NCBI GenBank assembly: GCA_002104985.1
Contig: MCGO01000028.1
Span: forward strand, 186,001-250,000
Origin: Rhizoclosmatium globosum
Lineage: Eukaryota > Chytridiomycota > Chytridiomycetes > Chytridiales > Chytriomycetaceae
DNA: 64,000 bases
Direction of reading: 5' to 3'
Below the pieces are notes generated by a model. It was not told the origin of the DNA. It worked only from the letters and a program-made list of their open reading frames with translations, and did no database searches. The position numbers and the translations under genes are program-made. How positions within the stretch are numbered: position 1 is the first letter of the stretch; every line of letters starts with the position of its first letter. Positions 1 through 64,000 of the stretch are shown here, in pieces.

Positions 1-1
1 G

Positions 2-1201
2 TTGGCAACATTCCTAATCACACTTGCTACCTCTCTCTCAACCGGAATCATTCTCTGTCTCGGTCTCTCCGCCATTCTCATCGTCCGCAAGACGACATCC
101 TCCAACATCTCCATCATGGGCCGTCTCCCGCGATACACCAGCCCCCCAACGCCACAATTCGAACCCACGGATACAGCAACCAACCTCAAAGTCATCCCTC
201 ATGTCAGCCATAAACACCACCGCCACCATTACGTGAGCATTGCAGAGCATCCGGACGCATTGCTCCTCGACGGAGTGTTGATTCTGAGGGTTGATGTCCC
301 ACTCATGTTTTACAACTGTGCTCAAGTTCGACGGTCTTTGGAGGTTGTTATGAATGTTGAGAAGAAGCTCTTGGTTCAACGGAGGAAGGCGGCGGCGGCT
401 GCAAGTGCAAGTGCTTTGTCTGGACGGGAAAGCTCTGCAACTGTGAATCCACCTGTGAATGGGGATATTATCGTGAACGTTGTTGATGAAGGACGGTGGT
501 TAGTCGCGGGAACGGGTGGAGGAACCTCGTTGAGAGGGTTTGGCACTGAATCTGATGAAATCGAAGACGATAACGACGATGACGATGAAGCAGGATTCAA
601 TTCAGAAGAGGAAGAAGGAGAAAGTGTCCAACCAACACAACCAACCACCAAGAAACCATGGCTCTCGAACCTCTTTTCACGTAAACACGCTACTGAACAA
701 CAACAACAACACTCCGCACTTCCTTCCAAATCGGGATCCATTCGGAACGGAAGCACAAGCCTCGGCCGGTCCAAGTCTACACGTGGAACAGCACTCAAGA
801 AATCCGAAACGGGAATTGGATTGTACGATGCAGTCGGTGACGTTCCAATCAACCCAAGCGTATTGCGACACTCGGGAAGTAATGTCGCGAGTCTGAAGAG
901 GGGTCACGATTCTGACGCGTTGATTCACGAGCGCCGGGAACGTCGGAGACGGGAGGGGCGGATTCATGCAATCATTATGGATTTTAAGCATTGTTTGGAA
1001 ATGGATACGGCGGCGGCTGTTGTGTTGGTTGAGATTCTGAGCACGTTTTTGTATGATGGTATTGAAGTATTGTTGAGTGGGATGCATGCAAACCAAGTTG
1101 TGTTGTTGCAGAAGGGGGATGTGCATAAGCTGATTGTAAAGTACTGTACTTTTTGTGAGGATTTGGAGGCAGCAGTTGATGAGGCGGAAAAAAGACAATA
1201 G
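2..1201 (+). CDS. SulP/SLC26-family anion transporter, C-terminal part with STAS domain (5' end outside window)
   Basis: Open frame from the window edge to a TAG at 1199-1201, about 399 residues; the start lies upstream, so this is the C-terminal part of a larger protein. The first ~28 residues are a hydrophobic helix, fitting the last membrane span of a sulfate-permease-type carrier. A STAS-like region follows: residues ~80-120 contain DGVLILRVDVPLMFYNCAQV and residues ~325-385 contain IIMDFKHCLEMDTAAAVVL. Between these halves is an acidic, Ser-rich, poly-Gln insertion (~150-310), as is common in the STAS intervening loop of SLC26 proteins. The anion carried cannot be told. A transposon copy begins 7 bp after the stop codon, so the native 3' UTR is interrupted. 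Confidence 0.8.
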   Translation: MATFLITLATSLSTGIILCLGLSAILIVRKTTSSNISIMGRLPRYTSPPTPQFEPTDTATNLKVIPHVSHKHHRHHYVSIAEHPDALLLDGVLILRVDVPLMFYNCAQVRRSLEVVMNVEKKLLVQRRKAAAAASASALSGRESSATVNPPVNGDIIVNVVDEGRWLVAGTGGGTSLRGFGTESDEIEDDNDDDDEAGFNSEEEEGESVQPTQPTTKKPWLSNLFSRKHATEQQQQHSALPSKSGSIRNGSTSLGRSKSTRGTALKKSETGIGLYDAVGDVPINPSVLRHSGSNVASLKRGHDSDALIHERRERRRREGRIHAIIMDFKHCLEMDTAAAVVLVEILSTFLYDGIEVLLSGMHANQVVLLQKGDVHKLIVKYCTFCEDLEAAVDEAEKRQ

Positions 1202-1302
1202 ATGAATACTATTTTTAGATGTTCCAGGAGCAGGATTGATTTGATTGGTGTCAAAAAGGAAGAAATTAATAAATGTGGTTAAGCAAGGCAACGAACTTAC
1301 GA

Positions 1303-2945
1303 CTACACGTTGTCATCGACACTCCTGCCCTTGCTGTAAACCAGATAGACGTTAATTTGGATGTGTAAGGCGGTTGTCACTGCAGCACTACAAAAGAGTG
1401 CAGCGAGGAAAATAATATCACTGGCATCCCAATCCCGACCATCTTTCTTCCGACAAAAATAGTTACTACAAGCAAACTTTCGTCTGCGATATGGTGGCGA
1501 ATGACAGGAACAAGAAGAGCAGAGCACTGTGGACTGACATTCCGTCACGAAGCAGAAGAAGCCACCTCGCATTTCCTTGATCCATTTGATCTTTCCCCAT
1601 AATCTACCATAAGCCAACTCTGCATACACACCAGTTGCAAAGTATTTGGGGAAAAATACCGCATCAATGCATGTGCTCAAAATCTCAAAAACTCGATGAA
1701 TTACATTTGCAGCTGACTTCATCTTCTCTCGATTATTTTCCATCTCCTCCAGAAAGTCTCGCGGTACAAACTCGCCAAAGTTTTCCTTAACACCAACTCC
1801 ACGTTTCACATATTCCTGATTCCGTTTCAATTCAAGCTCCTCTCTTCGAATGGTTTGGTCTTGTTTTCGAGCCGCGTTCACAGAAACACTGGCTAGAGCC
1901 CTTTCATTCAAAAGTCTCTTACTCAACAAATCAATATCGGCCTCCACATTCTTAATTTCATTCACAGTGAATGGAGGAGGGTTTGTGTTCTTCTTCCCAC
2001 CGGCAACCTCCCATCTTTTCAGCTCAAAGCGTCGCCGAACAATATCTTCCTCCAACCTTTTCTTTTCCTCCATCAAATCCACTACATTTGGTGTTTGATT
2101 TATCAATGTATCCAACTCTGACTGTAATTTAGAATTTCGTTCATGAAGCAACGGGAACTCATAATTTGGCTTGGTGATAAGTCGATCTCCATTACGAATT
2201 GTTGCAGCAAGAGAAGTCCCATTTCCAATGTCGCCACCAATACTGTGCTTGGAATCTGTTTTAAACTCGACACCATCCAAGTTCCGAACTTGAAGCAGCA
2301 AGTTATTTTTCAAGAATGGTTCATGTCGCTTTAATCCTTCAGGATGTCCTGGACGCCACGAATATGGTTCAAATTTGGGAGCAGCAGGAAAGTCAGCCCC
2401 AAGGGTTTCAGTCGGAATTGGTACAAAATCTTGGTGCATGGAAGAATTCAGTAAGATTGCTTATGAATGCCAAACTTCAGTACCTTCCAATGGATTGCAA
2501 CTATCCTGCATACTACTTGACGCCTCCCCCGCCTCCCTCGATTCTTGAGGAGTAGCCTCCTTTTTGGCACGTTTGGGAACTATTGAAGGTTAAAACGAGC
2601 AATAAACAACAAAGAAATTACTTCTATCCCAAGATGGTCGCACTTCACCATTCCACAGTGTTCCATCACTGTTGATTCGTTTAGAAGCAGGGAACTTTTC
2701 TTTCTTCCTTCTCATTTTCAGAGGAGTATGGAAACTGGCTTTGCCTTCAACAAACAATCCAGTAGAGACACAGAGTTCCAAATCAATCAAAGATGGTGTT
2801 GCGCACTTTGACTTATCAAGCAAAATAGAGTTGTCGTTGATAAAACAGACTGGAATGGTCTTGTCGGCTTTGAAAAATACGTCTATAGAACCAACCCCAA
2901 CCTTGACACAAACATCTGTAACACTTAGTTTGGGGCGCAACTTTG
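1303..2945 (-). pseudogene. C-terminal remnant of the element's Fanzor-like gene (nuclease exons kept)
   Basis: Retains the last exons of the large Fanzor-like gene: 1303-2439 is an open frame of 378 codons identical to copy 2 except for one residue (Ala for Gly at 146), and 2590-2940 covers part of the exon upstream. RuvC residues D70, E300 and D336 and the zinc-ribbon cysteines (307, 310, 324, 329 of the open frame) are all kept. Everything N-terminal, about 1,800 residues, is lost through the internal deletion. Three amino-acid changes occur in ~105 residues of the upstream exon versus one in 378 in the nuclease exon. Whether the truncated piece is expressed is unknown. Confidence 0.8.
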
Positions 2946-2948
2946 AAT

Positions 2949-3695
2949 TTTATTGGTTTTATTTGTTTTTGGTTTGTTTTGTGTGGTTTGGTTGATGAAG
3001 GAGGAGGAGAGAATGGGTAGAGGGAGGGGTGGAGTGTCACTGTGGTCCAACAACCCACAAGTTCTAGTTGTAGTTCTCGCTCTGATGCTCAGTCTATATC
3101 GCTCCATGAATCCTGTACACCAACGGGATGATGCAGTGAAGGTTTCTCTACGCTGTTCAGTTCCAACCCCTAGCGCTGCATCAGCCAATAAACTCAAGGG
3201 ATCCTTCACGTATGCCAACATCCACTTGCGCAAGTCTGCCGGCGACACTGCGTATCCACGGTTTCTCTGGTCCGCCACCAGTCCAAACACCTTCACTTCC
3301 TCCTCCAGGAACATACAGCGTACCATAGAAGGGGAAGAAGAGAGTATAGAGGGGTGGCCATCAATATCTACGCTAATGCGCGAGAGAGAGGGAGGGGCTC
3401 TGTTGATGCGACTGTGTTCCTTCCTTCCACCGCCCACCATCACACTTCCCCATCCACAGTCCATATACTTCCCACCTCGCTTCACAGAATCGTCTTTGAT
3501 GGTTTCAAACGATCGTACCCACTTGGACAGCATCGACCTGTTGAGGGAATGTTTAGTAGCAACGGCAGTAAGAGCACCACTGCGAATCTTCCTGTGTGGA
3601 GTAGAGGCAGCAAGCGAGGCAGAGAGTGCTCGCACTTCATCGACGATGCGCAACTTGTACGTCAGTGTGTATTGCTTTCGCATTTGGTGAGCCAT
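2949..3695 (-). pseudogene. N-terminal remnant of pogo/Tigger-type transposase
   Basis: Open from MAHQMRKQYTLTYKLRIVDE (start at 3695) through an N-terminal helix-turn-helix and a CENP-B-type second DNA-binding region, then cut off by the internal deletion; the frame runs a few codons into the other half. Unlike copy 2, the frame is uninterrupted between the two DNA-binding regions (near 3345-3363 the sequence lacks the 5 extra bases present in copy 2). All DDE catalytic residues are absent, so it could at most bind the element ends. Confidence 0.8.
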
Positions 3696-3899
3696 CAGTG
3701 AGTTGTGGTCAAGTTTGGCAAAGAAAAAGTGAAGATGAATGTTCTTCGTCTCTGAAAATAATAGTAATCGTATTTGAATTTAATTCTCATTCCATACTGT
3801 TATAGTATTAAAACAAGACAATGATTTTGGGAACAATTCCCTTTTCCTGCAACAAAAAAAAACTAACACATACACAACCCCAGATTCAAACCCCCCTAT

Positions 3900-5835
3900 T
3901 TAAAGGTACTTTGGCTCACATCCACGAACCTCAGCAGGGTTGTAAGAACCAGGAGCGTAAATATCCTCGTTCAAAACCTCAAGAGCAGGTTCTGGGGAAG
4001 CCTTGGACTCCTCAACAGCCTGGTCCATCTCAACTCGAGCAGCCTTGTCAAGAGCCTTCAACTCCTCCTCAGTAGCAACACCAGCCTCCAAGATTCTGTT
4101 CTTGAGACCGTTGATACAGTCACGGGTTGAACGCATGTTCTGGATCTCCTCACGGGAACGGTAGGTGGTTCCTGGGTCGGACATGGAGTGGCCTCCGTAT
4201 CTGTATGTAACGAATTCCATCACGAGTGGGCCGTTGGCGATAGAGTATTCACGGGCGACGCGGCAGGCTTCCTTGACGGCGAGGACGTCCATTCCGTTGA
4301 CACGGATACCTGGGATGTAGTCTCCACGGGTGAAGTACTGTTTTTTGGTTATTGTTGGATGGGTTTAGGGGGGATGGTGGTGGTGGTGGTTGGTGAATTA
4401 GTAATTGTCAGGTGTTGAGAAAAAAGTTTGGGTTGGGGAGGGCTTGGAGCATGCATGGTTGGGGGCGAAGGGAAAATTTGCCTCGGAGAAAAAAGTGAAG
4501 GATAGGAAGAATTGCTCCCGGAAAAGCCACAACCGAACAGCACAGCTCAAACTGCAGACTGATGGTATGCGGAATACGAGATGCGGAGGTAGTTGTGCGG
4601 AGGAGGAGTGTGATGAAGGGAAATGGGTATTTGACGAAGTTGTATGTGTAGAAAGACAGTTCCGTAGAGTTCATGACTTGTCGCCAACATATCGATTGAA
4701 TTACTGACAGAGACATTCGAGTATTTGAATTATTTGGGCTCAGATTAAGGGCTGGTGCAGCCCTTCTATCTCATCCACTAAATCAGCTTCTATGCGATAA
4801 CAGCCGATCCAACAGCTTATCCGATAAGCGTAAGGACCACATTATTTGACATGCATTTCCATAGATTTCGATACAGGCGCCTGAATCCTCGCTCCATCAA
4901 TCCCGGATCGCTAATATATGTTTTTGAAGTTTCATGTAGTATTGCTCTTTTACCTTGGTAGAAGCAGCAGCACGACCAGCAGCAGTACCCATTCCGTACA
5001 AGTTGTTTTCACAACCAAAGACGACCGGCAAGTTCCAGAGCTTAGCCATGTTGTAGGCCTCAAAGACCTGGCCCTGGTTGGCAGCACCGTCACCGTAGAG
5101 AGAGAAGCACATGGCAGGGATACCTCTGTACTTGTGGGCAAGGGCAACACCGGCACCGAGAGGAACCTGGGCACCAACGATACCGTTACCACCGTAGAAT
5201 TCAGGACCGAAAATGTGCATGGAACCACCCTTTCCCTTTGAGGTACCGGCAGTGCGGCCCATGAGTTCGGCAATGACACCGGTGGCCGAGGCGCCGCGTC
5301 CGAGAGCGAAACCGTGGCAACGGTAGGCGGTGATGATGGAGTCCTTCTTGGTGATTGAGGCTTCCATTCCAGCAGCAATCGCCTCCTGACCAGTAGACAA
5401 GTGACAGAAACCACGGATCAGCTTGCTCTTGTACAACTAGATGGTGGATTGAAGGAGGAAGCAAGTAAGTATCGAAGTGAAGGTGTGTGTGGGTGATAAC
5501 GATAACATGGTCACCCTCCAAAAAAGGGAAGAGGGGGGTCTACGACGGCAATACAGTACCTGATCGGAGGCAGTCTCCAAACGTCTAATACGCTGCATCT
5601 GCAAGTACAGGTCGAGCAACTCGGCCTTTGTCGCCGGTGTCGAAGTGGATGGAAGCGCGTTGAAGTTGTGGGTGTCAAAGTCCTCGGGCGCAAAGGCGAA
5701 CGAGTACGTCTTCTCTCCGGCGGCGTTCGTGCCGATAGCAGCCGCAGCGGGTGTCTTTGTTGACGACGAGAACGAGAACAGCGATCGGCGCGAGGAGCTG
5801 GTGGCGGCTGAGGAGACGAGGCGGTTGAAGAGCAT
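3900..5835 (-). CDS. PDA1: Pyruvate dehydrogenase E1 component alpha subunit, mitochondrial
   Basis: Thiamine-diphosphate-dependent decarboxylase subunit of the mitochondrial pyruvate dehydrogenase complex. Three exons on the minus strand: 5560-5835, 4954-5436 and 3900-4337, together 398 residues, the usual family length. The start chosen (MLFNRLVSS at 5835) gives a Ser/Arg-rich targeting peptide; an upstream in-frame Met at 5934 would bury it. Visible motifs: [10 protein letters not shown]; the TPP/Mg motif beginning GDGAANQG and ending ENN; and [12 protein letters not shown], which contains the conserved kinase-regulated serine. Introns join in phase ([14 protein letters not shown] and AAASTK/YFTRGD). 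The second intron is unusually long for this locus. Confidence 0.96.
4338..4953 (-). other. Unusually long intron 2 of the PDH E1-alpha gene
   Basis: 616 bp where neighbouring introns are ~50 nt. Ends are canonical (GTAAAAG donor at 4953, AAAAAACAG acceptor at 4338). Short open frames inside (for example 4405-4707 on plus) resemble no family I know and overlap one another on both strands, so I do not call them genes. No inverted ends, tRNA or obvious transposon could be seen. Confidence 0.7.
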
Positions 5836-5966
5836 TTTGCACAATTCTTTCTCTGCCTTTTCCTTTTCCTCTTCCGGAAAAATGACTTGCCTTGCCTTGG
5901 AAAGAGAACACACGCCTTTCTTCCTCTTTCCCATTTCATCCTTTTTATTTGGTTAAAGACGGATAA

Positions 5967-7458
5967 TCACAATAAACTATCAATTCTCGCTGCCAAGTCA
6001 ACATTGCTTGCCATCGCAACTTGCTCCAACACCTTAGGCTTCAAAGTTGTCTTTTGTCGAATTGCATCAACGACTTCAACTTCTCGAGGACGCCACTTGA
6101 ATAACTTCCGAAATGGAGTATTCTTGCCTTCAACAATGTCCGCAATTACATCCCCCAATACCGGTACAAACTTGAACCCGTGTCCTGACCCTCCAGTTGC
6201 AACAAACAAGTTTTTCTTCTCAGGCACGGCATCAATGTAAAAGTTCCCGTCCCATGACTCACAATACCAACACAAACGTGTACGCGAAATATCAAGCTTG
6301 TTCAACTCAGGGAAAGCCTTTGCCAAAAATTTGCGATACATTTTGACGCTTTCCTTTGGAATCGCTGTTGGAGTTTCGATCGATCCTCTCGATTTCGAAG
6401 CTACACTTGCCGGCTTCGTGTCGTTATGAAACGAGGACACGAACCCAGGTCCGTGATTGGCGATTTTGAGTTCCCCCGCTGCAGAAACCGGAAACCCATA
6501 GAATCCAGTATTCGACACATCCGCAAACCACACTGGAAACTTGCCATGCTCAAACTTTGCTTTCAACGTATCCGGAAGTTTGAAATGAATGACTGGCTGG
6601 GCCGATACAGTGCACAGTCCTTGCAACGCCGGAAGCAACGACGACGTCCAAGCACCCGCAGCCATCAACACCATATCCCCAAAATGCTTCACCCCATCCA
6701 CCGTAACAATCCCCACAACTTTACCACCCTCCTCAATCAACTCCAAAAACGCACCCTTCTCTTTCCCAACTACAAACTTCACCCCAGCCTCTCCAGCAAT
6801 CTCAGCAAGATACCGCATCGTGAGCCCGGAATCCGCGAACCCCGCACTGTGGTTCACGTAGCCATAGGGAAACTCATTCGCAAACGCGGAGCCCATGGAC
6901 GCGGCAATCACGTCTTTACCAACCCTCTCCACGCGCGCACGAGGGTCTTTTTGGAGGGTTTCGATGCTTTGTTGCTCGAAATCTGTCATGGTCGGGGACC
7001 GGGTTGCGAAGAGGGATCCGCATTCGGTGTACAAGGGGCTGCCGAATCGCATTTGAGCGTCGGGGTTCCATTTGGTTTTGAAGGCGTCGATTGCGTCGAG
7101 GGCGAGGGTTTGGTAGAGTGTTTGAGTGGCGTAGTCGGGCCGGATGACCTTTGAAATGTCGGTTGAAGCGGCGTCGACGGCGGGGATTGGAAGGCGGTCA
7201 AAGACGGTTGCTCTTTTGTTGTTTGTTTTTGAAGGTGGGTTGTTTGGGTTTGGTTAGTGGTTGGAAGCTTGTATCACCACAAACTCCTATCACTAATAGG
7301 TTATTTAATACTCAACTGATACCCGCGCTTTTGAAGACTCAAGGCCGCAGAGAGTCCAAAGGCTCCTCCACCTACTACCTAGAGAGTGGGTTCATTCAAT
7401 TCTGTGACCTGCTTCTCTCTATCCACACACAAGGACTCACCAACACTGTTTTTGGCAT
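5967..7458 (-). CDS. FAD-dependent amine oxidase, sarcosine oxidase / fructosyl-amino-acid oxidase family
   Basis: Flavoenzyme oxidising a secondary amine, giving H2O2. Tiny first exon MPKTVL (7441-7458), then VVGGGAFGLSAALSLQKRGY (the Rossmann GxGxxG, ~residues 7-27), then, after a GTTGAG-donor intron, ATVFDR and the long last exon to a TGA at 5967-5969; about 440 residues. The C-terminal half shows TRLCWYCESWDGNFYIDAVP, whose Cys is at the position of the covalent flavin attachment in monomeric sarcosine oxidase, and ATGGSGHGFKFVPVLGD, typical of this family. The substrate (sarcosine, saccharopine, pipecolate or a fructosyl amino acid) cannot be fixed from motifs. No clear SKL-type peroxisomal tail: it ends DSLL. 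Confidence 0.85.
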
Positions 7459-7518
7459 TCTTTTTCCTTCCCTTTTCCTCCAATATTATAATATAACCCA
7501 AAAAAACCAATGCTTTAA

Positions 7519-9754
7519 TTATACTAGAGGAGGACTCCTTCTCTCTAGAATACTTAGAACCTTCTCCTTCAACCCCTTCTTCCCTTTTCCACGTCCATTA
7601 TCAATCACAGCGTTTCGTGGTAACCGCTGAGCATCCGATCCAATCAAAGTATTGTCGTATCCACCCCATTTCGACGTGAACCTGTATTCGCAATGGTTAA
7701 AGACATACGATGAAAGATCGATTCAATGAAACTCACGTGTTGACTACATCCTGGTTCTTGCTCAAACTCATCATCTGTTGTCCACGGCGATGTCTTCCGG
7801 CAATCACGTTCTCGACATCTCGGTCCGTGGGGAGACCAGACAATGCACGGTGTGGGTATTCAAAGAATGTCAAGTTCTTGACAAAGTTGAGTTGTTGTGA
7901 GGGCAGTGAGCTGTTGATTGCATGTGGGAATTTGACGGATGGAAGGGGCGCAAAGAATCGTGATTCGATTTCGTCCGTGGTGATGGAAGAGAGTTGGGAG
8001 AGTGATGGAGACCACTTTGCTTGGCGTTTGTCAATGAGGCGGGATGTGACTCCTTCAAAGAAATCGGGGGTTTGCTAAAATGAGGTTTTGAGAAGGAGTG
8101 TTTTTGATTTTTAAGGAGGAATCTTTGAAAGTTTACCAAGAATCCTTGCACCATTCGGTATTCCATTCGGAAACATCCCATAAAATCAAGTTTTCTTCCC
8201 AGGCGTAACTGGCGTAATGTGGCCTGTAAGGAGTTTGATAAGACATTGGTCGTCAATCATAAAAACGACATACTTTTAAACTGGTGGGCGACGATGCTTC
8301 CAACTCAACTAATGTCTTTTTCGCCCATTCGGAATTCTACAAATAGAAAGTCGGTGAACAATTAGCAAAATCAGGAATGAATTATAAAAAAAGCAATTAC
8401 CTCATTCTGAAGAGCTTCAATAATTTCCTCCACCGTGTCATATTTAAATGTTCGATTTATAGCGTTCGCCACTTCTCCTCCAAGAGACCAATGTCTCCAT
8501 GTATCTTGCTTTAGAGGTTCAGCAAACTTTTCCAAGATGCGATTGATTTCAACGAGTTCATCCGTCTCGATTCCAGCAAGTGCTTCCAAGAGAGCTGGGA
8601 TTCGTTTTGCAGGCATATAATGTGATGCAATTCCGGCTAGGCTGTTTTGATTTCTTAGTGTACTGAAGTACTCATAATGACGAGAGTGCGGCGAGAGTGG
8701 TTTCCTCCTCATATTCCCTCCCACATTCCATGCACTGAACCCTCCATCGCCCAAATATAAATGGACAAAAAAAGGAGTACGTACAAGACTTCGACGCCTT
8801 GAAGCCGATGACAAGTCAAACCAAGATACGTTCCCAATTCCCCATCTAGTCGGGGCAAAAAGAAGCTCCCACCGACATCCGGAAAGAGACCAATAGAAGC
8901 TTCGGGCATAGCAAAGAGAGTGTTTTCTGTCGCGATTCGAAAAGGAGCGTGTACTGAGATTCCGATACCGCCTCCCACTAAACAAAAATGACCATGTGTG
9001 AATAGGTGTAATCAATTAGTTTTGCATGGCATTAAATATAGCATTGAAAGTGGGGGCGGGGAATGGCGTGGTGTGTAGGTAAAAGGTGCTCACTTGCGAT
9101 TCCATTCATGAGGCTGATGTAAGGAGTTGAAAGTGTTCCAATCAAGTGGTTCAAACGATATTCCGACTCAATGAATTTCATGGCGATTGCGAGGTCGGCA
9201 GGCAGCTGAGACCGTGCACGCATCATAGCTGTGTTTTTTAACAAAGAGGATGTGGAGGAGGATGAGTTTTGAGGAGGCACACGTGGTTCAGTTTAGTTTG
9301 CTGAGACACAACCTTTCACGTCGCCGCCCGCACAGAAACTGCGGCATCCTTCGACACTTGTGAGTAGAATTACTTTGGCGTGGTCAGACTCGTCCCAGGC
9401 CTTTTTAGTTAAGTGATTTGAGGGAGAGAGTGAGAGAGAGAGAGAGAAGTGGGAATCAGTTTCAACCAGCAACAAGAGAAGACAACGCACTTTAAGCTGT
9501 GGTGTCATCAAATTAACCATGTTTGTACTGAGTGCATTAAGCGCGTGTGGTCTGTTGAGCAGGAACAGACGAAGGTTCTCTTCCCTCCGCACAATCACAT
9601 CCAAGTTGGTCAGGGCTTCGTCTGCGGTTCCGACTGTTCCTCCGACTGTTCCAACTGCCGCTGCTGCTGTCTTCACTGTCTGCGCCTTGATGCGGCTCAC
9701 TGTCGATGGTGGCGCCGCTGTCCACAGCTTTCCAAGACTTCGAAGCAGCGCCAT
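7519..9754 (-). CDS. EHD3: 3-hydroxyisobutyryl-CoA hydrolase, mitochondrial (enoyl-CoA hydratase fold)
   Basis: Valine-catabolism thioesterase of the crotonase superfamily. Multi-exon minus-strand gene starting [12 protein letters not shown] (basic, Ala-rich presequence). Conserved blocks in order: [27 protein letters not shown] (oxyanion-hole region); [26 protein letters not shown] with [17 protein letters not shown]; a C-terminal block with LQATLRQLR and MEYRM; and [21 protein letters not shown]. The frame reaches a TGA at 7733, but a good GTGAGT...ACAG intron just before it joins in phase to [11 protein letters not shown] and a basic tail ending at TAA 7519-7521, which I prefer. In yeast the homologue (Ehd3) is also a mitoribosomal subunit, so that role is possible. 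Confidence 0.88.
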
Positions 9755-9803
9755 TCCTCTTTCAAAACAAAATAAATTAATGAGAAAAGAAGGAAGAGTA
9801 CAT

Positions 9804-11384
9804 TCACGTAGGTATCAAGTCTCCAATACTTTCTCCTGTCAGCTCACTCAGTCGCTCCAATGTTTTTGTGGATATTCGGGAGAGTCCAATGACATTCAAC
9901 CACCTTTTCGCAATGAAGGCAACACAACCTTCCAGGGCCGCTCCAAACACACGATTTGAATCACTTCCCGTAAAATTTTCTGCTTGTCGTTTTGAAACAT
10001 TGACAAGGATTCCTTCAATCACAACAACGTAATCAACTACATTCTCACACGTCAACGTGCCCAAATACCGTTTCAAAACGCCATCAACAATAGGTGAGAG
10101 TGATTCCACAATTTGTGCATGCTTTTTGGAGAATCCCAATAGTGGATCGCGTCCGTTCTCAACTGGAGCTTCTCGATCAACCCATGCATTCAACAAACGA
10201 TCTGAATCCCAAACCGCCTTCAATAACTGCGCTGTACGACATTCGCCCACTTTTTTCTGCGCTGCCACTACTATAGCCTTCACCGGAGTTCCATTCTTTA
10301 CGTGAACCTTTTTTGGAAGTGCAGCATCCAGGCCCAAGACTTTGTCTACCCGTGCCTCAATCCTATCAAGCACAGCTTGCAACTCCTCATTCGGACGATG
10401 CTTGAACCCAACCCTCGACTTCAAATCTTGAACGAAATACACTGTCTCCATGATATTCTCAACAACAACAGAATCCACCACACGTTGCGAAATCATATCC
10501 CGCAGTATACCCGAACAACTCGTAAACAGCGAATGCATAAACACCCTGTCCCACGCTTTACTCTAAACATCTAATTAACTCATCCCCTTTTTTTTCACAT
10601 TTCACGATAGTAAGACTCACCAAAACAGAAACACACTGCTCAACAAAGTCATCCATCCCAAACACATCCACAGTCACATCTGCAAACTGGAAAACAACAC
10701 CCGCGTTTCTTCCAACACACGTTGTACATGTGCATTTGAAGCCATGACACAATTCGGTTGCAACGCCAACCACTTCCGTTTTGAATGCTTCGAATGCCAG
10801 GAAATCACACATGGAATAAATCGTGTTCCAAAGGAGGAGGAATTCTTTCACGGCAGGTGTGGGATTTACAGGTTTTGCGACGGATGGTGGTGGTTGTGGT
10901 TGTGGTTGTGGTGTTTGGGTTTTGATCCATACTTTTCCTTGTTTCCCCAGTTCCTTTCTTGCGCCTACGATGTCTCCGTTGATTGCACGCGCGAGTATAT
11001 GCGCAGCGGTTGACCAGAACGACAGTTCCGATTCGCGGGTATCGAATGAGATGAGGAGGGTTGTCCAACTGGTTTGGTTTCCTTAAGTGTCATGTCTCCA
11101 TAAGTTCTTTTAATTGATTACCTTCGCACATCGATGAACTCTGTATCGAATGTTCCAGTGAATCGGTACAGTGCGTCGTAGTATGGAATCGCCAGAAGTT
11201 TCGATCGTGAAACCAGGGTGATCGAGTGGTTCACTCCATCCAGAGTGATACCGAGTTGAATGACAGGGCCCTTAGTATCTACTACAGCCACACCCGTTGA
11301 TTCCCCTTCATGGCGTCGTGTCACAGCAACCTTCGAGGTGTTTCCACCCTGTTTCCTGCTTGGCACAGGAATTCGCGACAACAT
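9804..11384 (-). CDS. Uncharacterised protein
   Basis: Spliced minus-strand gene starting MLSRIPVPSRKQGG at 11384, only 27 bp after the stop of the upstream PUS1-like gene. Exons read MLSRIP...GTFDTEFIDVRR; then TSWTTLLISFDTRESELSFW with AAHILARAINGDIVGARKEL; then VKEFLLLWNTIYSMCDFLAF...DDFVEQCVSVL; and finally MFMHSLFTSCSGILRDM...SELTGESIGDLIPT, roughly 470 residues. It looks globular and mostly helical with one Gln/Pro-rich linker. A CTCTTCVGR stretch has four close Cys but no clear zinc motif. I recognise no family; function unknown. Confidence 0.6.
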
Positions 11385-11411
11385 TTTTTTATTTTTATTT
11401 TTACTTTTCCA

Positions 11412-14293
11412 CTATTTCTTATTATTGGTAATAACCCCTCTCGCATTCAAAAAATGCTTATACAAGTAGGTATCCCCATCCACCTTCCAGCACCACTCCT
11501 CAAACGCCATTTCGTCTTCCTCCTCGATAAACACTTCATCTCTCACGCTGCCCTCTCCAAACGCGTCTACATAGTTTCCAATCGCCTCGAAATCGATACC
11601 TGTGGTGCGGGGGTATCCAACGCGCGCGATTCCGGATCCACGGAGAGGGATGAGAGGGAGGGAATGGATTTTGGCGCGGGAGAAGGATGCGGATATGACG
11701 GATCGTGGCGTGTTTGTGCGGACTACGAGGATTAAGAGGGATATCATGGCGCGGAAGAGGGGTTTGGGGAGGGGTGTTGGGGATGTGATTTGGATTCGGA
11801 GCCATTCTAGGCCGTAGTGGATGGTTGGTTTGCTACATGAAGTAGCTGTGATGCGGTGGAATGTGGTTGGTGGTGGAGTTGTCGTCGCTGATGAAGGTGG
11901 TGGGGCGGGGATGTAGTTGTGCCAGTCGTGAGTTCCTCGATAAAGATCGAGGATCGATTTTATAGAATCCAATTGGTGTGGTGTAATACGGTAGCGTTTG
12001 AGGATTGCTCGGTCTTCTTCAGTTGTTGGAAGAAGGTGAAGCGGACCCTTAGGATGCCTGAACACTGGGGGATTCGACGAAACAGAGTTAGATGGACGAG
12101 ATAAGTTAAGTTGAGGTGAGTTTGGATAACTGGGATGTTGCGGAGATTGCGCGTAGAGAGAATAAGAATGCGGTGATGGGGAATAACTGCCATTTTTAAA
12201 AGATGATTGATGCAATGAAGGAGAATACGTATTTACAAAAGATTGCTGTTGCTGTCTGGTTGGTGTAGATTTGGGTTGTGCTTGAGACGAGATTTGAATT
12301 TCATCATCGTCGTCAAGATCGGGGAAAGCTGACACAAAACTGCTACGTTTCAACGATGAAGATTGCTGATTATTTTTGGCGACAATATCAGCTTTCTGAG
12401 ATGGTAAGGCTACCAATAACTGTCCAAGTTGTACAGGATCCTGTTCATCATCCACATCAGGAAACATAGAGTCCGACAAGCTACTCCGTTTTAACACTAA
12501 ATTAGACTGCTGTTGACGCGGCAACGACATGGTAGATTGCTGTGTTGAAGAGCTTCCATGAACAACAGGCCCATCATCATCGTCATCATCAGGAAACACA
12601 GAGTTTGATGACTGCTTAAAAATCGGCTTTGCAACAACAAATGGTATTTTCTGAGAATGTGAAAAACTCAAATGGCTCGGATTCTCCAGAGTTCCAACCT
12701 GTATGGGACGATCATCATCCTCATCATCAGGAAACACTGAAGAAAAAGCCCCACTACTCCTCCGTGATGAGTGATGTGATTGTGCAGATGATGGACGATA
12801 AGTCAAGGAATATGGTTGAACAGTGGGAGAAACCAGAGAGACAGGTGGGGGAGGAGGTGGTTGAGTTGGAGGAGAGCCAAAGTTGTCAATATCGTCGTCA
12901 TCATCAGGAAATGCGGAAAATACAGGCTTTTTTGGAGTCACACTCCCTACTGCAGATACGGAAAACTGCTGAAAGACGATTGAGGGAGTTGCAGAGTTGT
13001 TTGATGCACGAAACACCAGAGCATCAGCAGGGGCCGAGGATGAAAGCTGTTGTTGAGAAACAGGGGGAACAAGTGCAGATGATTGAATAGGTTCATGCGC
13101 CGAGAAACGTTTTGGTGAAATGGCAGTTGGTTCCAAGTGATTTGGTTTCTTTGGGGAGTTGGAATCAACACCATTTACTCCATTTGATGAAGGAGTGGTT
13201 GAAGGACCGATAGAATCACTGCTTCTGCTCATCAAATCTGAACTCCTCTTTTTCAGACCGCCAAAGAATGATTTGACATTGGTTACGAGAGATTGGTGGA
13301 TTGGCATTTGTTTTTTGGCATTGGTTGTATCTCTCATTGAGGCCAAGTCGGCGATTCCACGCGTAATGAGCGATGATTGTTGTTGAGTGGGAATTTGAGA
13401 AGGAAGTAACCCTGGGCTACCAGGTAAACTGGCAACGCCACCCCCAAAGGTGTCTGAGTGAACACTGTTCCGTGACGCCCCTTTTCCATTCCCATTCCCT
13501 TTTTCATCAGCAGAAGTTTTAGACCTGACAGTGGAGGAGGAGCGTTTCGTGGAGACCATTTTAATTGGGCCAAAGGGATTTGGACTACCGACATTTGCTT
13601 CCTGCAGCAACAAATCGAGGGCATCTTGAGCTGAAGTTTCTGAGCGAAAGGGGTAACCCGTTTGTGGAGGAGGAGGAGAGAACACATAAGTCTGCGTAAT
13701 TTGTGGTGGTTAATTGATCTGACGTTGTTGGTGAGTTGACAGCAAATCAACATACAGGAATGAGATACTCGTAGGTACGTGACTCGCACATTCGTCTGGC
13801 AGAAAAGGCCTTGTCAATACTGTAAACACAGGGTCAGAAATCGTGCCCTTTGGCTAGCTCGGAATTGAATCCTTAAGTAATCAAACTCACTTTGTAATGT
13901 GGAAGACACGCACGGACTGGGACAACAGAGCATTGACAGCATTTGCTGAAGGAAGCTTGGGCATGGCTGACAGAACCTCGAGTGAAAGGACTTGCTGAAC
14001 AGCGAATTCACCTCGTTCAGAGCCACCAGTGCGCGAGATACCCGTCATCTGTTTTGATTGTTTTCCATGTTTAGTCCAGTAGCCTAGAGGGGTCTTCAGG
14101 GAGATGTCAAGGGGTAGCCCAGGAAGCCTGGGGAGCCTAGGGTCTAGGTAGCCAAGGGTTCCCAGTGAGTACCCACCCGCACACTCTCCGATTCATCTTC
14201 AGTCGATGAACAACATGATGCAATTGCCGTTAGCACAGCTCGCTCAGGCTCAACCGCAGAGGCACAGCTGCCAAACAGAATCGCTACTTTCAT
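11412..14293 (-). CDS. Divergent PUS1/TruA-type pseudouridine synthase with a long acidic low-complexity insertion
   Basis: Exons from 14293 give MKVAILFGSCASAV, then MTGISRTGGSERGEFAVQQV, then SIDKAFSARRMCESRTYEYL, then a 757-codon frame to 11412. The second and third pieces align with the eukaryotic PUS1 core (human RTDKGVSA...VVSLKV and CDSRTYEYL). The C-terminus (LYRGTHDWHNYI, RAMISLLILVVR, ending in a region like the PUS1 substrate-binding end) also fits. Between lies ~450 residues rich in Ser, Pro and Gln with five copies of an FPD-plus-acidic motif (FPDDDDD, FPDDEDDD, FPDDDDDD, FPDVDDE, FPDLDDDD). The catalytic RTD motif is altered to RT-GGS-ER (residues 45-51). Family assignment is good; activity doubtful. 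Confidence 0.7.
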
Positions 14294-14348
14294 TCCCAAG
14301 CACAGAAAGGTAGAACACTCTTTTTGGAAGTTCTTTTTCTTTTCAAGG

Positions 14349-15845
14349 ATGTTCTTTCATCCACTTCTGCTTCGTGCGGCTTACTCCACCACCAGGTAAG
14401 AAAGGTCAACATTACTGGCTGCTGTAAGATGTTGGAATACTTAGTGTAAAGCAGCACAAAGCAATGGATCCAACGACAAACTTCAGATCATTTCGTGAAA
14501 CAGGCTCACCGTCAGTCGCTTCGTTCTCGTGCATCTTTTAAGCTACTTGATCTATTGAAGGTACGCAATCTTTATAACTGTTTAAAGCTGTTGGGCTCTC
14601 CCCTTCTTTGCCTCTTCCTCACACCCACCCACAAACCAAACACAAACACAAACACATCCAAACCTATCAAATCTAAAACGAACCATCTCAATCAGACACA
14701 TCCAACACTCATCAAAAAGGGCCATAAAGTACTTGACCTCGGAGCTGCACCAGGTGGCTGGACTCAGGTCGCAGTGGAAGCTGTCAGCAGTCGCGGCGTT
14801 GGTCCGCTTGCTGCCGGTGCGCGCTTTGTCGGTGCTTCAATCTCCCCAAATTCTCCCGCTGTTCTGGCGGAGGGCTTGGACTCAGACACTGCTATCCCAC
14901 TTCTTGTCCGCCGATCAGACAATGGTGGCCGTGTTATTGCCGTCGACTTGTTGCCTATTGATCCTATTCCTGGTGCTACAATCTTGCAGGGTGATATGAC
15001 ACATACGGCAACTCAACAAAAAGTGATTGAATTGTGTGGTGGAAAAGTTGATACTGTCTTGAGTGATATGGCGCATTCATTCACTGGAAGTCGGAGTGCT
15101 GATGTCGCGAGAGTCCTTGTACGTGTTTTGTAGATTGTTGTGGATTCTTCAAAGATGGATGCTGATTCAATATGTCGAAATAGGATCTGTGCGAAACAGC
15201 ATTCTCAGTTGCCGAACGCGTCTTGAAACCAAACGGAAACTTTGTATGTAAATTCATTCGCGGAGAAGACGATCAAGGTGAATTCCATCAAACCGCTCTA
15301 ACAAACAATCTCAACAAATCAATCCATCAACAGACCTCCAAACCCTTCTCGAATCCCGATTCACATCTGTCGTGTTTGATAAACCTCTCGGATCAAGAAC
15401 AGGTTCCGCAGAAGCATACCTAATTTGCCTGGAATACATCCCTCCCATCACCGCCACAGAAACCAAACCAACCAGTTCAAACACTTCTCTCTCAACTCCT
15501 CCAACCACACCCCCTCAACATCCTCTCCACCACCCCGGCCCCAAAATAAACCAACGCAGCAGCAAACCCGTCCCCTTAACCCCCATCGACACCAAACCTA
15601 AATCAGGCCCACCCTTAATCCCCCACTGGAGCCAACTAACACCCGGCACGCACGTAAAAGTCTTGCTACTGACAGACCTGAGTGGGAAGCCTATTGGCCG
15701 CGGCGTTAGTAACGCGGGCCTCGATAAAGCTGTGGAAGGTGTTGTGGAGGTGCTGTTGTCACGCGATTATCATCGGAGCGGGTGTAAAGTGCGGCTTGTC
15801 GATGGACGTGTTGGACGTGTTTGCGAAGTTCTCGGAAAGCCATAA
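14349..15845 (+). CDS. MRM2: FtsJ-type mitochondrial rRNA 2'-O-methyltransferase fused to a YwbE (DUF2196) domain
   Basis: Starts MFFHPLLLRAAYSTT, a short mitochondrial-type presequence, 55 bp from the divergent PUS1-like start. After intron removal: KQWIQRQTSDHFVKQAHRQS, SRASFKLLDLL, then KVLDLGAAPGGWTQVA (SAM-binding motif I), IAVDLLPIDPIPGATILQGD, SDMAHSFTGSRSADVAR, and NGNFVCKFIRG, the FtsJ/RrmJ order with catalytic Lys positions plausible. The YLICLEY strand ends the methyltransferase. A Pro/Thr-rich linker leads to a C-terminal domain (~15630-15845): TPGTHVKVLLL, GVVEVLLSRDYHRSGCKVRL, VGRVCEVLGKP, which is the YwbE/DUF2196 signature, usually a separate small protein. Expected to act on large-subunit mitochondrial rRNA. 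Confidence 0.85.
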
Positions 15846-16159
15846 TTTTTTTTTAAAAGTAAATAAATGTAATTCCGAATGGGTGTTGAATGTGAGGGCT
15901 TTATCGGTGATAAGGTGGTGTTTGTGGACGGATACGATTATCCAATCAATGTTGGTTCTGGTGATGGGCTGGTGATGGGGCATACTTTCGCCAAAATTTT
16001 AACTCAGTTTCCGGGCAAGGGTTAGCCAATAGCGGGGGAATTTGATAGGACAAGGCAACCAATCAACGTTAAACCTCGTGACCACCTGAATACGTGATTG
16101 CGTGACTTACATACCTTAAAACCCCAAGCAAACCGTTGGGGGAAATAAGAAAGCCCAAA
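15846..16159 (+). promoter_or_regulatory. Intergenic region with two CCAAT boxes upstream of the ferric-reductase-like gene
   Basis: 314 bp without a gene. It holds the AT-rich 3' end of the MRM2 gene and, nearer the next gene, CCAAT at 16026-16030 and 16059-16063, about 135 and 100 bp before the ATG at 16160, spacing reasonable for the CCAAT-binding (HAP/NF-Y) complex. Functional use is inference. Confidence 0.35.
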
Positions 16160-17969
16160 ATGAAGTACACTACCAGTCAACTTGCCTTTGGTGCTTTGTC
16201 TCTCTTCTTCTTCCCAGCATCCGCAGTCTTCTGCTGGTTCCTCATTGAAAACACGTCATGGTGCTTCTCCGATATGTGCATTGACGTCAATAGTCACGAA
16301 GCGGGACCGTTTCTCAAGATTTCGATTTTCTTGTATTATGGGTTCCTTGCTTCTTCTCTGGCCGTTGTTGAAATTTCACGTCGTGTTCCAAGACTTCTCG
16401 TGTCTTATCTCGAACGGTTCTCAAGTCTTCCTCTATCACTGTTGGTGAATTGGCGTTCTTTGCAATTGCTGTGATTGTTTCCTTTGCAGTTGGTATTATG
16501 GGCTTCATGACACTGTGGTGGCGTCAAGTGGGCCGAGCGAAACAAGGCAAGGTGTTGACACTCCAACGTATGATTTTTGGGTACGCTTTCAATTCTTCTG
16601 GTGATGTTTTGGCTGTTCTGATGGGGTTTGTCATGATTCCTGCGTCCAAAAACTCCTTTCTTGCAACATTCTTCAATCTCCCATACACGGCACTTGCTCG
16701 AATCCATATTTGGATTGGACGCATTATTTGGTGGATGACTGTATTTCATACTGTTGATGGATGCATTAAATATGTGATTGCTGGGAAGGATGTTCTTTCC
16801 TTATTCAGCGTTCCAGCAAAAGCAGATTGGGGCCATGAAAAGTACGCAGGACTGACTGGCATGGTTGCAACTACTGCGTTACTTATTGTGACCATCACTT
16901 CGTTGGACTATTTCCGACGTCGTTATTTCAACACTTTCTTCTACACCCACTTCCTCGTCTTGGTGTTCATTGTTTTCTCCTACCTCCATGCGTCAAATAC
17001 CATCTACTATATTCTACCTGGTGAGTCCCTCATTGTCACTTACGAAGATTGCTGATATGAATATGTCCAGGTCTTTTAATGTACACTCTCGACGGATTAA
17101 TTCGTTGCTACTCTCGTTTCTGCCCCAAAGACAAGGTCAAGAGTGTTGTTTTCGAGCAATGCGGCTTCATCACACTTACAATCGCTACCAAAAAAGCTCT
17201 CAATGCCAGACCAGGAGAATTCATGCGTGTTTGTTTTCCAGAAATATCCAAGATTGAATTCCATCCTTGGAGTATTGTTCGTGCCGATTCTGAGAGCGTG
17301 ACGTTCTTGTTCGTGGCCGCCAAGAACAACAGCAAGGAATGGACAAATAAGGTCGAAAATTGTTTGAAGGAGCATAACGTTGTTGGTTCCATTGGTGATA
17401 TCCAAGTTTGCTTGCAAGGGCCGTACGGCAGTGAAATTGAATTTTTGAGTCAATTGAATGTCGGGCAACACGACATGTTTGTATTCTACGTCGGAGGAAC
17501 GGGTCTTGCTGCGTGTGTCCAAGGTATTGAAAAGGTGTTGAAGTCTAGCAACACGAAAGTGTTGCTGGTTTGGTCTGCTCGTGTTGTGGGGTTGGAACAT
17601 GTGACTATTCTCAAGGAACTTGTAGCAAAAGCTAAAGAAGCCGGTAGCAACCTTATAATTGAGTTGTACGAAACTGACGGAGATGTGTCGGAAATTGATG
17701 CAGATCCAATTGTATCGAAGGGTAGTGATAGAAAAGAATATGTGGAAATTGGATTCTCTGAATATCAGGTCAATCATGGACGCCCAGACTTTCTGGCTTT
17801 GTTGCAGAAGCATACAATTTCTGAGTTGGACAATCCTAAGTTTGAGGTTGGTGTTTTTGTGTGTGGTTCCGAAGGAATGACAAAACACGCGTTGGAGAGT
17901 GTTCATCAATATCGTAAAGATAATAAGGAAGTTCAGTTGGATCTAGTGGTGGAGCCATTTGCGCTATGA
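16160..17969 (+). CDS. Ferric reductase / NADPH-oxidase-family transmembrane flavocytochrome
   Basis: Integral membrane electron carrier moving electrons from NADPH via FAD and two haems across a membrane. N-terminal half: several hydrophobic helices, with paired histidines IHIWIGRIIWWMTVFHTV and YTHFLVLVFIVFSYLHASN placed as haem ligands. C-terminal half: HPWSIV (FAD binding, HPxS/T type), GPYGSEIEF, and YVGGTGLAACVQGI (nucleotide-binding GGTG), ending VVEPFAL at 17969. One clear intron (17021-17071 region, GTGAGT...TCCAG). The join near 16383-16425 is unresolved: exon 1 ends in one frame (EISRRVPRLL) and the next (VLKSSSITVGELAFF) is in another, needing either an atypical short intron or a base error. 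Ferric reductase is the usual fungal role; NOX cannot be excluded. Confidence 0.8.
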
Positions 17970-18183
17970 TATTAATAACAATAAATGAATAAGTTCCGAT
18001 AAACGATGAAATGGAGCTTGAACTTGTCAAACAGAACTTTCTCCTTTCCTCAATTGGTCATATTTCCAGTGTCTCTTATTCAATCAATTTTAAAACTTCT
18101 TTTATTCACATTTCAAGAATAAATCCCAATTCATTTCATTCCAACCAACCCGCTTAACACCAACATCATTTTCTTTTCTTCGT

Positions 18184-19378
18184 TTACGCAGAGAAGGAGG
18201 AAGAAGCAATAATCTTGGTGAGTTGAGCAAATGCAATGTTCTCCTTAACAAGGGCCGGTTTTGGCAAGTTCTCGCTAATCAAGGGGAAGTCGACCAATGA
18301 GGCGTCGTCAGCGTTGATGGTGCATCCGGCGTCTTTGATCCATTGAGTCAAGGCAGCCTTGTCGAGGTGGACAGAGTCTTTGAATTGGGCGAGGGAGATT
18401 TGTTGGTAGGTGATGGCCAAGGTTGAGGTAATGAAGTTGCGGATTCTTGTCTGTTATAGATTGTTATTATTTTTGTTTGGATGGTTGGAGAGTAGATCAG
18501 AATGTTGGGGTGCTGAAGAGAGGGTATTTGAGTCGGTTCGAGGATTGCGCAAGTTTCCTGTATGGTTCATACTGTAGATTCTGATTTGCATAATCCAGAA
18601 GTAATTGAAGTTGGTTCTTTCCTTTTCTTTTTGTACATAGGACACAAAGGATATCATGATGTGTCCATTTTATGCCCAACTTCATCCTCAAGACATCTGC
18701 CTCCATCATTGAACAATCCTCTGAGTCACGGGAATTCATACTGTGGCCACGCAAAAGACACAGATGAATTGGAGAATACAAATCAAAACTCACATCAAAC
18801 TGAGGGAAGAAGTCAAGGACCTTCTTGACGGGTCCGCCATTCTTCAAATCTTTGGCGTCGTAGGAAGGCAATTTGAAAGACTCCAACTGCGCCCAAAAGT
18901 CTTTGAATCTGCAAGTTTCGAGGAGTTGCTGGAGCTCGATAATCTGAGCGACATGTTTGTTGGCGGTGATTTCAGGGGAGAGGAGGCAGAGGCAGAGGTT
19001 GAAGTCTGGGTCGGGAAGAGCGGCAAGGGCAAGGGTGAGAATTGCGCAGATTGTGGCAATGTTTGAGAGGGAGTGGTTGAATTGGTAGAGCTTGAGGATG
19101 GCAAGGTTGGCCTGGGAGTCGATGTTGTTTGACTTCATTTGGTCAATAACGTATTGCTGCAAAACGGGAAGGTTCGCCTGGTTGTATCTGATTGGAAGAA
19201 GAAGAAAGGTAAGCTGCGGCTGCATCATGAATGTGTAAACGTGGAGTCCAATGGTTAGTTAGACCCACAGAGACTACGCACCGGTCCACGGACTCGACAA
19301 TCGCATTAATCTGAGCACAACAAGGCCTTTAGCATACAGCTCCTAGCATGGATGCCTTACCTCTTCTGGACGGGTCAT
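18184..19378 (-). CDS. EIF3K: Eukaryotic translation initiation factor 3 subunit K
   Basis: Subunit of the eIF3 complex that assembles on the 40S ribosome. Exons: MTRPEE, INAIVESVD, then RYNQANLPVLQQYVIDQMKS with ANLAILKLYQFN (close to human RYNPENLATLERYV and ANLAVLKLYQFN), LLETCRFKDFWAQL, then TRIRNFITSTLAITYQQISL, VHLDKAALTQWIKDAG and a tail ending IIASSSFSA. About 220 residues, as expected. The intron between QFD and TRIRN (about 18453-18791) is ~340 bp, long for this window. The gene is absent from baker's yeast but kept in many other fungi. Divergent from the CTK1-like gene, starts 74 bp apart. Confidence 0.9.
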
Positions 19379-19452
19379 GGTTGTTTATGGTTGAATAGGG
19401 ACAAGAGGAAAAAAGAAAACAAATCGGCTTCTCTTGAAAAACACTCCAACAA

Positions 19453-21635
19453 ATGATACCTGGAAAGGGGAGAGGGAACAGGCCACCACCACCGCCTCCA
19501 CCTGGATACTTTGGACCACCTGGTACTGGACCTGGAAGCAGCAGCTCGTATCCGGCCTTTGTTCCTGGATCATCCGCAATTGGAACTCCGCCAAACCAAC
19601 GCGTAGGCTTTGGCGGTCCTCCTCCACCGCCCCCGCCGCTTCCGCATCCACTTCCACTTCCACTTCCACTTCCACCACACCAGCAGCAACAGCAGCAACC
19701 TCAGTCTCCGTTTGCCCAGTCGCATCCGCATCCTCAGTTTCGCAATCAACCGCAACACCAACATCAACATCAACTGGATCAGACACGCGCGCCCCACTTG
19801 CCGCATCAACATCAACAACATCAACAACATACCCCGCGTCTGTCCCACAATCAGCACTCGTCAAAACACTCTCACTCGGACTTAATTGTCACCCCAACCC
19901 AATCCTCTCTTCCTCCATCGGACCCGATAGACCCGGCCCTGGCCTTCAGACCCGCTGTATTTACCTCTGTCGAATCTCTCTACGATAAAACTGCGATGGT
20001 TGGCGAGGGAACCTATGGGTATGAAGCCTGTTTTGTTTTTCGCAGTTCCCTCTCTCTTGCCCTCTCTCCTCCTCCTCTCGCTTCTCCCTCGTGCGCGCAC
20101 CTCCTCTCTTCCCATCTCCATCTCCTCAATTCGAGAGCGAATATTCAAATATACTCTTTGTGCTCTTGTCGAATTTGATGTTGTGTGTACTATGATGAGA
20201 CCGAACCTCGAATCGAAAAAAAACCACCTCTTTCGCACCTATCCACCGTCCCAATATCGAATTGTACGGAGTTCCGATAGGACGTCCCAAACATGACCTG
20301 CTCGCCCCCATCCTGCCTCCCCCTTCACTCCCTCCGATCCTCTGCTCTTTTCTCCAACACCTTACTAAATTTTCTCTCATCTCTCCCTCTCACAACTACA
20401 GAAAAGTCTACAAGGCCGTCAACAAAAAGACAAAGGAGACTGTGGCGCTGAAACGGGTGCGCATTGAGACGGAGAAGGAAGGGGTGAGGTTTTATTGGGA
20501 CAAGGAGTCTGTTTACATTAACCATGGCTACCAATTTCATAGTTTCCAATCACGGGTGTACGCGAAATCAAAATCCTTACTTCATTGCGACACGACAATG
20601 TTGTCAGGCTGTTGGAAATTATATCTGAGGAAACGGGCAATGCTTGTACGTTTTGTTGCCCTCTTCTCCTCTTCTCGGACTCCCTTTTTTTTTCTCCTCC
20701 TCCTTGTCATACTCTCTAGCTCGCTTTTTAGCACTTGAAACTATCCGTCAAAATTGTGTGGACTAAATAGTTTATGCACAGGCTTCGTTCACCTCGTTTT
20801 TGAATACATGGACCATGACCTCACCGGAATATTTAACAATGCTCAACTGCAATGGGAGCAAAAACACATCAAATGCTTAATGAAACAGCTGTTTGAAGGA
20901 TTGGCGTACCTGCATGATAAAGGGATTATTCATCGAGATATGAAAGGTGGTCATCTCTTTCTTTATTTCAATCCTCCAACCCAGCTTACACACTTTTAAT
21001 ATCAAGGCTCGAATTTATTATTGAATAACCAAGGGATCTTGAAGCTTGCTGACTTTGGTTTGGCGCGGTATATGACTGTGCCAAAAATCGAGTACACCAA
21101 CCGTGTGATTACCCTTTGGTATCGGCCGCCTGAATTGTTACTAGGCTCTACATCATATACCACTGAAATCGATTTATGGAGCTCAGGGTAAGAGTGTATC
21201 CCTTCCTCTAAAATTGTATTGAGTTATAACCTTGCCCCAAATTAGATGCATTATGGCGGAAATGTACATTCGAAGACCGTTGTTTCCGGGTAACGATGAA
21301 ATCTCACAACTGGATCATATTTGGAAGACGTGTGGTGTTCCCACTGAAGAGAGTTGGCCGAAAGTCTCTGAAATGCCTTGGTGGAACTTTATGCGTCCGT
21401 CGAAGCAATACCCAAGAGTTCTTGGAGACAATATGCAAAGGTGCGAAGGGTCTTTTGGTGGTTGCTTTTTTTAATTATCTTTTCAATGGCATCTTAGACA
21501 TATGATTGGGGAAGCTTTAACATTATTGGAAAGTCTTCTCCAATTGGATCCGATACTACGACCCTCTGCGCGCGAAGTTTTGCAGCATTTGTATTTTTAT
21601 GAAGAACCTCTACCTTGTATGCCATATGAGTATGT

Positions 21636-21666
<31 letters not shown>

Positions 21667-24048
21667 CTTGAAAATGCTCATGAGTTGATTTCTTTCTTTC
21701 TATAGGTTGCCTAAAGTCGAAGGAGACTGGCACGAGTACGAAAGTAAATTAAGGAAAAAGGGAAAACATCCGGAACAAGTCCAAGATGGACATCCTGGAA
21801 GTGCTGAATCAATATCTAGCGTACCCGTTGATATCCCTCCACCGGTCGGATTGGATTCAGTTGCGGATGTAGTTCCTCCTCCAACTACTCTTGCTGCACT
21901 CGAGGATAGGGAGTATTCAAGCTCGTATGCGGATTTAACTGTCTTGGACTCCTTGTCTTCGCTCAATGAAACTCCTCCGACGAAGCCTGCAACTGCAGCT
22001 GCGCCATCGCTTAGGAAAATTGCTATTGAGAACAGTATCGCTGGACCAAATCCAGTGGCGTCATCTTTACCACCGCCTCCGCCTCCACCTCCACCATTTC
22101 TTGAGGTTCCCAAGCAAAAACTGCCCCCTCCACCCCTTCCATCATCTACGACACCCTTCAATCGGTCTGCAAGTTATCCCAATCCACCTCCATCTACTAC
22201 AAGGCTTTCGGTCGAGCCTCGTATCGCTTCTACGTCGATTGTTGGCCGCTCGGAAGACTCTCAACGAACTACATCTATTGTAGGACGGGCTGATGAGCTT
22301 AGAGGTCGTGGGGAATACTCTTCGCGTGAGCCACAACGAAGGACGTCAGTTTCTCGATCTCCGCCTCCATTTGGATCCAAACGCATATTTGGAGCTGCTG
22401 CTGAACAAGATCGCGAATCTCGTCGTCGAAGTATATCCCCTTTGCCTTCTCGACGTGACGTGGACTCGCAAGGACCCTACAAATCTTCTTCAAAAGCCCC
22501 TCCACCTCCCCCACCTCCTATATCGCTATCTCGTGGCGGCGCATCTTCACTCCCACCGCCCCCTGGCGCACCTGCGCATAAAAAACGTAGTCGAAGTGCA
22601 AGTAGTGCCAGTTCAAGGTCTTCTATTGCATCGAGCAGTGGAACGGGATCGAGTCGTAGCAGCTCTAGCTCCCGGTCTCGTTCACGTGAACGAGCTCCTC
22701 CACGCGAAGGTGGTGGCGGCAGAAGGACACGGAATCGGAGCAGTACAAGTCGATCGCGAAGTCGCAGCCGACGACGAAAATCGTTATCCCCTCCTCCGCC
22801 TGTTCGCCCACGGAAGAGCTCTCCACCACCCGCGGTTGGTGCTTCGGGTCCTGGAGGGAGACGGGGAAGTCTGTCTCATAGGGATTGGAGTCCACCGCCT
22901 GTACAACGACAGAATGAACGGGCACAGCATAATCAGCAGCAGTATTATTCTCAGCAACAACAAAACCGGGGTGCGTATCGATATCAATCACAGCAACAGC
23001 AGCAACAACGGGATCGAAGCCCGAATCGGGTTGGCGGTGGTGGTGGGAGTGGGTATAACAACACTACTTCTCAACATTACAACCGGGATCGGAGTCGAAG
23101 CCCTCCTCCTACGAATCGCCAGAATAATGATTATCGGGGTGGAGATCGTCGGAGTCATCAATCTGTTGACAATCGAGGTGGCGGCAGGGAGTATACCCGT
23201 GGTAACATTTCGCCTCCTCCGATGCCTCCTTCTCGACGGCGTGATCTCAGCCCCCCTCCGCGTATTCCTCGTGATGAACTGCAGTCGCAACAGCAGCAGT
23301 ATGGAGGCGGTCGACGGGGTAGTCTAGGAGGATACAACCAGCCTTTCCACTCCAACTCACACAAGAGAGATCGAAGCCCTCAAGGAGGATACTCTCGTGG
23401 AAGCAATGGGCCTAATAATTATAACCGAGGATACAGCCCAAAGCGTGGAAATGACTGGGAACAGAAGTCTGTTAGTCCACGAGGAGGAGGTGGTGGTGGG
23501 AGACCAGATCGAAGGAATTATAGTCCTGACCTGGATCGTGAGCGTAATCGTGTTGCGGATGGGCCACCTCCTCCACCTCCTTTGCTCCGTGATATTGAAT
23601 CTGGGCGCCGTAGTGCAAGGCGGTCTGTGAGTCCTGCTCGATCTGTGTCGATGGATATTGACGATGCGGGTGATGTCGGCAATCCCGTTGTTGATGCACG
23701 GAGAGTTGATCCTATGGTTGAGGATGATGTTGAAGAAGAAGTTGAGTGTGGTGACGTTCCGTATGAGCCAGCTTCGTCCTCTGAAGAGCCTGTCGTTGAA
23801 GGGAGAGTTGCTCAGAAGTCGAAGCGGCGTGGAGGCAAAAAGTTTGAATGTGAGTAACTCTTATACAACCATTGGGAAGCATACTGATTGTTTGGTTCTG
23901 ATTAGCTACTGAAGAAGTTTATAAATCTCTTGTCAATGATGGCTATGTAAGGCGTTCAAATCGCCATTCTACTGCTGGGAATGAGACTGGAGTCGTCAGG
24001 TTGAAGCGAAATAACTCGGATGCAACGATAGGAAGGTTGGATGATTGA
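19453..24048 (+). CDS. CTK1/CDK12-like cyclin-dependent kinase with long RS-rich C-terminal tail
   Basis: Predicted kinase of the RNA polymerase II C-terminal domain. A Pro/Gln/His-rich N-terminus (~180 residues) precedes the kinase: [13 protein letters not shown] (glycine loop across an intron 20019-20401), [25 protein letters not shown] (PITAIRE-like helix), [22 protein letters not shown] (catalytic loop), [12 protein letters not shown] (DFG), [32 protein letters not shown]. The PITxVRE helix and DMKGSN loop favour the CDK9/CDK12 group, and the [18 protein letters not shown] motif after the kinase fits CTK1/CDK12. Then ~730 residues of RS, RDRSP, poly-Pro and Gly repeats typical of splicing-linked kinases. 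A last exon (STEEVYKSL...GRLDD) ends with TGA at 24046-24048. One intron carries a 30-C tract. Confidence 0.88.
21638..21667 (+). repeat. Homopolymer of 30 cytosines in a CTK1-like intron
   Basis: Uninterrupted C tract inside the intron 21630-21706 (donor GTATGT right before it, acceptor TTCTATAG after). It is outside the coding frame; translating through it gives an artefactual poly-Pro. True length is probably polymorphic or poorly sequenced. Confidence 0.95.
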
Positions 24049-24105
24049 TAGTGTGCTTTGGGGACAACAAAAAACAAACAAATAAAGTATTTACGGAAAT
24101 GAGGT

Positions 24106-25727
24106 TCACTTCAAGTTAAAAGGAAAAAGAGCTTCATAAAGGTTTCCGAGGATACCGCGATCATAAATATTGCGAACTTGTTTCAAGCTCGTGAAGGGAA
24201 TGACGTCCGAAACTTGTTCTTCTTTTCCTTCCTTTCTCCATCTTTTGTCTTTTTTCGGCGTCTGACGTTTTCATTGGCAGTTGATTCATCGTTCCGAGTC
24301 GAATCTCCGTCGTTCTGTTTCTTGGAACTGGATTTACCATAATTTTGGTTGTATTCAAGAACTTCTTTGCTGATCTCGGTCACAACGCCATGTTTCAAGT
24401 CATACGCGAGATCTTCCCATTTAAAAGATTCGTTGGCTAATGGAAAATTAGTGAATGTGGAAAGGTGAGAAATGGCGTACCTGTTCTGCCACTTGCAACC
24501 AGATACAGCTGATAAAACATGAATCCCAACACCACGAGACCAGCAAGGAATGCAAACGCACCAAGTGCTGTTAATACAGCCTGAGATTGTGCCATGAACT
24601 AATTGATAAAGTCAAAATGTAAGCAAAAATCAATCAGATAAATTCCCCAGACGTATTACCAAATAAACTTCCGTTTGAGTAATTTGGCGTCGCTGATTTG
24701 TTTTTGGGTCAATTACAAGATAACGAGCAACGTTGTGGATTTTGATCTCGTTGAGAAGGACGCAAGACACAATATATGTCATATAGAAGCAGAGAATCCA
24801 AGTTCCGACCAAAAAGAGAAGAAAATAGCGGTAGTTGTTGTGTCCCACGCAGTTATTGACTGTGATGAAGAAGACGTAAGGAAATGGATACAAGACGGTT
24901 TTCCTAAAACACCCACTCCAAGCACAATGATGATCCGCTTTAGCAACGCACACTTTGCAAAGAGAGCAATGCTTTGATCGCGCTGGTCTGGGAATATTGT
25001 ACCAAATCAGTTTAGGTCTTTACGGATCCGTGCCTTACTTATCAATCAAACATGTTGAGCACATCTTTGGGGAGAAAATCAGATAATCATGATCAAAGAG
25101 CTTATTGACTTTCTCCGCATTCGTAATATTCACAATTCCCGGATTCGAGTAACATGCATTGAAGAACGCAAAGTATGCGAACGCACAGACAAACACAAAC
25201 ACGTATTGATCAGTGACAGATACATATGCGTTGGGTGTCTTTGGCCAGCCAAAGATCATGAATGTTATGATGGATCCAGTCACGAGGAATAGGTAGAAGA
25301 TCTTTGTTTTTTATATGGTTGAGTGATTGTGTTGTGGTGTCAGTTGAAGTTGGGTTTGATGTGGAGTGTCCTATCACCTGCATCAAAGGATGTTTCTGAT
25401 AGAACAGAGCGTCAGACCAGGTATCGACTCGTCGCATGCATTGGACGCCGACAATGAATTCGATTGCATAACTAATAGTTCGACATCAATATGATACCAT
25501 GAAAGCGACATGCCAGGCTACGTAACTAGATCTTTCGTGGCAGTGCTTCGGTAAGTAGAGTATGTGCTGCATGGATAGGTGTTCCGCGGAATACGTTGCT
25601 CTGGATAGGAGTACATCGTCAGTACACCAAAAGCTCTCCACACACCGCTCCAGTCAGTTACCTCCCCAAAGATGAATAGAAAGACAAGTATCGCAAAGAC
25701 AGCAGCGACTATTAGGACTGCTGACAT
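24106..25727 (-). CDS. SWF1: Swf1/ZDHHC4-like DHHC palmitoyltransferase
   Basis: S-acylates cysteines next to membrane spans, at the ER in yeast. Starts [20 protein letters not shown] (first span) at 25727, 7 bp from the transposon end. Exons then give [93 protein letters not shown] (the Cys-rich domain with the catalytic DHHC split by an intron) and two more spans ([17 protein letters not shown]). The end [20 protein letters not shown] up to TGA 24106-24108 matches the Swf1 tail. Between a basic low-complexity stretch ([13 protein letters not shown]) and that tail the frame changes; a 26-nt intron (GTTTCG...CACGAG) or an indel would explain it. Confidence 0.82.
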
Positions 25728-25734
25728 AATGGTA

Positions 25735-25748
25735 CTATTTTTAGATGT
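25735..25748 (+). repeat. Left terminal inverted repeat of copy 2
   Basis: Begins CTATTTTTAGATGT just inside the TA target duplication; the same bases occur at 1209 in copy 1. Imperfectly inverted relative to the right end, which adds a few bases (CTATTATTTTCAGA read inward in copy 1). Confidence 0.75.
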
Positions 25749-25825
25749 TCCAGGAGCAGAATTAATTTTGGTTGTAAAAAGGAAGAAATTAATAAATGTG
25801 GTTAAGCAAGGCAACGAACTTACGA
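25735..25825 (-). ncRNA. Candidate region for the OMEGA guide RNA of the Fanzor-like nuclease
   Basis: 91 non-coding bases lie between the nuclease stop codon and the left end of the element; copy 1 has 94, mostly the same. In characterised TnpB and Fanzor systems the guide RNA derives from the transposon edge next to the nuclease gene and its guide reads past the edge into the flank. The position fits, but I see no proven structure and no expression evidence. Read outward on the minus strand it would enter the 5' end of the Swf1-like gene. Confidence 0.35.
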
Positions 25826-28800
25826 CTACACGTTGTCATCGACACTCCTGCCCTTGCTGTAAACCAGATAGACGTTAATTTGGATGTGTAAGGCGGTTGT
25901 CACTGCAGCACTACAAAAGAGTGCAGCGAGGAAAATAATATCACTGGCATCCCAATCCCGACCATCTTTCTTCCGACAAAAATAGTTACTACAAGCAAAC
26001 TTTCGTCTGCGATATGGTGGCGAATGACAGGAACAAGAAGAGCAGAGCACTGTGGACTGACACTCCGTCACAAAGCAGAAGAAGCCACCTCGCATTTCCT
26101 TGATCCATTTGATCTTTCCCCATAATCTACCATAAGCCAACTCTGCATACACACCAGTTGCAAAGTATTTGGGGAAAAATACCGCATCAATGCATGTGCT
26201 CAAAATCTCAAAAACTCGATGAATTACATTTGCAGCTGACTTCATCTTCTCTCGATTATTTTCCATCTCCTCCAGAAAGTCTCGCGGTACAAACTCGCCA
26301 AAGTTTTCCTTAACACCAACTCCACGTTTCACATATTCCTGATTCCGTTTCAATTCAAGCTCCTCTCTTCGAATGGTTTGGTCTTGTTTTCGAGCCGCGT
26401 TCACAGAAACACTGGCTAGAGCCCTTTCATTCAAAAGTCTCTTACTCAACAAATCAATATCGGCCTCCACATTCTTAATTTCATTCACAGTGAATGGAGG
26501 AGGGTTTGTGTTCTTCTTCCCACCACCAACCTCCCATCTTTTCAGCTCAAAGCGTCGCCGAACAATATCTTCCTCCAACCTTTTCTTTTCCTCCATCAAA
26601 TCCACTACATTTGGTGTTTGATTTATCAATGTATCCAACTCTGACTGTAATTTAGAATTTCGTTCATGAAGCAACGGGAACTCATAATTTGGCTTGGTGA
26701 TAAGACGATCTCCATTACGAATTGTTGCAGCAAGAGAAGTCCCATTTCCAATGTCGCCACCAATACTGTGCTTGGAATCTGTTTTAAACTCGACACCATC
26801 CAAGTTCCGAACTTGAAGCAGCAAGTTATTTTTCAAGAATGGTTCATGTCGCTTTAATCCTTCAGGATGTCCTGGACGCCACGAATATGGTTCAAATTTG
26901 GGAGCAGCAGGAAAGTCAGCCCCAAGGGTTTCAGTCGGAATTGGTACAAAATCTTGGTGCATGGAAGAATTCAGTAAGATTGCTTATGAATGCCAAACTT
27001 CAGTACCTTCCAATGGATTGCAACTATCCTGCATACTACTTGACGCCTCCCCCGCCTCCCTCGATTCTTGAGGAGTAGCCTCCTTTTTGGCACGTTTGGG
27101 AACTATTGAAGGTTAAAACGAGCAATAAAGACAACAAAGGAATTACTTCTATCCCAAGATGGTCGCACTTCACCATTCCACAGTGTTCCATCACTGTTGA
27201 TTCGTTTAGGAGCAGGGAACTTTTCTTTCTTCCTTCTCATTTTCAGAGGAGTATGGAAACTGGCTTTGCCCTCAACAAACAATCCAGCAGAGACACAAAG
27301 TTCCAAATCAATCAAAGATGGTGTTGCGCACTTTGACTTATCAAGCAAAATAGAGTAGTCGTTGATAAAACAGACTGGAATGGTCTTGTCGGCTTTGAAA
27401 AATACGTCTATAGAACCAACCCCAACCTTGACACAAACATCTGTAACACTTAGTTTGGGGCGCAACTTTGAATCGTCTGCATACTGATGCGCTCGACCAG
27501 ACGTTGCACTAGCTTGGAAAAAACGAACTCCGTTCGCAATGAATGCAGGGGATTGGTTTTGGTGGAGACTGTCCCCACGGAATGCATAAAATAGTTTGTT
27601 GGCTGGAAAGCTGATTGGTTGCGGTTCCCTGTCATAGTTAACAACACCTTTGTTCATATGACTCCTGTTGTAAGACTGAAGATACTTTTGAATGCTCTTG
27701 GGTCCTATTAATTATTGTTAGCAGTTTGGTTGAAAAGTTGGCGCCGCTTACGTTTCTTCCACATTGAAGTAATTGAACTCTTGACTTCAGAGTAAATGTC
27801 TTTTGAAGCATTCTGAAATATCTGGCTATTACCTGCAGAAGTTGGACACAAAACCTCCAATAAACCATTTTGCTTGGTAAACAGATTATCCTGAGCATAA
27901 GCAAATCCCCTAAAATCCTGAATAGCCTGAAGCTCTGACTTACTGTAGCCATCAACGTAATACTCTCTTTTTGCCTTCTTTTCCATATGTTCTGGATCAG
28001 CCCCTCGATTTTCCATCTTTTTGAAAGTAAACGTGTTTTGAAGCGTGCACACTGAGCTATAGAGTGAAAGAAGTGACGTTTCATTCTTTTCTGAACGATT
28101 TGTTGCTGATATTGCACCCGAGTCAGATACGCCATGATTTTTGCAGAAAGACGCAAGTTGTGCTGGTATATCCCACACTAGCAGATTCTGTTGTTGCATA
28201 AGTTCAATATTCAGTGTTGATTGCAGATAAAGTTGACTGAAATCTGAGGTTTGTTCAAATACTGGGTGTTTTCCTTTGTCAATGAATCGAGTCACTGGGC
28301 GAGTGAGAATACATGACAATGTTATAGACTGGGCATAGGTCAAGAAATCCAGGGAGTGTTCTATTGCATCAAACCTAGAATCTGTAGCAGCAACAATAAT
28401 CAATCCAAGACTATGATTTTTTGCATCGGTATTTAAATCTGAATTGCTTCGCATCAAATTTGCAAAGTCGTGAGCCTTTCTATTCCCGAGTGCGTCCAAT
28501 TCTTTCTTTAGTGCCTTAATACGATTTACAATCTCTTTTGCTTCAACAGTGTCATTGTATGGTTGTGAAAGCTTGGCATTTGCTAGAGACATCAGATTCC
28601 AAGATTCTTTCAAATAAATATGCAAAGTTGTTGAAGCTGATGGGGTCTATAGAGGAGAGTTAAATAAGCTTCTGAAATAATCTCAGACAACTCACTTGGT
28701 CAGTTTCCGTGCGTACCTTGTATTCCAGCAGTTTGTCTGCATATTCTCCCAAACCAGCTCCTGGTACATAGAACAATTTTTTAATGGACTTTTGAAGATC

Positions 28801-31800
28801 CAAGATATCTGAGCGCCTTTGATTGGAGAGTTTAGGGATGTGATTGCCTGATTCAGAATTGAGTGGTTCAGGAAAAGCAGTATCAAAAACTTTGCTGAGT
28901 ATAACTTTAGAAATTGTTGATAGCTCGGAATCTGTCGCAGAGCTGTTCCAATAAAACGGGAGTGTCCAAAACTCAAGATTTCCCTTTCCCTCTTTTAATA
29001 CAAGCATATGCGGGACACCCTTTCGAATTAACTTCATAACTTTTGATTTACAATCTCCATCTGCACTGATAGGAACACGTTTAACCAGGTTCATTGAATT
29101 GGTTCCGTCGAGAGCAACAGCCAGAAACAATATCTTTCTTAGTCTCTCATTTGTATCTGTCATTTCCAAATCTTTCAGTGCGTGGGCAATATGAACCAAT
29201 GACCCAAGTTTGTTGGCAGAAATACCAGTTTGAACAAGCTCCCGAAACAAGGAAATCTCATCACATCGCCATGACATTTTTGACAACTCTTGTAAAGATA
29301 ATACATCCGAGGTGGCTAGCTCTTTGAATTGAAATCGTGATTTAAACAGCTCACCGACTTGTAAAATCTGTCTGTCAATCAACTGATTCCCAAAAGATAA
29401 TTCTTGATCCAAGCAGAAGCCATATAACTGCCTTTCCAATAAAGACCGTACATCACATTTTGTGGCAAGCATTACACGCGCACTTGCCTTTTGTAGAGTT
29501 ACATCCTTGTTCAGCTCCTCAACAATAGCAAAGTTTCCTGACATACATTTGGCTAATGCAACAGTCAACCAGTGAAACTTAAAACTTAAAAACAAACCAG
29601 AAGGAGTCTCAAGTCCATTAATGACGTCTCCCGCTTTCAACTTCTTTTCGCCCACATCAGCAGCACTGGAAGCATTCTTGATGGCTTCGTCATATACATC
29701 AACAAACCCATCCTCCAACTTTTTTCCCCTATCTGACTGACTCCCAACACTTTCATCAGAGCATGAATGCTCATCACAGTCTGTATCCATGTGAGAGCAA
29801 CTGGAATGATCACTTTCACCACAAGCATCAAACAATGGAGCAAACATATTTGAATTAGAAGAGGCAGAAGAACGTACAGACTTTGGTTGTGGCGGTGGGG
29901 GAATATAAGTCAAAATTGGAGCAACTCGGTTTTGTTTGGGAATGGGATTGTTAATATTTTGGGATGGAAGATTATAGCGTCGAGCCGGATGAATATCAAA
30001 AGAGGTGGCTTGATCTTTGCTGACACGAACTTCAAACGTACGGACACTTGACTGACCCACTGAAGTTACAAGAAAATGTGCTATTGTGTCCTCATCCACT
30101 TTAACTTTCAGTTTCAATTCGGTGCCAACAACATCCACCACAACAAACTCAGTGTCTATTTTCTTTGAATCCAGCAAAACACAGTTAATTTGCATCATTA
30201 ATTCTTTGTCGGGCTTATAGCCAGGTGGATTTGTTGGAAGAAACTTAGAAAATCGTGAAGGTGCAAAATTCACCAAGTCGTGAATAATTTTGAGCTTTGC
30301 TGTGTGATTAGCCTTGTTAGATGGCTTTTTCCCATCCAATTCTTTGTTTCTGCAACCGTACACAACCTCTGCCGAGTTTAGAGCCAGTTGAAGAATATCA
30401 GGCACAGTTTCATAAGCTGCCAAAACACCAGACCTCAGAATATCACCAACAACCACCTGATTTTTGAAGAACGTACTGTAAATTGAAGTGTTTGACGAAA
30501 GAAGCACACCGATTGGAACTGAATAGTTTTCAACAGCTGCGAAAGGAACATCCATTTTGGCCTTCTCAATATTCACCAAATGGTCCTTCATACAACCCAT
30601 TTTATCTTGTTGGTATTTTTTAGCTGTTGAACGCAACTGTTGCATCACTTCAGATCCAGGGTCTATTAAGTCAAACCGGAAACGCTTTTCCTTTGTTTGA
30701 TCAAAGTAAAAAACACCGCACGCATTCATACCATCACTTCCAAGAATATGCTGCAACGCAAGACCTCGTCCAACTCCATCTTCTGTGTTTTGAATAGTGA
30801 AACATGAATCATGATTCATTCGTGGAGCCACAAGATCCAGTTCAACCAACTTGGGGTTACCATTGTTACTATCAATGAGACCAACAGCTTCGAATTCAAT
30901 AATATTGCGAATATAAAATGGCGACTGCGTTGTCACATTTTCTCGCAAGTAGTTACCGCAATCCTGAAGTGGTTTCTTTCCCTCCTCACAGCTTTGGAAT
31001 AGAATGCTAATAAAGTTAGTATCCACATCAGAGTCAAAAAGATTAGAAACATCTTCTCCATGCACATAACGTCGTGCAATTTCTGTTGCCTTGAGTATCT
31101 CCATTGCATCTCCAGCCCTATTCTTTTTCATATTCGAAACTCCTCGAGTGATTAACGTTTCAACAGCACTTGAAAAGTATTGACCATTACTGCCAAGACA
31201 AAGACGGTGTTGAACAGAAAGCTCAAATTCAGAATGTGATAGTGGTTGATTATGTTTACCCAAGATCACACCTGAATAATCTATTCGTGTTCCTTTTGAC
31301 GACTTGATTGATGAGGGAATTAGATGAGAATAGAGACACAATTGATTTGAACTAACCGGTGGAGGCAAGAAAGTGTCACCAATGATAAACTGACGAAAAT
31401 ACTGGTATCCATCCCCAAGAATTGTCTCTTGAACCTTTTCACGTTGAACAAACGTTGGATTTAACAATGGCTTCCCAAAAGAATCCCCAAAAAACATTGA
31501 AGCAGCTTGAGATCCAGTGTACAAATTTTGGGGATCAGAAACAAAGCTCCAAGGCTTTCCATCAGACCAAAAAGAGTAGCAACTGTTGCTAACAAGCCTT
31601 GAAAAGTTTTCATACGCAGCAGTGAGGACTATTGCTTCAAGCTCCGATTCTAATTTCAGAGAAGCAACAAACCCACTCTTGAAGTGCGATACAACAAACA
31701 AATCCAAATACTTTCGAACAGAAGGAGCTGAAGGGTTCTCCCGAATTTGTTTCATAAAGTTTTCTTTGTAGCACATGGCCGCGGTGTGATCAAATCCAGT

Positions 31801-33371
31801 GACAGAGTTTATAGAAAAAGGTATGGTAGACTGTTTTGCTGACTTGGTAGTAGGCTTGGTTGGTGAGGCCTTGTAAAAAGTCTTGACTGGAATACCACGG
31901 GAAAGGTAATAGTCTTTCTGGTCCTTTCCAATTGCAACCACTTCCACTATATTCCATCCAGCTGCAGCATACAACATATAATTTATATCCATGTGCTTGT
32001 GAAGCACTTGAATATCAATTGAACCTTCAACACGCCGCCTTCCCTTCTCATTGGGTTTTCCTGCATTACAAACACCTTCAACAATGTCAGACAATAATAA
32101 CGTGGATTTACAAGGAGCAGTTGCCAAATTTGGATTACAAGGTGCATTTGTAGCAATGGAAGCTGGATTACAAGGTACATTTGTAGAAGTGGACGAAGAG
32201 GGAGCAGAGCAGGGAGCAACTACAGGATCACTATTAATGGCAGTAACTTGAACAGCGTCATAGCCAGAACACCATGGCTTATGCTCAGTGAACAAAATAG
32301 ATCGGTGGGGCAGATTGGCTCCATCACCAATATTATCACGCATCAAATACACTTTCAGAGCATCTGGAGTAAGATCCATATCTGAGGCAACCATATTCAA
32401 ATCTTTCAATGCTTCAAGCGTCGCCTCAATCATGGTATGATGAAAGAAGCTTGTGTGACCTGTTCAAAAATAAGTAAAGAATACAGAAGGAAGCAGAAAC
32501 TCCACCATTTTCTCCGTCGCAGCCACAAACAAATAGCTTTGGACATTCAAAGTGATATAGAACAGTATCTTCATGGAAACCACTCTTGATGAATTTGGAG
32601 TGTTGTGCAACCATGAAAGCAGCCTGGAAGTGACCGTGCTTGAATACTGCCTTGTACTCGTTGAGGGCACCAACTAAATCCGTTGAATCTTTATCAAGAA
32701 GCCTTGACAGTCTTTCCTCAAGTTCGAGCAAATCCTTCAACGCTGTTGGTGAACGCAACATTGCAAGACCGTCACGAGCTATTGCACCATATCCTTCACG
32801 AGAAGAACCTTGCAACGTGAAATCGGTGTGGGCGTAGAGAGCGTTTGTGAAATGGAACTTGGCCTGTAAACAGTAGTTATTACTGGCGCATCATTGGCAA
32901 TAAACTCACGTATTGGGAAGCAACAGTGTTATTTCGGGGGGGCTTGGACGGCAACGGAAGATTCAGTGAATCCAATTTGGCTTGGGTGGCGAACGACGTT
33001 GACGACGATCCAATCGACGCAGGATTTGCATTCGTTGTCAACATCTCTGTTGAATGGGATGATGAGGCAGTATGTGACGACTATTGATTGATCAGTCACT
33101 CGAGCGCGGGGCAAAGAAACAAAGTACTTACCATGTAACGTTCGTAATCCATTTCGGCCGTCCATGCAATGGTGGCTGCAGCACGATCCGCTTCCTGCTC
33201 AAGGGTATAAGCACTATACAATTTAACAGAGACACTCACATGACTTCGCAAATGGCGCTGATAGAGAAAGGGATTGCCGGTAAAGTCCTTACCACAGCTA
33301 CAAAGAATGGTTTGATGCGAACGTTTCGAAGGCGGAGACTCATTGGTGGGGGCCTTGCGCTTGCGTTCCAT
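25826..33371 (-). CDS. Giant Fanzor/TnpB-like RuvC nuclease, ~2,387 residues, nine exons
   Basis: Exons (minus): 33240-33371, 33132-33194, 32910-33080, 32506-32863, 28696-32459, 27752-28646, 27147-27704, 27007-27102, 25826-26952. The introns are GT-AG, 44-54 nt, and every join is in phase, giving 2,388 codons with stop. N-terminus MERKRKAPTNES is followed by a possible zinc finger (CSCGKDF...HLRSH, ~residues 25-44). The middle ~1,900 residues match no family I know, with an Asp/Ser-rich acidic patch near 29.75 kb. The C-terminus is TnpB/Fanzor-like: HSIGGDIGNGTSLAATIRNG (RuvC-I Asp, ~2079), DAVFFPKYFAT (RuvC-II strand), FCFVTECQSTVLCSSC (alternative Glu, ~2309, plus first zinc pair), FACSNYFC and GRDWDASDII (RuvC-III Asp, ~2345). 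Known Fanzors are RNA-guided DNA nucleases; that is inferred here. The length is extreme for the family. Confidence 0.72.
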
Positions 33372-33570
33372 TTGTTGGATCGTTTCTTGATGCAAAGTGC
33401 AAGTTTTTTTGTTTTGTGCCGGATGAATTGGGCCGGGGTTGATAACAATCAAAGATTGATTAGTAAATCTGGCTTGGCTTGTGTAATCCGCTAAATTACA
33501 AGTGAGTGTATCCCGTACTTTATAGGAATGAATATCAACGTTCACTGAACTTAATAACCGTAAAAATGAT

Positions 33571-33648
33571 AACCCTACACCCAAACCTAACCCTAACCCT
33601 AGTCCTAAATCCAGTCCTAAACCTAGTCCTAAAACATAACCCTACGTC
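33571..33648 (+). repeat. Degenerate telomere-like repeat inside the element
   Basis: Contains CCTAACCCTAACCCTAG followed by several variants of the type CCTAAA(C/T)C and AGTCCTAAA, i.e. C-rich strand of TTAGGG-like repeats with drift. Located ~200 bp upstream of the Fanzor-like start codon. Absent from copy 1 because of its deletion. Confidence 0.8.
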
Positions 33649-33695
33649 CACACAATCAACATTTAATCATCACCCGTCGCTTCAACAATGAACAG

Positions 33696-33849
33696 GACGA
33701 TGGCCAAGAGATTACCTCTAATGCCAACCACAAGAGAAGACGATGGCCAAGAGATTACCTCTAATGCCAACCAAAAGAGAAGACGATGGCCAAGAGATTA
33801 CCTCTAATGAAAGAGAAGATGATGGCCAAGAGATTACCTCTAATGCCAA
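33696..33849 (+). repeat. 43-bp tandem repeat, about four units
   Basis: Units begin GACGATGGCCAAGAGATTAC and continue CTCTAATGCC; two full 43-bp units, one shortened to 36 bp and a last partial unit. It ends just before the 3' end of the zinc-ribbon gene. There are no unique spacers, so it is not a CRISPR array. Confidence 0.9.
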
Positions 33850-33866
33850 CTAAAACCAATGAATGT

Positions 33867-34687
33867 TTATTTCCAAGTTCCCGTCATAAAACGCAAAGCA
33901 CATTCAACGCAATTTGAATCATTGCAGCATTGAACTCTGCATTCGTCAGTAGAATGAAATGGAGCTGAACAGTGATGGCAAGTTCTTGGCTTCAATTTCC
34001 GAGTCCCACGTTCCTGACACTGCATATACTGACAATTCTGAAACTTGCATAGCTTCTCCCAACCCAGCTTGGTGTGCCGACGACCACTGAATGCATTGTT
34101 TCCACAATGGCCACACCAAATCGCTCGGTTCGACTTTCTCCAAGCATTGACACGCGTTACATACAAGTCCCAGTTAATAACGTCGTCAACGTCTAGATCT
34201 CCATCATTGTTTGCGATATTTTGTCGACTTTCAGCATACTTGATCCGTAACATCAAATTTGAAATATAAGTTGAAGAGTCTATTGGTGATAGATGTCAAT
34301 CTTGGCAAGGTTACTTTCAAAGCTTACCATTATCAGTTTGATTGCCCAATTCCAGATCCGCGTCTTACCACAATGCGTAGAGTTGTTGTCCACCGTTTGT
34401 GGCTGTTTGTGCATGTTTGACAGCTTCTACTCGCTCGTGGCACTCCAGTTCGTCTTCAGCAATATCAGAGGACTGATTTGCATCGTCATTGTTGTTATCC
34501 TGTCAAGTACTGATTGATGAGTCCACAAAGCAAACAAATAAACTAGACTCACCTCATCTGATTCTGACGAGCTACTAGAATCACCCTCGCTACAAACAGA
34601 GACACAATCAGCTGTGTAGTGTGTTGAAGGGTCCTCTTCAAGTCGTGCAATAATGGATGCCAGCGAGAAGAGGAACGAGTTTGACAT
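33867..34687 (-). CDS. Cys-rich zinc-ribbon protein encoded by the element
   Basis: Starts MSNSFLFSLASIIARLEEDP at 34687; the first exon ends in an acidic/Ser stretch (SSSSSESDE) at a GTGAGT donor, followed by DNNNDDANQSSDIAEDELEC. A further join, whose exact splice sites I could not settle (donor GTAAGC near 34323 and acceptor CCAATAG near 34276, with a possible very short extra intron upstream), leads to the last exon from ~34275: MLRIKYAESRQNI, DVDDVINWDLYVTRVNAWRK, IWCGHCGNNAF, LCKFQNCQYMQC, TCHHCSAPFHS, CCNDSNCVECALRF, ending FMTGTWK. At least 13 Cys in pairs suggest two or three zinc ribbons. No known family recognised. Its start codon faces that of the histone gene 20 bp away, implying a shared promoter. 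Possible DNA- or chromatin-binding partner; inference only. Confidence 0.6.
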
Positions 34688-34707
34688 CTGATTGATTTAC
34701 GTCGAAA

Positions 34708-35333
34708 ATGCTTGGCAGACGCACAAACTCAAACAACACAACCAACCTACGAAGTCGCAACTTGGTGCGGGTTCATCGCACTTTGTCGAAATCATTTGGA
34801 GTGGACCGCTGCAATGTTAGGCCAAAAGTGCCCCGAGCCGCCTCCCTATCTGCAAAAGCGCGAATGGAGAATCAAGACTGGCAAGAAGCTCCTTCTCCGC
34901 AAAAAGAGAGACGCCGTCTTCCGCCTGGTGTTGCCGCACTGCTTGAAATTAAAAAATACCAAAGTCGCTTCAAACTAATGATTCCGACTGCCCGTATGAA
35001 ACGCCTGGTGAGCAACTACCTTCCTGTCACACTCGTCTCATAAGTAACTCAAAACAGATCTTTCAAATTCTCCGCGAAGAATATCGCAGTCGCAGGCCTA
35101 ACGAACGTATTCCGGTTGTCTTTGAATCTAATCAAAATTCAGAACCAAATGCGAACCATCGATACTTGCTTCAAAAGAACGCCCTTGTTGCCATTCATGA
35201 AGCGGCTGAAGCTTATCTTGTGTCTTTCTTTGAAGATGTTAATCTTGCAACAATTCATCGCAAGCGTGCAACCATTGACAAGGACGATATAAACTTTATC
35301 AAAACATTACGCTCTAGAGCTGGTTTACTTTAA
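34708..35333 (+). CDS. Divergent (CenH3-like) histone H3 variant carried by the transposon
   Basis: Two exons, 34708-35007 and 35058-35333, 50-nt GT-AG intron in phase 0, 191 residues. Exon 1 ends [20 protein letters not shown] and ARMKRL (residues 71-100), matching H3 PGTVALREIRRYQ and the helix before alpha 1. Exon 2 contains [33 protein letters not shown] and [12 protein letters not shown], matching H3 [30 protein letters not shown] and DIQLARRIR. The N-terminal tail (~70 residues) lacks the ARTKQ and ARKS modification motifs, and the loop between alpha 1 and alpha 2 is about 20 residues longer than in H3. A novel tail plus long loop 1 are features seen in centromeric H3, so CenH3-like is a fair label; whether it enters nucleosomes is unknown. 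Confidence 0.88.
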
Positions 35334-35466
35334 ATAAAATATCATTCATGTGAAGGAGAGACGGGGAGTACGAAAAAGATTTATGCAACCTTTCCTTTGG
35401 AACCCCAAACCAAAGAACTCTTGCAATAACAGAGTCTTATCTTTGTTCTCCTTAGCTCTTTATTGT

Positions 35467-37019
35467 TTACTTATTTCTTCCCCACAACCCTTTCCTAAAA
35501 GCAGATCCAAAAACATTGTTGTCAATATCATTCCATGCATTACTAATCCAATCACAGATCACAGCGTAACTAGGGCGCTTACGTCTTCCGTCTGCATTCA
35601 ACTCGCTCGCATCTGTCATGGAACTCCGCATCCAAACTGTCCACCTTCGCCGAATTCCATCTTTGAAAGGTTTGATGATTCCAATATCTAGTGGCTGAAG
35701 TTTTGACGTGTATCCACCCGGAATCACAGCGGGAATTATTCCAGTATCCTTAAATGCACTCTTTACTGGGTGAGTCAAGTGAGCTTTGTAACTGTCCAAC
35801 AACATCATCAGTTTTCTTCCAGAAGATTCGGATTTAAATTGAGGAATGCACTCGTTGAGAATCAAGTCACTATCGAACCAGGCATTTTGTTGAAATGTAA
35901 CTTGAACACTGACTCCAAGAGCACTGACTTGAGCAGGCACCGTTTTGGCCAGTCGACCAGTTCTTGCACCCTTAAAGACAACTAATGGAGGAAGTCGATG
36001 TCCATCCCCGCGACATGTCAATCCAACCGAGAATCCAGTCGACTCGTTTCCAGTATTCTTGATGATTACATTTGTCGATCCTTTCCAATGCACTGTATTC
36101 TTGAGCGACATATCAAAGTAGAGTCTAGTTTGATCAAAGTTGTAAATATCTTTGACAGTGAGACCATTCGTTTGTTGTCTGTAAATGAAATCATCAAAAA
36201 GAGCGATCTTTGGATCAGTACCAGCCACGAAAGACGAAACAGGAGTAAAGAAAATGTTTTTGTTTGTTTTATTGGTTTTATTTGTTTTTGGTTTGTTTTG
36301 TGTGGTTTGGTTGATGAAGGAGGAGGAGAGAATGGGTAGAGGGAGGGGTGGAGTGTCACTGTGGTCCAACAACCCACAAGTTCTAGTTGTAGTTCTCGCT
36401 CTGATGCTCAGTCTATATCGCTCCATGAATCCTGTACACCAACGGGATGATGCAGTGAAGGTTTCTCTACGCTGTTCAGTTCCAACCCCTAGCGCTGCAT
36501 CAGCCAATAAACTCAAGGGATCCTTCACGTATGCCAACATCCACTCGCGCAAGTCTGCCGGCGACACTGCGTATCCACGGTTTCTCTGGTCCGCCACCAG
36601 TCCAAACACCTTCACTTCCTCCTCCAGGAACATACAGCGCACCATAGAGGGAGATGGAGAGAGTATAGAGGGGTTGCAACCCCATCAAAATCTACGCTAA
36701 TGCGCGAGAGAGAGGGAGGGGCTCTGTCGATGCGACTGTGTTCCTTCCTTCCACCGCCCACCATCACACTTCCCCATCCACAGTGCAGAGACTTCCCACC
36801 TCGCTTCACAGATTCGTCTTTGATGGTTTCAAACGATCGTACCCACTTGGACAGCATCGACCTGTTGAGGGAATGTTTAGTAGCAACGGCAGTAAGAGAA
36901 CCACTGCGAATCTTCCTGTGTGGAGCAGAGGCAGCAAGCGAGGCAGAGAGTGCTCGCACTTCATCGACGATGCGCAACTTGTACGTCAGGGTGTATTGCT
37001 TTCGCATTGGGTGAGCCAT
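35467..37019 (-). pseudogene. pogo/Tigger-type DDE transposase, frameshifted
   Basis: N-terminal part MAHPMRKQYTLTYKLRIVDE begins at 37019 (an in-frame Met at 37073 also exists), with a psq/CENP-B-type helix-turn-helix. A second DNA-binding region (AVSPADLREWMLAYV, WCTGFMERYRLSIRARTTT) follows. The catalytic DDE_1 domain has three aspartates: IYNFDQTRLYFDM (D171 of the 392-codon second frame), LMMLLDSYKAHLT (D284) and KLQPLDIGIIKPF (D320), a DD35D arrangement as in pogo/Tigger. Between the DNA-binding regions, near 36669-36684, five extra bases relative to copy 1 shift the frame, so the protein is split. No intron with good sites repairs it. Stop TAA at 35467-35469. Confidence 0.85.
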
Positions 37020-37074
37020 CAGTGAGTTGTGGTCAAGTTTGGCAAAGAAAAAGTGAAGATATATGTTCTTCATC

Positions 37075-37088
37075 TCTGAAAATAATGG
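37075..37088 (-). repeat. Right terminal inverted repeat of copy 2
   Basis: Read inward from the right end it is CCATTATTTTCAGA (copy 1: CTATTATTTTCAGA), an imperfect inversion of the left end CTATTTTTAGA. TA follows directly at 37089-37090. Confidence 0.7.
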
Positions 37089-37158
37089 TAATTGATGTTT
37101 TTCACAATAACTTTCTTTTCCCTCCCATTTCTTTTATTTCTCGTAAAAGAAAGGAAAT

Positions 37159-39309
37159 CTATTTCAGAAGTTGTTGATAGATATTGTTATCAGTTTCCTC
37201 GACGTATGGGTACTTGAGCTTATCCATGAACTCATCAAACACTTTGGTAGCAGTTGGAGGAACTTGAATACCAACAAATACTTTTCCCATATCACCACCA
37301 TAGTTTCGGTAATGGAACAAAGAACAGCTGAGTTGCTGGCTCTCAGTGGTACCGTTCAGGGAAGTGAGGAAGTGATGTAAAGCTCCAGGTCTCTCTGGGA
37401 AAGTGAAACGGAACACACGCTCGTGTGGAACCTATATATGAAGAGGATCAGTCTAAACGGTCTCACATTAAGAGACATAAACGAGACATACCGCGCTTCT
37501 ACCACCGACCAAGTAACGACCGTGGGCTTTTCCCATTTCGTTGTTGGAAGCGTCAAGACCATGCATTCCTTGGGATTCAAGAGTTTTGAAGATATCAGCC
37601 AACTCCTTTTCTCTGTCTTCAACTCTGAGCGACAAGATAACTGTCGCCTTTTCTGAGTTTCCATAACGGTAAGAAAACTCGGTAACGTTTCTTGGGTGAA
37701 TGGCACGGTAGAGAGACATGAAGCTGGAAGAAGAGTCAGCAACAATATGATAATCAGCAGTAGTAGCACACACCTTCCAGGCTTCTCAGGAATAGTGACA
37801 GAAATCAAAGCTTCCTTCTGTTCACCAAAGTCAGCACGGTCAGCGACAAAGCGGAGACGGTCAAAGTTCATATTGGCTCCAGAGCAAATGGCAATAAAAG
37901 TCTTTCCCTCGAGTTTGTTCTCGGCAATATATCTTTTCATACCGGCCATTCCGAGGGCTCCAGCTGGTTCGACAATGGAACGAGTGTCTTCGAAAATGTC
38001 CTTGATGGCAGCTGTTGAAAGGAATCAGAATCTAGTTTCACAGGATATTGTGTTGGATGCTTACCACAGATTTCGTCGGTAGTCACCAACACCATCTCAT
38101 CAACCAAATCCTTACAGATTCTAAAAGTCTCTTCACCCACTAAACGAACGGCAGCACCATCCGCAAACAGACCAACTTCATCCAGCAATACCCTCTTTCC
38201 AGCCTTGATAGACTTTGTCATTGCATCAGAATCGTAAGTCTCAACACCAATAATCTGAGAAAACACTTAATTATTATTCAACAAATTGTGATGTTGCGTA
38301 CCTTGATGTGTGGAGCAACACGCTTCACATAGGAAGCAATACCTGCTGCCAAACCACCACCACCGCAACAAACAAAGATGGCATCGACATCCTGATGTTT
38401 AGGAACCTGACGCAATAACTCAACACCAATAGTTCCTAATTTGATTCAGAACGAAATCAGCTTTCCCACATCATTTCAAAATACTGATGTAATTTGTTTT
38501 ACCTTGTCCAGCAATAACATACGGATCATCGTAAGGAGGAATATTGGTCAACTTGTGCAACGCAGAAAGCCTAGTACACTCTCCCTTCGCCTCATCAAAA
38601 TCGTTTCCAAACAACACAACCTGAGCTCCAAGGCGCTTCACGTTCCGGACCTTGATGGGGGGTGTAGCAAGAGGCATGACAATCGTTGCCTTGATACCCA
38701 TCTTTTGGGCAGCAAGAGCCACACCTGGGAATATCAAAAGTTGGTTTTTTGGGGGGTTTTGGATGTTATCTCACACACAGTGATAAGAAAAAAATTTGGG
38801 GAGGGAGGGAGTGTGTGTAAAGTACCTTGAGCATGGTTTCCAGCGGAACAGGCAATGACTCCGGCTTCCTTCTCATCGTCTGAAAGCTGCTGCATGCGGT
38901 TGTAGGCGCCACGCAGCTTGAAGGAGAAGACTGGTTGGAGGTCCTCGCGCTTCATGAGTACTGTGTTCTTGGTTTTGTTTGAGAGATTGTTTGCGTGCTG
39001 GAGAGGTGTTTCGTGGGCGACATCTGATTTGGCAGGGAAGGGTAAGGTTAGGGGGAAAGGGTGACAGGTTGAAGGGGGAGGGAGGGATCAAGGCTCACCA
39101 TACACATTGGCAGTCAGGATGAGCTTGAGATAATCTGGGCCTTCCTCAACTTGGGGAGCGATGCCATTCCCAGTTTGCTTTTTCCAGGGATTTGCTACGA
39201 TTGCGTGTGTGCTCGGGCCCTCTGTAGCTGTCTTCTGGCGCTTCTCCCTTTGTGTCATTCTTTTTTCGCTCCAATCTGTTCCCATCTCCCACCATTTTGA
39301 ATGATTCAC
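37159..39309 (-). CDS. ILV1: Threonine dehydratase (threonine ammonia-lyase)
   Basis: PLP enzyme converting threonine to 2-oxobutanoate, the first step of isoleucine synthesis. Exons in order: [53 protein letters not shown] (PLP lysine); [36 protein letters not shown] (phosphate-binding glycines); [30 protein letters not shown]; then two ACT-like regulatory regions ([21 protein letters not shown] and [16 protein letters not shown]), as in isoleucine-inhibited biosynthetic enzymes. Ends QQLLK with TAG 37159-37161. Possible starts are Met at 39309, 39285 and 39258; none gives a textbook mitochondrial presequence. The transposon's right end lies ~70 bp downstream. Confidence 0.95.
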
Positions 39310-39362
39310 ATGAAGCGAAAGAAGATGTATTTATAGCTGGTTTTTTTAATTCCCCTGAATAT

Positions 39363-41087
39363 CTAAATTGGAAAGTTTCGTCGTAACAATTCGTACGTCA
39401 TAAAAATAACTCCACTAGTTGGCGCAGATCTGGCCACAGTAATCCCACACCCTCGGTAAAACCCTTTGATTCCTTGAGTTGCGTAAATCTCTCGTGCAAT
39501 CTCTGAAAACCCTTTTTTGGTCGTTGATCCCACTTCCATTGTCTGTTGCCGTGACTTGATCACGTCTGCTGGGAAGAATGAGAAATTGAACATCTAGGAA
39601 TTGATGATATTAGTTTCATTGGAGAGTGGAAAGGAGACAAGTGGGTGACCATATGTCAGGAGAAAGAGATTGGACTCCAAACCAAAAACAAATCCAATCA
39701 AAGAAGCCACTTTCAATAAAATAAAACGGATGTAAAACTTACCATTCCAGCAAGAGCACCCGCCCCCATCAACTGCCAAGGCGACAAATCATCCTTCGTC
39801 TTCACCCCTTTCGCCTTATTCCTCTCAATCAACAACATACAAACATACTCATACGTCCCAAACCACGCAGCCCCACCTCCACTCTCCCTCAAAAACGTCC
39901 CCAAATGCCCACGATAAAACCCACGCACACCCTCTGCACGCAACGTCTCACGCACGATGTGAAACGGCCCATTGTACGTCGGTCGAATCGAGGCTGACGC
40001 AGTGTGCTTGTTGAGGCCTTGCACTTGGAGTTTGCATTTGATGAGTTCGATGGGCGTGAGGACCATTGAGACGATTGCGCCTGAGAAGAAGCCGCATGTG
40101 GAGAGTTGGGTGAGGGAGAGAGGGGTTTCGGGTGGGGAGGAGGAGAGGGTTCGGACGAGGGTTTGGATTTGGTTGTAGCAGAGGAATAGGCCTGAGTTTT
40201 CAATCATGGCACCGACTAGTGGAGCGGAGATTCCCTGGTTGTTATTATTATTTTTAATGGAAAGAGGATGTTAGATTGTGTTGGGTGGGAAGGTGAGGTA
40301 TGGAGTGTTTGACTAATGGCTTGAGATAAAGAGGTGATAAGGAGGGAACTGAGGGAAAGACTTTGGAGCAGATGGGAGTATGGGAAGAAAGAGACAGAGT
40401 TCATCCAAATGATATGACAAAGGGTGTGGATAGTAGCGATAATGAGAGAGCCAAAAGCCTTTAAACTGACAGGGTTTGTATCTCCATCATCCGTGTCGCA
40501 ATAACATAATTGCTTGTCTTGTAGTGGATAAAGACTATTGGTATATGCCAAGAATTGAACATCTTGGGCGTTTTGATTGATAGAGGAAGCTTGGATCAGA
40601 GCTTGGAGGTTGTTGGGAAATCTGTGTTCGTTCCTGAAGCAGCCCAAGCCCATTTTAAGATAACTATGCGATACTGTACAGCGTTCCAACCAATTGTTTC
40701 CTTTTCAGTCCTTGGCTGTGCATTGTCACGGGCCGATCCTCGCTCACACGAAATCTAGCTTCACAACTCATGTGAACCCAACTCACCTTGTAGAGACCCA
40801 GGAAGCCCTCCGCGCGAAGGGTACGTACAAAGACATCGAGGGGACCTTTGAAGGTAGGGGCAGAATGGTCGAGGACAAGGGGCTGGGTCTGCAGCCGAAC
40901 TTTGATAGTGTCAAAGGGGTATTCGACAAACTTGCCAACGACACCGGCAATCTGTATAGATTACAAGAGATTGAGGGAAAGGGTTGAGGGATAAGCAGGC
41001 AAGGCAGTGAATGCAAGGACAGGGAGTGAAACGCACGGATCCATAGACTAGGTCTCCAATGGCAGAGTTTGCATCCTGTGATGTCAT
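39363..41087 (-). CDS. ORT1: Mitochondrial ornithine carrier (SLC25 family)
   Basis: Inner-membrane antiporter with three ~100-residue repeats, each with a PxD/ExxK/R signature: [27 protein letters not shown] and [12 protein letters not shown]. Starts [17 protein letters not shown] at 41087; [17 protein letters not shown] and [21 protein letters not shown] closely resemble yeast Ort1/Arg11, so ornithine exchange is the likely role, supplying arginine synthesis. Ends [12 protein letters not shown]. Exons 2 and 3 are separated by an unusually long intron (about 40236-40788, 553 bp) with canonical ends. Divergent from the HECT gene, start codons 91 bp apart. Confidence 0.87.
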
Positions 41088-41178
41088 TGTGGGAAGGAAG
41101 AAAAAAGATTGGGAATCACAGACCAATCACCATCAAACAAACAAGAACCAACTCCAACACCAACCAACCAACCAACTA

Positions 41179-44100
41179 ATGTTTGGAGCAGGCCCAAAGA
41201 AGGTGTCAGTCGCCGAAGAAGCCCGAAGACAGCGAGAGGAACGCGAGCGAATGCGGGTTGAAAAGGAGGCTGTTGAACGAACAACGAAGGCTGGTCGGGT
41301 TCTAGTTCGTCAATGGGAAAAGAGAATCCAACGGAGAAAGGCGTTTGAAGAAAGCAGGAAAGAGTTTGTTGAATTGGTTGAAAGTGGAGCAAGTGGAGCA
41401 ACTGGAGCAAGTGGTAGTGATGGCAACTTGTTTATTGCGTTGTTGGTATTCAGAGCCCTCCAGGTTGAAGTTGATCCAGGAAACCACTTCGAAGCACTTG
41501 CTCGGCGAATCGCGAATCCCGGATCGCTTGCCCAACTACACACACGCGCCACTTCGCATCCACTGCTCTTCCAACGCGCAATCGAAACCATCGTCAAAGT
41601 GGCGGTGCTCAGAGCCGCCGCCTCGCCCACGTCAACGCCGGAACTGCGGCTGCTCGTTGCAATTGCCACGTGCTCGTCTGCCGCGATCCACGAGGCTGCC
41701 ACGTCCGTCTGGTCGCTGAAAGAGTGGTCTGCCGTTGCTAGTGCCCTGTCCGCAAATGTCGCAATCGCTGTTTCTGCAAGACGCAGACTCGATGCGAATG
41801 CAGAGAAACCTGCTCTGCTTGGAATCAACGCGTGGTTGCTCGTGACCATGTCGCTGTTTGCCCAGAAGGGTTCAACGGAGAACCACTGGCCTCACATTAC
41901 CGCCTATGTTCTCTCCACTCCACTGCTTCTCTCTGTCATTGACGAAAGTGGAAAGAATCTGCTCAAAAAACACAATGCCCTCAAATCCACTCTTGCTCTG
42001 TTATCAACAACTCCTGATTCCTCACCTTCACTCGCGCGTATTCATGGAGAACTATCCCTTTACCTTCTGGCTAATTTGCTCGAACTTGTGAAACTGGATC
42101 CTTCAATCTCTTTTGCTTCTGACTCCCGCCCGTCAACAACTTCATCACAGACTCAATCCCCTTTGATGCCCTTTGTTGGCGTTGCTACGAATCTTCTCCT
42201 TCTGTGCGCTCAATACGTTAAATCAAAAGCTACAAACAAATCACGCTTTCATCCTGTCCTCCAGTGGTATTCTGGTCCCGTGCTGGATATTCCTACCGAA
42301 TTTCACACCCGTCTTGCTGACACCTTGTCGTTTCTATGGTCCCGTCCTTTCCTAAATACCCTTTTTGCTGACCTGCTTTCCTTTGGATTTCCTCCACCAC
42401 AATCATCCTCGGCACTCAAAAAGACTCAGTTTTTTAACAAACTTGGATTCAGAGATGATGGCATTTCCACCGTAGATGCAACGACAATCTCTGTTTCAAC
42501 TCTTGAAAAATGCCAATTGTATCACCAGCTGACTCGTGTGTTGAAAAACTCAGCTACACATATATTGACTGCGTTGAGTTGGACTCCCGGATTGATTCCT
42601 AGGCTATGGCGTTTGATTGGGATTGTTGGGCCTCCACATTCTTTGGGAACTCAACTGTTTTTGAAAGCTGCAACGAATCCAGCCAAAGAACCGCTTATTC
42701 CCATCTTCCATCTCTTCTGCGAATGCTGCTGCATTCTATTTTTGACTCTTGACGACGATGACCTCTACACAAACCAATTTCCCTTTCTGTTGGACGAATT
42801 AGCTGCACTCTCTGCCTTCCTGAATGCATTCTGTTTCACAGCAATATGGACTTCTCCCACGCTAACCTCACCAACCTCACCCTCCACATTAACTCTTGAA
42901 GACGGCCTAACAACATCACTCCACGAAGCCACGCACCGTCTCCTCAGCATTCTTTACGACCAAAGCACCCGCCGCCCCTTCACCGATACTCAAGACCCAT
43001 GGACCCGCAAAGAAGTCTCCCGCGCCTCTATTGTCGACGACATCAAACGCAACGACCCCCGTGCCCTCCAAATCCTCACCTCAATGCCCCAAACAATCCC
43101 CTTCCCCCACCGCGTCGACATTTTCCGCCACCTCGTCCGCGCCGACAAGGCCACAATCGGCGAAACCCCACTCGTCATCACCGTCCGCCGCACAACCCTC
43201 CTCGAAGACGGGTTCCGCCAACTCTCCAAAATCACCCCCGCCCAACTCAAACAAACCGTCAAAGTCCGCTTCGTCAGCGCGCTCGGCGTCCCCGAGGCCG
43301 GCATCGATCAACACGGCCTGTTTAAAGAGTTCCTCGAAGACATTTCGAAGCGCGCGTTCGCGAGTGACTTTGGACTGTTTCGAACGACGGACGATGGGAA
43401 TGTTGTGCCGTCTGTTGGATCTGGGGTGCATGAAAACCATTTGGAGTTGTTGGAGTTTGTGGGCCGGATGTTTTCCAAGGCGTTGTATGAAGGCATTGTG
43501 ATTGATGTGCCGTTTGCGCCGTTTGTGTATGCGAAAATGGTTGGGAGGATCAACTATTTGGAGGATCTGCCGAGTCTTGATGCACAGTTGTACAAAAATT
43601 TATGCTTTTTGAAGCATTACGAAGGGGATGTAGAGGATCTTGGGTTGAGTTTTACGATTGATGAGGATTTGTTTGGGCATGTCAGGACAAAGGAAATTAA
43701 ACCGGGAGGTGCTGCTATAGTTGAGTTGTGATTGTTTACTTTAGATTTGTAACTAAATAGGAATAGGCTGTGACGAATGAAAACAAATACGAGTATATCC
43801 ATATCATGTCGGATTACAGGCTGAATCAGGAATGTAAAGCACAATTTAAGGCTCTGGTTGGAGGGTTCCGAGCCATCATGCCTGAAAAGTTTATCCGGTT
43901 CTTTGCACCCCGTGAATTGCAGGTCCTGATGAGTGGTGAAAATGTAGATTTCGATATCAGTGATTTGAGGAGACACACAAAGTATGAAGGCGGATATTTT
44001 GATGGCCATAACACCATTCGAAGTTTCTGGCAAGTTGTCGAGGAAATGGCACCAAAAGAAAAGGTGATTGCTTGTGTTCATTTGTTTCTCTGACTAAATT

Positions 44101-44417
44101 TTTTTTCACAGAGTATGTTCCTAAAGTTTTGTACTTCTTGCTCAAATCCTCCTGTTGGCGGATTCCGGCATTTAGAACCACCATTTACGATACGATTTGT
44201 GGCTGCTATCTCTAGCGATGATGTTGAACTCAGTCCAGCTGGGAAATTTGGGAAAGCGCTTGGATCGTTCTTCGGAGTTGGAAAAGATGCTACCCGATTA
44301 CCCACAGCAAGCACGTGTTTCAATGTGCTGAAGTTACCAGCTTATCAAAAAAAGAGCTCGCTGAAGCAAAAGTTGATGTATGCTGTCAACTCGGGAGCTG
44401 GATTTGAGTTGAGTTGA
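41179..44417 (+). CDS. HECT-type E3 ubiquitin ligase, UBE3B/UBE3C (Hul5)-like
   Basis: Three exons: 41179-43719, 43767-44063, 44112-44417, total 1,047 residues. The start MFGAGPKKVSVAEEARRQRE resembles the N-terminus of UBE3B/C (short segment, then Arg/Glu-rich helix and IQ-like VRQWEKRIQRRK); an upstream in-frame ATG at 41059 would run into the ORT1 start. The HECT domain starts around VDIFRHLVRADK: FVSALGVPEAGIDQHGLFKEFLEDI, FVGRMFSKALYEGI, VTNENKYEYIHIMSDYRLN, GEFNVDF-type FDISDLRRHTKYEGGY, and LPTASTCFNVLKLPAY, containing the catalytic cysteine. First intron uses GTTGAG as donor, also seen in the flavin oxidase gene. Expected role: ubiquitin-chain elongation, possibly at the proteasome. 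Confidence 0.92.
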
Positions 44418-44510
44418 AATTAATAAATCCAACAAAGTATTCAATAAAGTACACATTCATTCATCCAAATGCTGCATAATAATCATAATTGTTGGCAATT
44501 CTTGTTCATC

Positions 44511-47229
44511 TTACTGCTTTCCGGAATCCTCCTTCAAACCCACTGTTCTGTTGAATACATACTTTTCTTTGGCGACTTCAGAGTCTTTGTCAACACAGTA
44601 GTAACCCAATCTCTGGAACTGGAACTTGTCCTCAACCTTGGCAGTTCTGACACCAACTTCGGCCATGGCATTGACGACAATCAATGAGTTGGGGTTGATA
44701 TCCGACAACCAACCACCTGGAACAACCTTCTTGTCCAATGGGTTAGGGTGCAAGAACAAGTTGGAGTAGTTTCTGATCTCGACTGGAACCGGAGACTTGT
44801 CCTTCTTGGACTCAGCAACCCATTGAATGTATGCCTTTGGCTTCTTGGTAGAGTCCTCAATAACAGCCTTAATCTCAATAACCTTGCCAGTAGCGTCCTT
44901 GACAACCTCCTTGGCAGTGATTTGACGAGGGACGTTCTGCAAACCAACACTCTTGCCCAAAATCAAACGGAAAAAGTCTGGGTCGTCTTCCTCCTTGAAA
45001 TCACTGGCGTCAATGTAAATGGTTCTCGTGAACGGAATCGCGTGAGTTCCCATGGCGGTGTCCTTTGGATGGTTGGCAACATTGATGTACTCGTGGTGGT
45101 CTTCAGGCAAATTGGTGATAGTAACCTTGATAGGTTCCATCACAACCATCAAACGAGGGGCAACCTCGTTCAAATGGTCACGCACAAAGTTTTCAAGACG
45201 TTCAGCTGGGATGACTGAGTTTGCGTTGGTGACTCCCAATTCACGGACAAAGGCGTTGATGGCTTCTGGAGTGAATCCACGACGACGGACTCCGACCATG
45301 GTGTACAAACGTGGGTCGTCCCATCCAATAACGTACTTCTCGTTCACGAGCTGGAGGAGCTTACGCTTGGACATGATGGCGTATGTGAGGGCGAGACGGC
45401 CATATTCCCATTGGACTGGCTTGTAGAGCTCGAGGGCATCAACAAGCCAGTAGTATGACTCACGGGAGAGGGTAAATTCAGTAGTACACAAGGAATGAGT
45501 AATGTCTTCGAAAGAGTCAACCAGACAGTGAGTGTAATCATATCTGTTGGAGTGATGAGAAAAGTTTGAATAAAATAAGAAACTCACGTTGGGTAAATAC
45601 ACCAGGCGTCTCCGGTACGGTAGTGGTGAGAGTAGAGCACACGGTATGCGACCAAGTCCCAGAATTGTGGGTTGGGGTTGAACATATCCATCTTCATTCT
45701 CAAAATAGCCTCTCCCTCAGCGTACTCTCCGTTCTTCATTCTTTCAAACTCCAAGAGAGATTCAGAGATGGGTCTGTTTCTGTGAGAACACTCAGAACGT
45801 GGACCCATACTGTCTCCTCCTCTGTGGTGGTGAATTTCCTCTCCAGTACAGTGGCAGATGTACGCCTTATCTTTCTGAATCAACTCGACAGCCAGATCGT
45901 ACAATCTTTGGAAGTGGTCGGAGGAGTAGGTGATTTCAGTTGGCTCAAATCCAAGCCATCTGATAGTGTCCAAAATCGAAGTGAAATATTTCTCCTCTTC
46001 CGCCTCAGGGTTTGTGTCGTCGTAACGCAAGTTGGTGATACCGCCGTGAGCTTGGGCGAAACCAAAGTTGACGTTGATGGCTTTGGCGTGACCAATGTGA
46101 AGGAATCCGTTTGGTTCAGGTGGGAAACGCGTGACAACTCGGCCTCCAGTTCTCTTCAAGTGCTCCGTCATGAGTTCTGGCTTAATTTGTGGGTTACCTC
46201 CTGGCTTATGCAGCTGAGAAAGCTGGCCTTCGTGGACAAACTTGTGCGTCTTCGCCATTTCCGCAATTGTTGGCTTCGCCTGAGGAGCGACAGCAGGCTT
46301 TTTGGCAGTAGCATCGGCAGCTGGGGCGGCCTTCTTGACCGGCTATAAAACTTCATAAGTTCACTGTTTGAGCATTTATAGATGGACTTACAGCCCCCTT
46401 TGGACCCAAGACCTCCACTAACTTTTTCTCAACCTCTTCTTTGACAGTAGCAGCATTCGCCCATCTCAATTCACGCTTCATTTCAGCAATCAAGACTCCC
46501 AAGGCAGAGTGACCCTTCTTTTCAATTTCGTCCTTCTTTGCGACCATGATCTTGTTGATTGCTGCGATAATTTCCTTCAAGGTAACTTCGACACCTAAAG
46601 TAGAAGCGTTAAGTAAAGATGGCCAAGGGTTGTGGCAGAGATCCATCGATATCCCCAGCATCGGCCGAATGTTCCCCCCCTAAACAACGTTCGATTGCTG
46701 AATACATCCATAAAATGTCCAGATCGATATTCATCAGTTCAGGTTGAGCGACGTGAGTATAACTCAAAAAACGAAAAGACTCATACCAACACCACAAGCT
46801 TCATCGAAAGCTTTTGAATCGATAGGGCCTTCTTTGATGGCTTCAGTGAACTTGATTGCAGCTGGAAACAAATGTTAGAAAGCCTCAGTGAGCATGCGAG
46901 AACAAACCTGCGATTTGGTCAGTGGTTTTGAGCTTCTCCTCCACAATTGCCTTTCCGAGGTAGATAAGGTGTGTGCTTCCGGCAATGGCAGTGGCAGTTG
47001 AGGCAAGCGTGTACAATGCGGCAATGAACTTATCATCCTTGGAAACCTGTGATTGTGTTCGCCACATGGCTACTGCTTCAGCATCACCTCGCATATCATC
47101 AACTCTCTTACTCACCTCAGAAAGCAATGTTTCAAATCGACCACAGATCTTTTTGTTTCCGGCTGTTTCTTTAGCTTTCTGGTCGCTGAAACCCAGCGAC
47201 TTGAACAGGGCAATCGATGCTTCGCTCAT
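44511..47229 (-). CDS. GLN4: Glutaminyl-tRNA synthetase
   Basis: Class I aminoacyl-tRNA synthetase charging tRNA-Gln in the cytosol. The eukaryote-specific N-terminal domain starts [20 protein letters not shown] and reaches ~residue 220 with a Lys/Ala-rich linker. The catalytic domain shows [20 protein letters not shown] (HIGH), [52 protein letters not shown] and [13 protein letters not shown] (KMSKS equivalent MSKRK). The C-terminal beta-barrels include [19 protein letters not shown] and [20 protein letters not shown]. Stop at 44511-44513. Several ~50-nt introns, all reading in phase. Confidence 0.97.
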
Positions 47230-47803
47230 TCTTTTTTTGATGAATCACCTTCAGAGATAGGAAGAAAGGCAAGAGAAGAAAGAAGACAGAATAATGAATC
47301 ATCTTTTTCTTACTTTAAGGTGAAGAAGCTGATCCACTGCACTATGTTTTTAACAATGTTCGTGTTGTTGATAGGGCTTTTTCAAAAACTCCGCCAACTA
47401 TTGCAATCCAAATCCAAGTCCGCTCCCCGTTTGAGTTGAAGTTCATTTTAATATTTTTGGCCCATTTCTCAGCCAACCCTTGTTGAAGGGGTCATTTGGA
47501 AAAGCGTACGGGACAAAGGGTGCAAACCAAGTTGCACCCCAAACCCCATTTTGGTTACCTCACCCAACGCCCACTGACTGTGTATTGGCGATACAGCCTC
47601 TAGAACTTGATAAAGATATGGTATAAGGTGCTAATTGCTATCTGTGGCAGTCCGGTGTAATCTGGGGTGCGGCGGACTTTGTTTCTAAAAGGCCAATTTC
47701 ATATTCTGCCAAGCGGATAAGAGCCAAAAAGACATCCCAAAGAACTCCGACTGGAGCCTGTCCCCACTTGCTCCCAGTCGACTTCATCCCCTAACCACCA
47801 GCA
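47230..47803. promoter_or_regulatory. Divergent promoter region between GLN4 and the Zn2Cys6 gene
   Basis: 574 bp without a supported gene. A CCAAT occurs at 47693-47697. Short open frames extending from the left are read-through shadows. No tRNA, repeat or mobile-element signature recognised. Confidence 0.4.
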
Positions 47804-49987
47804 ATGCTCACACCACATATCCGCACACGCAGCTGCGAGAACTGTCGCACATTACGCAAACAATGTGACAAGGGACTGCCATCATGTACACGCTGCCAAC
47901 AACGCGGCATTCTATGTCGCTATGCGGTGGCAGTGGCGGGAGGGAATCTTACGCAAGATATGCAGCCCTTCAATGGTCTGGAGCTACAGGAACAGTTGGC
48001 TCTTGTCCAGCGGGGAAAGAGACCTACACCATGTCTGGAATGCAAGTCCCTTCGAAAGCGTTGTGATACGGCTCGTCCATCTTGTGAACGATGTCTAGGC
48101 AGGAACGTGATCTGTGAATATCCAACTCGACGATTTCTGTCCGCTCCGCCGCCAGCAGTTGAACCGCCTCCGCTCCTTCAACACTCGGCCCGTATACCTC
48201 GTCAATATTCATATGATATGTCTATTTCGTTGATTGACGATCCTCACGAATTCGTTCGGAGTCAATCCATGGAACCTGAATTTCCTTGGATGCGATCGCT
48301 CCCAACTTCAATGTCAGTTATGGAACAAATATTGTCACACTTTAGATTTAATGCATATGATCAACTGCCTCCCTCCTTGGCATCTCCTTTAAGTCCTGTT
48401 GATTCAAATGAGGAGTTTACAATTGTTGCGGACTATCTGAAGAGGTCCCTCTCCCACTCAAGGTCTTCTTTCACTATCATTTTTCCGTTGACAGCACTTG
48501 CTTCATTTTTTGCAGATCCACCAGCCATCAGGTGACATTGTTGCTTTCTTATTCTATTTGACACGTGACAATCTAATCTCCATTATTACACTATCAGATT
48601 AACGCTTTGTACAATAGCCGCTTATTTTACGCCTACTCTTCCTCCTGGAATTATATCTATCTATTATGACAATGCAAAGATTCTGCTTAGTCAAACTGAC
48701 GTGCCGTCGCACAAAGATACCCAAGCCTGTTCTCTTCTCGGATTATATTCTCTTTGGAATGGAGAACTACCTTCCGCATCAACATTATTCAACAAATCGG
48801 ATCTCATGATACGAACGTTGAGGTTGGACGTTGATCCGAATGAGGCTATATGGCTTCCTGAAAACTTGTCAGAAGCCGAAAAGGAAGAATATCGTCGCAC
48901 TTTTTGGGTATCTAGTGTATATTGTAAGATTCACAAGCTGTCCAACGGACTCCTGGATTCTGATTTAACGCACCCGACAACGCCAAACTCCATCATGTAC
49001 CAAATTGAGGAATCAACTCAAACCGCCCCTATTGTTTATCTATACCATCTTCTCGACGTGACGGCTGACGTGTTACGATATGTGACGCGAACGTCTTCAT
49101 CAAATGTTCTTGACAATACCCCGTTTACACCGCTCCAAAAACGTCTAGATTCCTGGCACGCAACCGTGCCGCCCATATTACATCTCGAATTCTCTGACCC
49201 AAATCTTCCTGCAAAGCTTACTGGCGTTGAAACCTCATGTCGAACACTTCTCAACCTCTTTTATCATTCCACTGTATGTCAACTACACCGATTACGGCTG
49301 TATCTCTCAAAGTCCTGTACTGTATCAAGTACACCGCAACTGACAATATCACTTGTCTCTGTATTCCAAAGTGCCCACCATATATCCAATATTGCAAGAA
49401 TTCTGCTTCCACTCATTGCAAGTGATCCAGAGCTCTATTTTTACAGTTATATACCTTTTTTTGAAGCTGCTGTATCGCTGTGGTTCCTCGCATGCCGTTC
49501 TCGTGGGGACTGGATTGATGAAGTGTTGTTGGCAACGGGAGGGGTTGGTCTTGATGCTGAAGAGACAGAAAGTGATTCTGAGGTTAAGCAGGAGGCGTTT
49601 AGTAGAGGTACTGATAGCAGGAGGACGTATGCTACACCTGAAGTTGGCGGTGGGTTAGAAAAGTTTTATAGAGAGTTGAAATATGCCGTTCAGAATGTGT
49701 TGGACGCTTTGCGTGTGTTTCAGGAGAAGATGGAGCGAAATGTTGTCGCGAGTAAGGCGGACTTGAATTTCATGGCTTCTTTGACGGACGAAGTCGTGGA
49801 TCATAGTTTAAACTTGACGAGTCGTGTCAACTTCTTTACACCTCTTGTACACATTGTACAAGTTATGGTTGCTGAAATTGAGACAGTGTGCGTCGGCTTT
49901 GAAGTGAAAGTTCAACCGGGTATGGAAGCCAAGGTATTTGATATTCCCAAACCTTTAGTGTTTCTTTCTCTGATGTTTGGTGAATAA
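47804..49987 (+). CDS. Fungal transcription factor with two tandem Zn2Cys6 clusters
   Basis: Two exons (47804-48531 and 48598-49987), 705 residues. The N-terminus has two binuclear zinc clusters: CENCRTLRKQCDKGLPSC with TRCQQRGILC (residues ~11-38), and CLECKSLRKRCDTARPSC with ERCLGRNVIC (~77-104), both with C-x2-C-x6-C-x5-C-x2-C-x6-C spacing. The remainder resembles the fungal-specific transcription factor middle-homology region (LLGLYSLWNGELPSAS, RTLRLDVDPNEA, EYRRTFWVSSVYCK). Targets unknown. Fungal regulators usually carry one such cluster; here the second could come from domain duplication. Expected in the nucleus. Confidence 0.85.
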
Positions 49988-50051
49988 AAAACATAAAACC
50001 AAGATTTATTCCAATATGCGAAAAACAAAACAAAAACAAAATCTATCAAAG

Positions 50052-53000
50052 CTACAGCTGGCCAAACCCGGCATTCAGAAACTCAAGAATCAGATTCTTG
50101 CCATCGTGTTTCAGGCCATGTACCGTGTTCTTGACCTTGTTCACTACTCCATCATTCCACCCCAGCAATTTATCCAGCAAAGCTCCCAGTTCCTCTTCCG
50201 GAACCATAACCCATATTAACAACAGCATCATAATCAGGGTGAATAGAGGTAACCAGAAGATCCACAGTGCGCGCTGTTTCCTTCTCTGCTTCCTCTCAGC
50301 ACGTCTCAACTTCTTTGCTTGTTTGCACGCGTATTGATGTGTTCCCAACCCGTTGTTCCAGGACTCACAACACATATCTTCATCCACGAAACCAGAGAAC
50401 GGCACTACAGACACGGTTCGATCCAGCTGCTGTTGAAGTTTCTTTCCATTCACTTTTCGCACTTTATCTCCGTGCAGGCCTTGCAGTTCGGCGCTCGTGA
50501 AGAGGTTGGAGTAGTTGACATCAACGCGATTCACAATCAGAGGTGTTGCCATGGTATGTACAAGTGGGCCGAGGAAGGAAAACATCTTGAACCCGTCCAT
50601 AATGTTTTTCAGTTCTTCTTCAGGGTTTGTCCAGCGCTGGTTTGTGATTTCGTTCAGCTTGGATGACCCTTTTGGAATTGCGCCGAGACTGGCTTTGGAT
50701 CCTTTGCGCAGAGAAAGAGTTGATGGAAGTGGGGCTGCACATAACTCCGCAACCAGTTTGTCGATTGGAAGGGCTGATGCGGCAGTAGGTTTTGAGGCTA
50801 CAAACTCTGGAACGGCTGGTACAGAGAACACACCGCCTGTACTGTTCATACGCGTGACACTCTTCCTTTCGACTTCAGGAACTGGCACAGGGACTTCTTC
50901 AGCCTCAACTTCCTCCTCCTCTTCATCCTCCTCCTCATCAGCAGTGTTTTCGCTGAAGATGCCCTCCTTCACAGCCCCTTCAAGAACTTTGACAAAGGCT
51001 TCAACTCCACCAGTTCTTCTCTTGGCCAATGCAAAGCAAGAAACACCGTTCTTGCTAGTTAACAGAGTAGATGCTCCCGCCTTGACGAGAATTCCAACTG
51101 TTGGCCACTGTCCAGCCTGAACTGCAAACATGAGCGGAGTGAAACCATTGCGGTCTCGGGGGTCAACATCACAGTCAAGAGAAATCAAGTACTTGACGAG
51201 GGTTGTCATTCCCGCGAGAGAAGCAAGATGCAACATGTTGAGACCATTGCTTCCATGGAATGTCATGTCCAACAACGATGTGAGAACAACCTGTGGCTGG
51301 GACTCTTGCTGCACAGAATGTTCTTCAAGACTGAATAGGGAATTCAGGATAGCAGTTTCGAGCTGGTTTCGAGCAAGTTCCGTGAATGTAAGGGACGAAT
51401 CGTGGATGGTTTCTTGAGCTGTTTCATTGACAATTCGCATGGCAATCTATAGGTATAGAGAGTCAACACTTGAATTACGAGAAACTCAAGATTTTAACTC
51501 ACGTTTCTGGCACTATCCAGTGATCCAGTCATTCTCAACCCAACCACTTGTAGAGCCAACTCCATCAAAGACCTATCCAAATCATCCTTGTACATGAATG
51601 TAACCGGAATATCAGGAACTCCAGTATTAGCGGGGAATCCAGCAAGTGCTTTCAATGTGACAGGAACAGGACCAGGCGTTGAAGAGGGCGGTAGAATGCA
51701 AATCATGGTTGAAGTTCCCCAGACTTGTGTTGTGATGGCTTCAAGATCTCCAAACACAGCAATCAAACCATTATGAATATTTTCACCCAAAATTGTAATT
51801 TCAACACCACCTTGAATTGGACCTGATTGAAGAAATTTCAAAGTTGAGTTTCAAGAAATAATCATCGCCACAAGCCTCTACAAACCTTCTCCCGGAATAA
51901 TTCGGTTGATGATAGCAGTTGGAACTGTAGGAACAGTGGGAGCGAAAGAAGCTTGAGGAGGTGGAGATTGGAATTGTTTTTTCGTCCTTCGGAAATCCGA
52001 GTCCCCTTCTGAATTTGATCGAATCCCAAAGTTTTCGAATAGAGGTGCATTTGATTCTGAAGCTAGTAAAGCCGGAATGAATTGAGCAATAATATCATCT
52101 TGCATGTTGTTGTTTTGACGAACGACAGTGTTTGGTGGAGATGTAGGGTTGTTCAACATGGATAGTTCGGGGATCATGTCTGCGAGGAATTCATCTGTAC
52201 GAGAACGCTTTTGGCCAGCTGTTGTTGTTGCGGGGATTGCTGCTGCTGTTTTCGATTTTGTTCCTTTGTGGTCATCGGTGATGAGGATTGGGGGAGAAAT
52301 TCCCGTTGCAATTACGTTTGAATTGTGGTCGCGAGCAATGAAATATACACTGATTGATGTGGAAGATTGACCCAAAAGTTGGGGAATGAAGTGGTTAGTA
52401 AAATTTTGTGAGGCCCTTTCCCCCCCCCCAAAAGCTGTGATGCCACCACACAATCAACATACCAAAAGCCAGTTTTTTCGTTGTGGTGTCTGCAATAACA
52501 TGTGATTCGAGTTGGTAGAATAGTATCACCGCTGCTGAAGTCGACATAAGAGCCGCAATTGAATAGTACAATCTTTCCAGCATCATTATCAGCTGCAGCC
52601 GCAGATGTATTCCCATTGAGATCCAGGTTCAATGATCCCACATCTTCCATTTTGACGTCCGCATTTGGTGACGTTACAGAGGCAGCCGGTTCTGACTTTT
52701 TCTTGCTCCGTTTCAACTAGGTCCAACAGCGTTAGAGAGTGGTTGGAGTAAGATGGATTCGCTTACTTCACGTTGTTGACAGCCTGAACAAATCTGCACG
52801 TCTTTCTTTGGGTCTGAGGCACAGATGATGACGGCTTGGAGGTCCAGGACTTTGTTGAGTGGAATGAGGGAATAGTCAACCACATTCTGCGATTTGCGCA
52901 GCTTCTCCTTCGTGACGAGCTGTTCAGGCAGACGCAAGTGCGACCAGGCGGATGTTTTGTTTCCCTGAAGGAGGAAAGAGGGGTGTGTGAGTTTTGAGTG

Positions 53001-53434
53001 ATGAAGCAGGAATGGGAACACACCAGCACATCAACCATCTGCAAACACAGCTTCGTCTGCGTTTCGACTCTGCTTCTGGCGTTCTGCAGCGGCACGCCGA
53101 GCACCTTGATCGCAAAGCCACCGGAGAAGGCAAAGGCGGCATCCATCTGGGCCTTGAGGCTGTCGAGTGAGGCATCGCCAGTTGAGTTCAGGGCTGCCTG
53201 TTTCGGTGCTGAAGCCACTGTTGCTCCTGCTGCTGCAGCTGATGATACCGAGAACACTGAAGTAGTTCCAGCGTTGTTTGAAGAGGTTGAGCCCAGGGCT
53301 CCAACGGGTCCGAGTCGTGGCTGCCACTGCGGTGACCGCGCTCCCTCACTCTCCCCGGCTGAGTACATTGATGCGTATGCTGAGTCGTCTCCGTCTGAGT
53401 TGGCTGGGGACTGAAACCGCTCCTTCGAAAACAT
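50052..53434 (-). CDS. Mga2/Spt23-like membrane-anchored transcription factor (IPT, ankyrin, C-terminal TM)
   Basis: Exons from MFSKERFQSPANSDGDD (53434). The conserved N-terminal region KVLGVPLQNARSRVETQTKL, LPEQLVTKEKLR, RITCYCRHHNEKTGFCVYF and GISPPILITDDHKGTK matches Mga2/Spt23. Next come an IPT/TIG domain (SGPIQGGVEITILGENI), ankyrin repeats (GLNMLHLASLAGMTTLVKYL, GFTPLMFAVQAGQWPTVGIL), an acidic Glu-rich linker, and a single C-terminal membrane span (IFWLPLFTLIMMLLLIWVM). In yeast such proteins sit in the ER membrane and are released by ubiquitin/proteasome processing to induce fatty-acid desaturase. The exon after TGF joins to CVYFIARDHN across a ~138-nt intron that contains a run of Gs, so the apparent poly-Gly reading there is not coding. 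Confidence 0.87.
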
Positions 53435-53810
53435 GTCACTGGCGGTCCGTCGAGAAAGAATGGCGTGTGTTGGAGACGCTGGTGGTGGTTGGCAAAAAAT
53501 TTCGTTGATTCCGTCTCCCTCCCCAAAAACTGGAATACATCAAGTGAAAGAAATGAATCAGCCAGTTATCACTGTAGAACATAAAAGAAGAATGAATCAT
53601 GTATGAAGGCCTTACTCACAGTCTTTTCCTTCCCTACTACGAGCAAGTTTTGCCAACATGGACATCAGAATAAAACACATTACAACTGGTTATTATGACA
53701 CAAATTCGGGTGAAAAATGAAAGCTTTGGAACAAAAGAGTGGGAAACGAGGGCAAAAGTTCAAAACGTTCTACAAAAGTTCTCACCAAAAAAACTCTCCA
53801 CCAAAGAAAA
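53435..53810. promoter_or_regulatory. Divergent promoter region between the Mga2-like and Argonaute genes
   Basis: 376 bp with no supported gene; open frames entering it from the right are shadows of the Gly-rich Argonaute N-terminus. No specific site could be identified. Confidence 0.4.
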
Positions 53811-56800
53811 ATGGATAACAACCGAGGTGGACGCGGCGGCGGAAGAGGAGGAGGAAACGCACGTGGAGGAGGAGGCGGTGGCCGAGGTGGTGGACGCGGT
53901 GGATATTCGGCGCCAGGATCGGCTGGTGGTGGACAGCGTCAGGGACCACCAGGATTCCAGCAGCAGCCACAGCAACCAAGATCGGGACCAGTCCAGGCCT
54001 GGGGAGGTGCAACTAGTGGTGGTAGTGGTGGTGGTGGTGGTGGTGGTGGTGTTCCCAGAGGAGGCGGAAGTGTTGGTGCTGGGCAGGTGCAACAGAGACC
54101 ATCGCCACCAGCTTCGGCTTCGGTCTCGGTCCAGCAACAGCCACAACAGCAACAGCAACAGCGCCTCAGTCAACCACCACGCGCCTTTGTCCCGCAGCCA
54201 CAGATGCCGCCCTTTGAACTTGATGCTGAGATTGTCGCTTTGGAGCGTGTTCGTCCAACCCGCCCAAATCCAGGTGTCAAAGGAAAACGCATCCGTCTCT
54301 TTGCCAACTCGTTTCCAATGTCCATTCCGGACTCTGATTGCTTTCACTACGGTGCGTTTTCCCTTTTTTATTGCCTCCCCTTACATTGTTTCACGCCTCC
54401 TTCCCCTTCACCTTCACTTTTCACTTTACTTACAAAGAATCTCATTGTTTTTTCTTTCAGACGTCGAGATTAAACCCGACACGGTCCCTGCCGTAAACCG
54501 CCGCATCTTTGAACAATGGAAGAAGGTGGTTGCTGCCAAGGAGGCCAAAGACGCTGTCTATGACGGCCGCAAGAATCTCTATACCCCAAAAAAGATGCCC
54601 ATTCCTGAAGAAGGAAACGAAATGACTGTCGTCATCTCGGGTGAAGACAAAAAGTATGTTGTTTGTCGTAATTGGTTGTTGTCACGTGCTAATTAACTCT
54701 CCATTCTCCTTCCCTCCACCTGCCTCCCTTACGCTTCACAGAGAACAAAAGTTCAACTTCCGTGTCCGCCTGGTCGCTGTTATCAACATGGAACGTCTTC
54801 ACCGCTTCATTCAGAATAAGGGTGACAATGAAATTCCCCGCGAAGCCATGACCGTGTTGGATCTCATTCTGGCTTCTCGACCAAACGCTCTGTTTACGGC
54901 CATCAACAAGAAAACTGGTTCCTCGTTCTACAAGGCCTACAACCCACAATTCAACATTTCTGGTGGACTCAACTTGCACCAAGGTTGGAAGCAAAGTGTG
55001 AAAATTACCTACAAAGAAGTCCTTCTTAACTTGGATGTTGCTTGTACTGCCTTTTACCGTCCAGGTACTTTATTTTAGCTTGTCCAATTCTTTACATCAT
55101 ATTAATGTGAACAACAGGACCACTTCTTGACGTTGTTGCCGGATTCTTTAACAGAGGGCGTATCCAGGATATCAACCCAAGACAACTTGCTCCCGGTACT
55201 GTCGAGTTCCAACGTCTGTCCAAGTTCCTCTCGAACGTGAATGTTGAAATCACGTACCGTGACTCTGGTCGCCGCAAGTACAAGATCCGCGCACTCTCTA
55301 AACAGACACCAGACAAGGCCATGATTGTCATCACTGATACCAAAACCAAAATGACTGTCGCTGACTACTTTTTGAAGGAGTTCAAGATCCGTATCCAATA
55401 CCCCTTCCTTCCACTTGTCATGTGTGGAAACGACGGGCAGATTTTGTTGCCTATGGAGTTGTTGATTGTCAAGGAGGGACAGCGTCATTTGGGCAAGTTG
55501 TCTGATGTCCAGACTGCTGATGTGATCAAGATTGCGGCTGTTGCGCCACCTGAGAGACAAGGACGTATTATGGAAGGTAGAAAGTCTTTGCATGATGCAC
55601 CTGGTGGAGATTCGTTGATGAAGGCGTGGGGTGTCAATCTACAGCCACAGATGAAGCAAATTGAAGGGCGTATTTTGCCACAGCCTGTTGTGACTGGATC
55701 TGCTGAAGTGAGACCTCAAAATGGTGCCTATGATTTGTCCAAGGTTTGTTTTTGCTGTTCTCTCCTCGTTATTTTGCTAACTCCGAAACAATTCTGTAGG
55801 TTGGTAATGTCAAGTTCTTCCGTCCTGCCAAGCTCGAGTTTTGGTCTGTTGCTGTGTTTGGTGACACCCGTAACATGCAGTTTGACGCTGTTGCTGAATT
55901 CCTGGGCCGCCTCTTCACTGAATGTATGAACCGTGGAATGTACGTCTCCAAGCGTGATTTCAAGGATGTCATTGTTGCCCAGCAGCGCAGAGGTGTTGAG
56001 GAGACTCTCTTGGAAGCCAACAGAAAGGCAATTGAAGCCTCCCAGAAAGTTCTCCCACCTGGAAGCAAGATGCCTGCCTGTGCGCAAATGATCTTCTGTA
56101 TTTTCGACAAGGGCGGCGTGACTTACGACGAGATCAAGCTCTTCTCTGAGACGAAGCACAACCTTATGACTCAATGTTTCCTCTCGAAGCACTTGCCACC
56201 AAAAGGACCAAAGCCAGGAGTTACCACCAACCTTGCTTTGAAGGTTAACGCCAAGCTTGGAGGAGTTAATATGGTTGTCGACCCAGCTACTCAGCTCAAC
56301 GTTCTTGGTGCCCCTGTTCCAACTATGGTGATGGGAGCTGATGTTACTCACCCTCCCGCTGGAGCTAACGGTGGTGTTTCCATTGCTTCTTTGGTCGCTT
56401 CCATGGACGCCAAGTTTGCTGAATACCGTGCGGCCATCCGTGTCCAAGGCCCTCGTATTGAAATCATCCAGGACTTGAAGAGTATGGCTGCCGAGCATTT
56501 GAACCAGTTCCAACTCCGTGCGCGTGGTCGTTACCCTGACCGTCTCATTTTCTTCCGTGATGGTGTCTCGGAAGGCCAGTTTGGAGAGGTTGCGTTGCAG
56601 GAAGTTCAGAACTTGAAGATTGCGCTCCGTGAAGTTGGTGCTGGGCACTGTAAGTTGACGTTCTTGGTTGTCAACAAGAGACACGCGCATCGCTTTTTCG
56701 TTGCGGATCAGAAGGATGGTGATCGTAAGGGGAACTTGATGGCAGGAACTGTGATTGACACTGGTATGTTTTTTTATTCTAAGCGTTTTGTGTTTTCTTG

Positions 56801-57184
56801 GTTTTAACATGTTTTTGTCTTGTAGGAATCACTCATCCCTTTGAGTTTGACTTCTTCCTCAACTCCCACCAAGGTTTGCAAGGAACTTCTCGTGCCGCGC
56901 ACTACCATGTCTTGTACGATGAAAACAAGTTTTCCTCAGACGACTTGCAGGAAATCACGTACCGTATGTGTTACCTGTTTGCGCGTGCCTCTCGTTCTGT
57001 TGGAATCGTGCCCGCTGTTTACTATGCCCACTTGGTTGCTTACCGTGCCAGATGTTACCGTCCTGGAGGTGTTGGTGGGTCTTCGGAGATGGGTGGAAGT
57101 AGTACCGGAGGAATCGATAGTGCCGCTATTGATGAGTTTGAGAAGGTTACGGATGAGATGTTGAAGACGATGTTTTTTACTTGA
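53811..57184 (+). CDS. Argonaute (AGO/QDE-2-type)
   Basis: Small-RNA-guided effector of RNA silencing. Starts [15 protein letters not shown]: an RGG-rich then Pro/Gln-rich tail (~140 residues), a region often methylated in Argonautes. Then the N domain ([40 protein letters not shown]), linker, PAZ ([58 protein letters not shown]), MID and PIWI. The catalytic tetrad is complete: MGADVTHPP (Asp), [10 protein letters not shown] (Glu finger), [13 protein letters not shown] (Asp), [15 protein letters not shown] (His), so slicing is expected. The 5'-nucleotide pocket is suggested by [18 protein letters not shown]. Six introns, several slightly longer (100-130 nt) than elsewhere. Ends LKTMFFT. Confidence 0.96.
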
Positions 57185-57468
57185 GAGGGAGTCTGATTGT
57201 GTGTTGAAGTTAACCCTATATCCTTTTTTTTACTTTCTCTTTCCCCACTTCCCCCCACTATTCTTATCAATCTCTACCCTTGCTGGTCTTTCATAATACA
57301 TTATTGTTTTCAATACTTTGTTGTACCTGGAGTCTCCACCAGTTTCCCACATCAAAACGGTTTTCCATGGTACTTCAATGACAACGAAACTTTATTCAGA
57401 AAGGGAAGAAAAGGAGGGAATCCAATCTATTCCGTCAAGTTGGACAATGATTCCGATACTACTGAATA

Positions 57469-59275
57469 TTAACAAACTTTCAATGCAATAAAAACCTTAC
57501 CTGGAGTGCATGAAGTCATATACGAAATGTCCAAAAAGGTTTCAATAGAATCATATGCCAAATCTGAGTACAAGAGTGAATCAACACCCAGTCTTGACAC
57601 AAAAATAACTTACCATGATTCTGCACACTATTATGATGCGCATGCACCAATTCAACCAACATAATCTTTGACGGCCCTGCAAAAGTCCCTTCACCCCCCT
57701 TAACGCCACTCCCTCTCACACTAACCCAACGCTTCCCCTCCACCTCAAACCCAGTTCCAAACTCCTCCTTGTCCGCCACAAACTCCCTGTACACCTGAAC
57801 TCCAACCTTCCCAACTTCCGGCGCACTCTTTGCCATCGCCTTGTGACTCGCGACTCCAATTGCAAACAGCTGCTGCGAGTTCTTGATGGGGATTTCGCGG
57901 TCGCATTGGCCGTGAATGATGAGAACGGGGATGTTGAGGTGTGGGATATGGTCGCGGGACCGGAAACGGTCGTGAAGCGTTGACTTCATGTATTCTAAAC
58001 AAGGGGAACGCCAAAAAGAATTAGAGGTCAGTCCGTTCCAAGGCTTAAAAACCAAGGTTGGTTTTTTACCTTCGAGTTGTGGGAAGAGAGTGACGGGGTA
58101 CAAGAGGGGGAGGACTTGGAATGCGTTGTATTCGAGAGCGGCGTCTGGGATGGACATGTAGGCGGCTTGGAGGACGAGTCCTCGAGGGTAGATTTTGTCC
58201 TTTCCAAGGTCGCGAGCGAGACGGGTGGCGATTCCGGAGCCGAGGGAGTGGCCGAGGAGGATGATTTGGTCGTGTGCAACTTGTTTTTTGGTTGATTTTA
58301 GTTTGTGAATATAGGGAAGGGGGGGTGCCAGTTCATTACCTCCTTGACTCACAATCCAGTCATACACTGTACGAGCGTCAATAGCAATCTCTTCTTCGCT
58401 AGGACTTCCTTCCGAGTCACCAAAACCTCTGTTACATAATCGTTGTTAAATTCCACACACACACACTCTCTCTCTCAAAGTCACAAACCTGTAATCAAAC
58501 GCAATAACATTCGCATTCAACCGTTCCGCCAAGTTGCGATACTGTGCAATACGCACATTTCCCGCACGATGGGAAGCGTTTCCATGAAAGTACAAAAACA
58601 CAGGCCGTTCAAGCAACGCGCGGCGTTGGACCCCTTCAGTAACAAGCGAGCCGTGTGGGACTTTTCCTGATTTCTCCTGGTGGGCTGTGACTTGACGGTA
58701 AAAGAGGGAGGGGAGGATGTGCCAGCATCCGAGTTTGACGTCATCGGGGGTTGTGAGGTAAAAGTTTCTGCATCTGTGAGCTGTATTGTTTTTCGATTGG
58801 AGAGTGAGTTTAAGGAGCGATCCAAGGATGGATGGATAGGGGATAGGGCCCCATGTGTGGGGAATGGGTTTGTTGATGCAGGGGAGGTACTTGAAGTAAT
58901 GGATAAAGAGAACGTACGAGAGAATCCAAATGACTCTGGTTTGTTGAAGTTTGCACCAAAGGGCTGTTGATTGCATTGGAATTGATGATGATTGGTGAGT
59001 AATGACAACAGACACATTGGATGGGATGAGAGCGCTTACGAAATTGACATGGTTAAGAAAGAGGAAGGCACGTTGTGGACCCTTGACGGTAAGAAGCGCA
59101 ATAATGATCTGGGAAAGAAAGGGCAGTTAGCCTTGACGTGAATGCATCTTTGACTATGGCAGGGCAATCGACAGCTTACCGGGTACAGAAAGACAAGAGG
59201 CCAAACAAACACTGTCATAATAAGAGCGACAACGCTCGAAATGTAGTACAGGATGAACCGAAGTACAATATTCAT
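57469..59275 (-). CDS. ABHD12-like alpha/beta-hydrolase, membrane anchored
   Basis: Begins MNIVLRFILYYISSVVALIM (membrane anchor; an in-frame Met at 59287 also exists), later a second hydrophobic stretch (IIWILSYVLFIHYF). Hydrolase core: RPVFLYFHGNASHRAGN (oxyanion-loop HGN), NVIAFDYR/GFGDSEGSPSEEE, IILLGHSLGSGIATRLA (nucleophile Ser in GHSLGSG), IPVLIIHGQCDREIPI (acid Asp region) and VHAHHNSVQNHD (likely catalytic His). The order matches ABHD12/lysophospholipase-type proteins. After NH an intron joins to DLAYDSIETFLDISYM; the final splice or stop near 57469-57500 is uncertain. The substrate is probably a lysophospholipid by family. Confidence 0.8.
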
Positions 59276-59469
59276 CTTTTGGTTCACTTTCTTTCCAGAA
59301 GAATCAATTGATCAAAAGAAAAAACATCGATTAGCATTTTAAACCTTACATTACGTTTACGTTTACGTTTATGCAGATCGAAAGCATATCCAGAGAGCAA
59401 TACATATTGCTTGGCGTACTGCCCGCGCGTACACCAAAGAAAAAGTTACTCTGAAAACACCAACGCACC

Positions 59470-59712
59470 ATGTACATCATGCAACAAGTGGCCGTTCTTT
59501 TCCTCTTGACGCTAGTTAAAGGGGATACCCAAAGGGAGCTCATTCAATGTGATGACACCATCGAGGGGAAATCGTGCAATTGGTGTTGCAGGTGCAATCC
59601 AATCACTAATAGGCTCCACTGTGTGACTCCTTGTATTGGTTACGACAATAGACCTCTTAATTGCACCGGCTTAGATGTATGCAAGTGTACTACATTCCTC
59701 TTCCAAGATTAG
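59470..59712 (+). CDS. Small secreted cysteine-rich protein
   Basis: Single exon, 80 residues. MYIMQQVAVLFLLTLVKGDT is a clear signal peptide, with cleavage likely after Gly or Asp near residues 18-19; the ~60-residue mature part has ten cysteines, including the cluster CNWCCRC and the end CKCTTFLFQD, suggesting up to five disulfides. A short run of TTTACG hexamers lies ~100 bp upstream near 59350. No family recognised. Such proteins in chytrids can be wall-associated or secreted toward hosts; nothing in the sequence decides this. Confidence 0.6.
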   Translation: MYIMQQVAVLFLLTLVKGDTQRELIQCDDTIEGKSCNWCCRCNPITNRLHCVTPCIGYDNRPLNCTGLDVCKCTTFLFQD

Positions 59713-59875
59713 CCTATGAGATACCCCAGTTACTTCCAAAATAAATCCACATAATTATCCACTATCAAAAAAAATGAATAAATAATGCTTTCTAAACAAA
59801 AAAAGTCTAATAATCCTTTATGGAAATATAAATGAAATAAAACACAATACAATTTTAAAAAATGGTGGTCTGGTC

Positions 59876-61279
59876 TCAATAAGAGAAAAGAGAGGAAGCA
59901 CGCTTCTTTTGCGCAGCGTACTGGTCCCACTTGTTGTTGTTGACCTTCGCCTTCTGCATCACACGCTCACGACCCGCTTGAGCATTGATTTCCAAACAAC
60001 CGACAGGAACCATACCGACATCTCCACGCTTCGTGATACCACGGAGACCACTCATGACCACACGGACCTGCGCCCAACCGTCATCGAAAGCCTCAATAAT
60101 TTCAACAACGTCGCCCTTCAAGACTTGCAATTCGTCGTCTTGGTCAGGAGTGTGGGGGTAGCGCAATCGGAGGCGAGAGCCGGGAGCTGTTGGATCGGCG
60201 GGTTCAGCCTTGTATTCGTATTCCTCTTCAACAACAACTTTTGAGGGAGCGGCAACAGATCTGATTGGCTGGGCACTTGGAACAGGGGCGGTAATAGCAC
60301 CGGCAGAGGCTCTGTTTGGCAATGGGCGTCCGAGGGAATTGTTGTTTGTGTTTTGTTGTTGTGGTTGGCGACCAAGGGAATTGTTCTTGTCTGGGGATTG
60401 TTGACGGGCCCCTCTTCCAAGTGAATCTGTTTGAGGAGTTGCAGCGCCGAGACGGGGCACTTGGCGGCGAGCAGTTCCAACTGAGGCAGCTGATTGTGGC
60501 ATACCGACGTCAGCGACCGTTGAACCTGCATCGTCTTTGATGTCGTATCGTTGGAGAGTGTTGTTGTTGTTGTTGTTTGCAGTGCGTTGAAGGGTGTTTC
60601 CACGGGGGAGGGTGTTGTTTCCACCACGCGATCTCGGGCGAGGGAGCGAGTTGCTCGCCTGGTCAACATCGAACTTCATTGTCGCCGGCTTCTCCCGCTT
60701 TGCCGCCGCCGCCACCGCCGCGGCTTTGTTGCGCTTGGACCACCAGAGAAAGCCGCCAACAGCAAGCCCAATTGCGAGAAGCGCCCCGACGACTCCGCCT
60801 GCGATGGCGCCGGCGTTCGAGGACTGGCCCGCACTCAGATCAGATGTGATTGCCCAAGTGCCGTTCGAGGCTGTTGATTTGTACGAGGAAACAAGGTGAC
60901 CGTACTGTCCGTTGTTCAGGGCTTCAAGTGCAATGACAACCTGGTTTGGTTGTTGGTTGTTGGTTGTTGGTTGTTTGGGAAGGGAGACACCATTTAGAAA
61001 GACACTACCACATTATCAACAAACAAGGCTGCTCACCGATCCACTGGACATCAGAAGTGTCTGGCTAGCTCCTGGTGGAATCACCTGCGACGCATTCGCA
61101 TCGTCAGGAGAACTGATCAAGTGGTCTGTGCAGTCGGGGTACACAAAGGCAAACACGAGTGGGATCTGGACCTTGTTCTGAATCACATTGGGGAACTTGT
61201 CTGATGGGACCGTTGGGTCAACGGGGGGATCACTGCATCCGAGCGGGTGTGCTGCTGTAACTCCAAGGGCAGGCGCCAT
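59876..61279 (-). CDS. Single-pass membrane protein with C-terminal SH3 domain
   Basis: Start taken at MAPALGVTAAHPLGCSDPP (61279). The N-terminal part is extracellular-type with scattered Cys (FVYPDCTDHLISSPDD, VVIALEALNNGQYGHLVSSY), then a Ser/Gly-rich spacer, and one membrane span AGAIAGGVVGALLAIGLAVG followed by the basic stop-transfer WWSKRNK. The cytoplasmic part has a low-complexity Asn/Gln/Arg region with repeated NSLGR motifs. A C-terminal SH3 domain follows: LRLRYPHTPDQDDELQVLKG, VEIIEAFDDGWAQV, GDVGMVPVGCLE. One intron near 60943-61033. The architecture recalls fungal Sho1/Fus1-like sensors or scaffolds, without direct orthology. Confidence 0.75.
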
Positions 61280-61441
61280 GATGATGTTCGAATCGAAAAA
61301 TTCAATTACGGTATTGGGAGATGGAAACTTGTGCAGACACCTGATACTGTATTCTTTCTTTTTCTTCATGGTTACATCTTCTTTTTTCTACTCTTCTTCT
61401 GACGTGTCCCGTCTGACAATTCCAAACAAACAACCCCTCAA

Positions 61442-63614
61442 ATGCGGCCGACTCTGGCTGCGCTATTCTCTGTTCTCGCTTGCAAAGTACTGTCCCAAAA
61501 TACGACATCTCAATCAACAGCAACTTCTGATGGGGGCGTCATCGTAAATGCTGGAACAAATCCTCTCACAATCACTGCGTGTGGACCTGCCTCTGTTGGT
61601 AAGTTCCAGCACGGTATCTAAAATATTATCAATAAATACGTCGCGTTAATGAAACAGATGACTACGGTGTCCTTCTAATAACTTCGACTCTCCTCAACAC
61701 AAAGTCAACAAACACAGCCACCAACGCGTCGACTTTAGTCTACACAATTCTAGATTCTGGATCATTAATCGTGACGCCTGCTCAGTTCACCCAGGCCACT
61801 ATAAATACTCCTCCAGCTGTAAATCCCGTTCAAGTTGCCCCTCAGGCCCTACTCATAAAACAAATCAACGGAAATCTACAAGTCAATATTTCTTTATCAG
61901 TGAAAGATCAGTTTCAGAATTCTGCAACTTGTAGTTTCACCGTAACTGTGAATTACAATTTTGCTCCTTACCTCGCTATATCGTCGCCAACCATAACTAC
62001 AGTTCCCAATCAACCTGTGGTTATTACGAGCAGCATTTTCAAACTGATGGAGAAACATGGACTGAGTGCATGGAATCTTAATTTGACATATTCGTGGCAA
62101 GGGTTTTCAACACAAAACTATGGATACTTGGAAGTGTACAAACAAGATGCAAAGTCATGGATTTTGCTCCCACTCACGCAAGTTATTCCTTATGTAAGTA
62201 AGCTTTTATCTCCTCTTTTTCTTTGGTGTTGTTTTCTAACCAGAGTCATTACTGACAGCAATGGATCGATCAAGGTGCATTGCGATATAATCCAGGAGCA
62301 ACATTTATTGGAGCCGGGCAGCTGATTTTTCAGGTTATAAACTCGAGAGGCTTTAAAATGACACCCTGGGTGACGGGAGGTGCAGCTGCAACATTGTCTG
62401 CAACAATCCAAATCACCTGTAACGCCGCTACGAATACAACGAAAATTGTACCAGTACCGGCACCATCTCAAGCTGGAACTTATTGTTTCACGAAATATCC
62501 TTCAACGTTCCAAACAACGAGCCAGTCGCCATTGGGGCCATATTGTTCCAACTTTACTACAACAGCAGGAGTATCCACAGCTCAAGTACTCGACCAAACT
62601 CTCCTCCCATCTCTTACATTAAGTACAAGCGTAAATGCAGCTGTCTTTTGGGGAGCCTCCGTCGCCCCAACCCTAGATTACATCCCCACTGGATACACAC
62701 CTATCCGTTTTGCAGGGTACCTAGACTCTGGCGCGTGGTTCATAGCCTTCACCCCAACAACGGCCTCCATAACCTCAGGAACCCCACCCGCCATCACCTT
62801 CACCACCCCCGAAATGGCCTTTGACCAAGTCCCCGGCGGCGTCAACGGCGTCCCCTTAAACCAAATCACGGGCATAGCCTTCGACCCCGTCTCCAAAACC
62901 TCATCCCAATTCTTCCCGTCCTCCCTCAACACGAACCCAGGCCCCCACAAATCACAATGGCGCTCTCCATGGCGCTCTCGAACCCGGCCTTCTTCATGCT
63001 CCTCCAGGCGAACGTGAATCAGGGGATCGGAGTGAGTGTGAATGTGCAGTGGGGTCAGGTTCAGTATCTTGGGTCGTGGCAGTCGCGGACGTTTAATTAT
63101 CCGTATGCAAAGTATGGGACAATGTCAATGACGGTTACGTCGGCGGTTGATTTGCAGATTGTGGTGTTGAATACGTGTGCGACGACGTGGGTTCCTGGTG
63201 GGGCTGCCAAGTTTGATTGTTTTACAATTTCGGCGACAACGTCGAGCGCGGCGACGGTGTCGGTGTCGGTTTCGTTGGGGTATGTGTGGAATTCGAATTT
63301 GAATGCGGATTATAATTATGTGACGCCGACGCAGATTGCGTGGTGGTAAGTCCCCGTTTTTAGTATTGTTAAAAGGTTGACCTGACGGTTTCTTTCTGTG
63401 GATTTAAAGCCGCTTTATTTCGGCTCTAGATGGTGGCTCATGGGATTCGACCTTATCGGGGAAACCTAATGTTGCTGGAGGGTTTGTGAACGTCACGGCT
63501 ACTGGAACGCAGCTTGGACAATGGGCTGTATTTAGTTTGGCCAGTGCTTCAGAACGGATTTCACCATCATTATCACTACTTCTTCTTGCGGTCCTACTGA
63601 CGACTGTGTTTTAA
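61442..63614 (+). CDS. Secreted, probably GPI-anchored surface protein, frame interrupted near 62945
   Basis: Signal peptide MRPTLAALFSVLACKVLSQN, then several Ser/Thr/Val-rich beta-type segments (LQVNISLSVKDQFQNSATCS with SFTVTVNYNFAPYLAISSP recalls cadherin-like/Ig-like bacterial and fungal surface domains), many N-glycosylation sequons, and a C-terminal hydrophobic tail ISPSLSLLLLAVLLTTVF typical of a GPI signal, ending at TAA 63612-63614. Two introns are clear (after CGPASV and after TQVIPY), a third after QIAWW. At the C5 run 62941-62945 the frame shifts: one more C would join LNTNPGPPQITMALSMALSN in frame. This is either a real frameshift or a sequence error. Function unknown. Confidence 0.65.
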
Positions 63615-63723
63615 TTACAGAATTATGAAGAAATAAGTTTGCATTAGAAGAACTTCTTTTTGGTTGGTTTTCTTTTTGTTTTTTCAGCAACCACCAAACT
63701 TTCCACCAACACAAACAGCAAAG

Positions 63724-64000
63724 ATGGCTATGGTAGAACCCACAGAAGGCGTCGGTGTCCCACACACCGAGGGCCCAAAGTCGAGATTGTTAGTACAGCC
63801 ATAATGCCCGTATCCAATCTAACCCGATCTTGCTTGCCTCCCTAGCTTAAAGGAGACTACGAAGATCCCACCTCAGTCACATTTGTCCTCAAGGACGAAG
63901 ACCACACCCTCGGAAACTCACTTCGGTACCTCCTGATGAAGAAGTAAATGGCGGAAAGACTTTGCGAATATCAACTGACCAAAACTCTCTCTTTCGTCAA
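63724..64000 (+). CDS. RPC19: DNA-directed RNA polymerases I and III subunit AC19 (5' part, runs off window)
   Basis: Begins [18 protein letters not shown] at 63724; after an intron ending [28 protein letters not shown] with [13 protein letters not shown] matches AC19/POLR1D (DPTSATF, EEDHTLGNALRYIIMKN), an archaeal RpoL-like dimerisation subunit shared by Pol I and Pol III. The intron donor may be GTACAG (keeps the MAMVEP frame) or GTTAGT (gives KVEI/LKGD, closer to the family but in another frame from the ATG). A second donor, GTAAATGG, follows MKK; the rest is beyond the window. Confidence 0.85.

Follow-up and report, generated by a model that had tools for sequence, protein, structure and literature searches.

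A pogo-type transposon of Rhizoclosmatium globosum carries a divergent histone H3 gene together with a giant Fanzor-like gene

Histone H3 genes borne by transposons are, as such, already known from other fungi, in which they were described for hAT elements. As stated in the available parts of the report by Manning et al. (2013, PMC3538342), hAT elements of Pyrenophora tritici-repentis carry a divergent H3-like gene, H3L, which occurs in 26 copies and is represented among ESTs, the elements existing in forms of 5.6 and 2.3 kb. Likewise, the accessible sections of Dhillon et al. (2019, PMC6710886) describe H3-carrying, decayed hAT elements in Pseudocercospora fijiensis and five further genomes (Mycosphaerellaceae). 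A sequence-only reading of the locus presented here had stated that no transposon with its own core-histone variant was known, a view that is superseded by these two publications. Moreover, Fanzor1 proteins encoded in Mariner elements were described by Bao and Jurka (2013, PMC3627910, consulted in part).

In the chytrid fungus Rhizoclosmatium globosum, a stretch of 64,000 nucleotides (the window) was analyzed and found to harbor a mobile element of 11,354 bp, termed E1, at positions 25735–37088 (copy 1, no strand assigned; TA at 25733–25734 and 37089–37090). The ends of copy 1 read CTATTTTTAGATG... and, reverse-complemented, CCATTATTTTCAGAG..., with one mismatch in the inverted end on the right side; the matching reverse-complemented end in copy 2 is CTATTATTTTCAGAG. 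These inverted ends are short and imperfect, comprising approximately five perfect bases (CTATT) followed by an imperfect continuation. Copy 2 (1209–3764, plus strand) features the same ends and TA flanks, is 97–99% identical to copy 1 and differs by a single internal deletion corresponding to window positions 27474–36266. The earlier definition of the unit by two copies with common ends, TA flanks and short inverted ends, one being an internal deletion of the other, was thus confirmed. Outside the window, copy 3 (C201:387486-398926, minus strand, 11,441 bp) is near-complete, retaining both ends with a flanking TA at either one; its flanks are different from those of copy 1, its aligned blocks are 97.4–98.8% identical to it (0.3–2.7% divergence, depending on the part), and just inside the left end it is 30 nt shorter. 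Copy 4 (C201:101163-105929) represents an internal fragment equivalent to window positions 30461–35163 and is cut within the second H3 exon.

All four E1 copies found are located on one contig, and both ends with a TA target-site duplication are present in each of them except the fragment. An empty site, which the sequence-only reading had proposed to look for, was not recovered for copy 1 in this assembly, the joined flanks hitting nothing but the left and right sides of copy 1 itself; mobility of E1 therefore rests on the three of four copies that possess both ends, are bordered by TA and have differing flanks. The transposase module (35344–37088, minus strand) consists of an HTH-bearing ORF (36612–37073) and a DDE_1 ORF (35467–36645). 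DDE_1 was detected with 76.7 bits (Pfam cut-off 22, E 2.2e-21), which, together with the TA flanks, bears out the predicted pogo/mariner type, and HTH_Tnp_Tc5 was matched with 21.3 bits, slightly below its cut-off of 22.2. The TA target and the DDE_1 transposase place E1 among the cut-and-paste transposons of Tc1/mariner-pogo type.

The Fanzor-like gene (25826–33371, minus strand) was modeled by hand with nine exons and a 2387-aa ORF. Its last exon (26952–25826) contains D-X232-ST-VL-C4-X5-RD and hence the Fanzor1 motif D-X(125,275)-[TS][TS]XX-C4-X(5,50)-RD, with a spacing of 232 in E1 and 233 in the sister element E2; in a shuffle control, 2 of 40,000 shuffles matched. Furthermore, the alternative glutamate six residues ahead of the zinc finger is present in both elements (E-CQSTVL-C). 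The RuvC1 fingerprint DPG of Fanzor1 is replaced by DIG in E1 as well as in E2, Pfam TNB reached 18 bits (cut-off 26.3), and the protein lies far outside the 400–800 aa given for Fanzors in the consulted part of the literature. Of the features expected of a Fanzor-like protein as previously proposed, motif and glutamate are present, DPG is lacking, the TNB score is too low and the size too large; the label 'Fanzor-like' holds by motif. At E<=0.001, no homologues were obtained among 13 candidates scored from the own genome or among 8000 further candidates, a set from which a length rule had left out longer relatives, and no solved structure matched at E<=1. A single-sequence structure model of the Fanzor exon (pLDDT 49.0) was useless. 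The first exon (33371–33240) is Cys/His-rich; a C2H2 identity was rejected, as Pfam gave no match at E 1. RNA folding at the left end of E1 was not better than for shuffled sequences (z 0.75) when a guide RNA was sought, and Rfam yielded no matches within the window. Compared with the Fanzor1-bearing Mariner elements, as far as these are described in the available part of PMC3627910, E1 differs by its histone, by DIG in place of DPG and by the 2387-aa protein.

Between E1 and E2, the transposase modules share 93% and the Fanzor parts 68% identity (nucleotide identity for the former). The dN/dS ratios of about 0.31 for the DDE exon and about 0.23 for the Fanzor exon, the latter at dS near saturation, point to purifying selection on both partner genes.

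The H3-like gene (plus strand) comprises exon 1 (34708–35007), a GT..AG intron of 50 nt (35008–35057) and exon 2 (35058–35333), which encodes alpha 2 and alpha 3 as well as the insertion in loop 1. Its 191-aa product corresponds to the public protein BCR33DRAFT_718308 in length and splicing, with 99% identity. The spliced protein matched the Pfam histone family with 57.3 bits (cut-off 26.4, E 2.4e-15), and of the 173 solved chains that matched, the 60 listed are all H3; by fold and nearest solved chains, the predicted protein belongs to the Histone H3 family. Its fold is 44% identical to host H3, 24 extra residues are located around loop 1, and the tail is unrelated to the ARTKQTARKS tail of H3. 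Residue mapping revealed the replacements R42P, R49L, K56S, R63P, K64T, R72F and K122D at what we take to be DNA-contact positions, and the retention of H113, R116 and D123, presumably belonging to the H3-H3 bundle/dimer interface. A structure model (mean pLDDT 55.7) placed helices at 75–87, 94–110, 132–170 and 175–188 in histone order; its sole match in the PDB was weak (E 0.087) and is a nucleosome entry. Six other related H3 proteins, all divergent, were matched at 32–39% identity, the loop insertion being shorter in one of them (P0004) and absent from the others. Weak histone matches at C123 and C364 were dropped after inspection showed no H3, and a viral origin was rejected, since one viral-contig scan with 39 pattern stretches yielded no relatives.

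Adjacent to the H3-like gene, a divergently transcribed zinc-ribbon-like gene (33867–34687, minus strand) encodes a Cys/His-rich C terminus. It is open in copy 3 according to a hand-made splice model with three exons, and is broken in two of three copies by an in-frame stop in copy 1 and another one in copy 4; the public model is shorter (153 aa). A degenerate, telomere-like CCCTAA-type tract (33583–33633, plus strand) lies between the Fanzor 5' end and these two genes, as does a 43-nt minisatellite (33696–33854, plus strand) with 3.9 units in copy 1 and a longer array of about 0.29 kb in copy 3.

The H3-like gene has been multiplied between transposon ends and thus represents a transposon-borne H3. 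It moves with E1, since in the second near-complete copy H3 is intact and the element occupies a TA site of its own, which also bears out the earlier placement of the histone and Fanzor-like genes inside a mobile unit. In the genome, DNA matches to the H3 and zinc-ribbon genes were confined to E1 copies (3/3 each). PF00125 and H3-DNA searches yielded no histone match at any of the five E2 sister loci (the whole element was read at one of the five), and the E2 element on another contig (C399) has both ends, Fanzor-like and transposase genes, and no histone among its ORFs. Since exon 1 of the window H3 and the H3 remnant in copy 4 went undetected with PF00125, still more divergent histones at E2 loci could escape such a search. 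Because of these results for E2, the H3-like gene, which had been regarded as integral to the element, is better described as an accessory: together with the zinc-ribbon-like gene it very probably forms a captured cassette, which is bordered by the Fanzor 5' end on one side and by the transposase module on the other, travels with E1 and seems to be dispensable for sister elements.

The P. tritici-repentis elements are DNA transposons with terminal inverted repeats, for which E1 has its short, imperfect ends; like E1, they encode a transposase and a further ORF besides a divergent H3-like protein, theirs being distinct from both H3 and CenH3, and, according to the consulted parts of PMC3538342, they also share a shortened recombinant form and recent expansion. 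E1 differs in being pogo-type, 11.4 kb in size, equipped with a Fanzor-like gene, present in four copies and known from sequence alone. In P. fijiensis, a histone H3 was likewise captured in a DNA transposon and amplified; in contrast to E1, the available text of PMC6710886 describes an intronless capture of the housekeeping H3 in hundreds of copies, all of them RIP-inactivated except the original. Within R. globosum itself, a single exon from a further H3 variant is contained in a Helitron-like element (C146, C393, C68/C79). This repeated element shares with the E1 histone the long loop 1 and, by reading, the intron position, whereas it contains the last exon only, a passenger fragment that is frame-shifted at C68 and C79. 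New in E1 are the different transposon superfamily, the Fanzor-like partner, the early-diverging fungal host and the strongly divergent histone.

With a chance only slightly short of even, the H3-like gene is a neutral passenger, i.e., an already divergent H3 variant caught by chance, multiplied by transduplication and roleless, its frame being open since it is young. The existence of just two near-complete copies with 97–99% identical aligned blocks, the broken zinc-ribbon partner, the lack of histone matches at the five sister loci, the single H3 exon in the Helitron-like element and the decayed H3 cargo of Mycosphaerellaceae hAT elements (PMC6710886, in its available part) are all in line with this explanation. 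However, the protein is far from all H3s compared (a long end branch of about four changes per column in a tree without a supported fork), and yet fold signature and frame are kept; for this reason, it was probably constrained for most of its history, be it in a host or an element. Moreover, the histone search of this assembly yielded no closer host source gene. Copies 1 and 3 differ in one of 191 residues (one synonymous and one non-synonymous change) and are too similar for a selection test.

A possible, though rather unlikely, alternative is that the H3-like protein serves the element, being kept for loosening or redirecting chromatin at E1 and thereby enabling silencing escape or target choice. 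The open frame in both near-complete copies and the preservation of fold and dimer-interface residues alongside lost DNA-contact residues are consistent with such a role, and the divergent, transcribed H3-like gene of an unrelated fungal transposon (PMC3538342, as partly available) suggests repeated recruitment; the sister elements, however, do without H3.

It is very improbable that the gene is a captured centromeric H3 in a CENP-B-like pogo carrier tied to centromeres. Its long loop 1 and its tail unlike that of H3 are reminiscent of cenH3, CENP-B derived from pogo transposases, and CENP-T_C matched the H3-like protein with 16.6 bits, below its cut-off. Against this, the host possesses its own cenH3-like gene (C57:352603-353156), which is about 76% identical to canonical H3 in the fold, whereas the E1 histone is only 44% identical to canonical H3 and 43% to the host cenH3-like protein; the values of 76% and 43% are rough, as the host sequence is an approximate hand-joined model with guessed residues at the join. 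In view of this closer host gene and of the long tree branch without a supported fork, a cenH3 identity is not supported. Finally, a misassembly joining the H3-like and Fanzor-like genes, conceivable as all E1 copies lie on one contig, was ruled out with negligible residual probability, since the two near-complete copies and a fragment show the same gene order with differing flanks and 0.3–2.7% divergence (copies 1/3) and its H3-free version recurs at C399.

Overall, E1 is probably a pogo-type element with a giant Fanzor-like protein and an accessory H3/zinc-ribbon cassette. Since an intron is present, the H3-like gene would descend from an H3 variant gene that subsequently underwent enormous divergence. 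Its product may still pair with host H4 and another H3, because positions such as H113, R116 and D123 are kept, and would grip DNA less tightly, given the seven replaced DNA-contact residues and the non-H3 tail. If made, it would yield nucleosomes that are loose or transient, or else engage histone chaperones, and chromatin loosened in this way would weaken silencing to the element's benefit. Such a weakened-chromatin function, as predicted from sequence features, is offered tentatively, as a possibility of rather low probability, and the earlier suggestions that the histone marks or protects the element or affects target choice are treated as hypotheses. More speculative still is the broader reading that unrelated superfamilies of fungal DNA transposons repeatedly recruited divergent H3s and that a loosened, element-encoded H3 aids silencing escape, E1 then being the extreme case, in which a pogo-type element unites such a histone and a giant protein related to RNA-guided nucleases.

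A 2387-aa Fanzor-like protein with DIG and the alternative glutamate would widen the known range of the Fanzor superfamily. Convergence becomes testable, given that H3 was captured independently by hAT elements (published) and by pogo-type and Helitron-like ones (this study). Should the E1 histone prove to be produced and put to use, this would show that transposons supply a chromatin component of their own, and whether they manipulate chromatin directly would become testable at the bench.

The pogo-type transposon E1 (copy 1, window 25735-37088) is bordered by TA dinucleotides on both sides. Using its left 601 bases as query, 14 matches were obtained in the 56.9-Mb genome of R. globosum, three of which represent E1 copies at 98-100%. 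Copy 2 (window 1209-3764) is a single simple internal deletion of copy 1, as proposed in the sequence-only reading, and the near-complete copy 3 (C201:387486-398926, minus strand, 11,441 bp) possesses TA on each side, its left end being internally 30 bases shorter than that of copy 1. Copy 4 (C201:101163-105929) represents an internal fragment truncated within H3 exon 2. The two ends of E1 have CTATT in common and match imperfectly beyond it; in copy 1 the right end carries a single mismatch. A query of the assembly with the joined flanks of copy 1, to which this check was confined, returned no empty site. At copy 3 TA was accompanied by flanks both unlike those of copy 1. DNA of the H3-like gene and of the zinc-ribbon-like gene, which together form the cassette, matched the genome in copies 1, 3 and 4 only (three of three matches each). 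E1 is genuinely mobile and carries H3 in an accessory cassette.

All four E1 copies reside on contig C201 (491 kb), possibly a sign of local hopping. Furthermore, the 3' end of the Fanzor-like gene (window 25797-25907) was 83-84% identical at C372, C221, C63, C2 and C1, where the rest of the 601-base query was without match. A telomere-like tract (33583-33633) and a 43-nt minisatellite (33696-33854) directly adjoin the cassette and are possibly a scar of its acquisition.

The Fanzor-like gene (33371 to 25826, minus strand) was assembled by hand into a splice model of nine exons, giving a stop-free frame of 2387 aa, far larger than published Fanzors (400-800 aa in the source excerpts available). 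In its last exon D-I-G is followed, 232 residues further on, by S-T-V-L and then by four cysteines and R-D. The Fanzor/TnpB motif, as defined in the accessible part of PMC3627910, was present in E1 and in its sister family E2 and in two of 40000 shuffled proteins. A glutamate is located six residues ahead of the zinc finger, a Fanzor trait according to PMC10711439, which also expects DPG in RuvC1. The E1 protein thus combines DIG in RuvC1 with the alternative glutamate. The kinship with Fanzors is backed by motif and glutamate, but not by DPG or TNB, and the giant protein is Fanzor-like rather than a strict Fanzor, because RuvC1 reads DIG, Pfam TNB scored 18 bits (under the cut-off), and its last 597 residues retrieved no protein at E 0.001 in a search restricted by a length rule to shorter proteins. 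The transposase module (35344-37088, minus strand) matched DDE_1 with 76.7 bits, its HTH scoring slightly below the cut-off. The zinc-ribbon-like gene had no Pfam match at E 1, and protein search yielded one relative, a shorter model of the same genome; its frame is open in copy 3 and interrupted in copies 1 and 4.

The H3-like gene (34708-35333, two exons) encodes 191 aa and matches the public R. globosum entry BCR33DRAFT_718308 at 99%. The spliced protein scored 57.3 bits against the histone family; it matched 173 solved chains, the best 60 of which are H3. Its fold is 44% identical to host H3 (41/94 aligned), with 24 extra residues in the loop 1 region and a tail dissimilar to H3. Positions E97, E105, D106, H113, K115, R116 and D123 are retained; R42, T45, R49, K56, R63, K64, R72 and K122 are replaced. 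The AlphaFold model (mean pLDDT 55.7) comprises four helices in histone order, its sole PDB match being a nucleosome entry (E 0.087), and lends weak support to a histone fold. Among 5.8 billion proteins, the only close match was the genome's own protein, followed by six divergent H3s (32-39% identical). In a ten-row tree the end branch reached about four changes per column, with no supported fork placing it. Since frame and fold are preserved despite strong divergence, the gene has been constrained for long somewhere, not necessarily within the element. With two changes in 576 bases between copies 1 and 3, one synonymous and the other non-synonymous, there is no power regarding selection on H3. 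Another histone gene at C57:352603-353156, its exon junction provisional, is, by our own labelling, likely the host cenH3 gene.

Flanked by TA and ending in CTATT on both sides, the E2 element at C399 carries a Fanzor-like gene related to that of E1 (last exon 167/374 residues identical) and a transposase module 93% identical to that of E1; no histone match was found there, nor did any histone appear when the ORFs of this stretch down to 50 aa were inspected. At C334, C89, C410 and C223 the Fanzor part matched E1 at 68%, and three of these four loci also bear the transposase module, oriented alike, over a total span of about 10 kb; at C223 no module was matched, 40 of 48 candidates having been scored. 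The histone lies inside the mobile unit in E1 copies 1, 3 and 4. None of the five E2 loci (one inspected as a whole element) gave a histone match in a search that missed the weakest known E1 pieces. Synonymous divergence between E1 and E2 was about 2.3 for the Fanzor exon and 0.24 for the DDE exon, i.e., roughly ten times lower in the module at 35344-37088. Therefore, the modules have separate histories, the transposase module having been swapped between element families. The alignable E1/E2 junction at 35344 lies eleven bases past the H3 stop. dN/dS values of about 0.23 (Fanzor exon) and 0.31 (DDE exon) indicate that both proteins are under constraint.

Furthermore, C146:217316-217474, C393:101445, C68:244771 and C79:400410 each contain an exon from an H3 variant other than that of E1, again with a long loop 1. 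In our own reading, this exon starts at the codon of the E1 intron position. Shared helicase ORFs adjoin it at all four loci, and those at the two loci scanned matched PIF1 (53-55 bits). An adjacent ORF at C79 reached 13.9 bits for Helitron_like_N (cut-off 28.9). The surrounding element is termed Helitron-like, given the PIF1 match and a Helitron_like_N score below cut-off. Flanks are common to C68 and C79, so at least three independent sites are represented. Only the last exon occurs at these loci, frame-shifted at C68 and C79; it is a captured fragment.

The statement that no transposon was known to encode a core-histone variant does not hold. As far as the available sections report, a hAT transposon of Pyrenophora tritici-repentis bears an H3-like gene that is divergent and transcribed and exists in 26 copies (PMC3538342), and hAT-captured, RIP-inactivated H3 is known from P. 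fijiensis as well as from five other genomes (PMC6710886). E1 shares with these hAT elements an H3 inside a DNA transposon, and with TA-flanked Mariner elements bearing Fanzor1 and mixed cargo (PMC3627910, in part) its TA flanks and Fanzor-like gene. Regarding H3 function, two main readings are considered. That the histone is carried along as a passenger is close to an even bet. That it serves the element seems rather unlikely; whether altered chromatin aided transposon spread was already raised by the authors of PMC3538342 in the text available. No report of the E1 combination was found in the literature searched, insofar as these sources were accessible, and E1 is accordingly a combination without found precedent within a kind of transposon, the histone-carrying one, that is already known.
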